Shown here piece after piece: positions 1 through 64,000 of a stretch of 64,000 bases of DNA. The stretch covers positions 62,001 through 126,000 of the forward strand of contig NZ_JACHZF010000011.1 in assembly GCF_014193375.1 (NCBI RefSeq), in the 5' to 3' direction. Position numbers and translations under genes: made by a program. Origin of the DNA: Halomonas campaniensis (GTDB taxonomy: Bacteria; Pseudomonadota; Gammaproteobacteria; Pseudomonadales; Halomonadaceae). The notes under the pieces are model-generated. The model saw only the letters and a program-made list of their open reading frames with translations, was not told where the DNA came from and did not search any database. The stretch's first letter is position 1; each line of letters opens with the position of its first letter.

Positions 1-22
1 TGCCCTGACAGGGCAGCAGCGC

Positions 23-1063
23 CTAGCCCTCGACCAGCTTCCACTCCAGGGTCTCGCCGGACATCAGCGGCACGATGCGCTGGCCACCGGCATAGGGCAG
101 CGACTTGGGCAGCTGCCAGGGCTCGCGGACCAGGGTGACGCTGTCGGCGTTGCGCGGCAGGCCATAGAAGTCGGCCCCGAAGTGGCTGGCGAAGCCTTCC
201 AGGCGATCCAGGGCGCCCGCCTGTTCGAACGCCGTGGCATAGAGCTCGATGGCGGCCGGTGCGGTGTAGGCTCCGGCGCAGCCGCAGGCGCTCTCCTTGT
301 CACCCTGGGCGTGGGGCGCGCTGTCGGTGCCGAGGAAGAACTTCGGGCTGCCGGAGGTGGCCGCGGCCAGCAGCGCCTGGCGGTGCCGCTCGCGCTTGAG
401 GATCGGCAGGCAGTAGTAGTGGGGACGGATGCCGCCCACCAGCATATGGTTGCGGTTGAACAGCAGGTGGTGAACGGTGATGGTCGCCGCCACGTTGGCG
501 GGCGCGGCGGCCACGAACTCGGCGGCATCGGCGGTGGTGATGTGCTCGAACACCACCTTGAGGTCCGGATGCCGCTCCAGCAGCGGCTTCATGACCCGCT
601 CGATGAACACCGCCTCGCGGTCGAAGATATCGATGTCGGCACTGGTCACCTCGCCATGCACCAGCAGCGGGATACCCAGCCGCGCCATGGCGCCGATCGC
701 GCCGTCACAAAGCGAAAGATCGGTCACCCCGGAGTCGGAGTTGGTGGTGGCCCCGGCCGGATAGAGCTTCACGGCGTGGACCAGGCCGCTGGCGTGGGCG
801 CGCTCGATCTCCTCGGCGGGGGTGTTGTCGGTGAGGTAGAGGGTCATCAGCGGCTCGAAGGCGCTGCCCTCGGGCAGCGCCGCCAGGATACGCTGGCGGT
901 AGGCCAGCGCCTGCTCGGTGGTGGTCACCGGCGGCCGCAGGTTGGGCATGATGATGGCGCGCCCCATCTGGCGGGCCGAGGCGCCGACCACGGCGGCCAG
1001 GGCCTCGTCGTCGCGCAGGTGGAGGTGCCAGTCATCGGGGCGGGTCAGGGTCAGTGAGGTCAC
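23..1063 (-). CDS. pyrC: Dihydroorotase (class II, PyrC)
   Basis: Cyclises carbamoyl aspartate to dihydroorotate in de novo pyrimidine synthesis; cytosolic zinc enzyme. The start is taken as GTG at 1063, giving 346 residues, close to E. coli PyrC (348). The frame stays open about 116 codons further upstream, but that extension is low-complexity and Arg-rich and not part of the family. Seen: [10 protein letters not shown] at residues 10-18 with the metal ligands His13 and His15, the carbamylated-lysine region HAVKLYPAG, and GTDSAPHA with the catalytic Asp. A weak AGGA lies 8 nt before the GTG. It is transcribed divergently from the permease at 1206. The stop lies 22 nt from the window edge, so any terminator is outside. 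Confidence 0.95.
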
Positions 1064-1205
1064 GGCGGGTCCTGTCTCGGCTGGAACGTTCTCGGGCGTC
1101 TGCCCAGTATACCGGAAGCCCCCGGCCAAGGCTGCCGGACGGCGCAGACGGCAGGCCCTTTGCCTGCTAACATTGTCGTCCCCATCTCCCGTCGCCCGGT
1201 GCCCC

Positions 1206-2096
1206 ATGTCCGACCCCATCGTTCGCGCCCCGCTGCGCGCCGACCTGCTCCTGCTGCTGGTGACGCTGCTGGCGGCCTCGGGCTGGATCTTCTCCAAGGA
1301 AGCGCTCAACGGCCTGCCGCCGCTGCTGTTCATCGGCAGCCGTTTCCTGCTTGCCGGCCTGGTCCTCGCCGCCTTCGCCGGGCCTGCCCTGAGGCGCCTT
1401 TCGTGGCGCAACCTCCTGGCCGGGGCCGGCGTCGGCGTGCTGTTCAGCGGGGCGCTGACGCTGTGGATCCTGGGCCTCTACCACTCACACCACCTCGGCG
1501 AGAGCGCCTTCATCAACAGCCTCGGCATCCTGCTGGTGCCGGTGATGGCGAGGCTGCTGTTCGGTGACCGGCCGCCGCGCACCACCTGGATCGCGCTTCC
1601 CGTGGCCCTGATCGGCTTCGGCCTGCTCTCGCTCAACGCCGGCTTTCGCATCGAGCCGGGCCAGTGGCTGATCGCCGGCTCGGCGGTGCTCTTCTCGCTG
1701 CTGATCAACACCAACTCGCGCGTGGTGCGTCGGCTGCCGGCCCTGCCCCTGACGGTGCTGCAGCTGGTCACGGTGGGCCTCGTCCTGGGCCTGGCGTCGC
1801 TGGCCGTGGAGCCCTGGCCATCGCGCGTCGACGGGATCACCCTCGGCTGGCTGGCCGCCAGCGTCCTGCTGGCCAGCACCCTGCGCTTCTTCCTGCAGGT
1901 GCACGCCCAGGGGCTCACCACGCCCAGCCACGCCGCCGTGATCCTGATGCTCGAGGCGGTCTGGACGGCCCTGCTGGCCGCCGCCTGGTATGGTGAGACC
2001 ATGACCGTGCTGCAGCTGGCGGGATGCGGGCTGATCTTCGCCGCCCTGCTGATCAATCGCTGGTACTGGGTGCGCAAGCTCTTCACCCGGCGCTGA
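1206..2096 (+). CDS. DMT-superfamily (EamA) inner-membrane transporter
   Basis: A 296-residue hydrophobic protein with about ten predicted membrane segments in two EamA repeats, the usual size and layout for drug/metabolite exporters. The ATG at 1206 is chosen because the first helix ([20 protein letters not shown]) begins about residue 11; the open frame upstream is the shadow of pyrC. The second EamA repeat shows the typical [20 protein letters not shown] stretch. No clear Shine-Dalgarno is visible. The substrate cannot be read from sequence; amino acids or other metabolites are typical for the family. It stands alone, divergent from pyrC and 40 bp upstream of the small membrane protein at 2137. 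Confidence 0.85.
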
Positions 2097-2136
2097 ATTC
2101 CCGTATCATGCCGGCAGACCAACCGAGGGAGAGACC

Positions 2137-2559
2137 ATGCCGAAGGTGCGCCGCTATGCCGATCTGGTAGCCAGCCTGGCGGGGCTGATGTGGCTGGTGG
2201 TGTTCTGGTCGATCAGCGTCTCCGCCCGGATCGGCAGCGTCGAGCCCACCATGACCGCCCTGCTGCTGCTCGGCACCCTGGTGCTGGTGAGCTTCGTGCA
2301 TCGCCCGATCCGGGTACTGCTGCGCCGCTACCATGTGCGCAAGCGACGTACCGAGATGTGGATGCACATCCTGGCCCTGCCGCTGACGCTGGCCTTCCTG
2401 ATCGGCGTGGTCGTCGAGGTCCTGTTCACTCCGCTCAGCGGCGAGCAGAAGGTCCTGCTGTTCAACATCCTGGCGACCGCCGGGTGGCTGATGTTCGTCA
2501 TCACGCTGCTGGCCAAGCTGGCCCTCCACCAGCTCAAGCGTCGCCGGGCCCGCCGCTGA
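2137..2559 (+). CDS. Small membrane protein of unknown function
   Basis: 140 residues with four likely membrane helices (about 10-30, 40-55, 73-93 and 102-125) separated by short basic loops (RRYHVRKRRTE) and ending in a basic tail KRRRARR, so the termini are probably cytoplasmic. A GAGGGAGAG ribosome-binding site precedes the ATG. It follows the permease by 40 bp on the same strand and may be cotranscribed with it. No family was recognised and no catalytic motif is visible. It converges on the oxidoreductase gene ending at 2575, leaving only 15 bp between the stops. Confidence 0.75.
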   Translation: MPKVRRYADLVASLAGLMWLVVFWSISVSARIGSVEPTMTALLLLGTLVLVSFVHRPIRVLLRRYHVRKRRTEMWMHILALPLTLAFLIGVVVEVLFTPLSGEQKVLLFNILATAGWLMFVITLLAKLALHQLKRRRARR

Positions 2560-2574
2560 CGGCGGGCCAAACGT

Positions 2575-3816
2575 TCAAAAGCGGTTGGCGCGGAAGGGCG
2601 TCATGTCCACCTCCAGCGTCTCGCCGGCCATCATCTGACTGAGCAGCCGCCCGGTGGCCGGCCCCAGGGTGAAGCCCTGGTGGCCGTGGCCGAAGGCCAG
2701 CCACAGCCCCGGCTGATCGGGCGCCGGCCCGATGACCGGCTTCATGTCCGACGTGCAGGGGCGCGCCCCCTTCCAGGGCTCGGGATCGCGGCGTTCCCCC
2801 AGCGGGAACAGCCGGCGTGCCACCGCCTCGGCGGCCGCCAGCTGGCGATGGTGGGCAGGCGCTTCGAGGCGCTCCAGCTCGGCGCCGGTGGTGAGGCGGA
2901 TCCCCGCCCGCATCGGGGCCAGCAGGTAGCCTACCTCAGCGTCCATCACCCAGTGGTTCAGTCGGGCCTCGCCCACGACCGCATAGTGCATGTGGTAGCC
3001 GCGCTTGACGAACAGCGGCACCGCGATGCCCAGCTTGCCCAGCCAGTTCTCCGACCAGGGCCCCATGGCCATCACCACCTGTTCCCCCTCCAGGGCGCCC
3101 TCCGTGGTGGTCACCCGCCAGCCGGCCCCCACCCGTGCCACCGCCTGGACCTCCGCCTGCATGACATGCCCCCCTTCGGCCTGGAAGGCCTGGGCATAGG
3201 CTTGCACCAGACCGCCGGGATCGTCGGCCGTCCACGGCTGGGTCCAGTGGATGGCGCCGGCCAGCTCCTCGGCGAGGTCCGGCTCCATGGCGGCCAGGGC
3301 GGCAGGATCCAGCACGCGGTACTCGACGCCGAAGCGCTCGGCGTTCGCTTCGGCCTCGCGGCAGCGCTCGGCCAGGCCACCGGCGGTGCGATAGGCCTCC
3401 AGCCAACCCTGCTTGCGGATCAGCGACTCGGCGCCGGCCGCCTCGATCATCGGTGCGTGGGCGTCGAGGGAGAGCGCAATCAGCGAGGCATATTCCGGCA
3501 CGATGCGCGCATAGCGACTCGGCGAGGAGTTCTGCCAGTACCTGAGCAGTGGACCCGCGGCGCTGACCATGCCGCCGGGACGGTAGCGGATGTCCACCTG
3601 GCGATTGGGCAGTACCCGCATCAGCGTGGCCAGGTCGCGGGGAAAGGCGTAGGGCCGAACCGCCTCGCGCTGGATGATGCCGGCATTGCCGAACGAGGTC
3701 TCGCGACCGGGCTCACGCCGGTCGACCAGGGTCACGTGCTGCCCCCGCCTGGCCAGGTGCCAGGCCACCGACACGCCGACCATGCCGGCCCCCAGAACGA
3801 TGATCTCGCGCGACAT
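2575..3816 (-). CDS. FAD-dependent oxidoreductase, D-amino acid dehydrogenase (DadA)-like
   Basis: 413 residues of the DAO family. The N-terminus has the Rossmann dinucleotide motif VLGAGMVGVSVAWHLARRG followed by the acidic strand end VDRR, which binds FAD. The C-terminal CTSDMKPVIGPAP and GHGHQGFTLGPATGR are the FAD-contacting regions seen in DadA and related deaminating dehydrogenases. The ATG at 3816 is chosen because it abuts the Rossmann fold and has GCAGGGAG about 10 nt upstream; the longer frame adds 21 residues without support. It probably oxidises a D-amino or N-alkyl amino acid and passes electrons to the respiratory chain. It lies downstream of an omega-aminotransferase on the same strand with a strong hairpin in between. 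Confidence 0.85.
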   Translation of the reverse strand: MSREIIVLGAGMVGVSVAWHLARRGQHVTLVDRREPGRETSFGNAGIIQREAVRPYAFPRDLATLMRVLPNRQVDIRYRPGGMVSAAGPLLRYWQNSSPSRYARIVPEYASLIALSLDAHAPMIEAAGAESLIRKQGWLEAYRTAGGLAERCREAEANAERFGVEYRVLDPAALAAMEPDLAEELAGAIHWTQPWTADDPGGLVQAYAQAFQAEGGHVMQAEVQAVARVGAGWRVTTTEGALEGEQVVMAMGPWSENWLGKLGIAVPLFVKRGYHMHYAVVGEARLNHWVMDAEVGYLLAPMRAGIRLTTGAELERLEAPAHHRQLAAAEAVARRLFPLGERRDPEPWKGARPCTSDMKPVIGPAPDQPGLWLAFGHGHQGFTLGPATGRLLSQMMAGETLEVDMTPFRANRF

Positions 3817-3844
3817 CTCGGCCACTCCCTGCAGGTGAAAACGC

Positions 3845-3870
3845 GCAGGCCCCGCGGGAGCGGGGCCTGC
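3845..3870 (-). terminator. Hairpin between aminotransferase and DadA-like genes
   Basis: A perfect 10-bp stem (GCAGGCCCCG with CGGGGCCTGC, loop CGGGAG). On the minus strand it is followed by a short CGCGTTTTC run, so it resembles a weak rho-independent terminator after the aminotransferase. It sits only about 30 nt before the DadA-like start, so it could equally be an attenuator that lowers expression of that gene. Confidence 0.6.
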
Positions 3871-3912
3871 AATGGTCATAGTCTAGCAGCCCTCGATGGG
3901 CTGCCGATGGAC

Positions 3913-5292
3913 TCACGTCAATCTGTCCAGGGTGCCGGCCACGGCATCGAACAGGCGCTCCAGTTCCGCCTCGGTGGTGCCGAAGGGCGGACCGAACTGC
4001 AGGGTGTCGCCGCCATAGCGCACGTAGAAACCCGCTTCCCACAGGGCCAGGTGGGCATCGCGGGGGCGCACGGTGGGATCCCCGTCGCGGGGCGCCAGCT
4101 GGATCGCGCCGGCCAGGCCATAGTTGCGGATATCCACCACGTGGGAGCACCCCTTCAGCGCATGGAGCCGGGCCTCGAAGGCCGGGGCGATGGCCCGCAC
4201 CTGCCCCGGGAAGTCCTCCTGCTCGAACAGATCCAGGGCCGCCAGGGCGGCGGCGCAGGCCACCGGATGGGCGCTGTAGGTATAGCCGTGAGGAAACTCG
4301 ATGGCATGCTGCGGGCCGCCGGCATGCATGAAGGTATCGAAGATCTCGCCGGAGGCGATCACCGCCCCCATGGGCACCGCCCCGTTGGTCAGCTGCTTGG
4401 CCACGGTCATCAGGTCCGGCGTCACCCCGAAGGCCTCGGCCCCGGTGCGCGCCCCGCTGCGCCCGAAGGCCGTGATCACCTCATCGAAGATCAACAGGAT
4501 GTCATGGGCGTCGCAGATGGCCCGCAGGCGCTCCAGGTAGCCCTTTGGCGGCACGATCACCCCGGCGGAGCCCGACATCGGCTCGACGATCACCGCGGCG
4601 ATGTTGGAGGCGTCATGCAGGGCGATCTGCTCGAGCAGCGCATCGGCCAGTTCGGCGCCGGTCTCGGCCTGCCCCCGGGTGAAGGCCAGGTGCGGCTGCA
4701 GGGTGTGGGGCAGGTGGGTGACGTCCATCAGCTGGCCGTAGTGCTTGCGGTTGCCGCCGATCCCCCCCAAGCTGGTGCCGCCGATGTTGACGCCGTGATA
4801 CCCCTTGGCACGGCCGATCATGCGGGTCTTCTCGGGGCGCCCCTTCAGCCGCCAGTAGGCCTTGGCCATCTTCACGGCGGTATCGGCCGACTCAGAGCCG
4901 GAATCGGTGAAGAACACATGGTCGAGCCCCGCCGGCGTCAGGCTGGCCACCTTCTCCGCCAGCTGGAAGGCCAGCGGATGAGACACCTGAAAGCCCGGCG
5001 CGTAGTCGAGCTGTCCCAGCTGACGCGACACGGCCTGCTGAATCTCGACCCGATTGTGGCCGGCACCGCAGGTCCAGAGCCCCGACAGGGAGTCGAACAG
5101 CCTTCGCCCGTGATCATCGATGAAGTAGCGCCCGTCGGCGCCAGTGATCACGCGCGGGTTGGCGTGGAAGTCACGGTTGGCACTGAACGGCATCCAGTAG
5201 TGACGGTTGAGAGCGACGGAGGTCGGCGCCTCCTGCTCCAGCCCGACCTCGGTGGCCGGCTCGTCCGGGTACAGCGGCCGCGTTTCCAGCAT
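3913..5292 (-). CDS. Class III aminotransferase, omega-amino acid:pyruvate type
   Basis: 459 residues, normal for beta-alanine/omega-amino acid:pyruvate transaminases. It moves the amino group of an omega-amino acid or amine to pyruvate using PLP. Seen: the cofactor phosphate-binding region TDSGSESADTAVKMA, the PLP ring-binding DEVITAFGRSG, and the Schiff-base lysine in TVAKQLTNGAVPMGAV. ALNRHYWMPFSANRDF near residue 30 is characteristic of the omega-APT subgroup. The ATG at 5292 has an AGGAGG site 5 nt upstream. A good promoter lies in the 133-bp gap upstream. With the downstream DadA-like enzyme it suggests amine or amino-acid catabolism. Confidence 0.9.
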   Translation of the reverse strand: MLETRPLYPDEPATEVGLEQEAPTSVALNRHYWMPFSANRDFHANPRVITGADGRYFIDDHGRRLFDSLSGLWTCGAGHNRVEIQQAVSRQLGQLDYAPGFQVSHPLAFQLAEKVASLTPAGLDHVFFTDSGSESADTAVKMAKAYWRLKGRPEKTRMIGRAKGYHGVNIGGTSLGGIGGNRKHYGQLMDVTHLPHTLQPHLAFTRGQAETGAELADALLEQIALHDASNIAAVIVEPMSGSAGVIVPPKGYLERLRAICDAHDILLIFDEVITAFGRSGARTGAEAFGVTPDLMTVAKQLTNGAVPMGAVIASGEIFDTFMHAGGPQHAIEFPHGYTYSAHPVACAAALAALDLFEQEDFPGQVRAIAPAFEARLHALKGCSHVVDIRNYGLAGAIQLAPRDGDPTVRPRDAHLALWEAGFYVRYGGDTLQFGPPFGTTEAELERLFDAVAGTLDRLT

Positions 5293-5377
5293 CTCCTCGC
5301 CTCCTCTGACAGTCTCGATACGGGATCCCCACTCGGCCCGTTTCCCTCAGCATGGACCCGCCAGGCACGTCTGGAAA

Positions 5378-5406
5378 ATCACACTTTACTGTCCCACACG
5401 TATCAA
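5378..5406 (-). promoter_or_regulatory. Sigma-70 type promoter for the aminotransferase
   Basis: On the minus strand TTGATA (5406-5401, 5/6 to consensus) is followed by a 17-nt spacer and TGTGAT (5383-5378, 4/6). It sits about 90 nt before the aminotransferase ATG in an AT-richer pocket of an otherwise GC-rich intergenic region. Confidence 0.45.
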
Positions 5407-5425
5407 TTTACTCAACTATGCCGCG

Positions 5426-5881
5426 TCAGCCCCCCTGTTCCTGGACACTCAGCTTGGCTCGGATGAAGTCGGCATGGCTCACGTGCAACAGGTCGGCCAG
5501 CTGGCGAATGCGATGCTCCTCGAGGTGATGGTGCTCTCCGTCGGCCAGTGCCAGCACCCACATCATCTTCACCAGCTCGACGCGCCTGCCGTAGTCATAG
5601 TGCTGCTTGATCAGGCTGACGAACTGGTAGTGGTCCACGGAGCTCTCCACCTCGTCGCGGGCCATGGTCATCAGCGACGCCACGGCCTCGGCCTCCAGAT
5701 GGAGGTGCGTCATGAGCAGCTCGCGCAGGGCCGCGAGCTGGGCGGGATCGACCCGGTAGTCGGCACGCATCACCTCGCAAAGCAGCGCGGCCGCGGCGAG
5801 CTCCAGGGTGGGGGTGTCGTCACGCTGGGCCTCGGGCTCGGCCAGGGCCTGTTGGAAGAATCGCTGGATACTTGCGAGCAC
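5426..5881 (-). CDS. TerB-fold (tellurite resistance TerB family) protein
   Basis: 151 residues, all-helical, with the paired TerB repeats: LELAAAALLCEVMRADYRVD (about 25-45) and VELVKMMWVLALADGEHH (about 100-117), each with the acidic tail that binds metal in TerB. The family is linked to envelope stress and tellurite resistance, but single TerB-like proteins outside ter operons usually have no assigned role. The ATG at 5881 has an AAAGGAG site. It is flanked on both sides by unrelated genes and has its own start signals, so it is probably monocistronic. Confidence 0.8.
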   Translation of the reverse strand: MLASIQRFFQQALAEPEAQRDDTPTLELAAAALLCEVMRADYRVDPAQLAALRELLMTHLHLEAEAVASLMTMARDEVESSVDHYQFVSLIKQHYDYGRRVELVKMMWVLALADGEHHHLEEHRIRQLADLLHVSHADFIRAKLSVQEQGG

Positions 5882-5955
5882 ATCGAACTCCTTTGGTCAT
5901 CCTGCAGGGTAGGACAGGCAGCGGGAAGCGGGGTTCGCCTGCCCCCGGAACGCGC

Positions 5956-5978
5956 GACGCCGCGGGGTCCGCGGCGTC
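5956..5978 (-). terminator. Strong hairpin at the 3' end of the polysaccharide locus
   Basis: A perfect 10-bp GC stem (GACGCCGCGG with CCGCGGCGTC, 3-nt loop) 40 nt beyond the stop of the last gene of the long minus-strand locus. There is no T tract on either side, so intrinsic termination is uncertain; it may instead protect the 3' end of the mRNA. Confidence 0.45.
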
Positions 5979-6015
5979 GTCATGGATTCCGGCTGTTGGC
6001 ACCCTCAGCGTGGCG

Positions 6016-7230
6016 TCATGGCCGATGCCATCTCGGATCCGGTCGATGGGACATCGCAAGATATTCGTTGCTTCCCGGCACCGCGTCTTCCATGACCTCC
6101 CGCACCCTCTCGGCCAGGGCATCGACCTGTTCCCGCGTTCGCGTGTGATCGACCAGGAACATCAGGCTGGTCTCGCCCAGACGCCTGGCCACCGGCAACC
6201 GCTCGGGGGGACGGAAGTCCGTGCCATCGAAGGCCTGCTCCCGATAGATCTCGCTGCAGCCGCCGTGCAGGCACTCCCCCCCACGCGCAGTGATCCGGTC
6301 GACGATCGTATCGCGGCTCCAGCCCTTCCGAAGCACCTCCGGCCGAACGAACGCGTAGAACTTGTAGCAGGCCGGCACGGCCGGAGGTGGCGGCACCGGC
6401 ACCCGGAGCCCCGCAAGCCCCGCGAGCCGATCGGCGAGCAGCCCGGCATTCTCGCGCCGCCGAGCCAACCAGGCGTCCAGCTTGCCCAGCTGGCAACGCC
6501 CGATGGCCGCCTGCATCTCGGTCAGGCGCCAGTTGCTGCCGAAGCTGCCGTGGAGCCATCGAAAGCCCGGTGGATGATCGGCATGCACCGCCTGCCAGGA
6601 CTTGCCGTGGTCCTTGTAGCTCCAGGCGCGCGACCAGGCCGCCGCCTCCTTCAGCAACAGCATGCCGCCCTCGCCTCCGGTGGAGATGATCTTGTCGGTA
6701 CAGAACGAGAAGGCCGCCGCATCGCCGACGCTGCCGACCCGTTTGCCGTTCCATCGAGCGCCATGGGCCTGGGCACAGTCTTCGATGAGGAAGAGCCCAT
6801 GGCGGTCGCACAGCGCTCGCAGCGCATCAAGGTCGCAGGGCCACCCCGCCAGGTGCACGGCGACCACCGCCCGGGTGCGCGGCGTCAGCACCGCCGCGAC
6901 GCTCTCGGCGGTGAGGTTGCCTGAGTCCGGGTCGACGTCGGCGAACACCGGGCGCCCTCCGCAGGCCACCACGCAGGAGACGGACGCCATGAAGCTGCGC
7001 GGCGTCACCACTACCTCGTCGCCCTCGCCCACCTGAAGGGCCCGCAGCGCCAGCTCCAGCGCCAGGGTGCCGTTGGCCACGGCAATGGCATGGGGCATGC
7101 CGTGGAAGTCGGCAAACTCCTGCTCGAAGGCGCGCCCCTCCTCGCCGTTCCAGTAGTTGACACGCCCCGAGCGCAGCACGCGGTTCACCGCCTCAAGCTC
7201 ATCGGGTTCATGACGTGGCCAGCCTTCCAT
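6016..7230 (-). CDS. DegT/DnrJ/EryC1/StrS-family sugar aminotransferase (PglE-like)
   Basis: PLP enzyme that aminates a nucleotide-linked 4-keto sugar. 404 residues from the ATG at 7230, which has a GGGAGGAA site; the longer frame adds 31 basic residues with no family support. Seen: GSVGDAAAFSFCTDKIISTG with the internal-aldimine lysine in the SFxxxK setting, followed by EGGMLL, and the substrate-loop ALELALRALQVGEGDEVVVTP. The C-terminus has FLVDHTRTREQVDALAERVREV, typical of the family. It is the last gene of the locus, 44 bp after a PglC-like transferase. With the PglF/WbpM-like dehydratase at 22879 it would make UDP-4-amino-4,6-dideoxy-GlcNAc. The exact sugar is inference. Confidence 0.85.
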   Translation of the reverse strand: MEGWPRHEPDELEAVNRVLRSGRVNYWNGEEGRAFEQEFADFHGMPHAIAVANGTLALELALRALQVGEGDEVVVTPRSFMASVSCVVACGGRPVFADVDPDSGNLTAESVAAVLTPRTRAVVAVHLAGWPCDLDALRALCDRHGLFLIEDCAQAHGARWNGKRVGSVGDAAAFSFCTDKIISTGGEGGMLLLKEAAAWSRAWSYKDHGKSWQAVHADHPPGFRWLHGSFGSNWRLTEMQAAIGRCQLGKLDAWLARRRENAGLLADRLAGLAGLRVPVPPPPAVPACYKFYAFVRPEVLRKGWSRDTIVDRITARGGECLHGGCSEIYREQAFDGTDFRPPERLPVARRLGETSLMFLVDHTRTREQVDALAERVREVMEDAVPGSNEYLAMSHRPDPRWHRP

Positions 7231-7274
7231 CGATTCCTCCCGGCGCCCAGGGCGCCTGCAACGATCACGGCGAC

Positions 7275-7949
7275 TCAGCGCTCCTCCGCCCCGGAACCGG
7301 GGCGGGGAAACGCGGTACGCCACAGATAGACCAGGTCCCGGGTGAAGGACCAGTGCAGCACGTAGTCTCGGTTGAGCCTGACCTTGTCGGGGAAGACGAC
7401 CTCGCGGTTGAAGCGCTCGGGGTCCTCCACCCCGGCCAGCAGGGACTCCTCGTCGCGGTACTTCAGGGTGGCGGGGCCGGTAATCCCCGGCCTGACGGAG
7501 AGGATCACCCGCCCCTCCTCACCCAGGGCATCGGCAAAGCCCGGCACATCGGGGCGCGGGCCCACGAAGCTCATCTGTCCGGCCAGGACGTTGAACAGTT
7601 GCGGCAGCTCATCGAGCTTGGAGCGGCGCAGCCAGCCGCCGAGCCGGGTGATACGAGGGTCTCCCAGTGTGGTCACCGTCGTGCCGGGGACCGGACGCAT
7701 GGTGCGGATCTTGGCGACCCGGAACGGTTGACCTCCCCGCCCGATGCGCTGCTGCAGGAAGAAACCTGAGGCGCCGGTATCCAGGCGAGCGGCCAGGGCC
7801 GTAAGCAGGATCACCGGCAGCAGCGGCACCAGCAGGGCAAGCGCCAGCGCGATGTCAAAGAGCCGCTTCACCAGACGCTGGGGAGGGCTCGGCCCGAGGC
7901 CGTGCCAGGGGGACAGCAGGTCATGCAGGTGGTAATCGAGGAGAGCCAT
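7275..7949 (-). CDS. PglC-like monotopic phosphoglycosyltransferase (initiating enzyme)
   Basis: 224 residues, the minimal bacterial sugar transferase domain. It moves a phosphosugar from UDP to undecaprenyl phosphate and starts the repeat unit at the inner face of the membrane. Seen: the re-entrant N-terminal helix LFDIALALALLVPLLPVILL (about 30-50), then GQPFRVAKIRTM, RRSKLDELPQLFNVLAGQ containing the Asp-Glu catalytic dyad, and MSFVGPRPDVP. It lacks the four extra membrane helices of WcaJ/WbaP, so it is of PglC/WbpL-partner size. The upstream ATP-grasp stop and this ATG are separated by one base (TGA-C-ATG), so the two are translationally coupled. Confidence 0.9.
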   Translation of the reverse strand: MALLDYHLHDLLSPWHGLGPSPPQRLVKRLFDIALALALLVPLLPVILLTALAARLDTGASGFFLQQRIGRGGQPFRVAKIRTMRPVPGTTVTTLGDPRITRLGGWLRRSKLDELPQLFNVLAGQMSFVGPRPDVPGFADALGEEGRVILSVRPGITGPATLKYRDEESLLAGVEDPERFNREVVFPDKVRLNRDYVLHWSFTRDLVYLWRTAFPRPGSGAEER

Positions 7950-7950
7950 G

Positions 7951-9159
7951 TCAGCGTACCATTCCCGCTTCCAGCGGGTTCATGCTGTGGGTCCGAAGCC
8001 CCTTGGCCAGGTAGTAGAGCCCCTCGCCGAACAGCACCAGGGGATCATCCCACTTGGCGTCATCGAAGCTGTCGGCACGCGCGCCATCGGCCAGCCTCAG
8101 GGCCGACCCGAGACGGCCGCGCCGGGCCAGGTCCAGGCGGCGGATCACGTCGCCCAGCAGCCAGCGCGCCACCACGCCCTGGCGGGCGGGACGGAAGTGG
8201 GCCCGGGCGACGGCCGGGCCGCGGGTCTGGGCCAGGTAGAGCAGCCAGGGGAAGTTGACCCCCGCGCTGAGCGAGAGGTCGATGGAGCCCCACAGCCGAG
8301 GATTGACCTCGATGAAGGCATGGCGCCCGGTCGCCGGGTCGTGCTTGAACTCGAGCATCGCCAGCCCGTGCCACTTGAGCCCGCCCAGCAGGCGATGGGC
8401 ATCTGCCTCCATGGCCGGGTGGGCGGCGCTGACCCGCAGGGTGCTGGTCCCCCCGGTGGCAACCTTCTCCTGCAGCCGGCGATGGGTGAAGGAGGCAATG
8501 CGCTCGCCATGCCAGTAGAGGCAGGAGACACCCCAGCCATCGCCCTCCACCCGCTCCTGGACGATGGGCGGTCGGGCGGGGTCGAGGTCGAACGCTGCCA
8601 TCATCTCGGCCAGGGTCTGCGCGAGGGCCTCGCCGCCTTTGGAAAAGCGCACCCCCTTGGAACTGTTGCCGCGCCTCGCCCGCGCCACGTACTCGCGGGC
8701 CGGATCGCTCACCCGGCCGGCCTCCGCCGGGTTCGAATAGTCGACGATGGTGGCCACCGCCACCCCCCACTCCCGCGCCAGGCGGCTCATGCGGTCCTTG
8801 TCGTTGACCAGCGCCAGGGTGGCCGCATCCACCATGGGCAGCGCCACGCCCGGCGGCAGCCGCCCGGCCTCGCGGGCGGCCACCAGCAGCTCTCCCTCCT
8901 CGTGCCCCGGCAGGATCAGGCCGATGCCGTGACGCTCGCAGAGGCCGGTCACATCGGTGACGAACCCCTCGGGGTCGGCGTAGGGAGAGGCATAGCGCCC
9001 CCGCGCGTGGGCCAGTCTCGAGGCCTGGCACATGCCGATCCGTGAGGTATCGGAGACCACTACCCTGACACCGTTCTGCGCCAGACCTCGCAGCGCCGAA
9101 TAACTGCTTCGGCACCAGCCCTGGGTCAACAGCACGGTGGGTTCGGCTTCATTTTGCAT
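7951..9159 (-). CDS. ATP-grasp superfamily ligase in a diamino-sugar setting
   Basis: 402 residues. Seen: an N-terminal pre-ATP-grasp Rossmann-like part (VLLTQGWCRSSYSALRGLA), the ATP-binding lysine region VARARRGNSSKGV, and the C-terminal metal-binding signature MLEFKHDP followed by AFIEVNPRLWGSIDLSLSAG (Glu and Asn ligands). Such enzymes join a carboxylate to an amine or thiol via an acyl phosphate. It sits between a PglA-like GT4 and the PglC-like/PglE-like pair, exactly where an acetyltransferase (PglD) would be expected; no such acetyltransferase is seen in the locus. It may therefore acylate the 4-amino sugar with an amino acid or hydroxy acid (inference). Start ATG 9159 with AGGGTGT upstream. 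Confidence 0.8.
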   Translation of the reverse strand: MQNEAEPTVLLTQGWCRSSYSALRGLAQNGVRVVVSDTSRIGMCQASRLAHARGRYASPYADPEGFVTDVTGLCERHGIGLILPGHEEGELLVAAREAGRLPPGVALPMVDAATLALVNDKDRMSRLAREWGVAVATIVDYSNPAEAGRVSDPAREYVARARRGNSSKGVRFSKGGEALAQTLAEMMAAFDLDPARPPIVQERVEGDGWGVSCLYWHGERIASFTHRRLQEKVATGGTSTLRVSAAHPAMEADAHRLLGGLKWHGLAMLEFKHDPATGRHAFIEVNPRLWGSIDLSLSAGVNFPWLLYLAQTRGPAVARAHFRPARQGVVARWLLGDVIRRLDLARRGRLGSALRLADGARADSFDDAKWDDPLVLFGEGLYYLAKGLRTHSMNPLEAGMVR

Positions 9160-9473
9160 GTCACACCCTATGGGAGATGAGAGGTATTCTTTCCCTGCTA
9201 CTTGTTACTATTTAATTATTACTTATTACTTGCACACTCTGTCTGGCTTAAGGGGTATCGACTGAAGCCGTGGAAGGTATCGGAGCACAGGGCCGGTAAC
9301 TGGTGTATACGGGGTTACCATCGGCCTCACAGGCATCTCGCTTACTCCTGAATTGCACTATCGCTAAGGTTTTTCGTGCCGGCAGGTGGCATTACGGACT
9401 TAAAACCAAGGGTCGGAACATTCCAGATCAAACAGATGATTCACCCAAGTCGGCTGGAGTAGCCCCGAATAGA
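9160..9473. other. AT-rich 314-bp gap inside the polysaccharide locus
   Basis: No gene is supported here. The part at 9190-9235 is very AT-rich, with near-repeats of TTACTTATTACTT type (minus strand AAGTAATAAGTAAT), and could hold an internal minus-strand promoter for the ATP-grasp/PglC/PglE trio. I could not place a convincing -35/-10 pair. An open plus-strand frame through 9303-9860 overlaps the GT4 gene and matches nothing recognised. Confidence 0.4.
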
Positions 9474-10601
9474 TTAAAGTTTCAGGAAGTCAATCAGTCT
9501 TCGATTAATTTCATCAGCATCGAACTGTTCCTCAGCCAGTTGTCTAGAGCGACAGCCCATGCTGAAAATCAAGTCAGGTTGAGCAATGAAACGCTCCATC
9601 GCCTCTGCAACGGCAGTGGCATCATGGGGCGGAACCTTGAAGCCATTCTCGCCATCGCGAATGGTCTCGCGGCAGCCCGGGACATCCGTCGTGATGATGG
9701 GCCGCCCAACGGCCATCGCCTCCTGGGTACTGCGTGGCACGCCCTCCCTGTAGGAGGGCAAGACAAACACACTGCTCTCTTCAAGCCAGTCAGCAACATT
9801 GGATACGACGCCGGGATAGATGATTACGCCGGTTTCCACCAGGCGATCCAGGTACGCTAGATCCACCGATCCGGGATTGCCGGGATCCGGCTTCCCAAGA
9901 ATGACAAACTCCGCCTCGGGATGACGCTTCTTGATAGCTTCAGCCGCCTGAAGATATTCGTTGATCCCTTTCTCTTCCAACAGTCGACCGACAAAAATAA
10001 AACGAACCCTATCCTTTTTTGGAATGGAGTAGGGGTACTCGTGAAGGTCAAGCCCAATGCCCCCCAGCACCATTACATTGTCAACACGAATCCGATATCT
10101 TTCGACCAGATCCCTCTTGTCGTCCGGGTTTAGCACAACAAGCCCTTTTAGAAGAGGGAGGGAAAGATGGAACAGGGAAACTTGAGTGCCGCGGATCAGG
10201 ATCTTTTTCCAACTATCGCTTCTGGGGTGGGCTGTAAAGTAATAACCCAGGCCTTCCAGCATGCCGTATCGACGCTTGACACCTGCCAACCTGGCGGCTA
10301 ACGCTCCCCAGATAACAGGCTTGGAGAAGTAACAAAAAACAAAGTCCGGATCGAGATTTTTCAAACGTCGATATAGCTTCCAGGCATTCTTCAAATCCAG
10401 CAGTGGGTTCATCCCCCTTCTGGCAAGCAGGTATTCCTCTGCCTCGACATTGAGCTCCTCTTTTGCACGCCTCTTGATCTCAGGGCTCAAGTCCGCCGTG
10501 AGTATTCTAACGTCATGGCCCACTTCAACCAGGGATTGCAGGAGAAGTTTTCTGAAACCGAAAATGGAAGAGGAATTCGTTCCAATAAGAACAACTTTCA
10601 T
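9474..10601 (-). CDS. Glycosyltransferase family 4, PglA-like
   Basis: 375 residues with a GT-B fold. N-terminal VVLIGTNSSSIFGFRKLLL binds the lipid-linked acceptor side; the C-terminal half carries FIFVGRLLEEKGINEYLQAA and the GT4 EX7E block SYREGVPRSTQEAMAVGRPI. It resembles PglA-type alpha-1,3-GalNAc transferases that add the second sugar to undecaprenyl-PP-diacetylbacillosamine, which fits the adjacent Pgl-like genes. The ATG at 10601 is preferred over a TTG two codons earlier because AAAGGGA lies 6 nt before it. The base composition is lower in GC than that of the downstream genes. The acceptor and donor are inferred. Confidence 0.85.
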   Translation of the reverse strand: MKVVLIGTNSSSIFGFRKLLLQSLVEVGHDVRILTADLSPEIKRRAKEELNVEAEEYLLARRGMNPLLDLKNAWKLYRRLKNLDPDFVFCYFSKPVIWGALAARLAGVKRRYGMLEGLGYYFTAHPRSDSWKKILIRGTQVSLFHLSLPLLKGLVVLNPDDKRDLVERYRIRVDNVMVLGGIGLDLHEYPYSIPKKDRVRFIFVGRLLEEKGINEYLQAAEAIKKRHPEAEFVILGKPDPGNPGSVDLAYLDRLVETGVIIYPGVVSNVADWLEESSVFVLPSYREGVPRSTQEAMAVGRPIITTDVPGCRETIRDGENGFKVPPHDATAVAEAMERFIAQPDLIFSMGCRSRQLAEEQFDADEINRRLIDFLKL

Positions 10602-10646
10602 GATCAATCCCTTTAACCATGGAGTGAAAAACCCACTCCGAAAGGC

Positions 10647-11846
10647 TCACTTTTTTTTATCTTGATAATGATCGCGCAGGTAGGTAACGACCCTCTCACA
10701 CTCCCGGCCGTCATTCATGGCGGCATGGCGAGCAGTGAAGCGAGCCAGTCGCTGATCATGCTGCCCTTCGGTAATTTCCAACCAGGCAGCGGGCACCTGT
10801 GACCAGTCACTGATCACCGGTCCAGGAGCGTCCTCGAGATAGTCACCATAGATACCGACATCGCGGTGGAGATAGTCGTCCAGGTCCGGCGCCATCAGGA
10901 TGATCGGGCGCTTGAAGCAGGCGTAGTCGAACATCAGACTCGAGTAGTCGGTGATCAGCACATCGACCTCGGGCATCAGTTCATTGACGTCGGGAAAGCG
11001 GTCTGATGAAGCCTCCACTACCCGCGAGTTGCGCCCGGCCAGCGCCTCGACCCCCGTCATCGTCAAGTCAACATGCCCTCTCACAAGAAGGATCAACTGC
11101 TCCTGCTCGAGCCAGGGCAGAAGCGCCTCGAGCCGATCGCCCTGTGCCACATCCAACCCGCCCCTGCCCTGTTGCCTGAGCGTTGGTGCATACAGCACGA
11201 TCCCCTTGTAATGGCGCGGCTCGATACCCTCGCGACGCAGGAGCGAAGCGGTATCGGTATGGAAAGCGGCCCAACGAGGGTAGCCGATTACCGGGACACG
11301 CTCGGACGGAAGACCGTAGGCCGATGTCATGCGCTGGCGCCCGACACCCGACGCCACCAGAACCCGCTCCGGTCCCCGCTTGCCCGGCAGCAGATGACGC
11401 AGATACCGGTCGAACAGCGGCGTCAGAATGCCAAGACGGCTGGATCTGGCATCCCTCCCGACCCGCTTCAGGGGAGTACCATGGGTCAGGTTGATCAGGG
11501 CGCCCCCCACGGAGGCGTGGGCGTTGACGTCCTCCGAGGTATGAGTGACCAGAAAGAGTCGCGCTCGCAACGAGATCCTGATACCCGCCAGCGAATAGGC
11601 CAGGGCGGCCTCGCCCCCTTCGTCGCGGACCTTTGCCACCACCTCAGGGCTGTGACTCAGCCAGACCGCACGAATGTCCGGTTCATGGTCACGCACATGA
11701 CGATAGAGATAGCGTGTATTGTCCGCGTACTGTCTACCAAGCCAGGCACCGAACACCCAGAGCCTGTCGTCACGGGAGCTGACAAAGCCAAGCAGACACA
11801 ACGGTAACCAGCCCAGTTGCCTTAACAGGCGCGCAAGGTAATTCAT
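10647..11846 (-). CDS. CDP-glycerol glycerophosphotransferase (TagB/TagF-like), copy 2
   Basis: 399 residues, the size of a single TagB/TagF catalytic domain. Seen: an N-terminal helix that probably docks at the membrane (LGWLPLCLLGF), the catalytic-His block INLTHGTPLKRVG, YAPTLRQQG in the nucleotide-binding half, and DVLITDYSSLMFDYACFKRPI, the family's Asp-Tyr-Ser-Ser block. It transfers glycerol phosphate from CDP-glycerol to a sugar or to a growing poly(glycerol phosphate) chain at the inner membrane. ATG 11846 is chosen over an upstream TTG; no good ribosome-binding site is seen for either. A related second enzyme is encoded at 18699. Confidence 0.85.
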   Translation of the reverse strand: MNYLARLLRQLGWLPLCLLGFVSSRDDRLWVFGAWLGRQYADNTRYLYRHVRDHEPDIRAVWLSHSPEVVAKVRDEGGEAALAYSLAGIRISLRARLFLVTHTSEDVNAHASVGGALINLTHGTPLKRVGRDARSSRLGILTPLFDRYLRHLLPGKRGPERVLVASGVGRQRMTSAYGLPSERVPVIGYPRWAAFHTDTASLLRREGIEPRHYKGIVLYAPTLRQQGRGGLDVAQGDRLEALLPWLEQEQLILLVRGHVDLTMTGVEALAGRNSRVVEASSDRFPDVNELMPEVDVLITDYSSLMFDYACFKRPIILMAPDLDDYLHRDVGIYGDYLEDAPGPVISDWSQVPAAWLEITEGQHDQRLARFTARHAAMNDGRECERVVTYLRDHYQDKKK

Positions 11847-11938
11847 GGCGTTTTGACTCTCGAGACGATGGGCTGGCAACGCCAGACAGACACAGGAGGT
11901 TGCGGTAGTTGACTTGCGGCAAGGTCAGCCTGGCCGGA

Positions 11939-12955
11939 TCAGCAGGCATACCCTTTCGGGTTGTTTGCCTGCCATCGCCAGGCATCCGCCGTCATTGCCG
12001 CCAGATCTCGCCTGGCACTCCAGCCCAGCTCGCGACGGGCCTTTGCGGCATCGGCCCAGCACTGCGCCAGATCTCCGGCCCGCCGCGGGGCGACCCGGTA
12101 GGGAATCGGACGGCCGACAGCTTTTTCGAAGGCCTGGATCATGTCCAGCACCGAGTATCCTCTCCCGGTGCCGAGGTTCCATACCGATACACCGTGGCGA
12201 TTGGCAATGGCCTGCATCGCCGCCAGGTGCCCCTCGACCAGATCCATCACATGGATGTAATCCCTGATCCCGGTGCCGTCAGGGGTCGGATAGTCATTGC
12301 CGAACACCGACAGGGCATCACGGCGGCCGACGGCGACCTGAGTAATGAAGGGGACAAGATTGTTGGGAATACCCAACGGGTCCTCACCAATACATCCACT
12401 GGGGTGCGCCCCGACAGGATTGAAGTAACGCAGCAACGCGATCGACCATCGAGTGTCAGCCGCAGACAGATCCCTGAGCATATCCTCCACCATCAGCTTG
12501 GAACGCCCATAAGGATTGGTCGGCACGCCGGTGGGCAACTCCTCGTGGTAGGGAACGGCGTCGGTGTCACCATAGACGGTTGCCGAGGAACTGAAGATAA
12601 GACGCCGGAGACCAGCGGCCTCCATGGCCAGACAGAGCGTCACTGCCCCTGCGACGTTATTGTCGAAGTAGCGCATGGGCTGCTCGATGCTCTCACCGAC
12701 CGCCTTGAGACCGGCAAAATGCAGCACATCGGAGACCTGATGATGGCGGAGCAGCCAATCCAGCAGACCACGGTCGCGTACATCACCCTCGATAAAAGCC
12801 ACTTCCCTGCCGGTCAACGCGGTGATCCGGTCGAGTGATACGGTCGATCCATTGCTCAGGTTGTCCAGTACCACTACCTCATGGCGATGCTCGAGCAGAG
12901 CGAGCACCATGTGTGAGCCGATGTAACCGGCACCGCCTGTCACGAGAATCGACAT
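11939..12955 (-). CDS. galE: UDP-glucose 4-epimerase
   Basis: 338 residues, the normal GalE size. An extended SDR that interconverts UDP-Glc and UDP-Gal (or the GlcNAc/GalNAc pair) with bound NAD. Seen: TGGAGYIGSH at 6-15, the catalytic Ser124 in FSSSATVYGD and Tyr149-x3-Lys153 in PYGRSK, and FNPVGAHPSG after it. GGGAG precedes the ATG. It is 92 bp upstream of the second glycerophosphotransferase and on the same strand, so it supplies a galactose-type donor to the locus. Confidence 0.95.
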   Translation of the reverse strand: MSILVTGGAGYIGSHMVLALLEHRHEVVVLDNLSNGSTVSLDRITALTGREVAFIEGDVRDRGLLDWLLRHHQVSDVLHFAGLKAVGESIEQPMRYFDNNVAGAVTLCLAMEAAGLRRLIFSSSATVYGDTDAVPYHEELPTGVPTNPYGRSKLMVEDMLRDLSAADTRWSIALLRYFNPVGAHPSGCIGEDPLGIPNNLVPFITQVAVGRRDALSVFGNDYPTPDGTGIRDYIHVMDLVEGHLAAMQAIANRHGVSVWNLGTGRGYSVLDMIQAFEKAVGRPIPYRVAPRRAGDLAQCWADAAKARRELGWSARRDLAAMTADAWRWQANNPKGYAC

Positions 12956-13144
12956 ACAGCTACTCCCATCACGTCAGGATAACGAAGACATGTTGCACAT
13001 CGGCCGGTGACCCCCTGGGCACGCGAGTGGAGCGGGCACGCACAAAGTGGCAAAGGGGATAGACACACCGCCGGAAGAGATAAAGCGGCTTGTGGTGCGT
13101 AGAACCGGCTGGCAAGTCAGCCATAAGGAACGCTGAGGCCAGGA

Positions 13145-14077
13145 TCAGACCTTTCCAGCGCGCATCAGCACCGGAAAACCATTTGGCTGCCGGCCATCGA
13201 AAACCCTGTCGAAGATATCGAGCGCATCCGACTCCGCGATGAGCCCCATTCGAACCAGCGGCCAATTCGAGGACTCGCTTCGGCGTATGACCGATGGCCC
13301 TCTCTTGTGGGAGACATTGAGCAACACCGGCACTAACTCCTGCCCCATCGCAGACAGCACGGAGGCGCGATGCTGGCCATTGGCCACTAGAAACCTGACA
13401 TCGTCGTCACGCACCATGCAATCGACGACAAGATGCTGACGGATATATGGGAGGCAGGCGGAAGCACGCTGACGATACCCTTCCGAGGCAATCTGCTGAT
13501 GGAGAGTAACTAGATGATGAATCCTGAGCTCCCCGAACCAGTCGGGCTTGGGCCCCACCTGTCTTACTGAGATCTCGCGGGATACCGGGATCTTTTTCTG
13601 TGCCAGTGGACCTGATACATGGGACTCTGCAGCACACCTCAGGGCCTCGAAGTGCAATTTGCCGCCCCATGGCATGAAATCACTTAGTGGAGGGCAGGCG
13701 TTGAGCAATGGATGAGCCGACTCGGGATCGATGCCTAGGGATTGGGCCAGGGTTACCGGTGTCCATGAGCGCCAGTAATGCGCAAGACATGTCTCCTGGT
13801 AGCTGTCGCATTCACCACGCAGATGCTGCAGGAGGCTCTGGACATAGGGGTGCAGTGACCCGGGGCCATAGGCAAGGCCGGTGGGGCCAAACCATCGACA
13901 ATGAGCAAGCGGACACTCCACGACACTGGGGCGCTTGCGATACCGCTCCAGCAACTCCAGAACAGTGATCGGCAGCCCTCGAAGGTCATGGCTTCGATAG
14001 ACTCCAACTCCAATCTTTGCCAGCGCCCTGATGGGAAACTGACGGACAGCAGCAAGCAACCGTAAAGGTTCTGCCAT
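13145..14077 (-). CDS. ParB-fold-like protein of unknown function, paralogue A
   Basis: 310 residues from the ATG at 14077; a GTG 32 codons further upstream is possible, but neither has a good ribosome-binding site. Near the C-terminus, FLVANGQHRASVLSAMG followed by VPVLLN matches the box of ParB/sulfiredoxin-fold domains (the G-x-H-R-x3-L-x3-G type). It is clearly homologous to the protein at 17628: both have an HP[YF][VI] motif at residue 76 and GQHR at 234-237 with the starts chosen here, and both end with an NWPLVRMGL/FWPQVLAGN block and IFDRVFDG/VFDNIFSG. ParB-fold proteins include nucleotide-binding clamps and small-molecule kinases. A DNA-partition role is unlikely in a capsule locus. 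Function unknown. Confidence 0.75.
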   Translation of the reverse strand: MAEPLRLLAAVRQFPIRALAKIGVGVYRSHDLRGLPITVLELLERYRKRPSVVECPLAHCRWFGPTGLAYGPGSLHPYVQSLLQHLRGECDSYQETCLAHYWRSWTPVTLAQSLGIDPESAHPLLNACPPLSDFMPWGGKLHFEALRCAAESHVSGPLAQKKIPVSREISVRQVGPKPDWFGELRIHHLVTLHQQIASEGYRQRASACLPYIRQHLVVDCMVRDDDVRFLVANGQHRASVLSAMGQELVPVLLNVSHKRGPSVIRRSESSNWPLVRMGLIAESDALDIFDRVFDGRQPNGFPVLMRAGKV

Positions 14078-14248
14078 GATGGTCACCAACGTTTGGATAC
14101 ACGCAAATAGAGCACGGTTAGCTTTCCCTTGAGACAGTTCTCCTGGGCCGAGAATGGAGATATCGAAAATCACGCAAATAAATAAGCGTACTAAATTTTA
14201 AATGTCGGACTCATTATCAATTAAATACATCACTGAACAGCGCGCAGC

Positions 14249-14848
14249 TCAACCTTCTATCACCCTGTACCTCACACCTTCAAAGTCAGCTTTTCGAAGA
14301 GTTTTTTTGCTGGGATTCACCAGAAACACCTCATCCGATATCTTCATCAGCGGCAGATCCATATGATGATCGGTAAACAAGACAACATCATCTGCAAAAT
14401 CAATTACTTCATGAAGCGCCAACACCTTGTTCTCTGCATAGTTCTCAAAGAGCACACCGCCACAAACATAACTACCCAGAACCTTGTCGAATTTGACATT
14501 GAACGCCTCAGCCACATGCTCCAAATAGGAAAGTGGTGAGGCCGATGAAAGCACATGATATCCATCAATCTCGCTTATTCTCTCAACTACCAATGGATTG
14601 ACATGAACCTTGAGGCTTTCGACAAACAGGGTGTCATACTCTACCGGGTAGCTTTTCCGCATAAGAAAAGTCTTGAACTGGGAGGAAGAAATTACTCCTG
14701 CCCACCTGAGGGCCAAAGCGGACGAGAATCTAAAGAAAACAGGAATATCCCCCTTTTTAAAACTACACCTCACAATGTAAAAAACCCACATCGGGAACGA
14801 ATGCTTTTTCAACAGTGTTCCATCAAAGTCACAAATAACTGCCTTCAT
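14249..14848 (-). CDS. HAD-superfamily phosphatase (SerB-like)
   Basis: 199 residues from ATG 14848 (an ATG 15 nt upstream is also possible). Seen: motif I AVICDFDGTLLKK with the nucleophile and acid Asp pair, motif II VLSSASPLSYLEHVA, and motif III/IV VVLFTDHHMDLPLM, in the order of SerB-type HAD phosphatases with a helical cap between I and II. It is predicted to hydrolyse a phosphomonoester. In a locus making CDP-glycerol it could act on a phosphorylated polyol or sugar intermediate, but the substrate cannot be read. This gene and those around it are distinctly AT-richer than the flanking chromosome. No gene is seen in the 254-bp gap upstream (14849-15102). Confidence 0.8.
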   Translation of the reverse strand: MKAVICDFDGTLLKKHSFPMWVFYIVRCSFKKGDIPVFFRFSSALALRWAGVISSSQFKTFLMRKSYPVEYDTLFVESLKVHVNPLVVERISEIDGYHVLSSASPLSYLEHVAEAFNVKFDKVLGSYVCGGVLFENYAENKVLALHEVIDFADDVVLFTDHHMDLPLMKISDEVFLVNPSKKTLRKADFEGVRYRVIEG

Positions 14849-15102
14849 GAATATTTCACTCATTTCAAGTAAGAATAATGGCAAGCAACAGGAGTGCATC
14901 ACCCAACCATATAATCCGGCAAGAACCCTGTCAGATAAGCACAAGAAACTTACACACCCATTGACAGAAAAACCGCCACAGGAGACTTGGCGATACAGGT
15001 TGACTTTATCAGTTAATGCCTTGCCGCCATTCTCATGTTATATTACGGATCGAAAGCATGATGATGGATGAGTGAGACTAAATCAGAAGCATGAGCAACT
15101 GC

Positions 15103-15564
15103 CTAGCCAAAATCCTTGCGCAACTGCTCTATAACATCAAAAGCGCGAAGAATATCTTCCCGGGAAACGCTGCAGAAACGACTAAGCGAGCGTTTCAGTT
15201 CGGTCGTAGAGACTCCCTCGGTCCTCGGTAGATAAACAACCTCACAATGGGTAGAAAGAAAATCAAACTTCCCCGCCCAGTCATCCCCCATCGCGAACAC
15301 AGAAACCTCATGTCGCTTCACGTCTTCAACCTTCTGCTCCCAGGAGACTTCTGGTATGACTTCATCCACATGGCGAATATTACGAACAATTTCTGCTCGT
15401 TGTTCGAATGGTATAAGCGTACGCTTCCCTTTTCCTGCATTGAATTCATCCGTGGACACCGCCACGATCAGGCGATCCCCTAGCATGGAAATACGGCGAA
15501 GTAGGTTGAGATGCCCGATATGGAACATGTCAAAGGTGCCGTAGGTGATAACGACTCTTGTCAT
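15103..15564 (-). CDS. tagD: Glycerol-3-phosphate cytidylyltransferase (TagD-type)
   Basis: 153 residues. Makes CDP-glycerol from CTP and glycerol 3-phosphate, the donor for the two TagB/TagF-like enzymes in the locus. Seen: ITYGTFDMFHIGHLNLLRR with the HxGH CTP site at 15-18, the YAVGDDW-like FAMGDDWAGKFDFL, and RTEGVSTT at 114-121, the second cytidylyltransferase signature. TagD is usually about 130 residues; here about 30 extra C-terminal residues follow the RTxGxST block. ATG 15564 has CGGGAG upstream; the longer frame adds a non-homologous hydrophobic stretch. Confidence 0.92.
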   Translation of the reverse strand: MTRVVITYGTFDMFHIGHLNLLRRISMLGDRLIVAVSTDEFNAGKGKRTLIPFEQRAEIVRNIRHVDEVIPEVSWEQKVEDVKRHEVSVFAMGDDWAGKFDFLSTHCEVVYLPRTEGVSTTELKRSLSRFCSVSREDILRAFDVIEQLRKDFG

Positions 15565-15702
15565 CTTGAGTTCTCCCGAACAGCCAGACCAACATGCCGC
15601 TGTAAAAACGACACAGGAAGTGAGAATTGGGATTAGATAAATCATTCGCCAAAGATACAACGAGACTTATTCCTGCCGCCTCCGAAGGGTCATGAATCAA
15701 TA

Positions 15703-17580
15703 TCAAATGATGTAATGACGCTTCTGGGGCAGTGAAACAGCCTTTCTCCGGGCGTTATTGACAGAGAAGCAGACAAAAGTAACCCCCCTGACAAGGTGCA
15801 GAACTGATTTCGGGAAATTGTGGACACAGAAGAACAAGGGAAGCCCGGTGTATCGAAACCAGCGCCGTCGATACAGAGAACTGTTGTCTTTCAACTTGGG
15901 GAGATCGCCTTGAAAACTATCAGGCGCGGAGTACCAGGCGAAGTTTCCCACCAGGCTGTCCGAAGGAGCATCCCCTTTCTGCAGAAACTCAAAATCAATA
16001 ACTTTCAGCCCCATCCTTGAATCAAAAAGTATATTTTTTGGACTGAAATCCACGCACTCGTAACCACGCTCCCGGTAGTAAAGAATGATATTCTTCATTT
16101 TTTCAATTGCCCACATAGGCAAGTAGGCATTACTGTGAAAGAGGGGTCTGACACAGGATATGTCATCGATAGATCTGTCATAAAAGTCGATGACAATATA
16201 ATTATCACCAACCTCCAGCATCTCAGACACTTCATCCAGGCCTGCTCCTACTTCACGTGCATTTACCTCTCTATTGAGGAACTCTTCCCGCCCCTCCTTG
16301 AAGGTCTTGCATATGGCCTTTTTCCCATTATATTCAATCAATTCAACCTTGGCCCGTCGTGCATGATTGCTGAGATCCTTGATCACATTGAAGTGCGTGG
16401 CAAAAGTAGCATGCTTATTTTTAGCAACTTCTTGAACAAAATCCACATTTGAAGGATCTATGAGCTTGAGGTAATCAAGGGCCTGCGCGGCATTGTCAGC
16501 AGAGTGTATAATATTGCACCGCTCCTGTGGACACACCTGATGGTTGTAGAAGTCCCTGATCTTGATCTTGGCCATCGATATTCTTTCATTGACAAGACCT
16601 GGATGTTCTTTTTCTGCTGCGGCAGAGGGGGTGATTGGCTTGGCATCATAGACCACGAAATAATAGCCAGGCAGCCCGCCACTTTTTGGCCAGGGCCCCC
16701 TTCCCCAGTTTCCCCCACGAATTCCCGATGCCACCAAGCTAACATTGTCGGCGGGTATGCTTCCTTCCAGTACATGGTCAAAGCCTTCCTCAAAGAGGGT
16801 TTCCTTGATAGTCTCCAGATAAGACATGCCCTCTTCTCTTACCAGAAAGATCGTTAACCCCCTCAAGGGTTCTTCAATATCAACCAAATTTGATAAGAGT
16901 GCATCATGAATCCACTGGTTTTTTACTGACATTTTCTGCAGCGTGTCGTAAGCCGGCTTCCAGCCAGCCTCCCCTAACAGTCTGTCCAGCGCTTCAAGCG
17001 TGATGCTAAAACCAGTCAACTTTAAATTTGAAGACTCGTACAAAGACTTAATCTTGCCCATGTAATCATGATCGCAGGAAACAACAACGTTCCTGTTCCG
17101 ATCAACATCCTCCGAGGGAATCGCTGAAGCATAACCCTTGTGGTAGACGGCGTGATAGCACATCGACAGGAAATGGTCATTACAGGAAGGAGCCCTGACG
17201 GTCCCATTCACCCAGATGGCGTTTTTCAAAATCTTTCTGGCAACTGGCACGGGGTAATAAGGCATATTCCTTGAACTGGTGCCTGGCAGCCCACTGACAC
17301 TATAGATATCACAAGGGGTATCGTTTTTCTTGCCGATGAATTTTGTGTAGAACGTCAATCGTTCTACGTCTTCATCTGCCACCAGAATGTCGATATCTTC
17401 ACCTGGCGCCACATAGGGCAATTCCTCGAACCAGCGAAGTACCGCATAATCGATATCTTCTGCCTTCAGCACTTCAAGAAACCCGCTAACTCCAAGGGCG
17501 GAATCAATAAACCTACGCTGTGTCTGGGGGCGACCCAGAGCAATCGAAATCCGGCGCCTGATAGCTCTCTTGATTTTCAT
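15703..17580 (-). CDS. Nucleotidyltransferase / NDP-kinase-like / kinase-like fusion protein
   Basis: 625 residues in three parts. (1) Residues about 25-230 look like a nucleotidyltransferase-fold domain: AVLRWFEELPY then PGEDIDILVADED at 59-71 (G-x-D-x-D). (2) About 240-375 resemble nucleoside diphosphate kinase: RGLTIFLVREEGMSYLETI, a long insert, NERISMAKIKIRDFYN, then CNIIHSADNAAQALDYLKLI, matching the NDPK block that holds the phospho-histidine (here His359). (3) About 405-535 resemble a protein- or aminoglycoside-kinase fold: ICKTFKEG (Lys425), CVDFSPKNILFD (Asp511, Asn516), LKVIDFEFLQKG (Asp529). The last 90 residues are basic and partly hydrophobic and may touch the membrane. Domain assignments come from motifs read by eye. 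The fusion suggests phosphoryl or nucleotidyl chemistry on a polymer precursor; function unknown. Confidence 0.7.
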   Translation of the reverse strand: MKIKRAIRRRISIALGRPQTQRRFIDSALGVSGFLEVLKAEDIDYAVLRWFEELPYVAPGEDIDILVADEDVERLTFYTKFIGKKNDTPCDIYSVSGLPGTSSRNMPYYPVPVARKILKNAIWVNGTVRAPSCNDHFLSMCYHAVYHKGYASAIPSEDVDRNRNVVVSCDHDYMGKIKSLYESSNLKLTGFSITLEALDRLLGEAGWKPAYDTLQKMSVKNQWIHDALLSNLVDIEEPLRGLTIFLVREEGMSYLETIKETLFEEGFDHVLEGSIPADNVSLVASGIRGGNWGRGPWPKSGGLPGYYFVVYDAKPITPSAAAEKEHPGLVNERISMAKIKIRDFYNHQVCPQERCNIIHSADNAAQALDYLKLIDPSNVDFVQEVAKNKHATFATHFNVIKDLSNHARRAKVELIEYNGKKAICKTFKEGREEFLNREVNAREVGAGLDEVSEMLEVGDNYIVIDFYDRSIDDISCVRPLFHSNAYLPMWAIEKMKNIILYYRERGYECVDFSPKNILFDSRMGLKVIDFEFLQKGDAPSDSLVGNFAWYSAPDSFQGDLPKLKDNSSLYRRRWFRYTGLPLFFCVHNFPKSVLHLVRGVTFVCFSVNNARRKAVSLPQKRHYII

Positions 17581-17627
17581 CTTCTACCCATCCCTTTATT
17601 CTGCCAGCAATCACATGAAGATCAAGG

Positions 17628-18542
17628 TCAAGCGGCCTCAGCAAGAATTCCAGCCCAATATCGTTCATGCACTCCGACACCACTAAATATATTATCAAAC
17701 ACGCGCAATGCCATCTCCCTGGAGTAGTTGCCGGCCAGCACCTGCGGCCAGAAGTCCACTTCATCTCGGCATACGATGCTCTCAACCCTGATGGGGAAAT
17801 CTCGATACCCTAGGGCACTCAAGACTGCCACTCGATGCTGCCCTGACTTGACGAGCCACTTCCAGTTGCCGGAGGTCTGTACAAGGATGTCTGCGCGAAT
17901 ATCGCCATCTTTAAAGTCATGCCTCATGAAGCCATTCTTGATGACTGACCTCATGATCTTGTACAGCCTTTCAGCTTCGACACTTAGCTTTTCCCCTGAA
18001 ACGGGCCCACAGAAGTTGCATCCATGCTCAACACTCATCTCAGCAGTTGATACCTGACTGTTATCTTCCCGCTCTGTTTTAATAATCTTCTCTATGCGTT
18101 CTTTAACTGTCATGTCTTCCCAAGGCTTTATCACGACCCAAGGTGGCTGATCACCGAGCATGGGTATTTCCTCGGCCTCAGCGCCGAGCACCTCCGCAGC
18201 GGAAGCTGGCTGATAAAGGGTATAGAAACTCATGAGCCTTCTCCGGATCGCCTCCCTTTCATCCCCACCGATCAACGAAACATCTAGCGCCGACTGGACA
18301 GCCCTTATGAAGGGATGCCTGTTCTTGTCATCAAGTGGAAAAACAAACAGTGATCGCCCATCCTCTACCTTACCTGTGATCAGGAACTCCCCACTCTTTT
18401 TCAAGTACCTCAAAGCTCTCGGGTTTCCATCGAAGGAAAGCAGGGCAGTGGGCTTTGTTGAACTTAGTGGCGTTACATTGTACCCAAGGCTGGCAAGTAG
18501 CTTCTTGACTACTATGGCAGTAATTCCTGATTTCTTTGACAT
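17628..18542 (-). CDS. ParB-fold-like protein of unknown function, paralogue B
   Basis: 304 residues from ATG 18542, which has TTCGGAGG 9 nt upstream; a longer frame adds 21 residues without support. The C-terminal part WLVKSGQHRVAVLSALGYRDFPI carries the same GQHR box (234-237) as the protein at 13145, and the HPFI motif is again at residue 76, so the two proteins are collinear paralogues. Differences: B has a Cys-containing segment HGCNFCGPVSGEKLS (a possible metal or redox site) that A lacks. It lies 47 bp upstream of the three-domain kinase-like gene. No annotated family was recognised beyond the ParB-like box. Confidence 0.75.
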   Translation of the reverse strand: MSKKSGITAIVVKKLLASLGYNVTPLSSTKPTALLSFDGNPRALRYLKKSGEFLITGKVEDGRSLFVFPLDDKNRHPFIRAVQSALDVSLIGGDEREAIRRRLMSFYTLYQPASAAEVLGAEAEEIPMLGDQPPWVVIKPWEDMTVKERIEKIIKTEREDNSQVSTAEMSVEHGCNFCGPVSGEKLSVEAERLYKIMRSVIKNGFMRHDFKDGDIRADILVQTSGNWKWLVKSGQHRVAVLSALGYRDFPIRVESIVCRDEVDFWPQVLAGNYSREMALRVFDNIFSGVGVHERYWAGILAEAA

Positions 18543-18698
18543 AGCTCGAATCCTCCGAACCAAGGTACTTCTCGACATCCCCAATATGGGCTGCTGACAT
18601 TTCAAGCACGCAGTGGGCTACGAACAACGATTCCATAAGGACAAACGGGCGGTGGCATTACCAGGAAAAAATGAAACCGAGCAAAGACCCATCAACAT

Positions 18699-19934
18699 CT
18701 AACTTATGCTTAGATCGCGCTTTGCCACATCAACGATTCTTTTCATGGCCGACTCTGATTCATCACTGCCATCAAAGTAAAATTTAGCGGCATCTCGTCG
18801 GCATTCCACCCAATGATCATGAGCTCCTATCAAGATGTCATTGCAATAATACAGAGCCTCTTCCCATGTGGTAGCAACAGGCCCCGGAACGGAATACTTA
18901 TCGCTGAAAAAACCTTGGTCATCTTTCGAATATTCCAGATAGTCCGGCGCAAGAAATATAACCGGCATCCCCAGCGGGAGAACATCGATAAAAATACTTG
19001 AGTAGTCGGTTATCAGGATATCAAAAGTATGAAGGTCATTGTAGATATCATCACATTGTCCATTATCGACAAGACGAACTGGCCCACAATCCAATGCCTC
19101 TGGAACAGGCTCCCGTTCTTGGAACGGATGTAGCCTTACTTCCATTGTTGCACCCATCCTGCGAAGCGAAGCGTGTAGAGCATTTCCATCCGGAACGGGT
19201 ACCTTTTCGAATAGTGACTCTCGACCAAGCGCCCTGTGCGTTGGCGCGTAGAGAATTTTTCTGGCATCACCCTCATCCGGTTTGCAATCAGGCGAAGCGA
19301 ATTGCTTCCTCAAGTTTTCAATCCTGACCGATCCCGCAACGATGCCGCGGCGGTAAGTTCCATCGAACGCCATACCGGTTCGGTCGCGGTCGACTTCGCT
19401 TTGAAATACCAGCAAATCCCACGTCGGATTGGCCCAAGGGAACATGATCTTCTGTAAATCAAGCATCCGGTTGTGAAGATTCCTGTAGTACCTGCCGGCT
19501 CTGCCTTGTTCGAGTAGCCCGGATACTGCCTTGAAACGCTTCAACGGTATGCCATGCCATAACTGAATCTTGTAGGCACCGAATGCCGCAATTCGGTTAT
19601 GATCGTTAGCGTAATGAGTATAGACACAGACGCCAGCACGCAATGTTGTCATAAAGCCACGGAAGGTATTGGACTTTAACACCGGGTAGCCACGACTCGT
19701 CAATTCATGAAATATTTCATCGGACTTCGTGCTCCACACAACACGAATATCCGCATCAATCCTGTTATCATGCAGGCCTTCGAAAAGCATACGGGAGTGG
19801 TCAGCATACTTCTTGCCGCTTGAGCTCCCAAATGCCCACAGCCTCCTATTTCGAGGGACAAGCAGAGTCAACAATGCGACGGGCATCCAGACAACATCAA
19901 TAGTGACACGCTTGAGTATTCTAATGACGTTCAT
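18699..19934 (-). CDS. CDP-glycerol glycerophosphotransferase (TagB/TagF-like), copy 1
   Basis: 411 residues. N-terminal hydrophobic helix VVWMPVALLTLLVP, then RLWAFGSSSGKKYADHSR, KIQLWHGIPLKRFK (catalytic-His block), ILYAPTHRA, EVRLHPFQ and DILITDYSSIFIDVLPLGMP, the full set of TagB/TagF motifs, better conserved than in the copy at 10647. ATG 19934 has AGGTGG 5 nt upstream. Two such enzymes with a TagD-type synthase imply either a priming plus a polymerising step, or two distinct glycerol-phosphate linkages (inference). Confidence 0.9.
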   Translation of the reverse strand: MNVIRILKRVTIDVVWMPVALLTLLVPRNRRLWAFGSSSGKKYADHSRMLFEGLHDNRIDADIRVVWSTKSDEIFHELTSRGYPVLKSNTFRGFMTTLRAGVCVYTHYANDHNRIAAFGAYKIQLWHGIPLKRFKAVSGLLEQGRAGRYYRNLHNRMLDLQKIMFPWANPTWDLLVFQSEVDRDRTGMAFDGTYRRGIVAGSVRIENLRKQFASPDCKPDEGDARKILYAPTHRALGRESLFEKVPVPDGNALHASLRRMGATMEVRLHPFQEREPVPEALDCGPVRLVDNGQCDDIYNDLHTFDILITDYSSIFIDVLPLGMPVIFLAPDYLEYSKDDQGFFSDKYSVPGPVATTWEEALYYCNDILIGAHDHWVECRRDAAKFYFDGSDESESAMKRIVDVAKRDLSIS

Positions 19935-20054
19935 ATGAACCACCTGAAGAGGCAGGCTTTTCCTGAATGCTTAACAATATCTTCAGATATCTGAGCGTAC
20001 CGGCAATGGTCGTAGCCTTTAGCATTCATTTTGACAAAACTTCACACGTCGCCA

Positions 20055-21017
20055 TCATGCTCTCCATGAGCGCTTCATATCAATAACTGCCTGATAGACA
20101 CCGAACGGCATGGACAGCACAAGCATTCTTATCACATTTTCATACCCCAGCCCTTTCAGACTGACATGAGGAAAATCCTGGTAACACCGTCTTCCTTGAA
20201 GTTTTTTTTCGGTTGCCCACGCAATTATCTTTCTATTGATGATTCGCCTCAACTGCAGATCGCATTCTCTGTCAAGTTCAGGATTTTCCACTTCGATAAA
20301 GTCAGCCAGTGGATGCACTGTCAAGTTAGCAGGGTTTTTGGTAACGTGGCTGTTATCCAGATGCCATTCGGAGGTGATTACATCGCAATAATAGAATTCA
20401 TCTACTCTTGCCAACAACTTAACCCAGAAGTACACATCCCCCCCACGCTTGTACCTCCCTTCGGGAAACCCACCCAGTCTGTCAAAAAATCCCTTCCGAG
20501 TGCAGGCTGAATTCATATGGATAAAATCGTTATGGGCAAAGAACGTCAACCCATCAAGTTTATTGTATCGGCCTGACCGAATTCCCTTGTTCTTGCCGAC
20601 GTCCTTATCACCCACTTTCATCACGTAGTTATTGCAGAAGAAATCTAGACCTTCATTCTCAGCGATGGCGGCATGAAGGATCGACAGGTGGTTGTCATGC
20701 ATGCTGTCATCGGCATCGAAGAAGACAACCCACTCGGCACGCGCCTTGCTGACACCGAGATTTCTGGCCGCATACCCTCCCGGGCCCGGAATGTTTCGCT
20801 GGTAAAGGCTCAGCTTTCCTTCGCCCTCATGGCGCTGTAGTAGCTCCAGGGAACCGTCGGTGGAGCAGTCATCTACCGCAATGACCTCGAAGCTCCTGAA
20901 GGTCTGGGCATACACGCAGGCCAGCGACTTCTCCAGATATTCGGCCTTGTTGTGGACGGGGATGATCACGGAAAAGAAGGGAATGTTACCAGGGGCCGGC
21001 GCTTCATTCTTTTTCAT
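20055..21017 (-). CDS. Glycosyltransferase family 2
   Basis: 320 residues with a GT-A fold at the N-terminus: FFSVIIPVHNKAEYLEKSLA, VIAVDDCSTDGSLELL, and the metal-binding DxD region VVFFDADDSMHDNHL. GPGGYAARNLGVSKARAEW is the nucleotide-sugar contact region typical of GT2. The C-terminal third has no membrane span, so it is a cytosolic or peripheral transferase that extends the lipid-linked repeat unit. It follows the ABC transporter by 37 bp. Donor and acceptor are unknown. Confidence 0.88.
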   Translation of the reverse strand: MKKNEAPAPGNIPFFSVIIPVHNKAEYLEKSLACVYAQTFRSFEVIAVDDCSTDGSLELLQRHEGEGKLSLYQRNIPGPGGYAARNLGVSKARAEWVVFFDADDSMHDNHLSILHAAIAENEGLDFFCNNYVMKVGDKDVGKNKGIRSGRYNKLDGLTFFAHNDFIHMNSACTRKGFFDRLGGFPEGRYKRGGDVYFWVKLLARVDEFYYCDVITSEWHLDNSHVTKNPANLTVHPLADFIEVENPELDRECDLQLRRIINRKIIAWATEKKLQGRRCYQDFPHVSLKGLGYENVIRMLVLSMPFGVYQAVIDMKRSWRA

Positions 21018-21054
21018 GTCAAGAGGCCCTCGGTTCGATCGCGCTGAGCAGGAG

Positions 21055-22857
21055 TCACAGGTTGGCCATCATCTTGAAGGTGGTGTTGCGTGCTATCAGG
21101 TCATCATAGGTGCCACTGTCGGCCACCTGCCCGGACTCGAGGATGTAGATCATGTCGCAGCCCTTGACGGTGGTCAGGCGGTGGGCAATCAGTACGATGG
21201 TCATGTTGCCCGCCAGGGCCTGGATGTCCTCCATCACGCGGCGTTCGGTGATTCCGTCGAGTGCACTGGTGGCCTCATCCAGCACCAGCACCCTCGCCTC
21301 CTGATACAGGGCTCTGGCTATTCCGATCCGTTGCCGCTGTCCACCGGAGAGTTGCACGCCACGCTCACCGACCCAGGTATTTACGCCCTCGGGCAGCTTG
21401 TCGATCAGTTCATCGAGCTGCGCCATCCTCAGGGCCTCCAGGGCCTTGGCTACGTCGATCTGGTCCGGCGCAACACCGAAGGCCACATTCTCGAGGATGC
21501 TGGTGTCAGCAAGGAATATCTGCTGTGGCACCAGACCCAGGCTCGCCTGCCAACGGCGAAGATTTACAGCCGTGAGGGGCACTCCATCGATCAGCACGCT
21601 GCCCTGGTCCGGCTGGATCAGGCCAAGCAGCAAATCCACGGCGGTGCTCTTGCCGCTTCCGGACGCTCCAACCAGACCCACCATCCGGTTGACCGGAATG
21701 GTCAATGTCAAACCGTTCAATGCCCTGTCTTTCTTTCCCGGATACGCAAATGTCACGTCCTGCAGGTCGATGGCTTGCTCAGGGACCAGGGGCGCCATCT
21801 CGCTCTCCGATCCGCTCCCCGCCTGGTTCGGTACCTCGCGACTCGCTATCAGGTCATCGCGAATACTGTAGTAGGACGCCAGGTTGCCTCGGATCTCCGA
21901 TACGGATGAGTAGATCTTCTGGAAGGCCGGTAACATCTTGAATCCGGCGAGGGCATAGATCGACAGCGCGGGCAGGATAGCCCCGAGATTCCCCTCGTAG
22001 AGGTTCAGCAGGTAGAGCACCAGCAGGATGATCGACGTAAAGGCCACCAGTTCGATGGCATACCGGGGGGCCTCGCTGAGCCCTTGGGTGACCCCCTGAC
22101 CGCGGGCAACCCGATTACTGGCCCTTTCGAAGCGAGAGACGAAGGTGCCCTGCCGATGCAGCAGCAGCAGGTCCTTGATCCCACCGAAGCCTTCGGTCAT
22201 CAGCTTGATGCGCTTGGCCTGGGCGCGAGAGACCCGCCGGCCATTGGCCACCAGAAAACGACGAACCGTCTTGTAGAGCAGCAGGTAGGCCACGGCGAAG
22301 ATCAGGAAGCCTGCCAAGGCCACCCCGGGCTGATAGAGGAAGATCGCCACGGTCATGATGCAGACCATCACCAGCTTGGCATTGAGCTGCAGGCTCGGGC
22401 CGATGATCTTGTTCGTGGTTCGCTGCACCTCCTGGGACGCCTTGCTGATCAAGCGACTGGAACTCTGTCCGGAGTGAAACAGCCAGGGCTGGTGAAGATA
22501 GTAACGGTAGAGGCGACTCGACAGTTCCGCGCCGACACTGGCGCTGTAGAGCGCCAGCCGCCAGGTGGTGTACATGGAGAACATCGCCGCCAGCAATAGA
22601 ACAAGCAGCACCAGGCTGCCCAGCAGGGTCAGGAACGCCTCGGGGCTCTGCAGGCCACTGGCCTGGTACACCCACGCCATTCGCCCCTCACCCTCGAGTC
22701 GCTGCATGTCTCCCACCACGGCCATGAAGGGCCCTATCGAGATAACGCTCGCGATCTCGGCTAGCGACATGATGATGATGAGACCCTGTAGTTGGAGCAG
22801 CCGACGACGCTGGGCTCTGCTCAGCAGCGCATAGAATTCTCGTAGATCCTTCAACAT
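21055..22857 (-). CDS. MsbA/PglK-like ABC exporter, probable lipid-linked oligosaccharide flippase
   Basis: 600 residues: a six-helix transmembrane domain (about 1-320) fused to an ATPase domain with Walker A GASGSGKST at 397-405, Q-loop VPQQIF, signature LSGGQ at 503-507, Walker B VLVLDE at 523-528 and switch His559. This half-transporter layout is that of MsbA and PglK, which flips undecaprenyl-PP-linked oligosaccharide. No Wzx flippase is seen in the locus and the neighbours include Pgl-like enzymes, so it is probably the repeat-unit flippase (inference). It lies 21 bp downstream of the dehydratase gene. Confidence 0.88.
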   Translation of the reverse strand: MLKDLREFYALLSRAQRRRLLQLQGLIIIMSLAEIASVISIGPFMAVVGDMQRLEGEGRMAWVYQASGLQSPEAFLTLLGSLVLLVLLLAAMFSMYTTWRLALYSASVGAELSSRLYRYYLHQPWLFHSGQSSSRLISKASQEVQRTTNKIIGPSLQLNAKLVMVCIMTVAIFLYQPGVALAGFLIFAVAYLLLYKTVRRFLVANGRRVSRAQAKRIKLMTEGFGGIKDLLLLHRQGTFVSRFERASNRVARGQGVTQGLSEAPRYAIELVAFTSIILLVLYLLNLYEGNLGAILPALSIYALAGFKMLPAFQKIYSSVSEIRGNLASYYSIRDDLIASREVPNQAGSGSESEMAPLVPEQAIDLQDVTFAYPGKKDRALNGLTLTIPVNRMVGLVGASGSGKSTAVDLLLGLIQPDQGSVLIDGVPLTAVNLRRWQASLGLVPQQIFLADTSILENVAFGVAPDQIDVAKALEALRMAQLDELIDKLPEGVNTWVGERGVQLSGGQRQRIGIARALYQEARVLVLDEATSALDGITERRVMEDIQALAGNMTIVLIAHRLTTVKGCDMIYILESGQVADSGTYDDLIARNTTFKMMANL

Positions 22858-22878
22858 GGCTTCACCATTCCACTTCGG

Positions 22879-24864
22879 TCACACAGGCTTGGATGAAGGG
22901 AGTCCGACTGGACTCGACAGATTCACCGTCTCCACTCCGACCGAGGCTGTCCCGGTCCTCGCCGGCAAGTGGTTGTTTCGGGCCTGCCACACCAGATCAG
23001 CCATGCCCTCGTCGGGACAGTAGGCCAGGGGTGCCGATTGCAGCAGGCGTCGTGTTTCCAGGTGATCGAATGCTCCCAGCGCCCGCTCGAGTTCGTGGAG
23101 GTAGGCTTCGAGCCGTGGCCACTCCCAGAAGGGTTCACGCGAGGTCATGATCCGGTCGTGCCGGGTCCCGGACACCGCCTCACCGATCAGCAACTCCTCG
23201 AAAAGCTTCTCGCCCGGCCTCAGCCCGGTATGGATGATCTCGATGTCTCCATCCGGGTGCTCGCTGTCCTTCACCTCCAGGCCGGAGAGCCGGATCATGT
23301 TGACTGCCAGATCCTGGATGCGAACAGGCTCCCCCATGTCGAGTACGAAGACCTCGCCTCCTCGACCCATGGCGCCTGCCTGGATCACCAGTTGCGCCGC
23401 CTCGGGAATCGTCATGAAGAAGCGGGTGATCTCGGGATGGGTCACCTTCACTGGCCCTCCGCGCTCGATCTGCTCACGAAAGGTCGGAATCACGGACCCG
23501 CTGGAGCCCAGCACGTTGCCGAAACGCACCATGCAAAAGCGGGTCCCGGACCCCGCATGGGCAAAGGCTTGACAGATCAGCTCGGTCAGGCGCTTGGAGG
23601 CCCCCATGGCGTTCGTCGGGCGTACCGCCTTGTCGGTGGACACCATCACGAAGGTCTCGACCCCCGCCTTCATGGCTGCCCGTGCCAGATTCAGGGTGCC
23701 GAACACATTGTTGCGAATCCCCTCGATCAAGTTGTACTCCACCATCGGCACATGCTTGTAGGCAGCGGCGTGGTAGACGGTATGGACCTCGAAGCCTTCG
23801 AAGATCGATTCAAGGGCACCGCGCCGCTGGATGGATGCCAGCAGTGGCTTGATCTCGACGCCTGACTTGCCGACGCCGGGATGTGCCTGGAGCTCCTGTT
23901 CGATGGTGAAGAGCGCGAACTCGCAGTTGTCGACCAGCAACAGACGGGCGGGCTGCTGATCGATGATCTGTCGACACAGTTCGCTGCCGATGGACCCACC
24001 GGCACCGGTCACCATCACCGACTTGCCGCGGATATTGGCATCCATGAGGTCCGGAAACTGGGGGACCGGCTCCCGCCCAAGCAGATCCTCCACCGCAACA
24101 TCCCGAATCTCGCTGACACTGGCATGGCCGGCAATGACATCCGCACTGCCGGGAATCGTCTGCACCGGGATGGAGAGGCTGGAGAGGCGCTGAAGGATCT
24201 CACGCCGGCGGCTACGTGTTACGCTGGGGATCGCCAGCAGGACCATCGCTGCATGATGTTCGTCCACCAGAGCTTGAAGGTCCGAGGGCCGATGAACGCG
24301 CAGCCCGTCGACCAGGGTGCCCTCGAGCCCACGCCAGTCGTCGATGAACGCCACTGGTTCGTACTCGCCCCCATGACGCAGGGCTGACACCAGCTCACAA
24401 CCGGCAGCCCCCGCGCCGTAGATCAGCACCGGGCGCCGCTGACGACGCTGACTGACCAGATAGAGCTCACGCAGTACATAGCGCACAGCACCCACCGCCA
24501 CCAGCAGCACCAGCCCATGGATCACCGCCACCGATGCGGAGAGCAAGCTCCCCAGCGCCTTGTCTAGCAGCAGCAGCACCAGCGACGACGTCAGCGCCCC
24601 TGCCCCCAGGCCGAGGACGGCAGTGTGATTCATGTAGCGCAGCACCAGCCGGTAGACTCCCAACCAGTGAAAGCACAGCAGGGTGGCGAGAACCACCAGG
24701 ACTGTCAGGCCCCACAGACGACCGTCCCCAAGAGCCAGGGCGGTGTCACGGTGCAGCATGACCGCCAGATTGAGACTGGTCGCCACGGTCAGCGCGTCGA
24801 TGATCTGCAGCATGTGGCGCTTGCGATGTCGAGGCATCGTCATCAAGGCGTCTAGCCAGGTCAT
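22879..24864 (-). CDS. CapD/PglF/WbpM-family UDP-GlcNAc 4,6-dehydratase
   Basis: 661 residues: four N-terminal membrane helices (about 20-125), a first Rossmann domain (VLIYGAGAAGCELVSALRHG, about 145) and a catalytic SDR domain (VMVTGAGGSIGSELCRQIID). MVSTDKAVRPTNAMGASKR shows the family's replacement of the usual SDR tyrosine by Met/Asp-type residues. TGLRPGEKLFEELL near the C-terminus is also diagnostic. Converts UDP-GlcNAc to the 4-keto-6-deoxy sugar used by the PglE-like aminotransferase at 6016. ATG 24864 has AGGAGAAGGTG upstream and follows the phytase stop by one base (TGA-C-ATG), indicating translational coupling. Confidence 0.92.
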   Translation of the reverse strand: MTWLDALMTMPRHRKRHMLQIIDALTVATSLNLAVMLHRDTALALGDGRLWGLTVLVVLATLLCFHWLGVYRLVLRYMNHTAVLGLGAGALTSSLVLLLLDKALGSLLSASVAVIHGLVLLVAVGAVRYVLRELYLVSQRRQRRPVLIYGAGAAGCELVSALRHGGEYEPVAFIDDWRGLEGTLVDGLRVHRPSDLQALVDEHHAAMVLLAIPSVTRSRRREILQRLSSLSIPVQTIPGSADVIAGHASVSEIRDVAVEDLLGREPVPQFPDLMDANIRGKSVMVTGAGGSIGSELCRQIIDQQPARLLLVDNCEFALFTIEQELQAHPGVGKSGVEIKPLLASIQRRGALESIFEGFEVHTVYHAAAYKHVPMVEYNLIEGIRNNVFGTLNLARAAMKAGVETFVMVSTDKAVRPTNAMGASKRLTELICQAFAHAGSGTRFCMVRFGNVLGSSGSVIPTFREQIERGGPVKVTHPEITRFFMTIPEAAQLVIQAGAMGRGGEVFVLDMGEPVRIQDLAVNMIRLSGLEVKDSEHPDGDIEIIHTGLRPGEKLFEELLIGEAVSGTRHDRIMTSREPFWEWPRLEAYLHELERALGAFDHLETRRLLQSAPLAYCPDEGMADLVWQARNNHLPARTGTASVGVETVNLSSPVGLPSSKPV

Positions 24865-24865
24865 G

Positions 24866-25915
24866 TCACCTTCTCCTTGCTTGTCCGATCGCGTCGTCGA
24901 GGCCAAGGACCTCGGCGATCTGCGCCCAGGCCAGGTACTTGAAGTTCTGGTTCCGGGGAGCATTGTCACCGTCCTGAACCACCACCAGTCCCTGCCGGAA
25001 TCCGGGACCGAAGTCATGTGCGCTGACCTCGACACCGTCGGTATCACGCACGTGACCAATTCCGGCAGCGGAATCATGGTCGATCCGGAAGATGCCGCGC
25101 AGGCGATAGGGGGGAGTGGCCTCCAACACCGCGAACCGGTGGTTGCCCTGGCTCGAGACCAGCAGGAACTCACTGCCATGCAGGGCGAGTCCCTCGATGT
25201 CGGCCGCCAGTGGCGCCTCGGCACGAATCACCAGTTCCCTATCCAGCGCCGCATCCGGCGATGCCGCCATCACCCAGACGCCGACCGACTCCTCACCCAT
25301 GAAGAGCCGGCCGGAGGGGTCATCCACCACGCAGCCCTCGGGCTGGCTATCCAGGCGGAACTCGCGCAGCAACGTGACTTCAGGGCCCGAGTCGGAAACC
25401 TCCAGCCGATGCTGCATATAGCGCCCATCCTTGCCATTGCTGAAGACATGCAGCTGCTCGCCGTACCGATAGAGGCAGACCCCGTAGATCTCCTCGAGCC
25501 CCGTCCTGGCCAGGCCCAGAAACCTCACCAGGCCACTGTCCTGGATCTCGAATACTGCCAGCCCCAGTTCATCGCGATGCGTGGCCACGGCCAGGTCCAT
25601 GTAGCCTCCGCGCATCGGCACATCCTGGCGCAGATCAACGTTATTGAGCCGTCCCAGGGGTAGAGACTGCACATTCCGACCATGCAGGTCGTACACCTCG
25701 AGGCCGCGCAGCTTGTCCGTGGCCAGCACACGACTCTCACCCGGCGACACTCTGTTGAACCAGATGGCACTGTCATCGGCGGCATCACCGGGGCTCTCCA
25801 CCGGCGTCGTCTCCACCCGGGCCGTCAGGACGAACGGTACGCTCGGGGCGGCCGTTACCATGAAGGCCGCCAGGACAACGCCCAACGCTGCGCCAAGCCA
25901 CCGTCTGCCGATCAT
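24866..25915 (-). CDS. Secreted beta-propeller phytase
   Basis: 349 residues with a signal peptide (RRWLGAALGVVLAAFMVTAAPS). Seen: DDSAIWFNRVSP, TDKLRGLEVYDLHGRNVQSL, GRLNNVDLR, EGCVVDDPSGRLFMGEE, DIEGLAL, VSSQGNHRFAVL and VVQDGDNAPRNQNFKYLAW, the calcium- and phosphate-binding series of beta-propeller phytases. It removes phosphate from inositol hexakisphosphate or other phosphomonoesters outside the inner membrane. ATG 25915 is chosen because it starts the signal peptide; the site before it is weak. Its place inside a polysaccharide locus, coupled to the dehydratase, is unusual. A role in trimming a phosphate-bearing polymer is possible but only inferred. Confidence 0.88.
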   Translation of the reverse strand: MIGRRWLGAALGVVLAAFMVTAAPSVPFVLTARVETTPVESPGDAADDSAIWFNRVSPGESRVLATDKLRGLEVYDLHGRNVQSLPLGRLNNVDLRQDVPMRGGYMDLAVATHRDELGLAVFEIQDSGLVRFLGLARTGLEEIYGVCLYRYGEQLHVFSNGKDGRYMQHRLEVSDSGPEVTLLREFRLDSQPEGCVVDDPSGRLFMGEESVGVWVMAASPDAALDRELVIRAEAPLAADIEGLALHGSEFLLVSSQGNHRFAVLEATPPYRLRGIFRIDHDSAAGIGHVRDTDGVEVSAHDFGPGFRQGLVVVQDGDNAPRNQNFKYLAWAQIAEVLGLDDAIGQARRR

Positions 25916-26063
25916 GAGGTGCAACGCCCTTGAGGGGCCGGGAGCCCCCCCACGTGAAGGACCCGCGGGGCATCCACCCGGTGGCTCTCGGCCAGCAACG
26001 TCTCCATCACGTCCCTCCCGACACAAGGTCGGAGAACACGGCAGTGTCGATGACCATCGATTT

Positions 26064-27200
26064 TCATAGTGAGAGCTCCCTGGCAGGGGTCATTGAGGGC
26101 GCCGTACGGATTTCACGGACGGCTACAGCGGCTGCCGCCAGGAAGACCCAGAAGATGGGCGTCCTGGCGCCGTAGGTCGAGAGGCCATAGAACACGGGGC
26201 CCAGGAAGGCGATCTTTCCGGGCAGGTCCAGGCGCAGGAATATCCTGGCGATGAACGCCATGAAGATCGCAAACCCCGCTATCCCGTAGTAGAAGAGCAC
26301 CGCCACCCAGGTCGAGTGAATCTCGTGTCGGGTTCCGAAGCGCAGATCCAGCCCCTGGCCGGCGCCGAGGAAGAGATAACCGGGAAATTCCAGGAGCCTT
26401 GTGTAGCCCCTGATCTCGGCCTGGCTGCCGACATCGGTACCGGAGAACCGTGAGATGGCGATATCGGCGGTCTCCAGGCTGAACAACAGGTAGAGGAATA
26501 GCGGGACCGCCATGATCCCGATGAGGGTGGCGAGTATCCGGTCCCTGCTGCCGGACCCCACAGCCATGGTGTCGATGAAGCGAAGATAGGCCGCCAGCAG
26601 GGAGAAGCCGATGCCCAGCAATGCCGAGCGGGACTGGGTGACGAACACCAGCACCACGCTGAGCACGCCGATCACGAACAGCAGTTGCCCGCTGCCCTTG
26701 CCTCGCAGCAGATAGAAGAAGGCTGAGAACACGCAGATGACATAGAACGCCATCTGGTTGGGGTCGTTGAAGTACCCCTGATAACGAGTCCCGACCTCGT
26801 AGCGCCCCAATCCCGTGGCCCAGAAGAGGAACAGTGCCACGATGCTGAGAGCACAGGCGGTAACAACTGCCCTTCTGACTCGTTCATCCCTCAGTGACGG
26901 CAGCAGGAACAGGTACATCAGGCATCCATAGACCCAGTAGATGGATGCCTTGATGAAGGCGGGATTCTGCTCCACCAGCACCCAGACCAGGTTGGCGATA
27001 ACCGCATAGGCGCAGAAGGCCAGCAGAAAGAGCGCGGTGAGCCTCTCCTCATGACTCCTGAAGGTAAGCGTCAACGAATAGAAGTAGCCCAACAGCAGGA
27101 AGTTGAGAGCAAACAGCAGGTGTGCCGGCTGAGGCAGGCCGCTGGGCAACAGGTAGAACTGGGACAGGATGATGCCAAGCGCCCAGAGATACGCGAGCAT
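26064..27200 (-). CDS. Wzy/O-antigen-ligase-like polysaccharide polymerase
   Basis: 378 residues with about ten to eleven membrane helices and one large periplasmic loop (about 255-300) containing SQAEIRGYTRLLEFPGYLFLG and HEIHSTWVAVLFYYG, the arrangement of O-antigen polymerases and ligases (the H-S/N-x-W pattern). It probably polymerises flipped repeat units before Wza/Wzc export. GGGAGGAAAG lies before the ATG. It is 55 bp downstream of wzc and 148 bp upstream of the phytase start. Confidence 0.82.
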   Translation of the reverse strand: MLAYLWALGIILSQFYLLPSGLPQPAHLLFALNFLLLGYFYSLTLTFRSHEERLTALFLLAFCAYAVIANLVWVLVEQNPAFIKASIYWVYGCLMYLFLLPSLRDERVRRAVVTACALSIVALFLFWATGLGRYEVGTRYQGYFNDPNQMAFYVICVFSAFFYLLRGKGSGQLLFVIGVLSVVLVFVTQSRSALLGIGFSLLAAYLRFIDTMAVGSGSRDRILATLIGIMAVPLFLYLLFSLETADIAISRFSGTDVGSQAEIRGYTRLLEFPGYLFLGAGQGLDLRFGTRHEIHSTWVAVLFYYGIAGFAIFMAFIARIFLRLDLPGKIAFLGPVFYGLSTYGARTPIFWVFLAAAAVAVREIRTAPSMTPARELSL

Positions 27201-27255
27201 GTGGCCTTTCCTCCCTGACTGGAATGAACGCCATTACCTGATGGGGCAACAGAGG

Positions 27256-29523
27256 CTACCGGTAGGCGTAGACGTTGTAGTAGCCGTACTGTCGGTTGGT
27301 GGAATAGGCCACCGCGTTGAGCACTGCCCCCTTCACTCTCACCCCCGCGTGTTCCAGGCGGCGCTTGGTGATTTCGAGCTCCTTGGGAGAATTGAGGCCG
27401 TAGCGGGCGACCATCAGGCAGGAGCCGGCATGCTTGCCGACGATCGCCGCATCGGTTACCGCCATCACGGGCGGTGTATCCAGTATCACCAGGTCGTAGT
27501 GCTGAGCAGCCCAGTCAAGCAGGTCATGGAAGGGCTTCTGCATGAGCAGCTCAGAGGGGTTGGGGGGCACAATGCCCCGGGAGATGAAGTCCAGGTGTTC
27601 GATACCGCTGGCGCGGACGGCCTCGTCGATGCCAAGGCGGGACGTTAGCAGTTCTGACAGCCCGCCCTTGCCGGCCTGATGAAAGGCGTGGTGCAGGTGT
27701 CCCTTGCGCATGTCGGCGTCGACCAGCAGCACCCGTTGGCCGGCCTGGGCGCAAACCACGGCCAGGTTGGCCGCGATGAAGCTCTTGCCGGCCTCGGGGC
27801 TCGACCCGGTGATCATCAAGCGGTTGTCACTGGATTCAAGCATGGCAAAGTAGAGGCTGGTGCGCAGGCCACGCAGGGCCTCCACCGTTGGCTCCTCGGG
27901 GTCGGTGATGGCCAGCAGTCCTCGGAACACATGGACCCCATCCTTGCGTCGACGCCTCAGATAGTGGGACAGCTTGTTCTGACCCGAAGAGACCGGCACG
28001 ATCGCATAGACCGGCAAGCCGATTGCCTCCAGCTGCTCGGGCGTCTCGACGGCACGGCTGAAGGCCAGCCTGAGCATCACCCCGACGATGGCGAGCAGCA
28101 TCCCCAGCAATGCGCTGCCAGCCGTGAGCAAGCCGACTCGGGGTGCGATGCTGCCACGCTGCAGCACGGCAGTATCGAGTATCCGCACGTTACCGACCGT
28201 ACCCGCCTTGACCAATCGCATCTCCTGCCGCTTGTTGAGCAGTTGCACGTAGATCTGCTGGTTCACCTGGGTGTCACGGGTCAGGCGAAGCACCTCTTGC
28301 TGGGTCTCCGGCAGGTCGTTGACACTGGCCTCGAGCTGGAGCTTCTCGGCCTGCAGCTGCGAGCGTTTGCGCAACAGTGCCTGATAGTTCGGGTGCGTCG
28401 GACGGAAGCGCTCGGCCAGTTCCGCCTCGGCAAGCGCCAGTTCCGAGAGCTGGTTATCCACGGCGACCAGGCTACCCAGCAGATTCTGTGTCTCGAAGGT
28501 CAGGTCGACCGAATCGCGCTGGGCGCGATAGTCATTCAAGGCATTCTCGGCACCTGTCAGCTCCACGTTCACCTGTGGAATCTGCTCCTCAAGGAACGCC
28601 AGCTGCTTCTCGGCCTCCTCGGACTGACGCTGCACGTTCTGGGACAGGAACACGCCGGTGATGGTGTCGAGCACCCGGACAATCTGCTCACGGTCCTGAC
28701 CGCTCAGCATCACCTGATAGACCCCGGAATCCTTCCCGCGGGGTTCGATCGTCAGGCGACGTTGCAACTGGGCGATGGCATCCAGGTGCGAGACGCGACG
28801 CATCTCGAACTCCGCCCCGGCATGGGCTTCCAGCTGACTGACGAAGAGACGGTAACCGGACGCCTCGTCCTGAACCGTCTCCCCCACCCGTCCGGCCAGC
28901 AAGGTAGCACCGTCTCGGGTCAGGCTATATTGGCCTTCATCGGCCACCCTCAGCACATGGGTTCTGCCCTCGGCATGAGGCGGCACGTCGAAGCGTGACA
29001 CCCGCAGGGATTCACCCGCCCACACGAAAGGGCCGCCCTCGTCTTGCTCCCAGCCGCCTATCCTCCCCAGCCAACTCCCCAGCAAGCCCGGCGTCAGCCG
29101 ATCCACCTGCTCTCGGGTAAAGCCGTGATTGACCAGGAAATCCCCGACCATCGGCATACGCCGCGGCTCGATCTGGATGGCGAGGTCGAGGCGATCCACG
29201 GTCTCTCCCATCACCATGCGGGACTGCAGAATCTCAAGCTCGGCAGTCGTGGGATTTCCCGCCTGCTCTCCCACCGCCAGGGTTTCGAGAAGCCCCAGCG
29301 TGCTCTTCCGTCCTTCGATCTGTATCAGGGTATCCGACTGATAGATCCTCGTCTGGGAACTGGCGTAGAAATAGCCCCCCAGCAGAAAAAGAGCCCCGAT
29401 GAAGAGGATTTTCCACTTGTGTTCCAGCAGGGTGGAGACCAGCTTGACGAGGCTGATATCCGGGGTATCACGAGGGGGTTCACTCGACAACCCGTGGTGA
29501 CTCGGAAAGACTGTCATGGCCAT
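27256..29523 (-). CDS. wzc: Wzc-type polysaccharide co-polymerase and BY-kinase
   Basis: 755 residues. N-terminal Wzz domain with helices at about 38-55 and 463-483 flanking a periplasmic coiled coil (about 300-440), then a cytosolic tyrosine kinase: Walker A GSSPEAGKS (573-581), Walker A' VLLVDADM (598-605), Walker B LVILDTPP (678-685). The tail has a tyrosine cluster (six Tyr between 740 and 754) for autophosphorylation. It sets chain length and drives export through Wza. A cognate Wzb phosphatase is not found in this window. An ATG two codons later is an alternative start. It begins 9 nt after the wza stop. Confidence 0.95.
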   Translation of the reverse strand: MAMTVFPSHHGLSSEPPRDTPDISLVKLVSTLLEHKWKILFIGALFLLGGYFYASSQTRIYQSDTLIQIEGRKSTLGLLETLAVGEQAGNPTTAELEILQSRMVMGETVDRLDLAIQIEPRRMPMVGDFLVNHGFTREQVDRLTPGLLGSWLGRIGGWEQDEGGPFVWAGESLRVSRFDVPPHAEGRTHVLRVADEGQYSLTRDGATLLAGRVGETVQDEASGYRLFVSQLEAHAGAEFEMRRVSHLDAIAQLQRRLTIEPRGKDSGVYQVMLSGQDREQIVRVLDTITGVFLSQNVQRQSEEAEKQLAFLEEQIPQVNVELTGAENALNDYRAQRDSVDLTFETQNLLGSLVAVDNQLSELALAEAELAERFRPTHPNYQALLRKRSQLQAEKLQLEASVNDLPETQQEVLRLTRDTQVNQQIYVQLLNKRQEMRLVKAGTVGNVRILDTAVLQRGSIAPRVGLLTAGSALLGMLLAIVGVMLRLAFSRAVETPEQLEAIGLPVYAIVPVSSGQNKLSHYLRRRRKDGVHVFRGLLAITDPEEPTVEALRGLRTSLYFAMLESSDNRLMITGSSPEAGKSFIAANLAVVCAQAGQRVLLVDADMRKGHLHHAFHQAGKGGLSELLTSRLGIDEAVRASGIEHLDFISRGIVPPNPSELLMQKPFHDLLDWAAQHYDLVILDTPPVMAVTDAAIVGKHAGSCLMVARYGLNSPKELEITKRRLEHAGVRVKGAVLNAVAYSTNRQYGYYNVYAYR

Positions 29524-29532
29524 GATCTCTTG

Positions 29533-30708
29533 TTATAGATCCCCGACATTATCGACCGACCTTGCAACGTCACCCGGCAGCGTGACCGACGGGATCAACA
29601 GCGAGATCACGTTGTTCCAGCGGGCCAGCGGTGCCGACGTCACATAGACGACATCCTGGGGCTGGAGAGGGAAGCGCGTACCCAGCATCAGGCGAGTCGC
29701 ATCGCTGATATCCAGCTGATATACCGTGGCAAGGGTGTCGCTGTCCGGTGCATTGCCGCGAACCACGAAGATGCCGGAGGGCTGGGCACGGCTTTCGTTC
29801 ACCCCACCTGCCCGCGCCAGGGCATCGGTCAGGGTCAGGCGCTCGTTACCCAGGGCAATGGCCCCGGGCTTGATGACCTGCCCCAGCACCACCACATTCT
29901 GGTTCTCGGAAGTCGGCACATGCAGCAGATCACCATCACGCAGCAGGCGATTCTGGGTCATATCGCCCTGACGCAACATGGCGTAGAGCGACAGCCGTTC
30001 CTCACGACCATCACGTGTCAGCAAGACGTTGTGCCAGTCGGCATTGGCGCGGGCGCCTCCCGCTTCGCTGATCGCGTCAAGCACGGTCATCGGCACGATG
30101 GTGATCGGCAGGGTGCCCGGACTCTCCACAGCCCCGCTGACGTAGATCTTCTGCGACCGGAAGGCGGCCATGCCGACCTCCACCTGGGGGTCGGTAATGA
30201 CCTCGGAAAGCCGTCGGGTCAGCAGACTACGGACCTCCTCGAGGTTCATGCCGGCTACTCGGACTCGCCCCACATAGGGGTAGAACATGGTACCGTCGGG
30301 GCGCACACGGTTACCCGTCTCGGCAGCGCCTCGCTCTCCACCCGCGGGAATCGTCAACTCCGGATGGTCATAGACGATCACGCTCAGCACGTCGCCAGGT
30401 CCCACGCGATACTCATAACTCTGCATGTCCTGGCGCAACGTGCCGGGCAAGGGTTGAGAGGCCGAACCCATCACCCGATAGCGGCTCACCAGTTCCGGCG
30501 TGATTTCCATCACATCCACGCGGGAATCCAGCGATTCATCGAGGTTCTTTTCATTGATATGCCCCCCGGGAGCCAAGGCACATCCCCCCATCAGGGAGAG
30601 TGTCATCAGCAACAGCACGAGCATACTGATTCGCACCGCACTTATCGGGTTTTCGGCGCCGTCACTCGCCATGGCTTGATGATTTTTTACTTCCGCCTGA
30701 GAGTCCAT
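29533..30708 (-). CDS. wza: Wza-type outer-membrane polysaccharide export lipoprotein
   Basis: 391 residues. After an extended N-terminus the signal peptide MLVLLLMTLSLMGGC ends in a lipobox with the acylated Cys. Mature features: YRVGPGDVLSVIVYDHPEL (the PES motif of OPX proteins), two SLBB repeats (KIYVSGAVESPGTLPI and VVVLGQVIKPGAI) and a C-terminal segment APLARWNNVISLLIPSV for the outer-membrane helix. Start ATG 30708 is chosen for its GGGGGAG site, though it leaves a long cytosolic lead before the signal peptide; an ATG at residue 13 or 29 is possible. First gene of the 24.7-kb locus, 27 nt downstream of an ops element. Confidence 0.93.
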   Translation of the reverse strand: MDSQAEVKNHQAMASDGAENPISAVRISMLVLLLMTLSLMGGCALAPGGHINEKNLDESLDSRVDVMEITPELVSRYRVMGSASQPLPGTLRQDMQSYEYRVGPGDVLSVIVYDHPELTIPAGGERGAAETGNRVRPDGTMFYPYVGRVRVAGMNLEEVRSLLTRRLSEVITDPQVEVGMAAFRSQKIYVSGAVESPGTLPITIVPMTVLDAISEAGGARANADWHNVLLTRDGREERLSLYAMLRQGDMTQNRLLRDGDLLHVPTSENQNVVVLGQVIKPGAIALGNERLTLTDALARAGGVNESRAQPSGIFVVRGNAPDSDTLATVYQLDISDATRLMLGTRFPLQPQDVVYVTSAPLARWNNVISLLIPSVTLPGDVARSVDNVGDL

Positions 30709-30735
30709 GTGGCGTCTCCCCCGTTGACCCTTTGA

Positions 30736-30747
30736 CACGCTACCGCC
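30736..30747 (-). promoter_or_regulatory. ops element (RfaH recruitment site)
   Basis: On the minus strand the twelve bases GGCGGTAGCGTG match the established ops consensus exactly. The site lies in the untranslated leader 27 nt before the wza start, the usual position for RfaH-controlled capsule and LPS operons. RfaH loaded here suppresses pausing and Rho over the long operon and recruits ribosomes. The rest of the 39-bp JUMPstart sequence is not recognisable. Confidence 0.88.
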
Positions 30748-31080
30748 CCGGAATGTCTTGGCATATTTCCGAGGCCCCGATGATTCTTTGATTTTTTCTC
30801 TGTCTTGAAACGGCGACAGCCAGCAGTGACATGTCCCTGCGTCGAGTGCATCCTTGCGAGACGATCATTGCCGATGGCTCTCGCGAGAATTCATGACGCT
30901 GTCACAGAGAACTGTGATCATGTTCTGCTGACTGACACATTGAGCTTACATACTTACAGAACAGTCACATTCTCATTTTGGTGACATGCCCGGGAGCACC
31001 TGCGCCATATTCGAACGGCGCAAGATAATGGGATGGAGGCAGGGCGAGAGATGAGGAATGCTCATCCCCGGGATGAGAAA
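30748..31080 (-). promoter_or_regulatory. Leader and upstream regulatory region of the polysaccharide locus
   Basis: The 462-bp gap between wza and the next upstream gene holds the locus promoter, but I could not fix a -35/-10 pair. The AT-richest stretch is 30930-30985. Possible binding words: GTGACATG at 30826-30833 and 30981-30988 (the first extends to the palindrome GACATGTC), TCACAG-AGAA-CTGTGA at 30902-30917, and three GATGAG half-sites of alternating orientation at 31050, 31061 and 31072, exactly 11 bp apart. Confidence 0.45.
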
Positions 31081-31081
31081 T

Positions 31082-31110
31082 GACCAAGCCCACCGAGGGT
31101 GGGCTTGGTC
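31082..31110 (-). terminator. Strong hairpin downstream of the 31171 gene
   Basis: A perfect 13-bp stem (GACCAAGCCCACC with GGTGGGCTTGGTC, loop GAG). On the minus strand it lies 60 nt after the stop of the hypothetical gene and is followed by TCATTTCTCAT. It probably ends the Lon/USP transcript and insulates the polysaccharide promoter. Confidence 0.7.
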
Positions 31111-31170
31111 ATGGTGTCCCGTGAGTCAGGACGAACAGGAAGGCTGCAGAAGGGAAAACGCTTCGAGGAC

Positions 31171-31629
31171 TCAGTGACGTCGACAGCGCCACACCGCCAG
31201 CAGATGCAGCACCGCCAGGGCCAGCAGCACGGCACAGGCCCAGCCCAGGCCGGTCACCAGGGTATGGTAGGCGGCCGGTGCCGCCTGGGGCCGCTGGGTC
31301 ATCCCGAACTCGGCCAGGCGCGTGAAGCCGTAGAGCAGCAGTGCCAACAGGGTCAGCGGCCGGGTCCCGCCAAGGGACGCCAGGCCCCGGGTCAACCGCC
31401 AGGGCTCACGGGGCGGCATCGCCGCCTTGGGTTTGCGGGCTGCGGCGGTCGGACGCGAGCGGGGGGAGGCCTGCCGCGCGGGCGCCTTGCGCGCCCGGGG
31501 CCTGGGCTTGCGAGTTCCCGAACCGCCAGCCACCCGCTGCCAGGCCCAGCGTCCGCTGCGCACCAGGATCCAACCCAGGGTAAAGCTGACGGACAGGGCC
31601 AGGCCGCCCATTACCAGTACATACGCCAT
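31171..31629 (-). CDS. Membrane protein of unknown function with basic linker
   Basis: 152 residues: an N-terminal helix AYVLVMGGLALSVSFTLGWI, a long Arg/Pro/Ala-rich cytosolic linker (about 30-80, with RKPRPRARKAPAR), then two C-terminal helices (about 92-105 and 127-147). ATG 31629 has TGGAAGGA about 9 nt upstream. No family was recognised. It is 83 bp after the universal stress protein gene on the same strand and may belong to that operon. The linker's charge suggests nucleic acid or acidic-lipid contact, but nothing more can be said. Confidence 0.65.
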   Translation of the reverse strand: MAYVLVMGGLALSVSFTLGWILVRSGRWAWQRVAGGSGTRKPRPRARKAPARQASPRSRPTAAARKPKAAMPPREPWRLTRGLASLGGTRPLTLLALLLYGFTRLAEFGMTQRPQAAPAAYHTLVTGLGWACAVLLALAVLHLLAVWRCRRH

Positions 31630-31712
31630 CGGGCGAGTCCTTCCAATGCAGTGCCGGCCGGCTATTGTGCCACAGCGGAAGGGGCACACGGGGTAGTCAT
31701 GGCCCGCGAATC

Positions 31713-32504
31713 CTACGGCACCACGATCACCGGGATGGGGATCCTCGCCAGCACATCCGGTTCCTGGTCGATCAGCCGAGAGAGCCTCTCGCGGCTGACC
31801 AGCAGCGCCCCGCTGCGTGACCGGGCCAGGAATCGCTCGAGCTGTTCGGCCCCCATCGGGGCCAGTTCCTCACGTCCGCGGAACAGCGGAGCGTCGTGGG
31901 CGACCTCCTCCAGGCTCTCGCCCCAGGGCAGGCGCGGCGCCTGGCCACGGAAGTAGCGCAGCGGGCCGGGCGACGGCGGATGCCGCTCATCCCAGATGAT
32001 CACCGTGCAGGGTGCCTCGAGGATCAGGCGGTGACTGGTGGATCCCAGCCGTGCGCCCCAGCGGGCCGAGAGTCCCGCCTTGCCCAGCACCAGCACGTCC
32101 CCCGGCCCGGCCTGGGCGAGCGCCTCGCTGACCACTTGACCCCGGCTCACCTGCAGCCGATGGCGCAGCTCCCGCCCGGCCACCGCGGCCTCCACCGCCT
32201 GGGTCACGCGTTGCACCTGACGGGCCAGGCTGGCCTCCAGGTCTGCCCGGCTCAAGGGGCGCGAAAGGCCGGTACTGGCCCCCACCTCGCGGGAGAACGG
32301 GAAGGCCGCACAGTGGATCAGATCCAGGTCCTCCACGAACAGGGCCACCAGTTCGGCACGCACGTCATCGGCCAGGGCCACGGCGGCGGAAAGAGCCGCA
32401 AGGCTCTGGCGGGAGGCGTCCAGCAGCGCCAGCACCCGGGTCTCGTCCTGGTCCGCAGAAGCGCCGCTGGCCGGCCCATCAGTGACCCGTTCCTCATCGG
32501 TCAT
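31713..32504 (-). CDS. Universal stress protein family (UspA-like)
   Basis: 263 residues. VLALLDASRQSLAALSAAVALADDVRAELVALFVEDLDL at the N-terminus is the first Usp strand-helix-strand, and DVLVLGKAGLSARWGARLGSTSHRLILEAPCTVIIW carries the ATP-binding G-x2-G-x8-G-S/T-x3 region of UspA proteins. A C-terminal part of about 80 residues is only partly Usp-like and may be a degenerate second domain (SGALLVSRERLSRL, IPVIVV). Two ATGs in tandem follow GGGAGGGAA; the second (32504) has the better spacing. Its start overlaps the end of the Lon-like gene by 11 bp, so the two are coupled. Confidence 0.82.
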   Translation of the reverse strand: MTDEERVTDGPASGASADQDETRVLALLDASRQSLAALSAAVALADDVRAELVALFVEDLDLIHCAAFPFSREVGASTGLSRPLSRADLEASLARQVQRVTQAVEAAVAGRELRHRLQVSRGQVVSEALAQAGPGDVLVLGKAGLSARWGARLGSTSHRLILEAPCTVIIWDERHPPSPGPLRYFRGQAPRLPWGESLEEVAHDAPLFRGREELAPMGAEQLERFLARSRSGALLVSRERLSRLIDQEPDVLARIPIPVIVVP

Positions 32505-34917
32505 CATTTCCCTCCCCCGCGGACTCGGCCCGATCGCCCTCGCCCACCTCCTCGTCGTTGCTGCCACGAGCGGCCTTCACGGCGTCACGGAAGGCCTCGA
32601 GCCGCGCCTGGACCCGCCCGTTGAGGCTCTCGGCGGGGAAGTTCCCGGCCTCGTCGGGTTCGCCGGGTACCTGGCCGGTCAAGAGGGCCAGCGCCTCGTC
32701 CACGTGGCGGATGCCATAGAGGTGGAAGTGGCCCGCCGCCATCGCCTCGCGCACCTCGCCCTTGAGCATCAGGTGCTCCACGTTGGCGGCGGGCAGGATC
32801 ACCGCCTGCCCGGCGAGTTCGCCGCGCACGCGGCAGACATCGAAGAAGCCCTCGACCTTCTCGTTGACCCCGCCCACCGCCTGCACTTCCCCGTGCTGGT
32901 TGATCGAGCCGGTCACCGCGAAGCGCTGGTCGAGGCCCACCCGCGCGATGGCCGACACCAGCGCGCAGACCTCGGCCACCGAGGCGCTGTCGCCCTCGAT
33001 GCCGCCATAGGACTGCTCGAAGGCCAAGCTCGCCGAGATCGACATCGGCCGTTCGCGGGAGTAGCGCCCGGCCAGGTAACGCGACAGGATCATCACCGCC
33101 TTGGAGTGGATGCGACCGCCCAGTTTCGCCTCGCGCTCGATATCCACCACCTGGCCGCTGCCTGGACGGGCCGTGGCGGTGATGCGGGTCGGCTGGCCGA
33201 AGGCGTAGTCGCCCAGCGCAAGCACGGAGAGTCCGTTGACCTGCCCCACCACACTGCCCTCGGTGGCGATCATCACCGTGCCCCGGGTTATGTGCTCATG
33301 GCTTCGCTCACGGATACGCCCGGCGCGCCACAGCTGCTGCTGTACCGCCTTCTCCACGTGTGCCCGGGTGATCACCGCCGTGTCCTCCTGGCCGGCCCAG
33401 TGATCGGCCTCCAGCAGCAGATCGCTGAGGTCCCGATGGCGGGCGGTGAGGCGCTGCTGGTCGTCGGCGAGGCGGCTGGCCCGCTCGATGGTCGCCGCGA
33501 CCCCGCTGCGATCCAGCGGGCGAAGCGCCGCTTCCCGGGCCAGGGTGGCGACCATCCGGGCGTAGAGTGCCAGGCTCTCCTCGTTGCGTGGCAGCTCGTC
33601 TTCGAGGTCGACCATCACCTTGAACAGCTCCAGGAACTCCGGGTCGTGCTCGCAGAGCAGGTAGTAGAGCAGCCGCTCGCCGAGCAGCACGATCTTGACG
33701 TCCAGCGGAATCGGCTGGGGCTCCAGGCTCACGGTGCTGATCAGCCCATAGGCCTGTTCCAGCGACTCGGTGCGGATCTCGCCGGCGCGCAGGATGCGCT
33801 TGAGGGTCTCCCAGGCGCCGGGCTGGGTCAGCACCCCGCGCACGTCCAGCACCAGGTAGCCGCCGTTGGCGCGGTGCAGGGCCCCGGCGCGAATCAGCGA
33901 GAAGTCGGTCAGCAGGGTGCCGTTGTGCACGTGGTGCTCGATGCGTCCCACCAGGTGCTGGTGGCCCGGCAGATCCTGGTAGATCACCGGCGCCCCCTCG
34001 GTGTCGGCGTTGTCCACCAGCAGGTTGAGGTGGAAGCGGCTGAACACCGCCTCCGGGGGGATCTCGGGCTCGTCGGAGAGGAAGGCGTCCACGTGCTGCA
34101 GGATCGCCTCGCGGATCGCCGCCACATGGGCGATTACCCCCTCCTCCTCCGCATAGCGCTCCTCGAGCTCGCCCAGGGGAGAGCCGATCGCCGACTGCAT
34201 CACCTCCTCGTTGAGCTGGTTGATCTGCTCGCGCAGTTCCTTGGCCAGGCGCGGCATGCGGCGGATCGCCTGGGTCAGCTTGCGCTGCAGGATCTCCACC
34301 GTGTGCTCGATGCGGTCGCGCTCCTCCTTGGGCAGCTTCTCGTAGTCGTCCGGCGACATCATCTTGTCATCGTCGGCCGGCGCGAAGGTGAAGCCGTTGG
34401 GAGTCGACAGCAGCAGGATGCCCTGCTCGCGCGCCTCGCGTCGCACCGCCTCGATGGCGTCGCGCTGGCGCTCCCCCATCGCCTGCTTCAGCTCCTGGAG
34501 GCGGTTCTGGTACTCGTCGCTCTCGAACACCGCCGGGATCGCCCCGCGCAGCTCCTCGACCAGCCCCTCGATGTCGCGCCGCAGCTGGCGGCCCGTTCCC
34601 GGCGGCAGCTGCAGGTAGAGCGGCACCGAGGGGTCCTCGAAATTGTAGAGGTAGCACCAGTCAGGAGGCGGCGACTCGTTGCGTGAACGATCGACCAGGT
34701 AGCGCCCCACCAGGCTGTGCTTGCCATGGCCGGGCTGGCCCAGCACGAAGAGGTTGAAGCCATCGCTGCGGATCGAGGTCCCGAACGCCAGCGCCTCCCT
34801 GGCTCGGGCGTGACCGCTGAGCAGGTCCAGCGACTCCAGCTCGCTGGTGACCTCGAAACCCAGCGCCTCCTCCGGGCAGGCCCGGTAGACCTCGGAAACC
34901 GTCAGCGCCTCGACCAT
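32494..34917 (-). CDS. Lon-related ATP-dependent protease (LonB/YcbZ type)
   Basis: 807 residues: an N-terminal AAA-type part with P-loop GQPGHGKHS (60-68; His replaces the usual Ser/Thr after Lys, as this family tolerates), a helical and coiled middle, LVLDVRGVLTQPGAWETLKR as the Walker B/sensor region, and a C-terminal S16 protease domain with catalytic Ser644 in EGDSASVAEV and Lys687 in GGVNEKVEGF, 43 residues apart as in Lon. A variable acidic tail follows. It degrades damaged or regulatory proteins. The ATG has AGGGAG upstream. Coupled to the stress protein downstream, it suggests a stress operon. Confidence 0.92.
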   Translation of the reverse strand: MVEALTVSEVYRACPEEALGFEVTSELESLDLLSGHARAREALAFGTSIRSDGFNLFVLGQPGHGKHSLVGRYLVDRSRNESPPPDWCYLYNFEDPSVPLYLQLPPGTGRQLRRDIEGLVEELRGAIPAVFESDEYQNRLQELKQAMGERQRDAIEAVRREAREQGILLLSTPNGFTFAPADDDKMMSPDDYEKLPKEERDRIEHTVEILQRKLTQAIRRMPRLAKELREQINQLNEEVMQSAIGSPLGELEERYAEEEGVIAHVAAIREAILQHVDAFLSDEPEIPPEAVFSRFHLNLLVDNADTEGAPVIYQDLPGHQHLVGRIEHHVHNGTLLTDFSLIRAGALHRANGGYLVLDVRGVLTQPGAWETLKRILRAGEIRTESLEQAYGLISTVSLEPQPIPLDVKIVLLGERLLYYLLCEHDPEFLELFKVMVDLEDELPRNEESLALYARMVATLAREAALRPLDRSGVAATIERASRLADDQQRLTARHRDLSDLLLEADHWAGQEDTAVITRAHVEKAVQQQLWRAGRIRERSHEHITRGTVMIATEGSVVGQVNGLSVLALGDYAFGQPTRITATARPGSGQVVDIEREAKLGGRIHSKAVMILSRYLAGRYSRERPMSISASLAFEQSYGGIEGDSASVAEVCALVSAIARVGLDQRFAVTGSINQHGEVQAVGGVNEKVEGFFDVCRVRGELAGQAVILPAANVEHLMLKGEVREAMAAGHFHLYGIRHVDEALALLTGQVPGEPDEAGNFPAESLNGRVQARLEAFRDAVKAARGSNDEEVGEGDRAESAGEGNDDR

Positions 34918-35003
34918 CGTGTTCTCCCTGCTCGTCAGCCGGCTATGGTGTCTGATTCATTCAAAGATGACTCATATAGCAGCAACGGTCGAGGGAGAGG
35001 ATA

Positions 35004-35018
35004 TGGAATAATATTCCA
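35004..35018. promoter_or_regulatory. Palindromic operator candidate 1 (TGGAA-N5-TTCCA)
   Basis: TGGAA, TAATA, TTCCA: a 15-bp inverted repeat 8 bp upstream of a -35 hexamer. The same arms and spacing recur at 35069-35083 downstream of the -10, so this looks like half of a two-site operator. It lies between the divergent Lon-like gene and the small ORF at 35111 and could control either. Confidence 0.5.
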
Positions 35019-35025
35019 CCAGATC

Positions 35026-35054
35026 TTGACTGCGACCTTGGTCTAAGACATAGT
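35026..35054 (+). promoter_or_regulatory. Promoter for the small ORF at 35111
   Basis: TTGACT (5/6), a 17-nt spacer, then CATAGT (4/6), with the expected start about 50 nt before the ORF's ATG. It is bracketed by the two TGGAA-N5-TTCCA palindromes. Confidence 0.5.
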
Positions 35055-35067
35055 GGCTCCAGAATCA

Positions 35068-35084
35068 ATGGAAATATTTTCCAT
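35068..35084. promoter_or_regulatory. Palindromic operator candidate 2 (TGGAA-N5-TTCCA)
   Basis: ATGGAAA, TAT, TTTCCAT: a perfect 7-bp-arm inverted repeat with the same TGGAA/TTCCA core and spacing as the site at 35004. The centres are 65 bp apart, about six helical turns, suitable for looping across the promoter at 35026-35054. Confidence 0.5.
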
Positions 35085-35110
35085 ATAGGCACCATTCAGG
35101 AGAGAGCACC

Positions 35111-35257
35111 ATGACCCACGAGCGCATCCCCACCATCTGGGACCAGCCCCTGCCCCGTAGCACCCGCAAGCCTCAATCGCAGCGGACTCGAGCCACCGAA
35201 CGCTTCCTGACCATCTGGAGCCGACCGGTCGCTCGACTCCCCGGTGCCGAGGTCTGA
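35111..35257 (+). CDS. Small protein of 48 residues, unknown function
   Basis: ATG preceded by a strong CAGGAGAG site 5-6 nt upstream and by the promoter at 35026. The protein is basic and polar and contains an imperfect internal repeat: PTIWDQPLPR near residue 7 and LTIWSRPVAR near residue 33. There is no membrane span or signal peptide. It is divergent from the Lon-like protease gene. The combination of promoter, paired operators, ribosome-binding site and repeat argues that it is real despite its size; no family was recognised. Confidence 0.6.
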   Translation: MTHERIPTIWDQPLPRSTRKPQSQRTRATERFLTIWSRPVARLPGAEV

Positions 35258-35339
35258 TCCGTCACTTCGGGAAGAACGTCAGGCGTCACTGCCGCAGGCA
35301 AGGGCCACCCCCACTCCGCCCGCGGTGACCCAGACAGCA

Positions 35340-35370
35340 GCAGGCCGCCGATCGATGATCGGCGGCCTGC
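35340..35370. terminator. Bidirectional terminator-like hairpin between small ORF and phasin
   Basis: A perfect 14-bp stem (arms 35340-35353 and 35357-35370, loop GAT) between two convergent genes. A second hairpin with an 8-bp stem (ACCCGGCC/GGCCGGGT, 35386-35405, loop CGAG) lies just after the phasin stop. Neither has a strong T tract. Confidence 0.6.
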
Positions 35371-35412
35371 TGGGATCCTTCCAGAACCCGGCCCGAGGGC
35401 CGGGTGGAAGTC

Positions 35413-35841
35413 TTACTTGGCTGCTGCCTTGGGAGCGGCTTCCTTGACGGCCTTGGTGGCGGTCTCGGTGGCCTTCTGGACGCTCTCCTGGGCCTGCTTG
35501 ACGCTACCCTCGGTCAGCTTCTGGCTCTGCTCGACGAAGTCCTGCTGCAGGGCCACGACCTTGTCGGCATCGCCCTTCAGGCGCTCGGTCAGCTCCTTGG
35601 CGACCTCCTGCTGCCCATCCAGGTAGCTCTTGAAGCCCTCGACGTCCTTGACCTCTACCAGGCGACGCAGCTGCGCCAGGTTGACGTCAGCATAGGCCTT
35701 GGTGGCGTCGAGCTGGGCACTGACCAGCTTCTCGGTGAAATCGACGGACAGCGCGGCAAAGGCGCGGGCCGGAGCGAAGAACATGGACTCGAACTGGGCG
35801 GTGTCGAACTGCTTGGTATCGAAAGCGAATGTCTGGGTCAT
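35413..35841 (-). CDS. phaP: Phasin family protein (PHA granule-associated)
   Basis: 142 residues, the size of PhaP1-type phasins. Hydrophobic N-terminal part FESMFFAPARAFAALSVDFTEKLVSAQ, then a long amphipathic helix and an Ala/Lys-rich tail (KATETATKAVKEAAPKAAAK) typical of phasins that coat polyhydroxyalkanoate granules. ATG 35841 has a TGGAGG site 8 nt upstream. It indicates that the host makes PHA, although no synthase lies in the window. The upstream region has TGC-rich inverted repeats that may bind a PhaR-type repressor. Confidence 0.88.
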   Translation of the reverse strand: MTQTFAFDTKQFDTAQFESMFFAPARAFAALSVDFTEKLVSAQLDATKAYADVNLAQLRRLVEVKDVEGFKSYLDGQQEVAKELTERLKGDADKVVALQQDFVEQSQKLTEGSVKQAQESVQKATETATKAVKEAAPKAAAK

Positions 35842-35892
35842 GATGAGAACCTCCAGGGTTCTTGGTGCCATGTAACGGGAGATCCCGCTCTA

Positions 35893-35928
35893 TGCACTGC
35901 ATGGTAGCAGCCATTTTTGTGCAGTGCA
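35893..35928 (-). promoter_or_regulatory. Inverted TGC-rich repeats in the phasin promoter (PhaR-like operator)
   Basis: TGCACTGCA (35893-35901) and its exact reverse complement TGCAGTGCA (35920-35928) are 18 bp apart, 52 bp before the phasin start. On the minus strand a possible -35 TTGCAC and -10 TACCAT overlap the two arms. PhaR repressors of phasin genes bind TGC-rich repeats; the assignment is by analogy. Confidence 0.4.
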
Positions 35929-35942
35929 ACATGAGATCTTCT

Positions 35943-35963
35943 CGGCCGCTTGATCAGCGGCCG
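35943..35963 (-). terminator. Hairpin downstream of the diguanylate cyclase gene
   Basis: A perfect 8-bp stem (CGGCCGCT with AGCGGCCG, loop TGATC) about 100 nt after the cyclase stop on the minus strand, with no T tract. It may separate the cyclase transcript from the phasin promoter. Confidence 0.4.
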
Positions 35964-36064
35964 GGAACCTCATCAGGAGCACCGGACGGGCCTGCAGGAC
36001 ACGGGCCGGAAACATCCGCCTCGTTGGCTTCGACGCCACAGCGACGGGCAGGCGGGCCATGCAG

Positions 36065-37198
36065 TCAGGGGCTGTCCACCCGATCCATGGGCATCACCCT
36101 TCCCGTCTGCCAGCCATCGCGTCCCTGGGCCTTGACCCAGTAGAGCGCCTGGTCCGCCGCGGCATAGGCCTCGGTGAAGGCCTCACACGCGGCAATGAAC
36201 TGGACCCCTCCCACGCTCAGCGTCACGTGGGGTCCTGCCGGATGGTCAGGATGGGACAGCGCTGCCCGGCGCACCTGATCCACTACCAACGCACACGACC
36301 GCTCGAGGGTGCCGGCGCTGTCACAGGGGAGCAGAACGGCAAACTCGTCACCGCCCATGCGATAGAGCCGCGCCTCGCCGCCCAGCGCCTTGGCAATCAG
36401 CGCGACCAGCTCACGCAGCAGGCGGTCACCGTCCGGATGGCCCAGGGCGTCGTTGTAGGGCTTGAAGTAGTCGATATCGATCAGGATCAGGCCCAGGGAA
36501 CGGCCGGCCTGGGCATCGATGTCGTCGTGCAGCGCCGTGCGATTGCCGATGCCGGTGAGGGGGTCGCGAAGCGCCTGGGCCATCCAGCGCAGGCTCTCGC
36601 GGGTCGCCCGGTCCGCCTGGCGGCGCCTGCGCTCGTGCATGCCCCAGAACCCCAGCCCCAGCAGGTAGATGGCCAGGCTGCCCATGAGTACCTGGGTCTG
36701 GTGACGGCGGGTTTCCTCCACGAACTGATTGGTCACCCGGGCGCGGCGATCGAGCTGATCCATCTCGATCTCGGTCAGGCAGCGGATGGGGGCCAGCAGA
36801 TCCTGGCTGAGCAAAGCCGGCGACGGCACGATACCGCGGCTCAGGGTGTCATGGAGCCCGTCCAGGCGCTGCAGGCTCGGCACGGTACAGGCATACTCGT
36901 TACGGTAGACGCCGATGTCGAACAGGCTGTAGCCCAGTTCGATCTGGAACCGGGCCCGCTGGGCGACAGCTTCGCTATCGCCCTCCTCGAGCAGGATACC
37001 CAGGCTCTCCTCCAGGTAGCGCCTGGAGCGAGTCGCCAGCTGCTGGCCGGTCAGGTTGCCCGACTGGCTGAAGTAGGCGTGGATCTCGGGGTGAACCCAG
37101 CGCGTCTCGTAGGTGATCAGCAGCATCAGGGCCGTGAAGCTCATCAGGCTCAGCGACAGCCAGCCGATATAGCGTCGCCTGACGCGGTGCCATCTCAC
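36065..37198 (-). CDS. Membrane-anchored diguanylate cyclase (GGDEF)
   Basis: 377 residues: helix 1 (about 11-30), a periplasmic sensor region of about 135 residues with no recognised fold, helix 2 (about 170-187), then a GGDEF domain with DPLTGIGNR, IDIDYFKPYND and the intact GGDEF signature at 282-286. It makes the second messenger c-di-GMP. No RxxD inhibitory site is seen ahead of GGDEF (GGEARLYRM), so product inhibition may be absent. The start is GTG at 37198, overlapping the upstream TGA stop as GTGA, so translation is coupled to the molybdopterin-fold gene. Confidence 0.92.
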   Translation of the reverse strand: MRWHRVRRRYIGWLSLSLMSFTALMLLITYETRWVHPEIHAYFSQSGNLTGQQLATRSRRYLEESLGILLEEGDSEAVAQRARFQIELGYSLFDIGVYRNEYACTVPSLQRLDGLHDTLSRGIVPSPALLSQDLLAPIRCLTEIEMDQLDRRARVTNQFVEETRRHQTQVLMGSLAIYLLGLGFWGMHERRRRQADRATRESLRWMAQALRDPLTGIGNRTALHDDIDAQAGRSLGLILIDIDYFKPYNDALGHPDGDRLLRELVALIAKALGGEARLYRMGGDEFAVLLPCDSAGTLERSCALVVDQVRRAALSHPDHPAGPHVTLSVGGVQFIAACEAFTEAYAAADQALYWVKAQGRDGWQTGRVMPMDRVDSP

Positions 37199-37677
37199 CG
37201 CGATGCCTCGATCCCGCGTATCATCCAGACCCAGTCGTTGAAGTTGCGCAGGTTGGCGGGATCGCGATTGCCATAGTCGCGCTCCACCAGGCGCACGGGG
37301 CCACGTTCGCGCAGGCCCAGGGGCTCCCCGTCATGATGGGTCACCAGGATCCAGTTGGGGTCGTCCCAGCCGCCCAGCGTCACCTCGTAGTCATCCCAGG
37401 CGGTGAAGGCCAGGCGCGCGGGCACCTCGCCGAACTGCTCCACCAGCAGGTCGCGGAACACCAGGCCGGTGATGTCGACCTCTTCCGCCAGGTAGGGATC
37501 GAAGAAGGTGAAGTGCACGTCGGCACGCTCGCGCAGCGCCGCGACCTCGACCCGACTCTCCTGCTCACCCTGCTGGAACACCACCACGTCGGGGCTGGCC
37601 AGGGCCACCCCGGCGGGCCAGAGGGGGAGACACACAAGGGAGACGAGCAGCCGGCGCACGTGATTGGCGGGCAGCAT
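37195..37677 (-). CDS. Secreted molybdopterin-binding-fold (sulfite-oxidase-like) small protein
   Basis: 160 residues from ATG 37677, which has an AGAGGA site 8 nt upstream; an earlier ATG at 37704 lacks one. Signal peptide RRLLVSLVCLPLWPAGVALA, then VDITGLVFRDLLVEQFG, LAFTAWDDYEVTLGG and GPVRLVERDYGNRDPANLRNFNDWVWMI, which resemble the core of the oxidoreductase molybdopterin-binding domain. It is much shorter than real sulfite oxidases and lacks the conserved cofactor Cys, so it is probably a binding or sensory protein rather than an enzyme. Coupled to the diguanylate cyclase, it may supply a periplasmic signal (inference). Confidence 0.7.
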   Translation of the reverse strand: MLPANHVRRLLVSLVCLPLWPAGVALASPDVVVFQQGEQESRVEVAALRERADVHFTFFDPYLAEEVDITGLVFRDLLVEQFGEVPARLAFTAWDDYEVTLGGWDDPNWILVTHHDGEPLGLRERGPVRLVERDYGNRDPANLRNFNDWVWMIRGIEASR

Positions 37678-37816
37678 GGCGGAAGTCCTCTGCGTAGTTG
37701 TCATTCGAGTTCTGGTTTTTTGGCGAGTGTAGCATGGCGTGTGAACCACGAAAGGAGCTCCCGCGCTGGCTACCGGACGACTTTCGTTCAGGGTCCTTTC
37801 AACTATATAAGGCAAG

Positions 37817-37840
37817 GCGCCGCGGCAAGGGCCGCGGCGC
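37817..37840 (-). terminator. Hairpin at the 3' end of the dctPQM operon
   Basis: A perfect 10-bp GC stem (GCGCCGCGGC with GCCGCGGCGC, loop AAGG) 36 nt beyond the DctM stop on the minus strand, followed by CTTGCCTTATATAG. A plausible terminator with a poor T tract. Confidence 0.55.
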
Positions 37841-37875
37841 GTTCAGGAGGAGCAGGAGTGGGTGGAGAGCCCGGC

Positions 37876-39204
37876 TCAGCGCCAGGAAGGGCCGCTCATC
37901 ACGTCGGGCAGCCAGGTGGCGATCCAGGGGAAGGCCAGCACCAGGGCCAGTACCACCAGCTGACAGGCGATGAAGGGAATCACCCCGCGGTACATGTGCT
38001 TCAGCGTCACCTCCAGCGGCGTGATGGCCCGCAGGTAGAAGATCGCCGGTGCCAGGGGCGGCGTCAGGTAGCTGGTCTGCAGCACCACCAGGAAGGCGAC
38101 GCAGAACCATATCTCGTCGAAGCCCAGCATCCGCACAATCGGCATCGCCACCGGCACGATGATCAGCACCACCGAGATCAGGTCGAGCACGAAGCCGGCG
38201 ATGAAGGCGATCAGCAGGATCAGCCCCAGAATCATCCACGGGCTTAGACCCGTATCCATCAGCAGCGACTGCACCGTAGCCATGCCCCCGGAGGCGAAAA
38301 AGACACCGGCAAACATGCTGCCCCCCAGCACGATCAGCAGGATCATGGCCGAGATGTTCATGGTCTTGATCGCCGCATGCCACAGCACCTCGCGATTGAG
38401 GTTGCGGTAGGCCAGGGCCAGCAGTATCGAGCCCAGCGCCCCGCAGGCCGCCGCCTCGGTCGGCGTGGCCAGCCCCATCAGGATGGTGCCCAGCACGGTG
38501 AAGATCAGCGCCATGGTCGGCAGCAGCGCCACCAGGGTGATGCGCATCCGCTCCGGCCAGTCGACCTCGTCCTCGGTCTCCACCACCCTGGGGGCCATCT
38601 CCGGCTTCAGGTAGGAGACGCCGATGATATAGATGAGGAACATCACCGCCATCAGGAAGCCCGGGATCAGCAGGCCGCTGAACAGCGCACCCACCGACAC
38701 CCCGGCCACCGGCCCCAGCACCACCACGGTGATGGAGGGCGGGATCGCGGTCCCCAGTGAGCCGCTGGCACAGATGGTGCCGGACATCAGGCTCTTGCTG
38801 TAGTGGTGCTTGAGCATCACCGGGATCGCCAGCATGCCGATCACGGCCTCGGTGGCGCCCACCACGCCGCTGGAGGCGGCAAACAGGGTACCCATGATGA
38901 TGGCGCCCACACCGAGGCCACCGGGCAGCCGCCGGGTCCAGAGATGGATGGCGCCGAACAGCCGCTCGGCGATCCCCGAGCGCTCGAGCATCGCGCCCAT
39001 GAAGATGAACAGCGGCACCGCAGCGAGGATCGAGTTGGAGGCAGTGTCCTCGATCTTGGTGAGCAGCTGATAGGCGGCGACATCGCCGAACTGGATCATC
39101 CCGAACAGGGTCGCCACCACGATCATCGAGAAGGCGATGGGGAAACCGGCGATGATGAAGGCCATCAGCGCCGGGAACATCAGCAGGGCCAGGAAGCTGC
39201 TCAT
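37876..39204 (-). CDS. dctM: TRAP transporter large permease (DctM)
   Basis: 442 residues with about twelve membrane segments. MGAMLERSGIAERLF near residue 75, GTLFAASSGVVGATEAVIGM, SGTICASGSLGTAIPPS and GLATPTEAAACGALGS are hallmark DctM motifs. It couples sodium entry to uptake of the solute delivered by the DctP protein at 39849. The ATG at 39204 overlaps the DctQ stop as ATGA, so the two subunits are made together. The frame continues upstream inside dctQ without homology. Confidence 0.93.
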   Translation of the reverse strand: MSSFLALLMFPALMAFIIAGFPIAFSMIVVATLFGMIQFGDVAAYQLLTKIEDTASNSILAAVPLFIFMGAMLERSGIAERLFGAIHLWTRRLPGGLGVGAIIMGTLFAASSGVVGATEAVIGMLAIPVMLKHHYSKSLMSGTICASGSLGTAIPPSITVVVLGPVAGVSVGALFSGLLIPGFLMAVMFLIYIIGVSYLKPEMAPRVVETEDEVDWPERMRITLVALLPTMALIFTVLGTILMGLATPTEAAACGALGSILLALAYRNLNREVLWHAAIKTMNISAMILLIVLGGSMFAGVFFASGGMATVQSLLMDTGLSPWMILGLILLIAFIAGFVLDLISVVLIIVPVAMPIVRMLGFDEIWFCVAFLVVLQTSYLTPPLAPAIFYLRAITPLEVTLKHMYRGVIPFIACQLVVLALVLAFPWIATWLPDVMSGPSWR

Positions 39205-39719
39205 GCCTCGCCCTCCTCGTCCAGTTGGCGGCCCAACAGCACCGCCAGCGACTTGATCAGCTCCGCGACCACCTGAAGGGCCAGCAGCCCGAAGCCCACG
39301 AACCACACCGTGAAGATGGGCCAGACCACCGGGTTCCACGCCGAGCGGCCGGAGCGCTCCTGCACCTGGAAGGCCTCCAGGGCATACTTCGACAGCTCCC
39401 ACACCAGCCATACCAGCACCGGCAGGAACAGCAGGTAGCCGACCACACGCACCAGGGCGTTGGGCCGCGGGCCGAGTTGCAGGCTCACCAGGTCCACGCT
39501 GACGTGCTGGCCCACGCGCAGCGCATTGGCCATGCCCAGCATGAAGATGGCGCCCATCACCATGTAGCTGATCTCGAACGCCCACAGGGTGGGACGGCCG
39601 ATCACATAGCGACTGAAGACCTCGGTGACCAGGGCACCGATCAGAGGGAAGATCAGCACGGCGCCGATCCCCCCGGCAAAACGGGTCAGGGATTCAATAC
39701 TCTTGATCAGGACATTCAT
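39201..39719 (-). CDS. dctQ: TRAP transporter small permease (DctQ)
   Basis: 172 residues with four membrane helices (about 15-35, 50-68, 88-108, 132-152) and the DctQ signature TLWAFEISYMVMGAIFMLGMANALRVGQHVSVDLV. Forms the membrane complex with DctM, whose start overlaps its stop. It is separated from the solute-binding gene by 129 bp containing a stem-loop. Confidence 0.92.
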   Translation of the reverse strand: MNVLIKSIESLTRFAGGIGAVLIFPLIGALVTEVFSRYVIGRPTLWAFEISYMVMGAIFMLGMANALRVGQHVSVDLVSLQLGPRPNALVRVVGYLLFLPVLVWLVWELSKYALEAFQVQERSGRSAWNPVVWPIFTVWFVGFGLLALQVVAELIKSLAVLLGRQLDEEGEA

Positions 39720-39752
39720 GGTTCAGGTTCCGATTGCCTGGAAACGGCAAGA

Positions 39753-39784
39753 CCCCGACGGGCCCTGATGAGGCGGCGTCGGGG
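39753..39784 (-). terminator. Stem-loop between dctP and dctQM
   Basis: CCCCGACG and CGTCGGGG pair as an 8-bp stem around a 16-nt loop in the 129-bp gap. TRAP operons often carry such a structure, which keeps binding-protein mRNA more abundant than permease mRNA by partial termination or 3'-end protection. No T tract is seen. Confidence 0.5.
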
Positions 39785-39848
39785 CCAGGGAAGGCGACAG
39801 CGGACGCAGGCGGCGGGTGATCCGCCTACGCGCCCACGAGGCTTGCGA

Positions 39849-40910
39849 TCAGCGCTCGATGCCGCCCATCGGCAGGCGATATTCCGGCCAGCGGCTCATC
39901 GCATCCTTGAAGCCGCGCTGGGACTCGAGCACGCGAGCGAACCACTCGTTGTCCGCGGCGTACTCATCTTCCCACTTCTCGGTCTCTTCATAGATGGTGT
40001 CGATGAACGACTGGTCCAGATGGACGATCTCGTTGGGGCCGTCGACCAGTTCCTGATAGGCGTCCAGGTCGGCGAACGAGCTGGCCAGCCAGGTCTCGAA
40101 CACTGTCAGCTTGCCGGCCAGGCGCAGAATCTCCTGCTCCTCCTCGGAGAGCTCGTTCCAGGTGTCCTCGTTGACCTGGCACTCAAGGAAACCGCCGGAC
40201 TGATGCACCCCGGGGATGATCACGTACTGGGCCACTTCCTGGAAGCCGGTCGGGCGATTCATCTCCGGGCTGCCCCACTCGGCGGCGTCGATCACGCCCC
40301 GCTCCAGCGCGCTGTAGATATCGCCGCCGGCCATCACCACGGTGGATGCCCCGAGACGGGACGCCAGCTCCGCCCATGCACCGGAAGTGCGCAGCCGCAG
40401 GCCCTGAAAGTCCTCCAGCGTCTCTACCTTCTTGTTGGAGTGCAGGAAGATCTCGGTGCCGAGGATGGCACAGGGGAAGGCCACCACGTCGAAGACATCC
40501 CGACGGAACTCCTCGTAGAGCTCCACGCCGCCGCCCTCGTACATCCACAGCATGAACTCCTCCGGCGTCAAGCCACTGGAGTGGCCGGCCAGCAGCGCGG
40601 CGGTGGGGTCGGTGCCGTAGTCGTAGTTGATGTAGTTGTGGCTGATCTGGGCCACGCCGGCCTTGACGGTGTTGGTCACCCGCAGCGCGCCGCCCAGGGT
40701 GCCTCCGGGGAACACCTCGATCTCGATGCTGCCACCAGTCAGCTGGTTGACGCGGTCGGCGTAGAGCTGGGCATCCCGCTCCAGCCAGGGGCCGCCGCTC
40801 CAGGGCGTGGCCATGCGCCAGCTGCGATCGGCCGCCTCGGCCACTGCCGAAGCGGAGGCGAGACCCATGGCCAGGCCCACGGAAATCGCGATCCGGTTGA
40901 GTTTATGCAT
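39849..40910 (-). CDS. dctP: TRAP transporter solute-binding protein (DctP, TakP-like)
   Basis: 353 residues with a signal peptide ending near SASAVAEAADR. Motifs of the DctP fold: EVFPGGTLGGALRVTNTVKAGVAQISH, SNKKVETLEDFQGLRLRTSG (with the carboxylate-binding Arg) and ALERGVIDAAEWGSPEMNRPTGF. The AAEW-x2-P/N pattern and long C-terminal helix resemble TakP-type proteins that bind 2-oxo acids, so an organic or keto acid is the likely ligand (inference). ATG 40910 has GGGAG upstream; an ATG ten codons earlier gives a poorer signal peptide. The 279 bp upstream contain no gene and should hold the operon promoter. Confidence 0.9.
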   Translation of the reverse strand: MHKLNRIAISVGLAMGLASASAVAEAADRSWRMATPWSGGPWLERDAQLYADRVNQLTGGSIEIEVFPGGTLGGALRVTNTVKAGVAQISHNYINYDYGTDPTAALLAGHSSGLTPEEFMLWMYEGGGVELYEEFRRDVFDVVAFPCAILGTEIFLHSNKKVETLEDFQGLRLRTSGAWAELASRLGASTVVMAGGDIYSALERGVIDAAEWGSPEMNRPTGFQEVAQYVIIPGVHQSGGFLECQVNEDTWNELSEEEQEILRLAGKLTVFETWLASSFADLDAYQELVDGPNEIVHLDQSFIDTIYEETEKWEDEYAADNEWFARVLESQRGFKDAMSRWPEYRLPMGGIER

Positions 40911-41189
40911 TGTCAGTCGCTCCCTTGTCATGGCCGGCACGCCCGCGGCGATGTCCGGCCGTTATTGTGTTGCAATCAGGGTTCAGGTTGAGCCATCCCT
41001 ACCTTACGGCCTGTCCATCCCGATAATTTGCCCGAGGCTACGCAACGCTCTGCCGAAACTCAGGAAATCGAGGGAGTGTTGGAAGACGCTCTGATGTAAT
41101 CATGCAATTAAGGGGCCAAGGAGACGTCAACGGTGTCATAAGTGACAGGGCGCTGGACCATGGGAGCGGAAGTTCCCTGTTCCCCGGCA

Positions 41190-41729
41190 TCACGCCGGTC
41201 CCGGCGCCGCCACACGCATCTCGAAGGCGTTGAGCGTCATGGCCACCAGCGAGTAGTAGCCGATGATGCCCACCACCTCGACCAGGGCCTGGGTGCCAAG
41301 CGCCTGCCGGGCGGCATTGAAGGTGTCGTCGTCGATGCGGCGTTCGTCCAGCAACTGGCGCGCAAGGGTCTGAAGCAGTTCCAGCCTCGGGGTCTCGAGG
41401 CGCGCCCAGCCGCCCTCGCGAAGGGTTGCCACCGTTGCCTCCGGCAGGCCCGCCTCAATCGCAATGGGCTCATGGATCTGCTGCTCACCGTCACAGTGAA
41501 AATGCGCGGCAACGCAGAGGATCAGGAGCTCACTCTCGACCAGTGAGAGCTGCGTGTCATAGCGGCAGAAAGCGCCCAGCTGCTGAGCGGGCCCCGCAAG
41601 CCCTGGGCTGTGTAGCCAGGCCAGGAAGGGGCCATCGGCATTGCCCCGGGTCTTGAGCACCGATTGGTAGATAGCGTGCTGCTGCGGGTCCATGTCGTGT
41701 GCCGAGGGCAACTCGATCCTTGACTGCAT
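41190..41729 (-). CDS. Carboxymuconolactone decarboxylase (CMD/AhpD-like) family protein
   Basis: 179 residues, all-helical. SLVESELLILCVAAHFHCDGEQQIHEPIAIEAG is the CMD core, with Cys and the following His/Glu set of this fold, though only a single Cys is visible rather than the CxxC of AhpD. The usual role is a decarboxylase or peroxidase-like activity; the substrate is unknown. The ATG has GGAGACA upstream. It lies 18 bp downstream of the fused TRAP permease on the same strand, so it likely acts on the compound taken up by that transporter. Confidence 0.8.
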   Translation of the reverse strand: MQSRIELPSAHDMDPQQHAIYQSVLKTRGNADGPFLAWLHSPGLAGPAQQLGAFCRYDTQLSLVESELLILCVAAHFHCDGEQQIHEPIAIEAGLPEATVATLREGGWARLETPRLELLQTLARQLLDERRIDDDTFNAARQALGTQALVEVVGIIGYYSLVAMTLNAFEMRVAAPGPA

Positions 41730-41747
41730 GTCGTGTCTCCAGCGTGG

Positions 41748-43664
41748 TTACAGGTCTTGTTTCACGGGGGGGCGAATGGGCTCTCTCCTGCCCTGCTGGC
41801 GGCCCGCGACGAAGCAGTAGGTCGCGATCACGACAATCAGCACACCGCCTGCCAGGTCAACCAGCATCCCGGGCATGATCAGCATCAGCGCAGCCGCGAA
41901 CAGCAGACCCCTCAGGTAAAGGTTCATGCGAATCCAGAGCCAGCCGATCAGCGAGGCGGCCAGTGCAATGACGCCGACGCCTGCCGCCAGCGAGTTGATC
42001 GTCATCTGCAGGCCAGAACCGAGCCCCAGGATCGACGGCGCGAAGACGAACATGTAGGGCACGATGAAGCTGGCCAGTCCGAGCTTGAGGGCGGTCAGGC
42101 TGGTGCGCCACGGGTCGGAGTCGGCAATGGCGGCGGCGGCATAGGAGGCCAGCGCCACCGGTGGCGTGATCGCCGACACCCCGGCGCAATACATGACGAA
42201 CAGGTGCGCCGCCAGGATGGGTACGCCAAACTCGACGAGCCCCGGGGCCAGCAACACGGCGAGGATGATGTAGGCCGCCGGGGTGGGCATGCCCATCCCC
42301 AGAATCACCCCACACAGCATGGTCAGGACCAGCAGCAAGGGCAGGCTGCCCTGTGAAATGCTCAGCACGATGGAACTCATCCGCAACCCGAGCCCGGTCT
42401 GGGTCACGACCCCGACGATGATGCCCCCCACGGCGCTGGCGATGGTGATCTGGCCGATGATGCGCGGCGCATCATTCATGGCCTTGAGGCAATTCTCGAC
42501 CAGCAGCGTGCGAGACTCCCGCTCGAACACCACCTGAGCCAGGACCAGGGAGCCGAGCGCATAGAGCGCCGCCAGCGTGGGCGTATAACCACTGGAGAGA
42601 ACGCCAAGCATCACGATCACTGGCAGCAGCAGGTAGCCGCGCTGCTTGAGCACCTCGAAAGCGCGGACATCCGCGACCTCGGGAGAGAGCTCGAGGCGCC
42701 GTGCCTCGAAGTGCACCATGGCGATGACCGAGATGAAGTAAAGCAGCGCCGGGATGATGGCCGCCTGGGCGATCTCGATGTAGGGCATGCCGATGAATTC
42801 GGCCATGATGAAGGCGGCGGAGCCCATCACCGGGGGCATGAACTGCCCGCCCGACGAGGAGACAGCCTCCACCCCTGCGGCGAAACGTGGCGGAAAGCCG
42901 GCACGCTTCATGGTCGGGATGGTGAAGGAACCGGTGACCACGACGTTGCCGGCCGAGCTTCCCGACAGAGACCCCATCAGGGCGCTGGAGACCACGGCGG
43001 TCTTGGCCGCACCGCCGGTAAAACGACCGGTCAGACTGCGCGCCAGGTCGGTGAAGAAGGTACCGGCGCCAGATGAGACCAGGAAGGCACCGAAAAGCAC
43101 GAACAGGAATACATAAGTGGCCGTGACCCTCAACGGCGTCGTCCAGAGGCCATCCTGGGTCAGGTAGGTGGACTCGATGATCGATTCGAAGCTGTAACCG
43201 CGATGCCACAGCACGGACGGCAGGTAATTGCCCCACAGCGCATAGGCGATGGCCGTCGCGCCCAGGATCACCAGGGGCCAGCCGACCACCCGGCGGGCCG
43301 CCTCAAGCACGGTAAATACCAGCATGGCACCGAACAGCAGCTGCGGCGTGGTAAGCGGATCGAAATAGAGCATCCGCTGCTGCAGCTCGGCAGAATTCAG
43401 GGCGAGAAAAGCACAACCGCCGACCGCCATGGCAGTCAGGCCCAGGTCTCGCAGGATGAGCAGGGCCCCGAGGGACCCTGCGGCAGGTTTGCGATAGGTC
43501 CAGAAGATGATCACCAGGGCAAACCCGAGGTGTACGGGCAAATGCACTTCGGAGATGGGCGTCCCGAAGAAGGCCGTCATGATGTGGTAGAAGGACATGG
43601 CGACGGCAAGCGCCGTGACCGTGTGCTTCAAACCCGTCCGGAACGTGTCGTGGGAAAGTGTCAT
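41748..43664 (-). CDS. Fused TRAP transporter permease (4TM/12TM, TAXI type)
   Basis: 638 residues: about four N-terminal helices equivalent to DctQ joined to a DctM-like domain. Seen: SGAGTFFTDLARSLTGRFTGGAAKTAV, MGSLSGSSAGNVVVTGSFTIP, GFPPRFAAGVEAVSSSGGQFMPPVMGSAAF and GMGMPTPAAYIILAVLLAP, diagnostic of the fused permeases that work with TAXI binding proteins. The matching binding protein is encoded 44 bp upstream. The ATG at 43664 has GAGGTCGAG before it. Confidence 0.93.
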   Translation of the reverse strand: MTLSHDTFRTGLKHTVTALAVAMSFYHIMTAFFGTPISEVHLPVHLGFALVIIFWTYRKPAAGSLGALLILRDLGLTAMAVGGCAFLALNSAELQQRMLYFDPLTTPQLLFGAMLVFTVLEAARRVVGWPLVILGATAIAYALWGNYLPSVLWHRGYSFESIIESTYLTQDGLWTTPLRVTATYVFLFVLFGAFLVSSGAGTFFTDLARSLTGRFTGGAAKTAVVSSALMGSLSGSSAGNVVVTGSFTIPTMKRAGFPPRFAAGVEAVSSSGGQFMPPVMGSAAFIMAEFIGMPYIEIAQAAIIPALLYFISVIAMVHFEARRLELSPEVADVRAFEVLKQRGYLLLPVIVMLGVLSSGYTPTLAALYALGSLVLAQVVFERESRTLLVENCLKAMNDAPRIIGQITIASAVGGIIVGVVTQTGLGLRMSSIVLSISQGSLPLLLVLTMLCGVILGMGMPTPAAYIILAVLLAPGLVEFGVPILAAHLFVMYCAGVSAITPPVALASYAAAAIADSDPWRTSLTALKLGLASFIVPYMFVFAPSILGLGSGLQMTINSLAAGVGVIALAASLIGWLWIRMNLYLRGLLFAAALMLIMPGMLVDLAGGVLIVVIATYCFVAGRQQGRREPIRPPVKQDL

Positions 43665-43708
43665 TGGCTCGACCTCATGGGCTTGCCCTGGCTGTTGGCG
43701 AGACGTGA

Positions 43709-44692
43709 TCAGAAGGTGTTGTTGATCTCGACGCCGGCTTCCTCATAGGCGCGCACGGCCCCCGGGTGTAGCTCGATGCCGGCGATGTTCGCCATGTACT
43801 CGCCGCTCAACGGCGCCATGGCCGCATGCACTCCCTGGATGCGCTCAAGGTTGTCGAGCATGGTCTTGACGATCCAGTAGGCATCCTCCTCCGGCATGTC
43901 CTCATGGGAGAACAGGATCAGATCCGAGGTCACGGTGGGAATATCGACCTCCTGGCCCGGATAGCTCCCGGCCGGGATGGAGGAATAGGCATAACCCGGG
44001 TTGATGTCGCTGATCCGTTCAAACTCCTCCTCGGAGAGCGGCAGCAGCTTCATGTCGACGGTGTGGAAGAGTTCGGTGAAGGTGCCATTGGGGTAGCCTG
44101 AGAGCAGGGTGAAGCCCTCGAGGTTGCCATCCTTGATGGCATCGGAGGCAAAGTTGTGGCTGCCGCGGGCGCAGTCGAGATCCTCTTCGCTGATGCCGGC
44201 GGCCTCGAGACGGTCCACGAATGCGGCCTGGGTAGAGTTGCCCAGCGCCATGCAGTTGACGCTGACCCCGACCAGTTCCTCCACCGACTCGATACCGGAG
44301 TCTCGGGTAACCCCGACGTGCTGGTAGCTCGGGAACAGGGCCGCCAGGGCCCGCACGTTGGTGATCGGCTCGTTGAAGGGCGCCTGGCCGGCCTGAGCCA
44401 CCGGCGGCACCGTGGAGGTGGTCACGCCAAGTTCGGCCTGGCCGGCACTCACGCGCGAGACGTTGGCCAGGCCAGCCCCGACCTCGGCGTTGGTGCGTGT
44501 CCCCTCGCTGCCGAAGATTTCCGCAATGCCCGCAGTGATCGGATACCAGGTGCCACCGGGCGATCCGCTCAGCAGGCTGAGGTTGGAGGGCTGTGCCTGA
44601 GCCGTGGCACCTACGGTAAGGGCAAGGGCGGTCAGGCCGGCAAGGCCCGACCCTTTGAGCAGTCGCGAAGTACGAGTGGCTGTCGGCTTCAT
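43709..44692 (-). CDS. TAXI-family TRAP solute-binding protein
   Basis: 327 residues with a signal peptide (GLAGLTALALTVGATAQAQ). SLLSGSPGGTWYPITAGIAEIF near the mature N-terminus is the TAXI-family glycine-rich ligand loop, and AGLANVSRVSAGQAELGVTTS follows. The family binds glutamate, 2-oxo acids or other organic acids. ATG 44692 has a CAGGAG site 7 nt upstream. It is followed directly by the fused permease and the CMD-family gene, and lies 113 bp downstream of the dehydrogenase gene. Confidence 0.92.
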   Translation of the reverse strand: MKPTATRTSRLLKGSGLAGLTALALTVGATAQAQPSNLSLLSGSPGGTWYPITAGIAEIFGSEGTRTNAEVGAGLANVSRVSAGQAELGVTTSTVPPVAQAGQAPFNEPITNVRALAALFPSYQHVGVTRDSGIESVEELVGVSVNCMALGNSTQAAFVDRLEAAGISEEDLDCARGSHNFASDAIKDGNLEGFTLLSGYPNGTFTELFHTVDMKLLPLSEEEFERISDINPGYAYSSIPAGSYPGQEVDIPTVTSDLILFSHEDMPEEDAYWIVKTMLDNLERIQGVHAAMAPLSGEYMANIAGIELHPGAVRAYEEAGVEINNTF

Positions 44693-44804
44693 GGGGTCTC
44701 TCCTGATTGTGCTTGTGGTAACCCTGGCCTTCCGCAGGCAAGGGGGAGTCGCACTGCCTCGGGGGCAGCAGGTCCTTCTCACCGCATGACGGTGCTGTCC
44801 TTGT

Positions 44805-45716
44805 CTAGTCGACGGGGGGTCGAATCTTGAGTAGCGACGTCAACTGGCGATCGCGTCGCCGAAAGTGCTCGTCGATGCTGTCGTCGCCGTAGGCGGACTC
44901 GACACCCTCGATGATGCGCGCCATCAGGGCGTCATCCACCTTGGGGGTGCCCAGGGAGTTCCAGCGATAGACCTGGCTCTCGCCGAGATTGGCCAGGTAT
45001 TGCCGGATGCCCCCGCTGCCGCCACCGAGGTGATAAGTCAGGAAGGGGCCATTGATCGCCCACCGCAGTCCCGGCCCGTCGGTGATGGCCCGATCGATGT
45101 CCTCGACGCTGGCTACCCCCTCCTGCAACAGATAGAGCGCCTCGCGCCACAGGGCTGAACTCAGCCGGTTGGCCAGGTGGCCCACCATCTCCTTGTTGAG
45201 CACGACCGGCGACTTGCCCTGGCTGGCGTAGAAGGTCTTGACGGCATCGCATATCGAATCGTCGACGCCAAAGATCTCGACAAGGGGTACGAGATGGGGG
45301 GGATTGTAGGGATGCGCAATCACCACGCGATCCGGACTGGCGACGCCCAGAGTGAGGTCGGAATGGGTCAGGGACGAGGTGTTGCTGGCAATGATGGCCC
45401 CGGAGCCGGCGTAGGCCTGAATCTCCGCGATCAACTGGCGCTTGAGCGTGACGTTTTCGGGAGCACACTCGAGAATCAGGGGAGAATCCGCCACCGCTTC
45501 CCCGAGATCGTGACAGATACGTGGCTCGCGAACTGGGCTGCCAAGACTGGGGAAGTGAGCAGCAATCCGTTCCAGCACGTCCCCTTCCGGCTGGTCGCCA
45601 TGGTGATAGACAACGACCGGAAGACCGCGAGACAGGAAGTAGGCCGCCCAGCTCGCGCCGATGGTACCGCAGCCGACGATGGCAAGGGGGCTGTCATGGC
45701 TGAGCCCGAGTGACAT
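44805..45716 (-). CDS. 3-hydroxyacyl-CoA dehydrogenase-family NAD enzyme (carnitine/gulonate dehydrogenase-like)
   Basis: 303 residues. N-terminal Rossmann fold LAIVGCGTIGASWAAYFLSRG, ECAPENVTLKRQLIAEIQ, and the catalytic region SNTSSLTHSDL and VIAHPYNPPHLVPLVEI with the active-site His and nearby Asn/Glu, then a C-terminal helical domain. The size and HPYNPPH pattern resemble the lambda-crystallin/L-carnitine dehydrogenase group rather than long-chain beta-oxidation enzymes. It may oxidise the hydroxy acid brought in by the TAXI transporter downstream. AGGATCACGCC lies before the ATG. It is divergent from a LysR gene 95 bp away. Confidence 0.82.
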   Translation of the reverse strand: MSLGLSHDSPLAIVGCGTIGASWAAYFLSRGLPVVVYHHGDQPEGDVLERIAAHFPSLGSPVREPRICHDLGEAVADSPLILECAPENVTLKRQLIAEIQAYAGSGAIIASNTSSLTHSDLTLGVASPDRVVIAHPYNPPHLVPLVEIFGVDDSICDAVKTFYASQGKSPVVLNKEMVGHLANRLSSALWREALYLLQEGVASVEDIDRAITDGPGLRWAINGPFLTYHLGGGSGGIRQYLANLGESQVYRWNSLGTPKVDDALMARIIEGVESAYGDDSIDEHFRRRDRQLTSLLKIRPPVD

Positions 45717-45811
45717 GGCGTGATCCTGTTGTTCTTGTATGCGATTTACTATGAGCGCCAGGCACTGTATTTTTCAAATTTAAATAATCGAAGCTTGGTT
45801 TTGTTTTTCTT
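45717..45811. promoter_or_regulatory. Divergent promoter region between LysR gene and dehydrogenase
   Basis: A 95-bp gap with an AT-rich core at 45768-45790 (ATTTTTCAAATTTAAATAAT) that fits the T-N11-A type sites of LysR regulators. The LysR ATG has no visible Shine-Dalgarno. Confidence 0.45.
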
Positions 45812-46723
45812 ATGTCAATTTCCATCAGGCAGCTCAAGGCCTTCATCGAGATCGCCGCCACCGGGAGCTTTATCGAGGCCTCGGAGAACCTGCACCTGTC
45901 ACAACCGGCCTTGAGCCTCTCGATCAAGAAGCTGGAAGGCGCGGTGGGGGGAACGCTGTTCAATCGTTCCCGCAAGGGGATTCAGTTGACCCCGGAAGGC
46001 AAGCGCTTCCTTCCGGTGGCACGGCGCCTGGTCAGCGACTGGGACTCTGCTCTGGACGATGTCGCCCGGCTCTTCAGCAAGCAGGCCGGCCGGGTATCGA
46101 TCGCGGCCCTGCCGACCCTGGCGGCCGGGTTCCTGCCCACGGTGCTGGCCGACTTCAAACGGCAGTACCCGAACCTGGAAATCAGCGTGCATGACCTGCT
46201 GGCCAGCCAGATCGACGAACTGGTCAGCGAGGGACGCGCCGACATCGGGCTCTCCGTTCAACCACGCAACCGCGAGGCCATGCATTTCGAGCCATTGATC
46301 GAGGATCACTTTGTGGCAGTCTGCCCTGCCGGGCATCCGCTGCTGAACCAGCAGGAAGTGAGCTGGAACGAACTCCTGGCCTACCCGATCATCGATCTCG
46401 ACAGGATGTCGAGCACACGTCAGGCCATCGAGCGGGTTCTCGGGGACCTGGACCGCGAAATGAACCTGTTCTGCGAGGTCAGCCAGATCGGCACGGTCGG
46501 GCGCATGGTCGCGGCTGGCCTGGGGGTCTCCGCCCTGCCCTCGCTGAGCTTCCTGCAGATCTCGAAGGAAGGCCTGGGCTGGCGTCCACTGATATCACCC
46601 AGAGTGCCGCGCCAGCTAGGCATCATCACCCCCACGCGCACCCCACTCTCGGCGGCCGCCAAGGCGATGCTGAACGAGATTCGCGAGCATGCCCGACTGG
46701 AGCAGACACCGCTATTGAGTTAG
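45812..46723 (+). CDS. LysR-family transcriptional regulator
   Basis: 303 residues: winged helix-turn-helix at 4-63 (LKAFIEIAATGSFIEASENL, LSQPALSLSIKKLE) and a periplasmic-binding-like effector domain (about 90-295) including VSIAALPTLAAGFLPTVL and VAAGLGVSALPSLSF. It probably controls the divergent dehydrogenase and the TAXI transport genes beyond it. A short remnant of the 3' end of a related LysR gene follows 25 bp after its stop. Confidence 0.92.
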   Translation: MSISIRQLKAFIEIAATGSFIEASENLHLSQPALSLSIKKLEGAVGGTLFNRSRKGIQLTPEGKRFLPVARRLVSDWDSALDDVARLFSKQAGRVSIAALPTLAAGFLPTVLADFKRQYPNLEISVHDLLASQIDELVSEGRADIGLSVQPRNREAMHFEPLIEDHFVAVCPAGHPLLNQQEVSWNELLAYPIIDLDRMSSTRQAIERVLGDLDREMNLFCEVSQIGTVGRMVAAGLGVSALPSLSFLQISKEGLGWRPLISPRVPRQLGIITPTRTPLSAAAKAMLNEIREHARLEQTPLLS

Positions 46724-46747
46724 GGAGTGCGATAAGGTGTTACATCG

Positions 46748-46834
46748 CTCGGGAACCAGAGGCCACCGTCCGCAGCGGCTAAGGCCATGCTGGAGGTGGT
46801 TCGGCAGCATGCCGCGCTCATGGCGCCGTTGTGA
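46748..46834 (+). pseudogene. Remnant of the 3' end of a second LysR-type gene
   Basis: In one frame this encodes LGNQRPPSAAAKAMLEVVRQ followed by HAALMAPL and a stop. It aligns with the C-terminus of the intact LysR protein just upstream (the PLSAAAKAMLNEIREHARLE region). No start or HTH part remains. It is best read as the scar of a tandem LysR duplication. It overlaps the 3' end of the convergent ligase gene by 17 bp. Confidence 0.65.
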
Positions 46835-48137
46835 CCCTGTCCTGTCCGTCCCACAAGCCCACCAGCACACCCAGCCAGCCGCCATACACGACAATCCCGA
46901 TCTGATAGGCAAGGAAGGCATAGCTCAGCCCGAAGTCGATGAAGGTCACCGGCAGCAGCAGGCCGGCAACGGCCAGGCTGCGCATCGCGGGATCCCGGGA
47001 AACGAGGCGGGGCGCGAAATACCAGATCGGCAACAGGTAGAGCGCCAGCAGGCTGAGCATTGCCGGCAGGCCACGGCGCACCCAGGCGTCCAGCAGGTCA
47101 TTGTGAGCGTGCCAGTAGCGGTCCATGCCCGATGCCACCCGCCCCTGCGCCACCAGTTCGCTCATGGCACTGGCATACCCATCGTGGCCATGGCCCATCC
47201 AGGGCCTGTCGGCAATCAGCACAAGCGCCCCTCGGTACATCTCCAGCCGTGCCCCGACTGAGCCGTGAGGCTCGCCTGCCAGGTAGTTCACCGCCTCGTC
47301 CATCGCCACACCGATCCGATACTGCACCCCGCTCTGGGGCGTCAGGTAGAAGCCAGCCAGCAGCAGTGCCACCCCGCCGACCACCAGCCATCGCCGTCGC
47401 CGGGGCCAGCGACGCAGGTAGGCGCGATAGAAGACCAGCGTCGCCAGCGGCAGGGCCAGCCAACCGCCGCGAGTGCCCGATAGCGCCGAGGCCAGGAGTC
47501 CCCCCGCCGCGCCAAGCAGCATCACCAGCAGCCACTGTCGACGATTGGCCTGCTGCCAGGCCCAACCCAGCCCTGCCAGGCAGAACAGCCCGGTCAACAG
47601 CGCCAGGTTGCCGAACAGGATCGCATTCACCTCGTGATAGCCATTGGCACGGCTCGTCCCGTCGATGACCGCCTGCCATAGCGCCCAGAGCCCGTTGCCA
47701 ATCCCGCCCAGGGCGAGGCCACTCCACCACCATGACAGCCGTGGCCTCAAATGCCGCACCGCTGGCCCCAGGGTGGCGGCCAACCCCGCCGCCAGCACCA
47801 GCGGCATCGCCGCGGTCACCCCGTCCTGCCAGGCACTATGGTGCCAGAGGCCCGCTGCCATCTCCGCCCCGGCAAAGGCCAGCAATACGGCCATGGTGAC
47901 GGCCGGCGGACCGGCCCAGGCCAGGCGGGAAGGACGATCGCGCCAGGCCAGGCCGGCGGCGAGCAGCACCGCCACCGGTGCCAGCCAGTACCCCATGGGG
48001 AGGAGCAGCGGCGCCGCCGCCATCCACGCCACGGCCATCTCGCCGGCATTCGGCGGCGCGACAGCACGGCTCGGTTCTCTCCACTCCATCGGCTGGCTCT
48101 CGCTCGTGATCCTTGACTCGGCCGACCATTGAAGCAT
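46818..48137 (-). CDS. O-antigen ligase (WaaL/PglL)-family membrane protein
   Basis: About 439 residues with some eleven membrane helices. The large periplasmic loop contains GSVGARLEMYRGALVLI and DRPWMGHGHDGYASAM, then DRYWHAHNDLLDAWVRRGLP, the conserved His-Asn region of PF04932 ligases. It transfers lipid-linked glycan to lipid A or a protein, or polymerises. The start is uncertain: ATG 48137 is used here and ATG 48089 is as likely; both have poor ribosome-binding sites. It is outside the main polysaccharide locus, next to sugar-acid genes, so its acceptor is unclear. Confidence 0.82.
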   Translation of the reverse strand: MLQWSAESRITSESQPMEWREPSRAVAPPNAGEMAVAWMAAAPLLLPMGYWLAPVAVLLAAGLAWRDRPSRLAWAGPPAVTMAVLLAFAGAEMAAGLWHHSAWQDGVTAAMPLVLAAGLAATLGPAVRHLRPRLSWWWSGLALGGIGNGLWALWQAVIDGTSRANGYHEVNAILFGNLALLTGLFCLAGLGWAWQQANRRQWLLVMLLGAAGGLLASALSGTRGGWLALPLATLVFYRAYLRRWPRRRRWLVVGGVALLLAGFYLTPQSGVQYRIGVAMDEAVNYLAGEPHGSVGARLEMYRGALVLIADRPWMGHGHDGYASAMSELVAQGRVASGMDRYWHAHNDLLDAWVRRGLPAMLSLLALYLLPIWYFAPRLVSRDPAMRSLAVAGLLLPVTFIDFGLSYAFLAYQIGIVVYGGWLGVLVGLWDGQDRVTTAP

Positions 48138-48364
48138 GAGCCTGGCCCCGAAGCCCAAGCATGGTCTCGCAGCTCCATTGCGCCCCTCTGCGTCATCCGT
48201 CCAGATTGGCGAAGTGCAGCGCCTTGGCTACGATGATGACGCCCCAGAGGCCGCAGCACGGCGCCACGCACCGACCCTGATCGCCAGAGGCTCCACCCGC
48301 CGTCCGGCCTGAGGCAGGCCAGCGGCAACCACACGACAACACTTCCGCTGACACGAGGCACCGC

Positions 48365-49336
48365 ATGACGCAGCCCCAGACGCCCAGCCCCGAGATCCTC
48401 GCCTTCGGCGAAGCCATGGCGATGTTCGTCGCCGAAAGTCCCGGGGAGCTGGCCGATGTGGAGCGCTTCCAGCGCCGCATCGCCGGCGCCGACACCAACG
48501 TCGCGATCGGCCTGGCCCGGCTGGGCTTCCATGTCGGCTGGCTGAGCCGGGTGGGCAACGACGGCTTCGGCACCTTCATCCGCCGCACGCTGGAGGCCGA
48601 GGGGCTGGACTGTCGCCACCTGCGGGTGGACCCCGACCACCCCACCGGCCTGCTCTTCAAGGAGCGTGCCGAGGGCGGTGCCGACCCCCGCGTCACCTAC
48701 TTCCGCCGCGGCAGTGCCGCCAGTTGCCTGGCCCCCGGGGATGCCGACGGCGTCGACTTCCGGGCCTTACGCCACCTGCATGCCACCGGCATCCCTCCCG
48801 CGCTCTCCCCCAGCGCCCGTGAAGTGTCCCGTCTCCTGGTAGACCAAGCCCGCGCCAAGGGGGCCAGCGTCTCCTTCGACCCCAACCTGCGGCCCAGCCT
48901 GTGGTCGAGCGAGGCCGACATGCGCACCACCCTCAACGCACTGGCCGCCGAGGCCGACTGGGTGCTGCCGGGCCTCGCCGAGGGGCGCCTGCTCACCGGG
49001 CGCGACAGCCCCGAGGCGATCGCCGACTTCTACCTCGAGCGCGGCGCCCAGGCCGTGATCATCAAGCTGGGCCGCGAGGGAAGCTACTACCGCGGCCGCC
49101 TGGGCGGCCAGGAACAGAGCTTCACCCTGCCGGGCGTGCCGGTCGCCGAGGTGGTGGATACCGTGGGGGCCGGAGACGCCTTCGCCGTGGGCGTGATCAG
49201 CGCCCTGCTCGATGGCCGCTCCCCCCGGGAGGCCGTTCGCCGCGGCAACCTGATCGGCTCGCTGGCCGTACAGGTGGTGGGCGACATGGAGGGGCTGCCG
49301 AGCCGAGAGCGCCTCACCGCCCTGGAAACCGAATGA
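48365..49336 (+). CDS. kdgK: 2-dehydro-3-deoxygluconate kinase (PfkB family)
   Basis: 323 residues. Phosphorylates KDG to KDPG for the Entner-Doudoroff aldolase. Seen: AFGEAMAMFVAESPGEL at the N-terminus, RRIAGADTNVAIGLARLG (substrate loop), SFDPNLRPSLW, and the PfkB signature DTVGAGDAFAVG with the catalytic Asp. These match KdgK rather than ribokinase. It heads a plus-strand trio with a hydroxyacid dehydrogenase and KduD. The 206 bp upstream (48159-48364) contain no gene and separate it from the divergent ligase. Confidence 0.92.
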   Translation: MTQPQTPSPEILAFGEAMAMFVAESPGELADVERFQRRIAGADTNVAIGLARLGFHVGWLSRVGNDGFGTFIRRTLEAEGLDCRHLRVDPDHPTGLLFKERAEGGADPRVTYFRRGSAASCLAPGDADGVDFRALRHLHATGIPPALSPSAREVSRLLVDQARAKGASVSFDPNLRPSLWSSEADMRTTLNALAAEADWVLPGLAEGRLLTGRDSPEAIADFYLERGAQAVIIKLGREGSYYRGRLGGQEQSFTLPGVPVAEVVDTVGAGDAFAVGVISALLDGRSPREAVRRGNLIGSLAVQVVGDMEGLPSRERLTALETE

Positions 49337-49366
49337 CCCGAACACGACAACCAAGGAGCCTGTCCC

Positions 49367-50347
49367 ATGAAGAAGCGCGTCCTGGCCTATGGCCGACTGA
49401 ACGACACCCAGCTGGCACAGCTCGCCGAGCATTTCGAGGTCCAGACCTTCAGTGACCTGGCATCCGCCGATGACCCCGACTTCCGCGCCGCGCTCCCGGG
49501 CGCCCACGGCCTGATCGGCGCCAGCCTGACCGTCACCCCCGAGCTGCTGGACGCGGCACCCGAGCTCGAGACCATCGCCACCATCTCGGTGGGCTACGAC
49601 AACTACCCGGTCGACGAGCTGACCCGACGCGGCATCCTGCTCTGCAACACCCCGGATGTGCTCACCGAGACCACCGCCGATACCGGTTTCCTGCTGGTAA
49701 TGGCCGCGGCAAGGCGCGCCGTGGAGCTGGCCGAGTGGGTCAAGCGCGGCGACTGGCAGGCCGGCGTGGGCCCCGAGCACTTCGGCAGCGACGTCCACGG
49801 CAAGACCCTCGGCATGATCGGCTTCGGCCGCATCGGTGCCGCCATCGCCCGTCGCGGTGCGCTGGGCTTCGGCATGCGCGTGCTCTATTCCAACGCCTCG
49901 TCCAAGCCGGCGCTGGAAGCGGAGCTGGGCGCCGAGCACCGCGAGCTGGACGCGCTGCTCGCCGAGTCGGACTTCGTCTGCGTCACCGTCCCCCTCACCG
50001 TCGAGACCGAGCACCTGATCGGCGAGCGCGAGTTTGCCCTGATGAAGCCCTCGGCCATCTTCGTCAACATTGCCCGCGGCAAGGTGGTCCACGAGGCGGC
50101 GCTCATCGAGGCATTGGAGATGGGGCGCATCCGCGCCGCCGGACTGGATGTCTTCGAGCAGGAGCCGCTGTCGCCGGAATCGCCGCTGCCCCACATGACC
50201 AACGTGGTGGCCCTGCCCCACATCGGCTCGGCCACCCACGAGACACGCACCGCCATGGCCCAGCGCGCCGTGGACAACCTCATCCTGGCACTCAACGGCG
50301 AGCGTCCGATCAGCCTGGTCAATGAGTCCGCCTGGAGGGCGTCATGA
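49367..50347 (+). CDS. D-2-hydroxyacid dehydrogenase (GhrB/2-ketogluconate reductase type)
   Basis: 326 residues. NAD(P)-binding motif GMIGFGRIGAAIARRGALGFG, the catalytic Arg/Glu/His set in VNIARGKVVHE, AGLDVFEQEP and LPHIGSATHETR, and TISVGYDNYPVDELTRRGI, typical of the GhrB/TkrA branch that reduces glyoxylate, hydroxypyruvate and 2-ketogluconate. An AAGGAG site precedes the ATG. Its stop overlaps the kduD start as ATGA, so translation is coupled. The exact keto acid is not certain. Confidence 0.88.
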   Translation: MKKRVLAYGRLNDTQLAQLAEHFEVQTFSDLASADDPDFRAALPGAHGLIGASLTVTPELLDAAPELETIATISVGYDNYPVDELTRRGILLCNTPDVLTETTADTGFLLVMAAARRAVELAEWVKRGDWQAGVGPEHFGSDVHGKTLGMIGFGRIGAAIARRGALGFGMRVLYSNASSKPALEAELGAEHRELDALLAESDFVCVTVPLTVETEHLIGEREFALMKPSAIFVNIARGKVVHEAALIEALEMGRIRAAGLDVFEQEPLSPESPLPHMTNVVALPHIGSATHETRTAMAQRAVDNLILALNGERPISLVNESAWRAS

Positions 50348-51096
50348 ACCGCTTCTCGCTGGCCGGCCGGGTGGCCATGGTCACCGGCTGCAACAAGGGG
50401 CTCGGCCAGGGGCTGGCCGTCGCGCTGGCCGAGGCCGGCGCCGACATCGTCGGCGTCACCCGCCGCGACGCCGACGAGACCCGTGGGCGCATCGAGGCCC
50501 TGGGGCGTCGCTATACCGGCATTGCGGCGGAACTGGGCCGCGACGCCCCGTCGAAGATCGTCGACCAGGCGCTGAGCCAGGCCGGGCGGATCGATATCCT
50601 GATCAACAACGCCGGCACCATCCGCCGCGCCCCCGCCCTGGAGTTCAGCGAGGCGGACTGGGACGCGGTGATGGACGTCAACCTCAAGGCGGCCTTCTTC
50701 CTGGCCCAGGCGGTGGCCCGCCACCTGGTGGCGCGCCGGGCGCCTGGCCGCATCGTCAACGTCGCCTCGGTGCTCTCCTTCCAGGGCGGGATCCGCGTGC
50801 CCTCCTACACCGCCAGCAAGAGCGGCCTGCTGGGCCTGACCCGGCTGCTGGCCAACGAGTGGGCGGCCCACGGCATCACCGTCAACGCCATCGCCCCCGG
50901 GTACATGGCCACCGACAATACCCAGGCGCTGCGCGAGGACCCCGACCGCAGCGCCGAGATCCTGGCGCGGATCCCCGCCGGGCGCTGGGGGACCCCCGAG
51001 GACCTGGCCGGCGCGGCGATCTTCCTCTGCTCCGACGCCGCCGCCTACGTCAACGGTCATGCGCTGGCGGTGGACGGCGGCTGGCTGGCACGCTGA
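50344..51096 (+). CDS. kduD: 2-dehydro-3-deoxy-D-gluconate 5-dehydrogenase (KduD)
   Basis: 250 residues, a classical SDR: VTGCNKGLGQGLAVALAEAG (cofactor), INNAGTIRR, VASVLSFQGGIRVPSYTASKSG with the Ser-Tyr-Lys triad, and a C-terminal YVNGHALAVDGGWLAR. SLAGRVAMVTGCNKGLGQG and NNAGTIRRAPA are typical of KduD, which interconverts 2,5-diketo-3-deoxygluconate and KDG in uronate and pectin breakdown. It follows the hydroxyacid dehydrogenase with a 4-bp overlap and feeds KdgK. Confidence 0.88.
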   Translation: MNRFSLAGRVAMVTGCNKGLGQGLAVALAEAGADIVGVTRRDADETRGRIEALGRRYTGIAAELGRDAPSKIVDQALSQAGRIDILINNAGTIRRAPALEFSEADWDAVMDVNLKAAFFLAQAVARHLVARRAPGRIVNVASVLSFQGGIRVPSYTASKSGLLGLTRLLANEWAAHGITVNAIAPGYMATDNTQALREDPDRSAEILARIPAGRWGTPEDLAGAAIFLCSDAAAYVNGHALAVDGGWLAR

Positions 51097-51139
51097 CCGA
51101 CAGGAACGCTCGCCAGACTGGCGGAGCGGCGCCTGGCCC

Positions 51140-52624
51140 CTACGTCAGGTGGGCGAGCGCTGCGTCGAGCCCCTGCTCAGTTAGTCGGCGGTAGGCGGCG
51201 AGCACCGCCTCGGCGAAGTCGGCATCCGCCGCCAGCGCCGACGGGACGACATCGTCCATGGCCAGGAAGGCACTGACCAGCGCCTCGGGCGCCTGCCCGT
51301 GACGGGCATGCAGGTCGGCAAACCGCGCCGCCAGGGGATCGTCCACCACGTAGGTGTTGCCGCGGGTGTCCCGACCGGCGGTATAGCGGATCCAGCCCGC
51401 CAGGCCCAGGGCAATACAAGGCGATCCCCAGCCTTTCTCTCGGCGTGCCGAGGTACCGATCAGCCAGCGCTGTGGCAGCTTCTGGCTGCCGTCCATGGCG
51501 ATCTGGTGCAGGCGGTGCCGCAGGCTGTCGTTGGCGAAGCGTGCCAGCAGCGATTCGGCGTAGGTCTCAAGGTCGGTGCCCTCGGGCATGACCAGGGTCG
51601 GCGCCGCCTCCTCCAGCATGTAGTGGCGCAGCAGGGTCCTCAGATCGTCCCGGCTCACCGCCTCGTAGACGGTCTCGATGCCCTCGGGAGCCCCCAGGTA
51701 GGCCAGCAGCGAGTGGCTGGCGTTGAGCAGGCGCAGCTTCATGGCTTCGAAGGGGGCGACGTCGGCGACCATCACCACGCCGTCGGCCGTCCAGTCCGGC
51801 CGCCCCAGGGGGAAATCATCCTCCACCACCCACTGGAGGTAGGCCTCGGCCACCACGGCGTTGGGGTCATCGATCCCCAGCGCCGAGAGCCTGGCGAAAT
51901 CGGCCTCGGTCATGGCCGGCACGATGCCGTCGACCATGCTGCTGGGGAAGGCCCCCTCGCGCTCGATCCAGCCCGCCAGGGTGGCGTCCTGGCGCTCGGC
52001 GAGCTGGACCACGGCATGGCGGGCGCACCGGCCGTTGTCCGGCATGTTGTCACAGGAGAGCACCGTGAAGGGCGCAATCCCCCGGGCGCGTCGTCGCGCC
52101 AACGCCGCCACCAGGATCCCCGGCGCGGTGCGCGGCGCCTCGGGGGCGGCGATGTCGGCGGCGATCATGGGGTCGTCGGCGAGCAGCATGCCGCTGGCCG
52201 GGTTGAGGAAGTAGCCCTTCTCGGTGACGGTGAGGGTGACGATTCGTGTCTCGGGGGCGGCCAGCCGCGCCAGCAGGGCCTCGAGGTCGCGACCCCACCG
52301 CCCCTGGCCGTCGCGACCGGTGAGCCTGTCCTTTCCGGTGAACAGGGCCTCCTCGATCACCCCGATCTCGCGCAGGGTGACGGTCTCGCTGTCGGTGAAC
52401 TGGGCCACGTGATAGCGGTGGCCCGCCTCACGCAGGCCATCCACCAGGGCGATGCTCGAGCGCAGATTGGCGCTGCAGATCCCCCAGGAGGTATCGCCGC
52501 TGCGTTGGCGGTAACGCTCCAGATAGACCGCCTGGTGGGCGCGGTGAAAGGCCCCGAGCCCGAGGTGGACGATGCGCAGGCTGCCCGTCCGGGGCCCCGC
52601 GGGCACAACGACTGGATGCGGCAT
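51140..52624 (-). CDS. Mannitol dehydrogenase-family oxidoreductase (fructuronate/tagaturonate reductase-like)
   Basis: 494 residues. N-terminal Rossmann IVHLGLGAFHRAHQAVYLERY and the catalytic helix MKLRLLNASHSLLAYLG with the Lys and Asn-x4-His set of polyol dehydrogenases (PSLDR). UxuB/UxaB and MtlK share this architecture. The neighbouring KdgK, LgoD-like and UxaA-like genes favour a uronate reductase (fructuronate to mannonate or tagaturonate to altronate) over mannitol oxidation. GGGAGCC precedes the ATG. It is 42 bp downstream of the IlvD/Edd-family gene in a two-gene operon. Confidence 0.85.
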   Translation of the reverse strand: MPHPVVVPAGPRTGSLRIVHLGLGAFHRAHQAVYLERYRQRSGDTSWGICSANLRSSIALVDGLREAGHRYHVAQFTDSETVTLREIGVIEEALFTGKDRLTGRDGQGRWGRDLEALLARLAAPETRIVTLTVTEKGYFLNPASGMLLADDPMIAADIAAPEAPRTAPGILVAALARRRARGIAPFTVLSCDNMPDNGRCARHAVVQLAERQDATLAGWIEREGAFPSSMVDGIVPAMTEADFARLSALGIDDPNAVVAEAYLQWVVEDDFPLGRPDWTADGVVMVADVAPFEAMKLRLLNASHSLLAYLGAPEGIETVYEAVSRDDLRTLLRHYMLEEAAPTLVMPEGTDLETYAESLLARFANDSLRHRLHQIAMDGSQKLPQRWLIGTSARREKGWGSPCIALGLAGWIRYTAGRDTRGNTYVVDDPLAARFADLHARHGQAPEALVSAFLAMDDVVPSALAADADFAEAVLAAYRRLTEQGLDAALAHLT

Positions 52625-52666
52625 GGGTAAGGCTCCCGGTGCGGTGCTCGATCGGCACCGCCTCGT

Positions 52667-54472
52667 TCAGTGATTGTCGCGAGGCGGACTGCGGCGCGCC
52701 ACGTCGCGGTACTTGGTGGCCGGCGCCAGGGTCATGCCGCGGTCCAGCGGCTCCACCATCGAGCGCTGGATCTCCTGCCAGGGTGTCTGGTGCTCGGGGT
52801 AGCGATACCCCCCCTGTGCCTCCAGCCGCTGCCGCCGCGCCGCGAGCTCGGCCTCGTCGATCAGCAGCCGCACCTCTCCCTGGCGCAGGTCGATGCGCAG
52901 CCGGTCGCCGCTCTCCAGCAGGGCCAGGCCACCCCCGGTCGCCGCCTCCGGCGAGGCGTTGAGGATCGACGGCGACCCCGAGGTGCCCGACTGGCGACCG
53001 TCCCCCAGGCAGGGCAGCGATTCGATGCCGCGGCGGATCAGCGCCTCCGGGGGCTGCATGTTTACCACCTCGGCGCCGCCGGGATGGCCCACCGGGCCGG
53101 CCCCGCGCATCACCAGGATGGTGTGCTCGTCGATGCCCAGGCTCGGGTCATCGATGCGCGCATGGTAATCCTCCGAGCCATCGAACACCGCCACCCGGCC
53201 CTCGAAGGCCTCGGGGTCGTCCGGGTTACTGAGGAAGCGCTCGCGGAAGTCCGGCGAGATGACGCTGGTCTTCATCAGCGCCGAGTCGAAGAGGTTGCCC
53301 TTGAGGTTGAGGAATCCGGCATGTTCCACCAGCGGATTGGCGTAGCGGCGGATCACCTCGGGGTCCCGGGTCTCGCGCCCCGCCAGGTTGGCGGCCATCG
53401 GCTGGCCGTTGACCGTGAGCGCCTCGCCGTGGAGCCGGCCGGCCTCAAGCAGCTCATGCATCACCGCCGGCACGCCCCCGGCACGGTGGAACTCCTCGCC
53501 GAGGTAGGCCCCGGCGGGCATGACATTGGCCAGCAGCGGAATCCCATGGCCCAGCCGCTGCCAGTCGTCGTTGTCCAGCTCGACCCCGGCGTGGCGGGCG
53601 ATGGCATTGACATGGATGGGCGCGTTGGAGGAGCCCCCCAGCGCCGAGCAGGTGACGATGGCATTCTCGAAGGCTTCCCGGGTGAGGATGTCGCCGGGCC
53701 GCAGATCCTCCCAGACCATCTCGGTGATCCGCTCGCCGGTCTGGTAGGCGACCATGGCGCGCTCCTTGTAGGGGCCCGGGATCATCGCCGAACCGGGCAG
53801 GCTCATGCCCAGCGCCTCGGCCAGGGAGTTCATCGTCGAGGCGGTGCCCATGGTATTGCAGTGGCCCACCGACGGGGCGGACTCGGTGATGCGCGACAGG
53901 AACTCGGCGTAGTCGATGTCGCCGGCGGCCAGCCGGCGGCGCATCTCCCAGACGATGGTGCCCGAGCCGACGCGCTCGGCGCCGTGCCAGCCGTTGAGCA
54001 TGGGGCCGCCGGAGAGCACGATGGCCGGAATGTTCACCGTCGCCGCGGCCATCAGCGCCGCCGGGGTGGTCTTGTCGCAGCCGGTGGTCAGCACCACGCC
54101 ATCAAGCGGATAGCCGTGCAGCACCTCCACCAGGCCCAGATAGGCCAGGTTGCGATCCAGCGCCGCCGTGGGCCGGCGCACGTTCTCGTGGATAGGGTGC
54201 ATGGGGAACTCGAAGGGCACGCCGCCGGCGGCACGGACTCCCTCCTTGACCCGCTTAGCGAGTTCCATGTGGTGTCGGTTGCAGGGCGTCAGGTCGGAGC
54301 CCGACTGGCAGATGCCGATGATCGGCCGGCCCCCGGTGAGCTCCTCCAGGGTGATGCCCTGGTTCATGTAGCGCTCGATGCACAGGGCAGTGGTGCCGGG
54401 ATGGTCGGGATTGTCGAACCACCAGCGCGACCGTAGCTGGTCGGGGCGGACTCGGGGGCGAGTGGGTGACAT
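52667..54472 (-). CDS. IlvD/Edd-family sugar-acid dehydratase
   Basis: 601 residues from ATG 54472 with a CGGAG site; the longer frame adds 32 residues without support. Fe-S ligand cysteines are in [31 protein letters not shown] and [34 protein letters not shown] at the N-terminus marks the arabinonate/xylonate/galactonate-dehydratase branch rather than branched-chain IlvD. It removes water from an aldonic acid to give a 2-keto-3-deoxy acid, which fits the semialdehyde dehydrogenase encoded divergently at 54615. The actual aldonate is not determined. Confidence 0.88.
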
Positions 54473-54545
54473 GGGAACTCCGACTGATCGGGGCCGTGTG
54501 GCCGGGCAATGGCGTGACGGCGAGAATTGCCCTAGTGTAGGGCTG

Positions 54546-54560
54546 TATGATGACATGATA
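54546..54560. promoter_or_regulatory. Imperfect palindrome in the divergent dehydratase/ALDH promoter
   Basis: TATGATGACATGATA is symmetric about its central base except for one pair. It sits midway in the 142-bp gap between two divergent catabolic operons, where a GntR-type repressor would bind; the GntR/FCD gene at 62188 is the obvious candidate. A related GTCATAC word occurs before the SDR gene at 56330-56336. Confidence 0.4.
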
Positions 54561-54614
54561 GGTAGCATGCCTGCCCCGGTACCACAAGCCGTATCCCCGC
54601 GTTAAGGAGTCCCC

Positions 54615-56183
54615 ATGACACTGCAAGGCACTTCCCTGATCGGCCGCGAGGCCGTCACCGGCGATCAGGCCGTCATCCGCGCCGTCGACCCGGCCAGCGG
54701 CGAGGCCCTGGCTCCCGACTACCCGGGACTGGATCGCCACGCGGTCGCCCGGGCCTGCCAGCTTGCCGAGGAGGCCTTCGCCAGCTACCGCGAGACCTCG
54801 CTCGACGTGCGAGCGGCCTTTCTCGAGGCCATTGCCGACGAGATCGAGGCCATCGGCGATGAGCTGATCACCCGCGCCATGGCCGAGACCGGCCTGCCCC
54901 GGGCGCGGCTCGAAGGTGAGCGCGGCCGCACCTGCGGCCAGCTGCGGCTGTTCGCCGGCGTGGTACGTGCCGGCGAGTGGCTTGATGTGCGCATCGACCC
55001 CGCGCTTCCCGATCGCCAGCCGCTGCCGCGGGTCGATCTGCGCCAACGCCACGTGGCCTTGGGCCCCGTAGCGGTGTTCGGCGCCTCCAATTTCCCGCTG
55101 GCCTTCAGCGTAGCCGGCGGCGATACCGCATCAAGCTTGGCCGCCGGCTGCCCCGTGGTGGTCAAGGCCCACTCCGCCCATCCCGGCACCTCCGAGCTGG
55201 TGGGCCGTGCCGTGCAGGCGGCCGTGACCCGCTGCCAGCTCCCCGAGGGGGTCTTCTCGCTGCTGTTCGGCGCCGGCAAGGAGATCGGCCAGGCGCTGGT
55301 CGCCGACCCGCGCATCCAGGCGGTGGGCTTCACCGGCTCGCGCGCCGGCGGCCTGGCGCTGCTGGCCACCGCCCAGGCGCGGCCGCAGCCGATCCCGGTC
55401 TACGCCGAGATGAGCTCCATCAACCCGGTGTTCCTGTTCCCGGAAGCGCTGGCGACGCGCGGCCCGGCAATCGCCGAGGGCTTCATCGGCTCGCTGAACA
55501 TGGGCGCCGGCCAGTTCTGCACCAACCCGGGCCTGGTGATCGGCATCAAGGGCCAGGCCCTGGATGCCTTCATCGAGGCCGCCGCTGAGGCCATCACGGG
55601 CAGCGCGGCCCAGACCATGCTCACCCCAGGGATCCACGCCGCCTACCAGGATGGCGTGGGCGCCCTGGTGGGCGAAGCCCGTGAGATCGCCCGCGGCCCG
55701 GTGGGCGACGGACCCTGTGCCTGTCAGCCGGCGCTGTTTGCCGCCTCGGCGGGTGATTTCCTCAAGAGCGACGCCCTGCAGGCCGAGGTCTTCGGCGCGG
55801 CGTCGCTGGTGGTCGAGTGTGACGACCTCGACCAGGTCAAGGCCGTGGCCGAGCATCTGGAGGGGCAGCTCACCGCCACCCTGCAGATGGACGACGGCGA
55901 CCTCGAGGCCGCCCGAACCCTGCTCCCAGTACTCGAGCGCAGGGCCGGCCGCATCCTGGCCAACGGCTGGCCCACCGGGGTCGAGGTGTGCCACGCCATG
56001 GTTCACGGCGGCCCCTTCCCCGCCACCTCAGACACCCGCACCACCTCGGTGGGCAGTGCCGCCATCCACCGCTTCCTGCGCCCGGTGTGCTACCAGAACC
56101 TGCCGGCCGGCCTGCTGCCCGAGGCCCTCCAGGAGGTCAACCCGCTCGGCGTCAGCCGCCTGGTCGACGGCAAGCGGGAATAG
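54615..56183 (+). CDS. 2,5-dioxovalerate (alpha-ketoglutarate semialdehyde) dehydrogenase-type ALDH
   Basis: 522 residues. [28 protein letters not shown] holds the catalytic Asn, [11 protein letters not shown] the cofactor loop, [13 protein letters not shown] the general base Glu, and [14 protein letters not shown] the nucleophilic Cys. The FCTNPGLV and MSSINPVF variants are typical of KGSADH in the pentose/hexarate pathways that produce 2-oxoglutarate. TTAAGGAG lies before the ATG. It is divergent from the IlvD/Edd-family gene and followed by a good terminator, so it is a single-gene unit. Confidence 0.9.
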
Positions 56184-56215
56184 CCTGAGACGACGAGTCC
56201 ACGCTGGTGATCATG

Positions 56216-56242
56216 GGCGGCCTGCGGGCCGCCTTCTTGTTG
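56216..56242 (+). terminator. Rho-independent terminator after the ALDH gene
   Basis: A 7-bp GC stem (GGCGGCC with GGCCGCC, loop TGCG) followed directly by TTCTTGTTG, 32 nt after the stop. This is the clearest intrinsic terminator in the window. Confidence 0.7.
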
Positions 56243-56390
56243 GGCCGGTGGGCGCCGGCGGGTCGCCTACGGGTTGGCAAGCCGCCGGGAACTGGGCCAT
56301 ACTCTGACCGACCATCATCCTAGCATCCTGTCATACCAGCCAACCCATGGACGGCCCCGCCATCCGACACCCGCCGAGGACGCCCGAGAC

Positions 56391-57140
56391 ATGCGACTGA
56401 AGGACAAGACGGCCCTGATCACCGCCGCTGGCCAGGGCATCGGCCACGCCACCGCGCTGCGTTTCGCGGCGGAGGGCGCCCGGGTCATCGCTACCGACAT
56501 CGACAGCGACAAGCTCAAGGCACTGGAGGGACTGGAAGGCATCGAGACCCGCCGCCTGGACGTGCTCGATGCCGCGGCCGTGACGGCCCTGGCGACCGAG
56601 CTGCCGCCCCTGGACGTGCTCTTCAACTGTGCCGGCTTCGTGGCCAGCGGCTCGCTGCTGACCGGCAGCGACGACGACTGGGCGCTGTCGCTGGCGCTGA
56701 ACGTCACCGCCATGGCGCGGCTGACCCGCGCCCTGCTCCCGGCCATGATCGACCACGGCGGTGGCAGCATCATCAACATGGCCTCGGTGGCCTCGAGCCT
56801 CAAGGGCGTGCCCAACCGCTGCGCCTACGGCACCACCAAGGCCGCGGTGATCGGGCTGACCAAGTCGATCGCCGCCGACTTCATCGACCGGGGCATCCGC
56901 TGCAACGCCATCTGCCCCGGCACCGTGGACTCCCCTTCGCTGCGCCAGCGCATCCAGGCGCAGGCGCGCCAGCAGGGCCGCCCGGAGGCCGAGGTGCAGG
57001 CCGACTTCCTCGCCCGCCAGCCGCTGGGTCGTCTGGGCACGTCCGAGGAGATCGCCGCCCTGGCCACCTACCTGGCCGCGGACGAGTCCGCCTATACCAC
57101 CGGCACCGCCCAGGTCATCGACGGCGGCTGGCTGATCTGA
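56391..57140 (+). CDS. SDR-family dehydrogenase (BDH2/2-keto-3-deoxy-L-fuconate dehydrogenase-like)
   Basis: 249 residues from ATG 56391. LKDKTALITAAGQGIGHATAL, FNCAGFVASGSLL, NMASVASSLKGVPNRCAYGTTKAAVIG (Ser-Tyr-Lys) and DESAYTTGTAQVIDGGW, which resembles the DHRS6/BDH2 and 2-keto-3-deoxy-L-fuconate dehydrogenase group. The next gene is an FAH-family hydrolase, the enzyme that cleaves 2,4-diketo-3-deoxy acids, so a step oxidising a 2-keto-3-deoxy acid at C4 is likely. The frame upstream of the ATG reads into the intergenic region and is not used. First gene of a four-gene plus-strand operon. Confidence 0.85.
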   Translation: MRLKDKTALITAAGQGIGHATALRFAAEGARVIATDIDSDKLKALEGLEGIETRRLDVLDAAAVTALATELPPLDVLFNCAGFVASGSLLTGSDDDWALSLALNVTAMARLTRALLPAMIDHGGGSIINMASVASSLKGVPNRCAYGTTKAAVIGLTKSIAADFIDRGIRCNAICPGTVDSPSLRQRIQAQARQQGRPEAEVQADFLARQPLGRLGTSEEIAALATYLAADESAYTTGTAQVIDGGWLI

Positions 57141-57151
57141 ATCGACCGCCC

Positions 57152-57218
57152 CGAACAACGAAAAACGAACAACGAACAACGCGTCACTGACAGCGAATCA
57201 CCAACAGCGAATTACCAA
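57152..57218 (+). repeat. Two tandem-repeat arrays in the leader of the FAH-family gene
   Basis: Four heptamers CGAACAA (second copy CGAAAAA) fill 57152-57179 exactly, followed after 11 nt by two 14-mers CAGCGAATCACCAA and CAGCGAATTACCAA (57191-57218). The region is nearly free of T and of secondary structure and ends 15 nt before the start codon. Confidence 0.75.
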
Positions 57219-57233
57219 TAACAAGGAGAGCCC

Positions 57234-58085
57234 ATGAAACTGCTGCGCTTCGGCCCCCCGGGCCATGAGAAACCCGGTCTGCTCGACGCCGACGGGGTGA
57301 TCCGCGACCTCTCGGCCCACCTGCCTGACCTCGACGGCCGCCACCTCAGCCGCGACCTGCTGGCCCGGCTCGCCGAGCTCGACGCCTCCCGCCTGCCCAA
57401 GGTCCCGGCAGATACCCGCCTTGGCCCCTGCGTCGGGCGGGTTGGCAAGTTCATCTGCATCGGCCTCAACTACTCCGACCACGCCGCCGAGACCGGGGCC
57501 GAGGTCCCGCCGGAGCCGGTGGTCTTCAACAAGTGGACCAGCGCCATCTGTGGGCCCGACGACGACGTCATCATCCCTCGGGCCTCCACGAAGACCGACT
57601 GGGAAGTGGAGCTCGGCGTGGTGATCGGCAAGGAGGCCCGTTACGTGAGCGAGGCCGACGCCATGGACCATGTGGCCGGCTACTGCGTGGTCAACGACGT
57701 CTCCGAACGCGAGTTCCAGCTCGAGCGCAGCGGCACCTGGGACAAGGGCAAGGGCTGCGACACCTTCGGCCCCCTGGGCCCCTGGCTGGTCACACCGGAC
57801 GAGATCGCCGACCCCCATGAACTGGACCTGTGGCTGGAGGTGGATGGTCACCGCTACCAGGACGGCAACACCCGTACCATGGTCTACCGCATCCCCTTCC
57901 TGATCAGCTACCTGAGCCGCTTCATGAGCCTGCAGCCGGGCGATGTCATCTCCACCGGCACCCCGCCCGGAGTGGGCATGGGCCAGCAGCCGCCGACCTA
58001 CCTCCGGCCCGGCCAGCGCATGCGACTGGGCATCGCCGGGCTCGGCGAGCAGCATCAGGCTGTTGTCGCCGAACCCGGCCGCTGA
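57234..58085 (+). CDS. Fumarylacetoacetate hydrolase-family protein (2,4-diketo-3-deoxy acid hydrolase type)
   Basis: 283 residues. FICIGLNYSDHAAETG, the metal-binding WEVELGVVIGKEARYV (Glu-x-Glu), GYCVVNDVSEREFQ, DKGKGCDTFGPLGPWLV and VISTGTPPGVGMG are the standard FAH blocks. Homologues hydrolyse 2,4-diketo-3-deoxy-L-fuconate or -rhamnonate to pyruvate plus L-lactate, which fits the upstream SDR. AAGGAGAG lies before the ATG, after an unusual repeat-bearing leader. It is followed by the zinc dehydrogenase with a 12-bp gap. Confidence 0.88.
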   Translation: MKLLRFGPPGHEKPGLLDADGVIRDLSAHLPDLDGRHLSRDLLARLAELDASRLPKVPADTRLGPCVGRVGKFICIGLNYSDHAAETGAEVPPEPVVFNKWTSAICGPDDDVIIPRASTKTDWEVELGVVIGKEARYVSEADAMDHVAGYCVVNDVSEREFQLERSGTWDKGKGCDTFGPLGPWLVTPDEIADPHELDLWLEVDGHRYQDGNTRTMVYRIPFLISYLSRFMSLQPGDVISTGTPPGVGMGQQPPTYLRPGQRMRLGIAGLGEQHQAVVAEPGR

Positions 58086-58097
58086 TCGGAGATCGCC

Positions 58098-59168
58098 ATG
58101 CGCACCGTCGTCTGCCAGGCCCCTGGCCACCTGACCCTCGAGCAGCGCGCCGACCCCTCGTGCGGGCCCGGCGAGGCGCTGCTGCGCATCCGCCGGGTCG
58201 GGGTGTGCGGTACCGATATCCACGCCTATGGTGGCAACCAGCCCTACTTCACCTACCCCCGGGTGCTCGGCCACGAGCTGGCCGGCGAGATCGTGGCGGT
58301 GGGTGACGGGGTCGACCCGGCGCGGGTGGGCCAGCAGGCCTATGTCATCCCCTACCTGCACTGCGGAGAATGCCGGGCCTGTCGCCGGGGCCGCACCAAC
58401 TGCTGCCGCCGGATGCAGGTGATCGGGGTGCACCGAGACGGCGGCATGTGCGACACCCTGGCGGTCCCCGCCGATCACCTGGTGAGCGACGCCTCCCTGT
58501 CGCTCGACCAGCTCGCCCTGGTCGAATGCCTGGCCATCGGCGCCCATGCGGTACGCCGCAGCGAACTGGCCGAGGGGGAGCTCGCCGTGGTCGTCGGCGC
58601 CGGGCCCATCGGCATGGGCGTGGCCCAGCTGGCCCGGGAACGCGGGGCCCGGGTGGTCATGGTCGACACCAACGCTGAGCGGCTGGCCTTCTGCCACGAG
58701 CGGCTGGGCATCCTGGAGACGCTGAACCCTGCCGATCAGGACGTTCCCGCCGCCCTGGCAGCCCTCGGCGACGGCGAACTGGCCGACGTGGTGTTCGACG
58801 CCACCGGCAACCCCACCGCCATGTGCCGCGGCTTCGACCTGGTCGCCCATGCCGGCCGCTACGTGCTGGTCAGCATCGTCAAGGCGGACATCGCCTTCCA
58901 CGACCCCGACTTCCACGGTCGCGAGATGACCCTGCTCGCCAGCCGAAACGCCACCAGCGAGGACTTCGACACGGTGTGCCGGCTGATGGCGGCGGGCCAC
59001 CTTGAGGCCAGCGCCATGATCACCCACCGCGCCGAACTCGACGCCCTGCCCGATCACCTGCCCGCCTGGTGCGTCCCGGGCAGCGGCGTGGTCAAGGCGA
59101 TGATCGAACTCGAATTCCCGGAACACGCCGAAGCGGAGGCCGTCCATGCCCCAGACCATCGCCAGTGA
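58098..59168 (+). CDS. Zinc-dependent alcohol dehydrogenase (L-galactonate/threonine dehydrogenase-like)
   Basis: 356 residues of the MDR family. Catalytic zinc Cys in VGVCGTDIHAYGG, GHE in VLGHELAGEIVAVG, a structural-zinc cluster HCGECRACRRGRTNCC, and the cofactor fold VVVGAGPIGMGVAQLA. It resembles LgoD/RspB-type sugar-acid dehydrogenases. With the UxaA-like gene that overlaps it, an L-galactonate to tagaturonate step is plausible, though L-fucose or other acids are not excluded. A CGGAGA site precedes the ATG. Its 3' end overlaps the next gene by 23 bp. Confidence 0.85.
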   Translation: MRTVVCQAPGHLTLEQRADPSCGPGEALLRIRRVGVCGTDIHAYGGNQPYFTYPRVLGHELAGEIVAVGDGVDPARVGQQAYVIPYLHCGECRACRRGRTNCCRRMQVIGVHRDGGMCDTLAVPADHLVSDASLSLDQLALVECLAIGAHAVRRSELAEGELAVVVGAGPIGMGVAQLARERGARVVMVDTNAERLAFCHERLGILETLNPADQDVPAALAALGDGELADVVFDATGNPTAMCRGFDLVAHAGRYVLVSIVKADIAFHDPDFHGREMTLLASRNATSEDFDTVCRLMAAGHLEASAMITHRAELDALPDHLPAWCVPGSGVVKAMIELEFPEHAEAEAVHAPDHRQ

Positions 59169-60786
59169 ACACGGCCAGCTGGCCAGCCTGCGCGTGCACG
59201 CCGACGACAACGTGCGCGTCGCCCTCAAGGACCTGCCCGCCGGCAGCGAGATCGACGACGACGGGGGCCGGCTGCGCCTGGCCGAGCCGATCCGCCACAA
59301 GCACAAGTTCTCCCTACACGACCTCGCCCCTGGCGACACCGTGATCATGTACGGTGTCACCGTGGGACGCGCCACGCGCCCCATCCCCGCGGGCGCGGCC
59401 ATCACCACCGACAATACCGAGCACAGCACCGCCACCACCGAGCCCCAGGCGCGGCGCGGTGAATGGCGCGCCCCCGAGGTGACGGCGTTCGAGGGGGTGA
59501 CCTTCGATGGCTACCACCGCCCCGACGGCGGCGTCGGCACCGCCAACGTCTGGCTGGTGGTGCCGCTGGTGTTCTGCGAGAACCGCAATATCGAGGTGCT
59601 GCGCCAGTGCGTGGCCGATGCCCTGGGCGAGGACCCCTACCGCGACTACAAGCAGATGGCCCGCGAGCTGCTCCACGGTGCCACCGGCACAGCCCCGCCC
59701 GCGCCTGCCGGCGAACGGCTCTTTCCCAACGTCGACGGGGTGCGCTTCCTGACCCACACCCTGGGCTGCGGCGGCACCGACGACGACGCCCAGGCGCTGT
59801 GTCGCCTGCTGGCCGGCTATATCTGCCATCCCAACGTGGCCGGCGCCACGGTGCTGAGCCTGGGCTGCCAGAAGGCGCAGATCGACATGCTCAAGGAGGC
59901 CGTGGCGGCGCGCGACCCCGGCGGGCTGCGCCCGGTCCACTACCTGGAGCAACAGGCAAGCGTGAGCGAATCGGCGCTGATCCGCGAGGCGCTGACCACC
60001 ATCTTCGATGGCCTGGCCGAGGCCAACCGGGTCGAGCGCGCCCCCGCGCCGCTCTCGGCGCTGACGCTGGGCGTGGAGTGCGGCGGCTCCGACGGCTTCT
60101 CCGGCCTTTCCGCCAATCCGCTGGTGGGCGCCGTGGTGGATCGGCTGGTGGCGCTCGGGGGCAGTGGCATCCTCAGCGAGTTCCCCGAGCTGTGTGGCGT
60201 GGAGCACGAGCTGATCGCCCGCTGCCGCGACGACGCCGTGGCCGAGCGCTTCCGGGCGCTGATGGACGCCTACCAGCGCCACGCCGCCCGGGTGGGCGCG
60301 GACTTCTCCATGAACCCCTCCCCGGGCAACATCCGCGACGGCCTGATCACCGACGCGATGAAGTCGGCCGGCGCCGCCAAGAAGGGCGGCGACAGCCCGG
60401 TGGTGGATGTGCTCGACTATACCGAGCCCCACACCCGGCCCGGCCTCAACCTGCTCTGCTCGCCGGGCAACGACGTGGAGTCCACCACCGCCCTGGCCGG
60501 CTCCGGCGCCAACCTGATCCTGTTCACCACCGGACTGGGCACGCCCACCGGCAACCCCATCACCCCGGTGATCAAGATCTCGAGCAACAGCGAACTGGCC
60601 GCGCGCATGAATGATGTGATCGATTTCGATGCCGGCCCCATCATCCGCGGCGAAGCGAGCATGGACGAGCTGGCCGACCGCCTGCTGCGGCTGTGCATCG
60701 ACACCGCCTCGGGGCGCTACGCCCCCCGCGCGGTGGAGCTCGCCCAGTACGACTTCATCCCCTGGAAGCGGGGCGTCTCGCTGTAG
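59146..60786 (+). CDS. Altronate dehydratase family (UxaA-like) enzyme
   Basis: 546 residues: an N-terminal SAF domain (about 10-95, GDTVIMYGVTVGRATRPI) fused to the catalytic UxaA/GarD part with FLTHTLGCGGTDDDA, ATVLSLGCQKAQID, LGVECGGSDGFSGLSANP and LFTTGLGTPTGNPITPVIK, which hold the iron-ligand Cys residues. Dehydrates altronate (or galactarate) to KDG or a KDG analogue, the substrate of KdgK. GCGGAGG lies before the ATG, which is inside the 3' end of the dehydrogenase gene. In E. coli UxaA the SAF and catalytic parts are also fused. Confidence 0.9.
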   Translation: MPQTIASEHGQLASLRVHADDNVRVALKDLPAGSEIDDDGGRLRLAEPIRHKHKFSLHDLAPGDTVIMYGVTVGRATRPIPAGAAITTDNTEHSTATTEPQARRGEWRAPEVTAFEGVTFDGYHRPDGGVGTANVWLVVPLVFCENRNIEVLRQCVADALGEDPYRDYKQMARELLHGATGTAPPAPAGERLFPNVDGVRFLTHTLGCGGTDDDAQALCRLLAGYICHPNVAGATVLSLGCQKAQIDMLKEAVAARDPGGLRPVHYLEQQASVSESALIREALTTIFDGLAEANRVERAPAPLSALTLGVECGGSDGFSGLSANPLVGAVVDRLVALGGSGILSEFPELCGVEHELIARCRDDAVAERFRALMDAYQRHAARVGADFSMNPSPGNIRDGLITDAMKSAGAAKKGGDSPVVDVLDYTEPHTRPGLNLLCSPGNDVESTTALAGSGANLILFTTGLGTPTGNPITPVIKISSNSELAARMNDVIDFDAGPIIRGEASMDELADRLLRLCIDTASGRYAPRAVELAQYDFIPWKRGVSL

Positions 60787-60844
60787 CGGGATGCCTTCGA
60801 GGCTCCATAGGGGACACAATGAAGCCCGCGCTGTAATCTATTGC

Positions 60845-60873
60845 TTTACACGTGTAACCTATTAGGCTACACT
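60845..60873 (+). promoter_or_regulatory. higBA promoter and 21-bp operator
   Basis: TTTACA (60845), a 17-nt spacer and TACACT (60868-60873). A near-perfect palindrome spans 60852-60872: left arm GTGTAACCTA, central T, right arm TAGGCTACAC (9 of 10 pairs), covering the spacer and -10, as expected for autorepression by HigA. The predicted transcription start falls at or within a base of the HigB ATG at 60880, so the message would be leaderless. Confidence 0.65.
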
Positions 60874-60879
60874 AACCCC

Positions 60880-61155
60880 ATGATCAAGACCTTCAAGAGC
60901 AAGGGCCTGGCGGCACTATGGGAAACCGGTAAATCGAAGATCGACAAGCGTATGCATACGCGCATCCTGATCCGGTTGGCAGTGATCAATGAAGCCGCAA
61001 GCATTGAGGAGATCAACTTGCCGGGCTACAACTTCCACGGTTTGCAGGGCTTCAATCCCAAACGTTACACCGTGCATGTGAACGGCCCATGGTGCCTCAC
61101 CTTTGAGTTCGAGGGAGGCAACGCCTATCAGGTTGATTTTGAGCAATACCACTGA
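60880..61155 (+). CDS. higB: HigB-type toxin (RelE superfamily mRNA interferase)
   Basis: 91 residues. MIKTFKSKGLAALWETG at the N-terminus, LPGYNFHGLQGFNPKRYTVHV and a C-terminal WCLTFEFEGGNAYQVDFEQYH match the HigB/YgjN group of ribosome-dependent RNases (basic residues and the final His/Tyr). No Shine-Dalgarno is present and the promoter predicts a leaderless message. The antitoxin HigA starts 16 bp downstream, in the toxin-first order typical of hig loci. It lies just after the sugar-acid operon. Confidence 0.92.
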   Translation: MIKTFKSKGLAALWETGKSKIDKRMHTRILIRLAVINEAASIEEINLPGYNFHGLQGFNPKRYTVHVNGPWCLTFEFEGGNAYQVDFEQYH

Positions 61156-61171
61156 ATGAGGTGGAACTACT

Positions 61172-61477
61172 ATGGCTATTACCGCAAAGCAGAATCCCAG
61201 CCGTTGCCCGCCGCACCCTGGAGAGGTGATCGAAGATATGCTGAAGGATTTGGACTTCAGCAAGATCGCCATCGCGAAGATGCTGGGCATCTCACGCCAG
61301 CAGCTGCACGCCATCCTGGCCGCACGTAAGCCAGTATCGCCCGAAATGGCTGCACGTCTTGGCAAGCTGTTCGGCAACGGTCCCAGCCTGTGGCTGCGTC
61401 TTCAGGCGGCTCACGACGCCTGGCATGCCGAGCGTGAAGTAGACGTCAGCGCGATACCCTCATTGAATGTGGCCTGA
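61172..61477 (+). CDS. higA: HigA-type antitoxin (XRE helix-turn-helix)
   Basis: 101 residues. RCPPHPGEVIEDMLKDLDFSKIAIAKMLGISRQQLHAILAARKPVSPEMAARLGKLFG is an HTH_3 domain of the HigA/VapA type starting with the PxHPGE signature. It neutralises HigB and is expected to bind the palindrome at 60852-60872. A GAGGTGG site precedes the ATG. It is stop-terminated within its usual length. Confidence 0.93.
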   Translation: MAITAKQNPSRCPPHPGEVIEDMLKDLDFSKIAIAKMLGISRQQLHAILAARKPVSPEMAARLGKLFGNGPSLWLRLQAAHDAWHAEREVDVSAIPSLNVA

Positions 61478-61578
61478 GACGTATTCAGCAGCCGACCAGT
61501 GCCTAGCTTGTGGCGATGAACCTGTATTTCTCTAGGGGTGACACTTTGTTTTCATCCCACACCTATACAAAGTACCCA

Positions 61579-61602
61579 AAGGCCCCGCGAGGGGCGGGCC
61601 TT
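61579..61602 (+). terminator. Hairpin downstream of higBA
   Basis: AAGGCCC and GGGCCTT pair around an inner GCCCC-GCGA-GGGGC hairpin, about 100 nt after the HigA stop and before the convergent antitoxin gene. The T run after it is weak, so it is only a candidate terminator. Nothing else is seen in the 183-bp gap 61478-61660. Confidence 0.4.
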
Positions 61603-61660
61603 AGGGTGCTTTCAGCACTCTGGCGCCGAGAGACTGCCGACGCCGAACTGACCTCGAGGC

Positions 61661-61972
61661 TCATCCCTTCACAGGGTGATGGGTTAGATCGTGAAATTGA
61701 ATACCGGTCGCCTTGATAACGGCCGTCATGGTTCGCAGGGTCGGATTCCCCTTGGGTGACAGTGCCCGATACAGGCTTTCCCGAGAAACCTTGGCACGGT
61801 CTGCGACGGCGGCCATCCCCCCTTGAGCCTCCACGACATGGCGAAGTGCCATCAGAAACGAAGCTTCACCGCCCTCCTCATCCAGTTCGTCAAAGGCGGT
61901 GCGCAGGTAGTCGAGCGCCATATCAGGATCTGCGCGCAGCATCTCGACAACCACAGTGTCGTGGCTATTCAT
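61661..61972 (-). CDS. Orphan addiction-module antitoxin (HI1420-like XRE family)
   Basis: 103 residues. Starts DMALDYLRTAFDEL, then FLMALRHVVEAQGGMAAVADRAKVSRESLYRALSPKGNPTLRTMTAVIKATG, the HTH of the HI1420-type antidote family whose partner is a short RelE-like toxin encoded just upstream. Here the ATG overlaps the stop of the upstream frame (ATGA), the normal layout, but that toxin frame is broken. The antitoxin itself is intact and may now act as an anti-addiction or regulatory protein. Confidence 0.85.
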   Translation of the reverse strand: MNSHDTVVVEMLRADPDMALDYLRTAFDELDEEGGEASFLMALRHVVEAQGGMAAVADRAKVSRESLYRALSPKGNPTLRTMTAVIKATGIQFHDLTHHPVKG

Positions 61973-62140
61973 TGTCGGGCTCTCATTCGGCAGGCCGCCA
62001 GAAGCGCCTTGGTCTGTTCGATATCTGCCTATTGGTATTGCTGGGTGCCTTAATTTAACAACATCACCAAGCGACTGCCCAACATGGCGTAATGCACTCG
62101 ATTACCAGGACCGTAGTCACTTCGCCTGCGATGCCTGAGG
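61969..62140 (-). pseudogene. Decayed HI1419-like RelE-family toxin gene
   Basis: In the frame that ends in the TGA overlapping the antitoxin start, the minus strand reads DYGPGNRVHYAMLGSRLVML then LN, a TAA stop (62052-62050), GTQQYQ, a TAG stop (62031-62029), then ADIEQTKALLAACRMRARQ. This aligns with the C-terminal half of HI1419-type toxins (YGPGYRVYF, LLCGGDKSTQ, ADI-x-KA). The N-terminal half is missing. Two stops mean no toxin is made. Confidence 0.75.
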
Positions 62141-62187
62141 GGACCTATCGCCGACCTCATTGATCAGTGCCGAAAACGCCTCGCCAC

Positions 62188-62907
62188 TCAGTCGGCAGAA
62201 AGGCGCTTCTTGAGCTGCATGTAGGTGCCGTAGTGGCGATCCAGGTGGCGGCGCATGGCCGCCTCGGCGGCGTCCGGGTCATGGGACTCGATGGCCTCGA
62301 CGATCTCGATATGCGCCGCCAGCGCCGCCTTGTCCTCGTCCTTCTGCTGCAGCACCTGGGCGCGACGGTCATCGAGCCACTCGGAGAGCGCCACGTGGAT
62401 GGCGTCGAAGATGGGGTTGCGGGCGATGCTCGCCAGCACGCCGTGGAAGTCGTTGTCGGAGCGCTTGAAGCGCGCCTCGTCGCCCACTGCGTCACGGTTC
62501 TCCTGGAGCGCCTCGCGCAGGCGCGCCAGGTCCTCGTCGCCGGCATGGCGAGCCGCATAGCGGGCCAGCGAGATCTCGAACAGCGCCCGGGCCTCCTGGA
62601 AGTACTGCTGGCCGTCGGGCTTGGAGAGCAGCTGGCGGGTCACGCCGGAGAGCCGCGCCATCACCGCCTCGGCGGTGGGCCGAATCACCCTGGCGCGGGT
62701 CCCGCTGTTGATGGCGATCAGCCCGAGCTGCTGCAGGTGGAACAGCGCCTCGCGCACCGCCGGGCGCCCGACACCGAACTGCTCCATCAGCTCGCGCTCG
62801 GAGGGCAGCTGGTCGTTCTCGCCCAGCCGCCCATCGAGGATGTCCGCCTCGAGCTGCTCGGCGACCTGCTCGGAAAGCGTCTTGCGCTCGATCCGATATC
62901 GAGACAT
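62188..62907 (-). CDS. GntR-family regulator with FCD effector domain
   Basis: 239 residues. Winged HTH LSEQVAEQLEADILDGRLGENDQLPSERELMEQFGVGRPAVREALFHLQQLGLI (about 9-62), then an all-helical FCD domain (about 85-230) with the metal-binding Asp and His residues (NDFHGVLASIARN, HIEIVEAIESHD, HLDRHY). This is the NanR/UxuR-like subfamily that senses sugar acids. It probably controls the surrounding catabolic operons. A CAGGAGA site precedes the ATG. It lies 67 bp downstream of the dehydrogenase gene on the same strand, so it may be the last gene of that transcript. Confidence 0.92.
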   Translation of the reverse strand: MSRYRIERKTLSEQVAEQLEADILDGRLGENDQLPSERELMEQFGVGRPAVREALFHLQQLGLIAINSGTRARVIRPTAEAVMARLSGVTRQLLSKPDGQQYFQEARALFEISLARYAARHAGDEDLARLREALQENRDAVGDEARFKRSDNDFHGVLASIARNPIFDAIHVALSEWLDDRRAQVLQQKDEDKAALAAHIEIVEAIESHDPDAAEAAMRRHLDRHYGTYMQLKKRLSAD

Positions 62908-62973
62908 GGGCTGATTCTCCTGGTGACCCGGTGTTCTGAGTGTCCATCTTACCGCATTCCCGCCCTGCCCCGC

Positions 62974-64000
62974 TCAGGCCAGATGCCGCAGCGGCCGCAC
63001 GTCCAGGGTCTTGGCCAGGGTCGCGTAGGCGACCTGGTTGGCACTGTCGAGGGGAATGCCCTCGGCGTCGCGTTGCGCCAGGTAGCGCCACTCGCGATCC
63101 CCGGGGGCCAGCACCTCGGCCCCGTCGACCGCCGGCTGGGCGCGCAGGTCGGCCAGGTACTCGGCCAGGCCAGCTGCGAAGGTCGCCCCGTCGACGAAGG
63201 CGGCCGGGTTCAGGGCCAGGAAGAAGTGCCCGACCCCGCGCGGGGTCGCCATGTCCGGCCCGCCCATGGGCAGCAGCCGGAAGCCGTTGAGCATGCCGGA
63301 GAGCGTCGAGCTCAGCACCTCCACCATGCCGCCGAGCCCCGCCCCCTTGAAGCCGAAGTCGCTGCCGCCCAGGGGCAGCAGGGCCGACACCTCGGCCGGC
63401 ACCCGGGTCACCCGGCCCTCGGCGTCGGCGGCAACCTGGTCCGGCAGCTCGCGCCCGATGGCCCCGTACTGCTGCACGCGATTCCAGGGCACCGAACTGG
63501 TCGCCATGTCCAGCAGGTAGGGCGACTGCCCCTCCACCGGCGCGGCGAAGGCGATCGGGTTGGTGCCATGGAAGGGCGACAGCCCCTGGTGGAGCAGCAC
63601 GAAGGGGTCGGAGTTGCAGAATGCCAGCCCGATCATGCCACGTTCGGCGGCGGCCAGCGCATAGCAGCCCGCGGCGCCGAAGTGGGAGGAGTGCCCCACC
63701 GCCACCGCCCCCATGCCGACCTCGTCGGCCATCTCCACCACATGGGCCATGGCGGTGTAGCCGGCCAGGTGGCCGAACCCATCCCCGGCATCAAGGACGC
63801 CGGTGGCCGGCAGGCGCCGGGTGAAATGCATCTCGGGCGCCCCCTTGATCCGCCCTCCCTCGAGGGCCCGGATATAGTGCGGCAGCAGCCGCAGGCCGTG
63901 GCTGTCGGTGCCCATGCGCGAGGCCGTGACCAGGGCGCGGGTCACCGCGGCCGAGGAGGCCGCGTCCGCACCGGCCCGCGTCAGCGCCTCGCCCATGAAG
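62974..64000 (-). CDS. Malate/L-lactate dehydrogenase (Ldh2)-family oxidoreductase, partial
   Basis: At least 341 residues; the N-terminus is beyond the window edge. ASRMGTDSHGLRLLPHYIRAL with the catalytic His, VGHSSHFGAAGCYALAAAERG, GTNPIAFAAP, LLDMATSSVPWNRV and LGGSDFGFKGAGLGGMVEVL are the blocks of the MDH2/YlbC/DlgD family, which reduces 2-oxo acids such as 2,3-diketogulonate or pyruvate with NAD(P)H. Next to the GntR gene and a sugar-acid cluster, a role on keto-sugar acids is likely. Confidence 0.88.
   Translation of the reverse strand, partial: FMGEALTRAGADAASSAAVTRALVTASRMGTDSHGLRLLPHYIRALEGGRIKGAPEMHFTRRLPATGVLDAGDGFGHLAGYTAMAHVVEMADEVGMGAVAVGHSSHFGAAGCYALAAAERGMIGLAFCNSDPFVLLHQGLSPFHGTNPIAFAAPVEGQSPYLLDMATSSVPWNRVQQYGAIGRELPDQVAADAEGRVTRVPAEVSALLPLGGSDFGFKGAGLGGMVEVLSSTLSGMLNGFRLLPMGGPDMATPRGVGHFFLALNPAAFVDGATFAAGLAEYLADLRAQPAVDGAEVLAPGDREWRYLAQRDAEGIPLDSANQVAYATLAKTLDVRPLRHLA

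Follow-up and report, generated by a model that had tools for sequence, protein, structure and literature searches.

An unnamed protein family with a predicted ParB/sulfiredoxin fold, present as two paralogues in a surface-polysaccharide operon of Halomonas campaniensis

The 64,000-nucleotide stretch of Halomonas campaniensis DNA analyzed here (the window) encodes two true but distant paralogues, which we call A-type (P0001) and B-type (P0002). The family to which they belong is unnamed; its superfamily is known, and its setting is new. A ParB/sulfiredoxin (Srx) fold is well supported for the family at the level of prediction, and in many genomes its members are encoded close to genes for surface glycans. 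What ParB-type folds are known for is DNA segregation; this family hints that the same fold has been reused in coat building. Our working proposal, held tentatively and with slightly less than even confidence, is that this is a nucleotide-using ParB/Srx-fold family of surface-glycan assembly, represented in the window by one possibly catalytic protein and one altered partner.

Both paralogue genes lie on the minus strand, about which the sequence-only reading had been silent, and the wider locus is a single run of minus-strand genes. The relevant part of it reads as follows.

10647-11879, minus strand: second TagF-like glycerophosphotransferase (PF04464)
11939-12955, minus strand: GalE-like sugar epimerase (label from sequence)
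13145-14077, minus strand: A-type paralogue (P0001), 310 aa, GQHR at residues 234-237, Arg185 and His188
14249-14944, minus strand: HAD family phosphatase (HAD-IB type by a weak NCBIfam match)
15103-15660, minus strand: TagD-like glycerol-3-phosphate cytidylyltransferase (TIGR01518, 167.5 bits against a cut-off of 165.4)
15703-17580, minus strand: 625 aa protein, nucleotidyltransferase-like at the N-terminus (with DxD) and protein-kinase-like at the C-terminus (weak family matches, labels provisional)
17628-18542, minus strand: B-type paralogue (P0002), 304 aa, GQHR at residues 234-237, Glu189 and Arg192
18699-19943, minus strand: TagF-like glycerophosphotransferase (PF04464)
20055-21017, minus strand: family 2 glycosyltransferase (family match)
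21055-22857, minus strand: flippase-type ABC transporter (label from sequence, without a family scan)

The sequence-only reading had placed the pair in a capsule locus. Pfam and NCBIfam matches bear out a surface-polysaccharide operon with CDP-glycerol genes, of which a capsule is the presumed product. Besides two Glyphos_transf genes and a glycerol-3-phosphate cytidylyltransferase, the matches identify an ATP-grasp protein, a bacterial sugar transferase, and glycosyltransferases of family 2 and group 1. The labels wza, wzc, wzy, galE, PglF and ABC flippase were assigned from sequence, without a family scan. The same reading had found no DNA-partition partner, and this holds, the genome's one PF02195 ParB being located on another contig (C4). 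The gene for the 625 aa protein adjoins the B-type gene, and its relatives flank B-clade members in other genomes. In the PDB, a profile of its kinase-like part finds Ser/Thr kinases, at best with E = 5.8e-5, and at L079-L081 and L084 the kinase-like part alone was called. One of eight neighbors of the kinase-like alignment has a weak Pfam match to TauD.

The two proteins align over 225 aa with 24% identity (BLASTP, E = 1e-12), which is far beyond chance and confirms the proposed paralogy. The motifs on which that proposal was built are also where they were said to be, with GQHR at residues 234-237 of A-type and B-type, and HPYV (A-type) or HPFI (B-type) starting at residue 76 of the respective protein. 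A 14-member family profile that includes both scores the two at 1.9e-82 and 7.4e-80. In a tree, the A clade is separate from the clade of B and its close relatives, with starred support for each. Thus, A and B are separate old clades that met in this operon and did not originate there. A recent tandem duplication was considered and rejected because of these separate clades. The B-type gene lies within a block of foreign-looking GC content (0.44-0.50 at 14-21 kb), and the A-type gene (0.589 at 13-14 kb) is nearer in GC to its surroundings, which reach 0.58-0.65 at 21-31 kb, the ABC side. On the other side GC is mixed (0.51-0.54 at 9-11 kb and 0.60-0.63 at 11-13 kb), so the differing GC of the two genes is only a supporting argument against tandem duplication.

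Relatives were sought in genome samples for order, class, phylum and family that overlap one another. Of 390 genomes sampled for the order, 13 had a match when the B-type protein alone was the query; the 14-row profile matched 30 of 250 genomes of the family to which H. campaniensis belongs and 5 of 369 in the class sample (own genome included in each count), and in the phylum sample of 398 genomes it matched only the genome of the window. In a second family, 4 of 22 genomes matched, three of them already found in the order-level search. Named relatives come from Halomonas sp. Kmv22, Halomonas alkalisoli, Halomonas getboli, Vreelandella alkaliphila, V. venusta and V. rituensis, with one distant relative in a Bacillota record, Acetoanaerobium noterae. 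This Bacillota protein (L131:7071-8444) is longer, at 457 aa, its record is listed as a 2.6 Mb plasmid, and a peroxiredoxin-like gene (a label from sequence) lies about 4 kb away. Two copies occur in 5 of the 30 own-family genomes, and all four genomes with an A-type copy are among these five. The chance of that co-occurrence would be 0.0002 if genomes were independent, but only two lineages are involved. In the family survey, 4/4 A-type genomes, again from only two lineages, also have a Glu-bearing copy. Across 49 members, Pfam offers no consistent model for the family, giving 17 weak matches. Relatives were not found in viral_contigs by a pattern search with five B-type members, nor in phage records searched with the B-type protein. 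A viral fold search returned phage and giant-virus proteins of the ParB/Srx type, without any match at E<0.001.

The association with polysaccharide genes extends well beyond the window. We compared stretches of up to 14 kb, centered on 51 family ORFs from 48 loci (three loci contribute two ORFs each, and the two of L092 are pieces of one gene), with 20 control stretches of 14 kb, picked at random in ten of the genomes that hold these loci. Not counting ABC transporters, we found glycan genes in 38 of the 51 relatives' stretches and in 1 of the 20 random ones (Fisher p=6e-8, an optimistic value for related rows), in agreement with the linkage expected from the sequence-only reading. The reference set was taken from this window, which favors window-like loci and misses other glycan genes. 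Among the 13 stretches counted as empty, five have an ABC match (L083, L085, L094, L099 and L101), and L023 and L024 carry polysialyltransferase-like, YrbL, polysaccharide pyruvyl transferase or APH genes, confirmed by Pfam in a scan of 10 chosen proteins. An acyltransferase-SGNH gene adjoins the family gene in L019 and L085, which were likewise counted empty. No glycan gene was recognized near the relatives in L069, L022 and the Bacillota locus L131, the last of which is outside the 51. In L092, the ParB-fold gene (9714-10757) was called in two pieces, and one TAG lies within the genome-search match.

ABC matches within 7 kb were also more frequent near relatives than in controls (31/51 vs. 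5/20, p=0.009). In other genomes, ABC-flippase relatives are the commonest labeled direct neighbor of the ParB-fold gene; counting the window and gene pieces, an ABC-flippase-like gene directly adjoins 16 of 53 family ORFs and a nucleotidyltransferase/kinase-like gene adjoins 11 of 53, one of these 11 (L082) being a weak match. A handling of CDP-glycerol by the neighbors, which had been read from the sequence of the window, is correct for this operon but is not the common denominator: a tagD-like match lies near only 10 of 51 relatives, and a CDP-glycerol link was rejected as a general rule of the family. Of the other genomes examined, one, that of Halomonas sp. Kmv22 (L068), has the exact pair next to tagD-like and TagF-like genes. 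There the window order from the PglF-like gene to the second TagF-like gene recurs, and the HAD phosphatase gene (14249-14944 in the window) is missing from the otherwise syntenic locus.

As a separate observation, small CTP-dependent riboflavin kinase-like proteins (PF01982) are encoded near one ParB-fold clade in bacterial glycan loci.

L096:7505-7993: riboflavin kinase-like, PF01982 34.6 bits, above the cut-off of 25
L097:7568-8056: riboflavin kinase-like, by alignment only
L082:12006-12491: riboflavin kinase-like, PF01982 24.5 bits, under the cut-off of 25
L087:11970-12455: riboflavin kinase-like, PF01982 21.3 bits, under the cut-off of 25

The proposed ParB/sulfiredoxin fold is borne out at the level of prediction, by profiles that lead to SbnI and by the top Foldseek ranks of both models. 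When the 14-member profile was run against 177,635 PDB sequences, it found three SbnI sequences (E=0.00026, 0.00027 and 0.0022), and the next matches were unrelated (E>1). A 49-member profile retrieved those three SbnI sequences alone and no more strongly (best 0.0011, vs. 0.00026 with 14 rows). NCBIfam matched SerK in 8 of the 49 members (best 0.0015) and SbnI in 4 (best 0.0087), which are weak E-values, and every other family in 1 member. PF02195 (ParB_N) did not reach its curated cut-off in A-type or B-type and is absent from the families matched by the 49 members. An AlphaFold2 model of the B-type protein, built from 9 sequences, reached pLDDT 77 and pTM 0.77; that of the A-type protein was poor (pLDDT 57, pTM 0.55). 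In Foldseek, ranks 1-14 were sulfiredoxin for both models, followed by SbnI and KorB/Noc/ParB, with SerK lower, for B-type, and by PadC, SbnI, Noc and SerK for A-type; neither model had a match at E<0.001. VIA-align gave Z = 5.0 for sulfiredoxin 2rii_X (rmsd 3.7, 103 aligned), 4.8 for SbnI 5ujd (rmsd 2.6, 80 aligned) and 4.8 for SerK 5x0b (rmsd 6.0, 106 aligned). Unrelated helical proteins score at the same level (AddAB 5.4, POLRMT 4.9) as these superfamily values (4.3-5.0), and according to the tool's own warning Z<8 may signify just a common arrangement. Matches outside the superfamily, among them AddAB and POLRMT (Z of about 3-5), mostly cover residues 73-204, where the helical insertion is followed by a further helix; we set them aside as generic helix matches. 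Taken together, sequence and structure make a ParB/Srx core likely. A putative helical insertion of about 100 residues, spanning roughly 75-175, would separate the first strand from the base-binding helix.

Conservation was counted over 49 family members, A-type and B-type included. The family-wide motif is G-x-H-R, with His236 and Arg237 in 49/49, Gly234 in 48/49 and a variable x, whereas of the HP[YF][VI] box the Pro alone is widely kept (40/49). The loop has the Box II GxxR form and aligns to the SbnI loop. Glu189 is present in 45/49 members, and in 45/45 outside the A clade, where Arg192 is also kept in 44 of 45. All four members of the A clade have Arg at the Glu189 place and His or Gln at the Arg192 place. 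Because they also have a Glu of their own two places earlier (position 187 in B-type numbering, 4/4), a shift of register is possible.

By sequence profile, the nearest families are SbnI, the O-phospho-L-serine synthase of Staphylococcus, and archaeal SerK, which have in common with our family the G-x-H-R loop followed by a helix and a strand. Kinship with them is likely, judging from the profiles. SbnI kinase activity requires Glu20 and Asp58, according to passages of PMC9641203, and mutants in PDB titles point to Glu30 as the catalytic Glu of SerK. The Asp58 column, assigned from NCBIfam and PDB profile alignments, holds Ser233 in B-type and Asn233 in A-type; it is acidic in 2/49 members and non-acidic in 47/49. 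An ungapped extension of the alignments would put Glu20 opposite Leu186, three residues off Glu189. The scores are also far under the family cut-offs (B-type: 12.7 bits vs. 380 for SerK and 12.6 bits vs. 350 for SbnI), and our family differs further in its probable insertion of about 100 residues and in its surface-glycan context. With one catalytic residue (Asp58) not matched in the alignments, the idea of a SbnI/SerK-type kinase is weaker.

Other known systems share some features with the family and lack others. Sulfiredoxin is the top Foldseek match for both models, and its loop, GGCHR with a catalytic Cys, resembles that of the family. In contrast, the aligned family members have no Cys at this place (Gln235 in A-type and B-type), and no peroxiredoxin was found among the nine window genes scanned. 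The N-terminal CTPase domain of ParB, Noc and KorB has the same fold family and the same Box II GxxR loop form. The ParB loop is GERR, with Arg where our family has His ahead of the final Arg; moreover, our family lacks a PF02195 match, and no ParA-type or DNA-binding family was found among the genes scanned. Gram-negative loci with TagF-like capsule polymerases resemble the window in carrying polyol-phosphate polymer genes within a polysaccharide locus, and the passages of PMC5974469 that describe them mention no ParB-fold protein.

We infer the following mechanism. The core would consist of a strand, the helical insertion of about 100 residues, a base-binding helix and loop, and then the G-x-H-R phosphate loop, and the family would help to assemble lipid-linked surface glycans in the cytoplasm, be it capsule, lipopolysaccharide core or exopolysaccharide. 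The B-type protein would bind a nucleotide through G-x-H-R and use it for phosphotransfer to, or activation of, the end of a glycan or a hydroxylated building block. Glu189 and Arg192 would belong to its active site, and it would cooperate with the adjoining 625 aa nucleotidyltransferase-like/kinase-like protein. The A-type protein, which is without the Glu/Arg pair, may be a nucleotide-binding partner or regulator. Passages of the 2025 survey of ParB-type folds (PMC12704722) bear on the nucleotide step: the ParB-fold binders that were tested lost nucleotide binding when the Arg of Box II GxxR was changed to Ala, no nucleotide was bound by 17 of the 28 ParB-fold proteins purified, and prediction of nucleotide specificity from sequence fails. 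A more specific version is improbable: a new ParB/Srx-fold enzyme branch for surface glycans, in which a nucleotide would phosphorylate or activate an unusual building block that is passed to the adjoining nucleotidyltransferase/kinase-like protein and the TagF-like transferases, with a catalytic copy paired here with one lacking the active-site Glu and Arg.

The main rival of the phosphotransfer model is a nucleotide-dependent switch or scaffold that binds NTP via G-x-H-R, transfers no phosphate to a metabolite, and gates or coordinates the glycan machine, for example the ABC flippase or the glycosyltransferases. We consider it unlikely, yet the strongest of the competing explanations. It would fit the missing SbnI catalytic Asp, the use of this fold as a switch or scaffold by ParB, Noc and PadC (described in parts of PMC12704722), and the proximity of ABC genes (direct neighbors of 16/53 ORFs; within 7 kb in 31/51 vs. 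5/20), although this adjacency may reflect operon order alone. The Glu/Arg pair, nearly invariant in all clades but one, is what an active site would predict and argues against a mere switch. A second kind of chemistry, in which the protein is a free amino-acid or hydroxy-acid kinase like SerK or SbnI and makes a phosphorylated precursor (e.g. O-phosphoserine) for a glycan substituent, seems rather improbable. In its favor, no families are closer in sequence than SerK and SbnI, and HAD phosphatase and ATP-grasp genes lie in the same operon; however, the Asp58 place is acidic in only 2/49 members, Glu20 has no clear match, the syntenic locus L068 is without the HAD gene, and the bit scores of the B-type protein are a small fraction of the SerK and SbnI cut-offs.

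Two further explanations deserve little credence. The protein could be a DNA-binding regulator of capsule genes, a role proposed for SbnI and EdeB (described as regulators in passages of PMC9641203) and reported for VirB, a ParB-type regulator according to a literature abstract. This is very unlikely for a gene that sits inside a biosynthetic operon and travels with enzyme genes, and no helix-turn-helix was found among the 17 weak Pfam matches of the 49 members. The modest structural scores would be compatible with a misassigned fold, namely a helical glycan-assembly protein whose G-x-H-R match arose by chance, but sequence profiles and Foldseek picked the same superfamily out of very large libraries, and we regard such a coincidence as highly improbable.

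The 2025 survey extends ParB-type folds to many fusions, and its main text does not name polysaccharide assembly (PMC12704722); among the matches listed from the open-licence literature, none concerned polysaccharide assembly by a ParB-fold protein. A family that lacks a Pfam model and is linked to surface glycans in several families of a single class would place the fold in a new biological context. It would also offer a way to approach genes that have no family name, and it could reveal how Gram-negative bacteria make phosphate-bearing coats.
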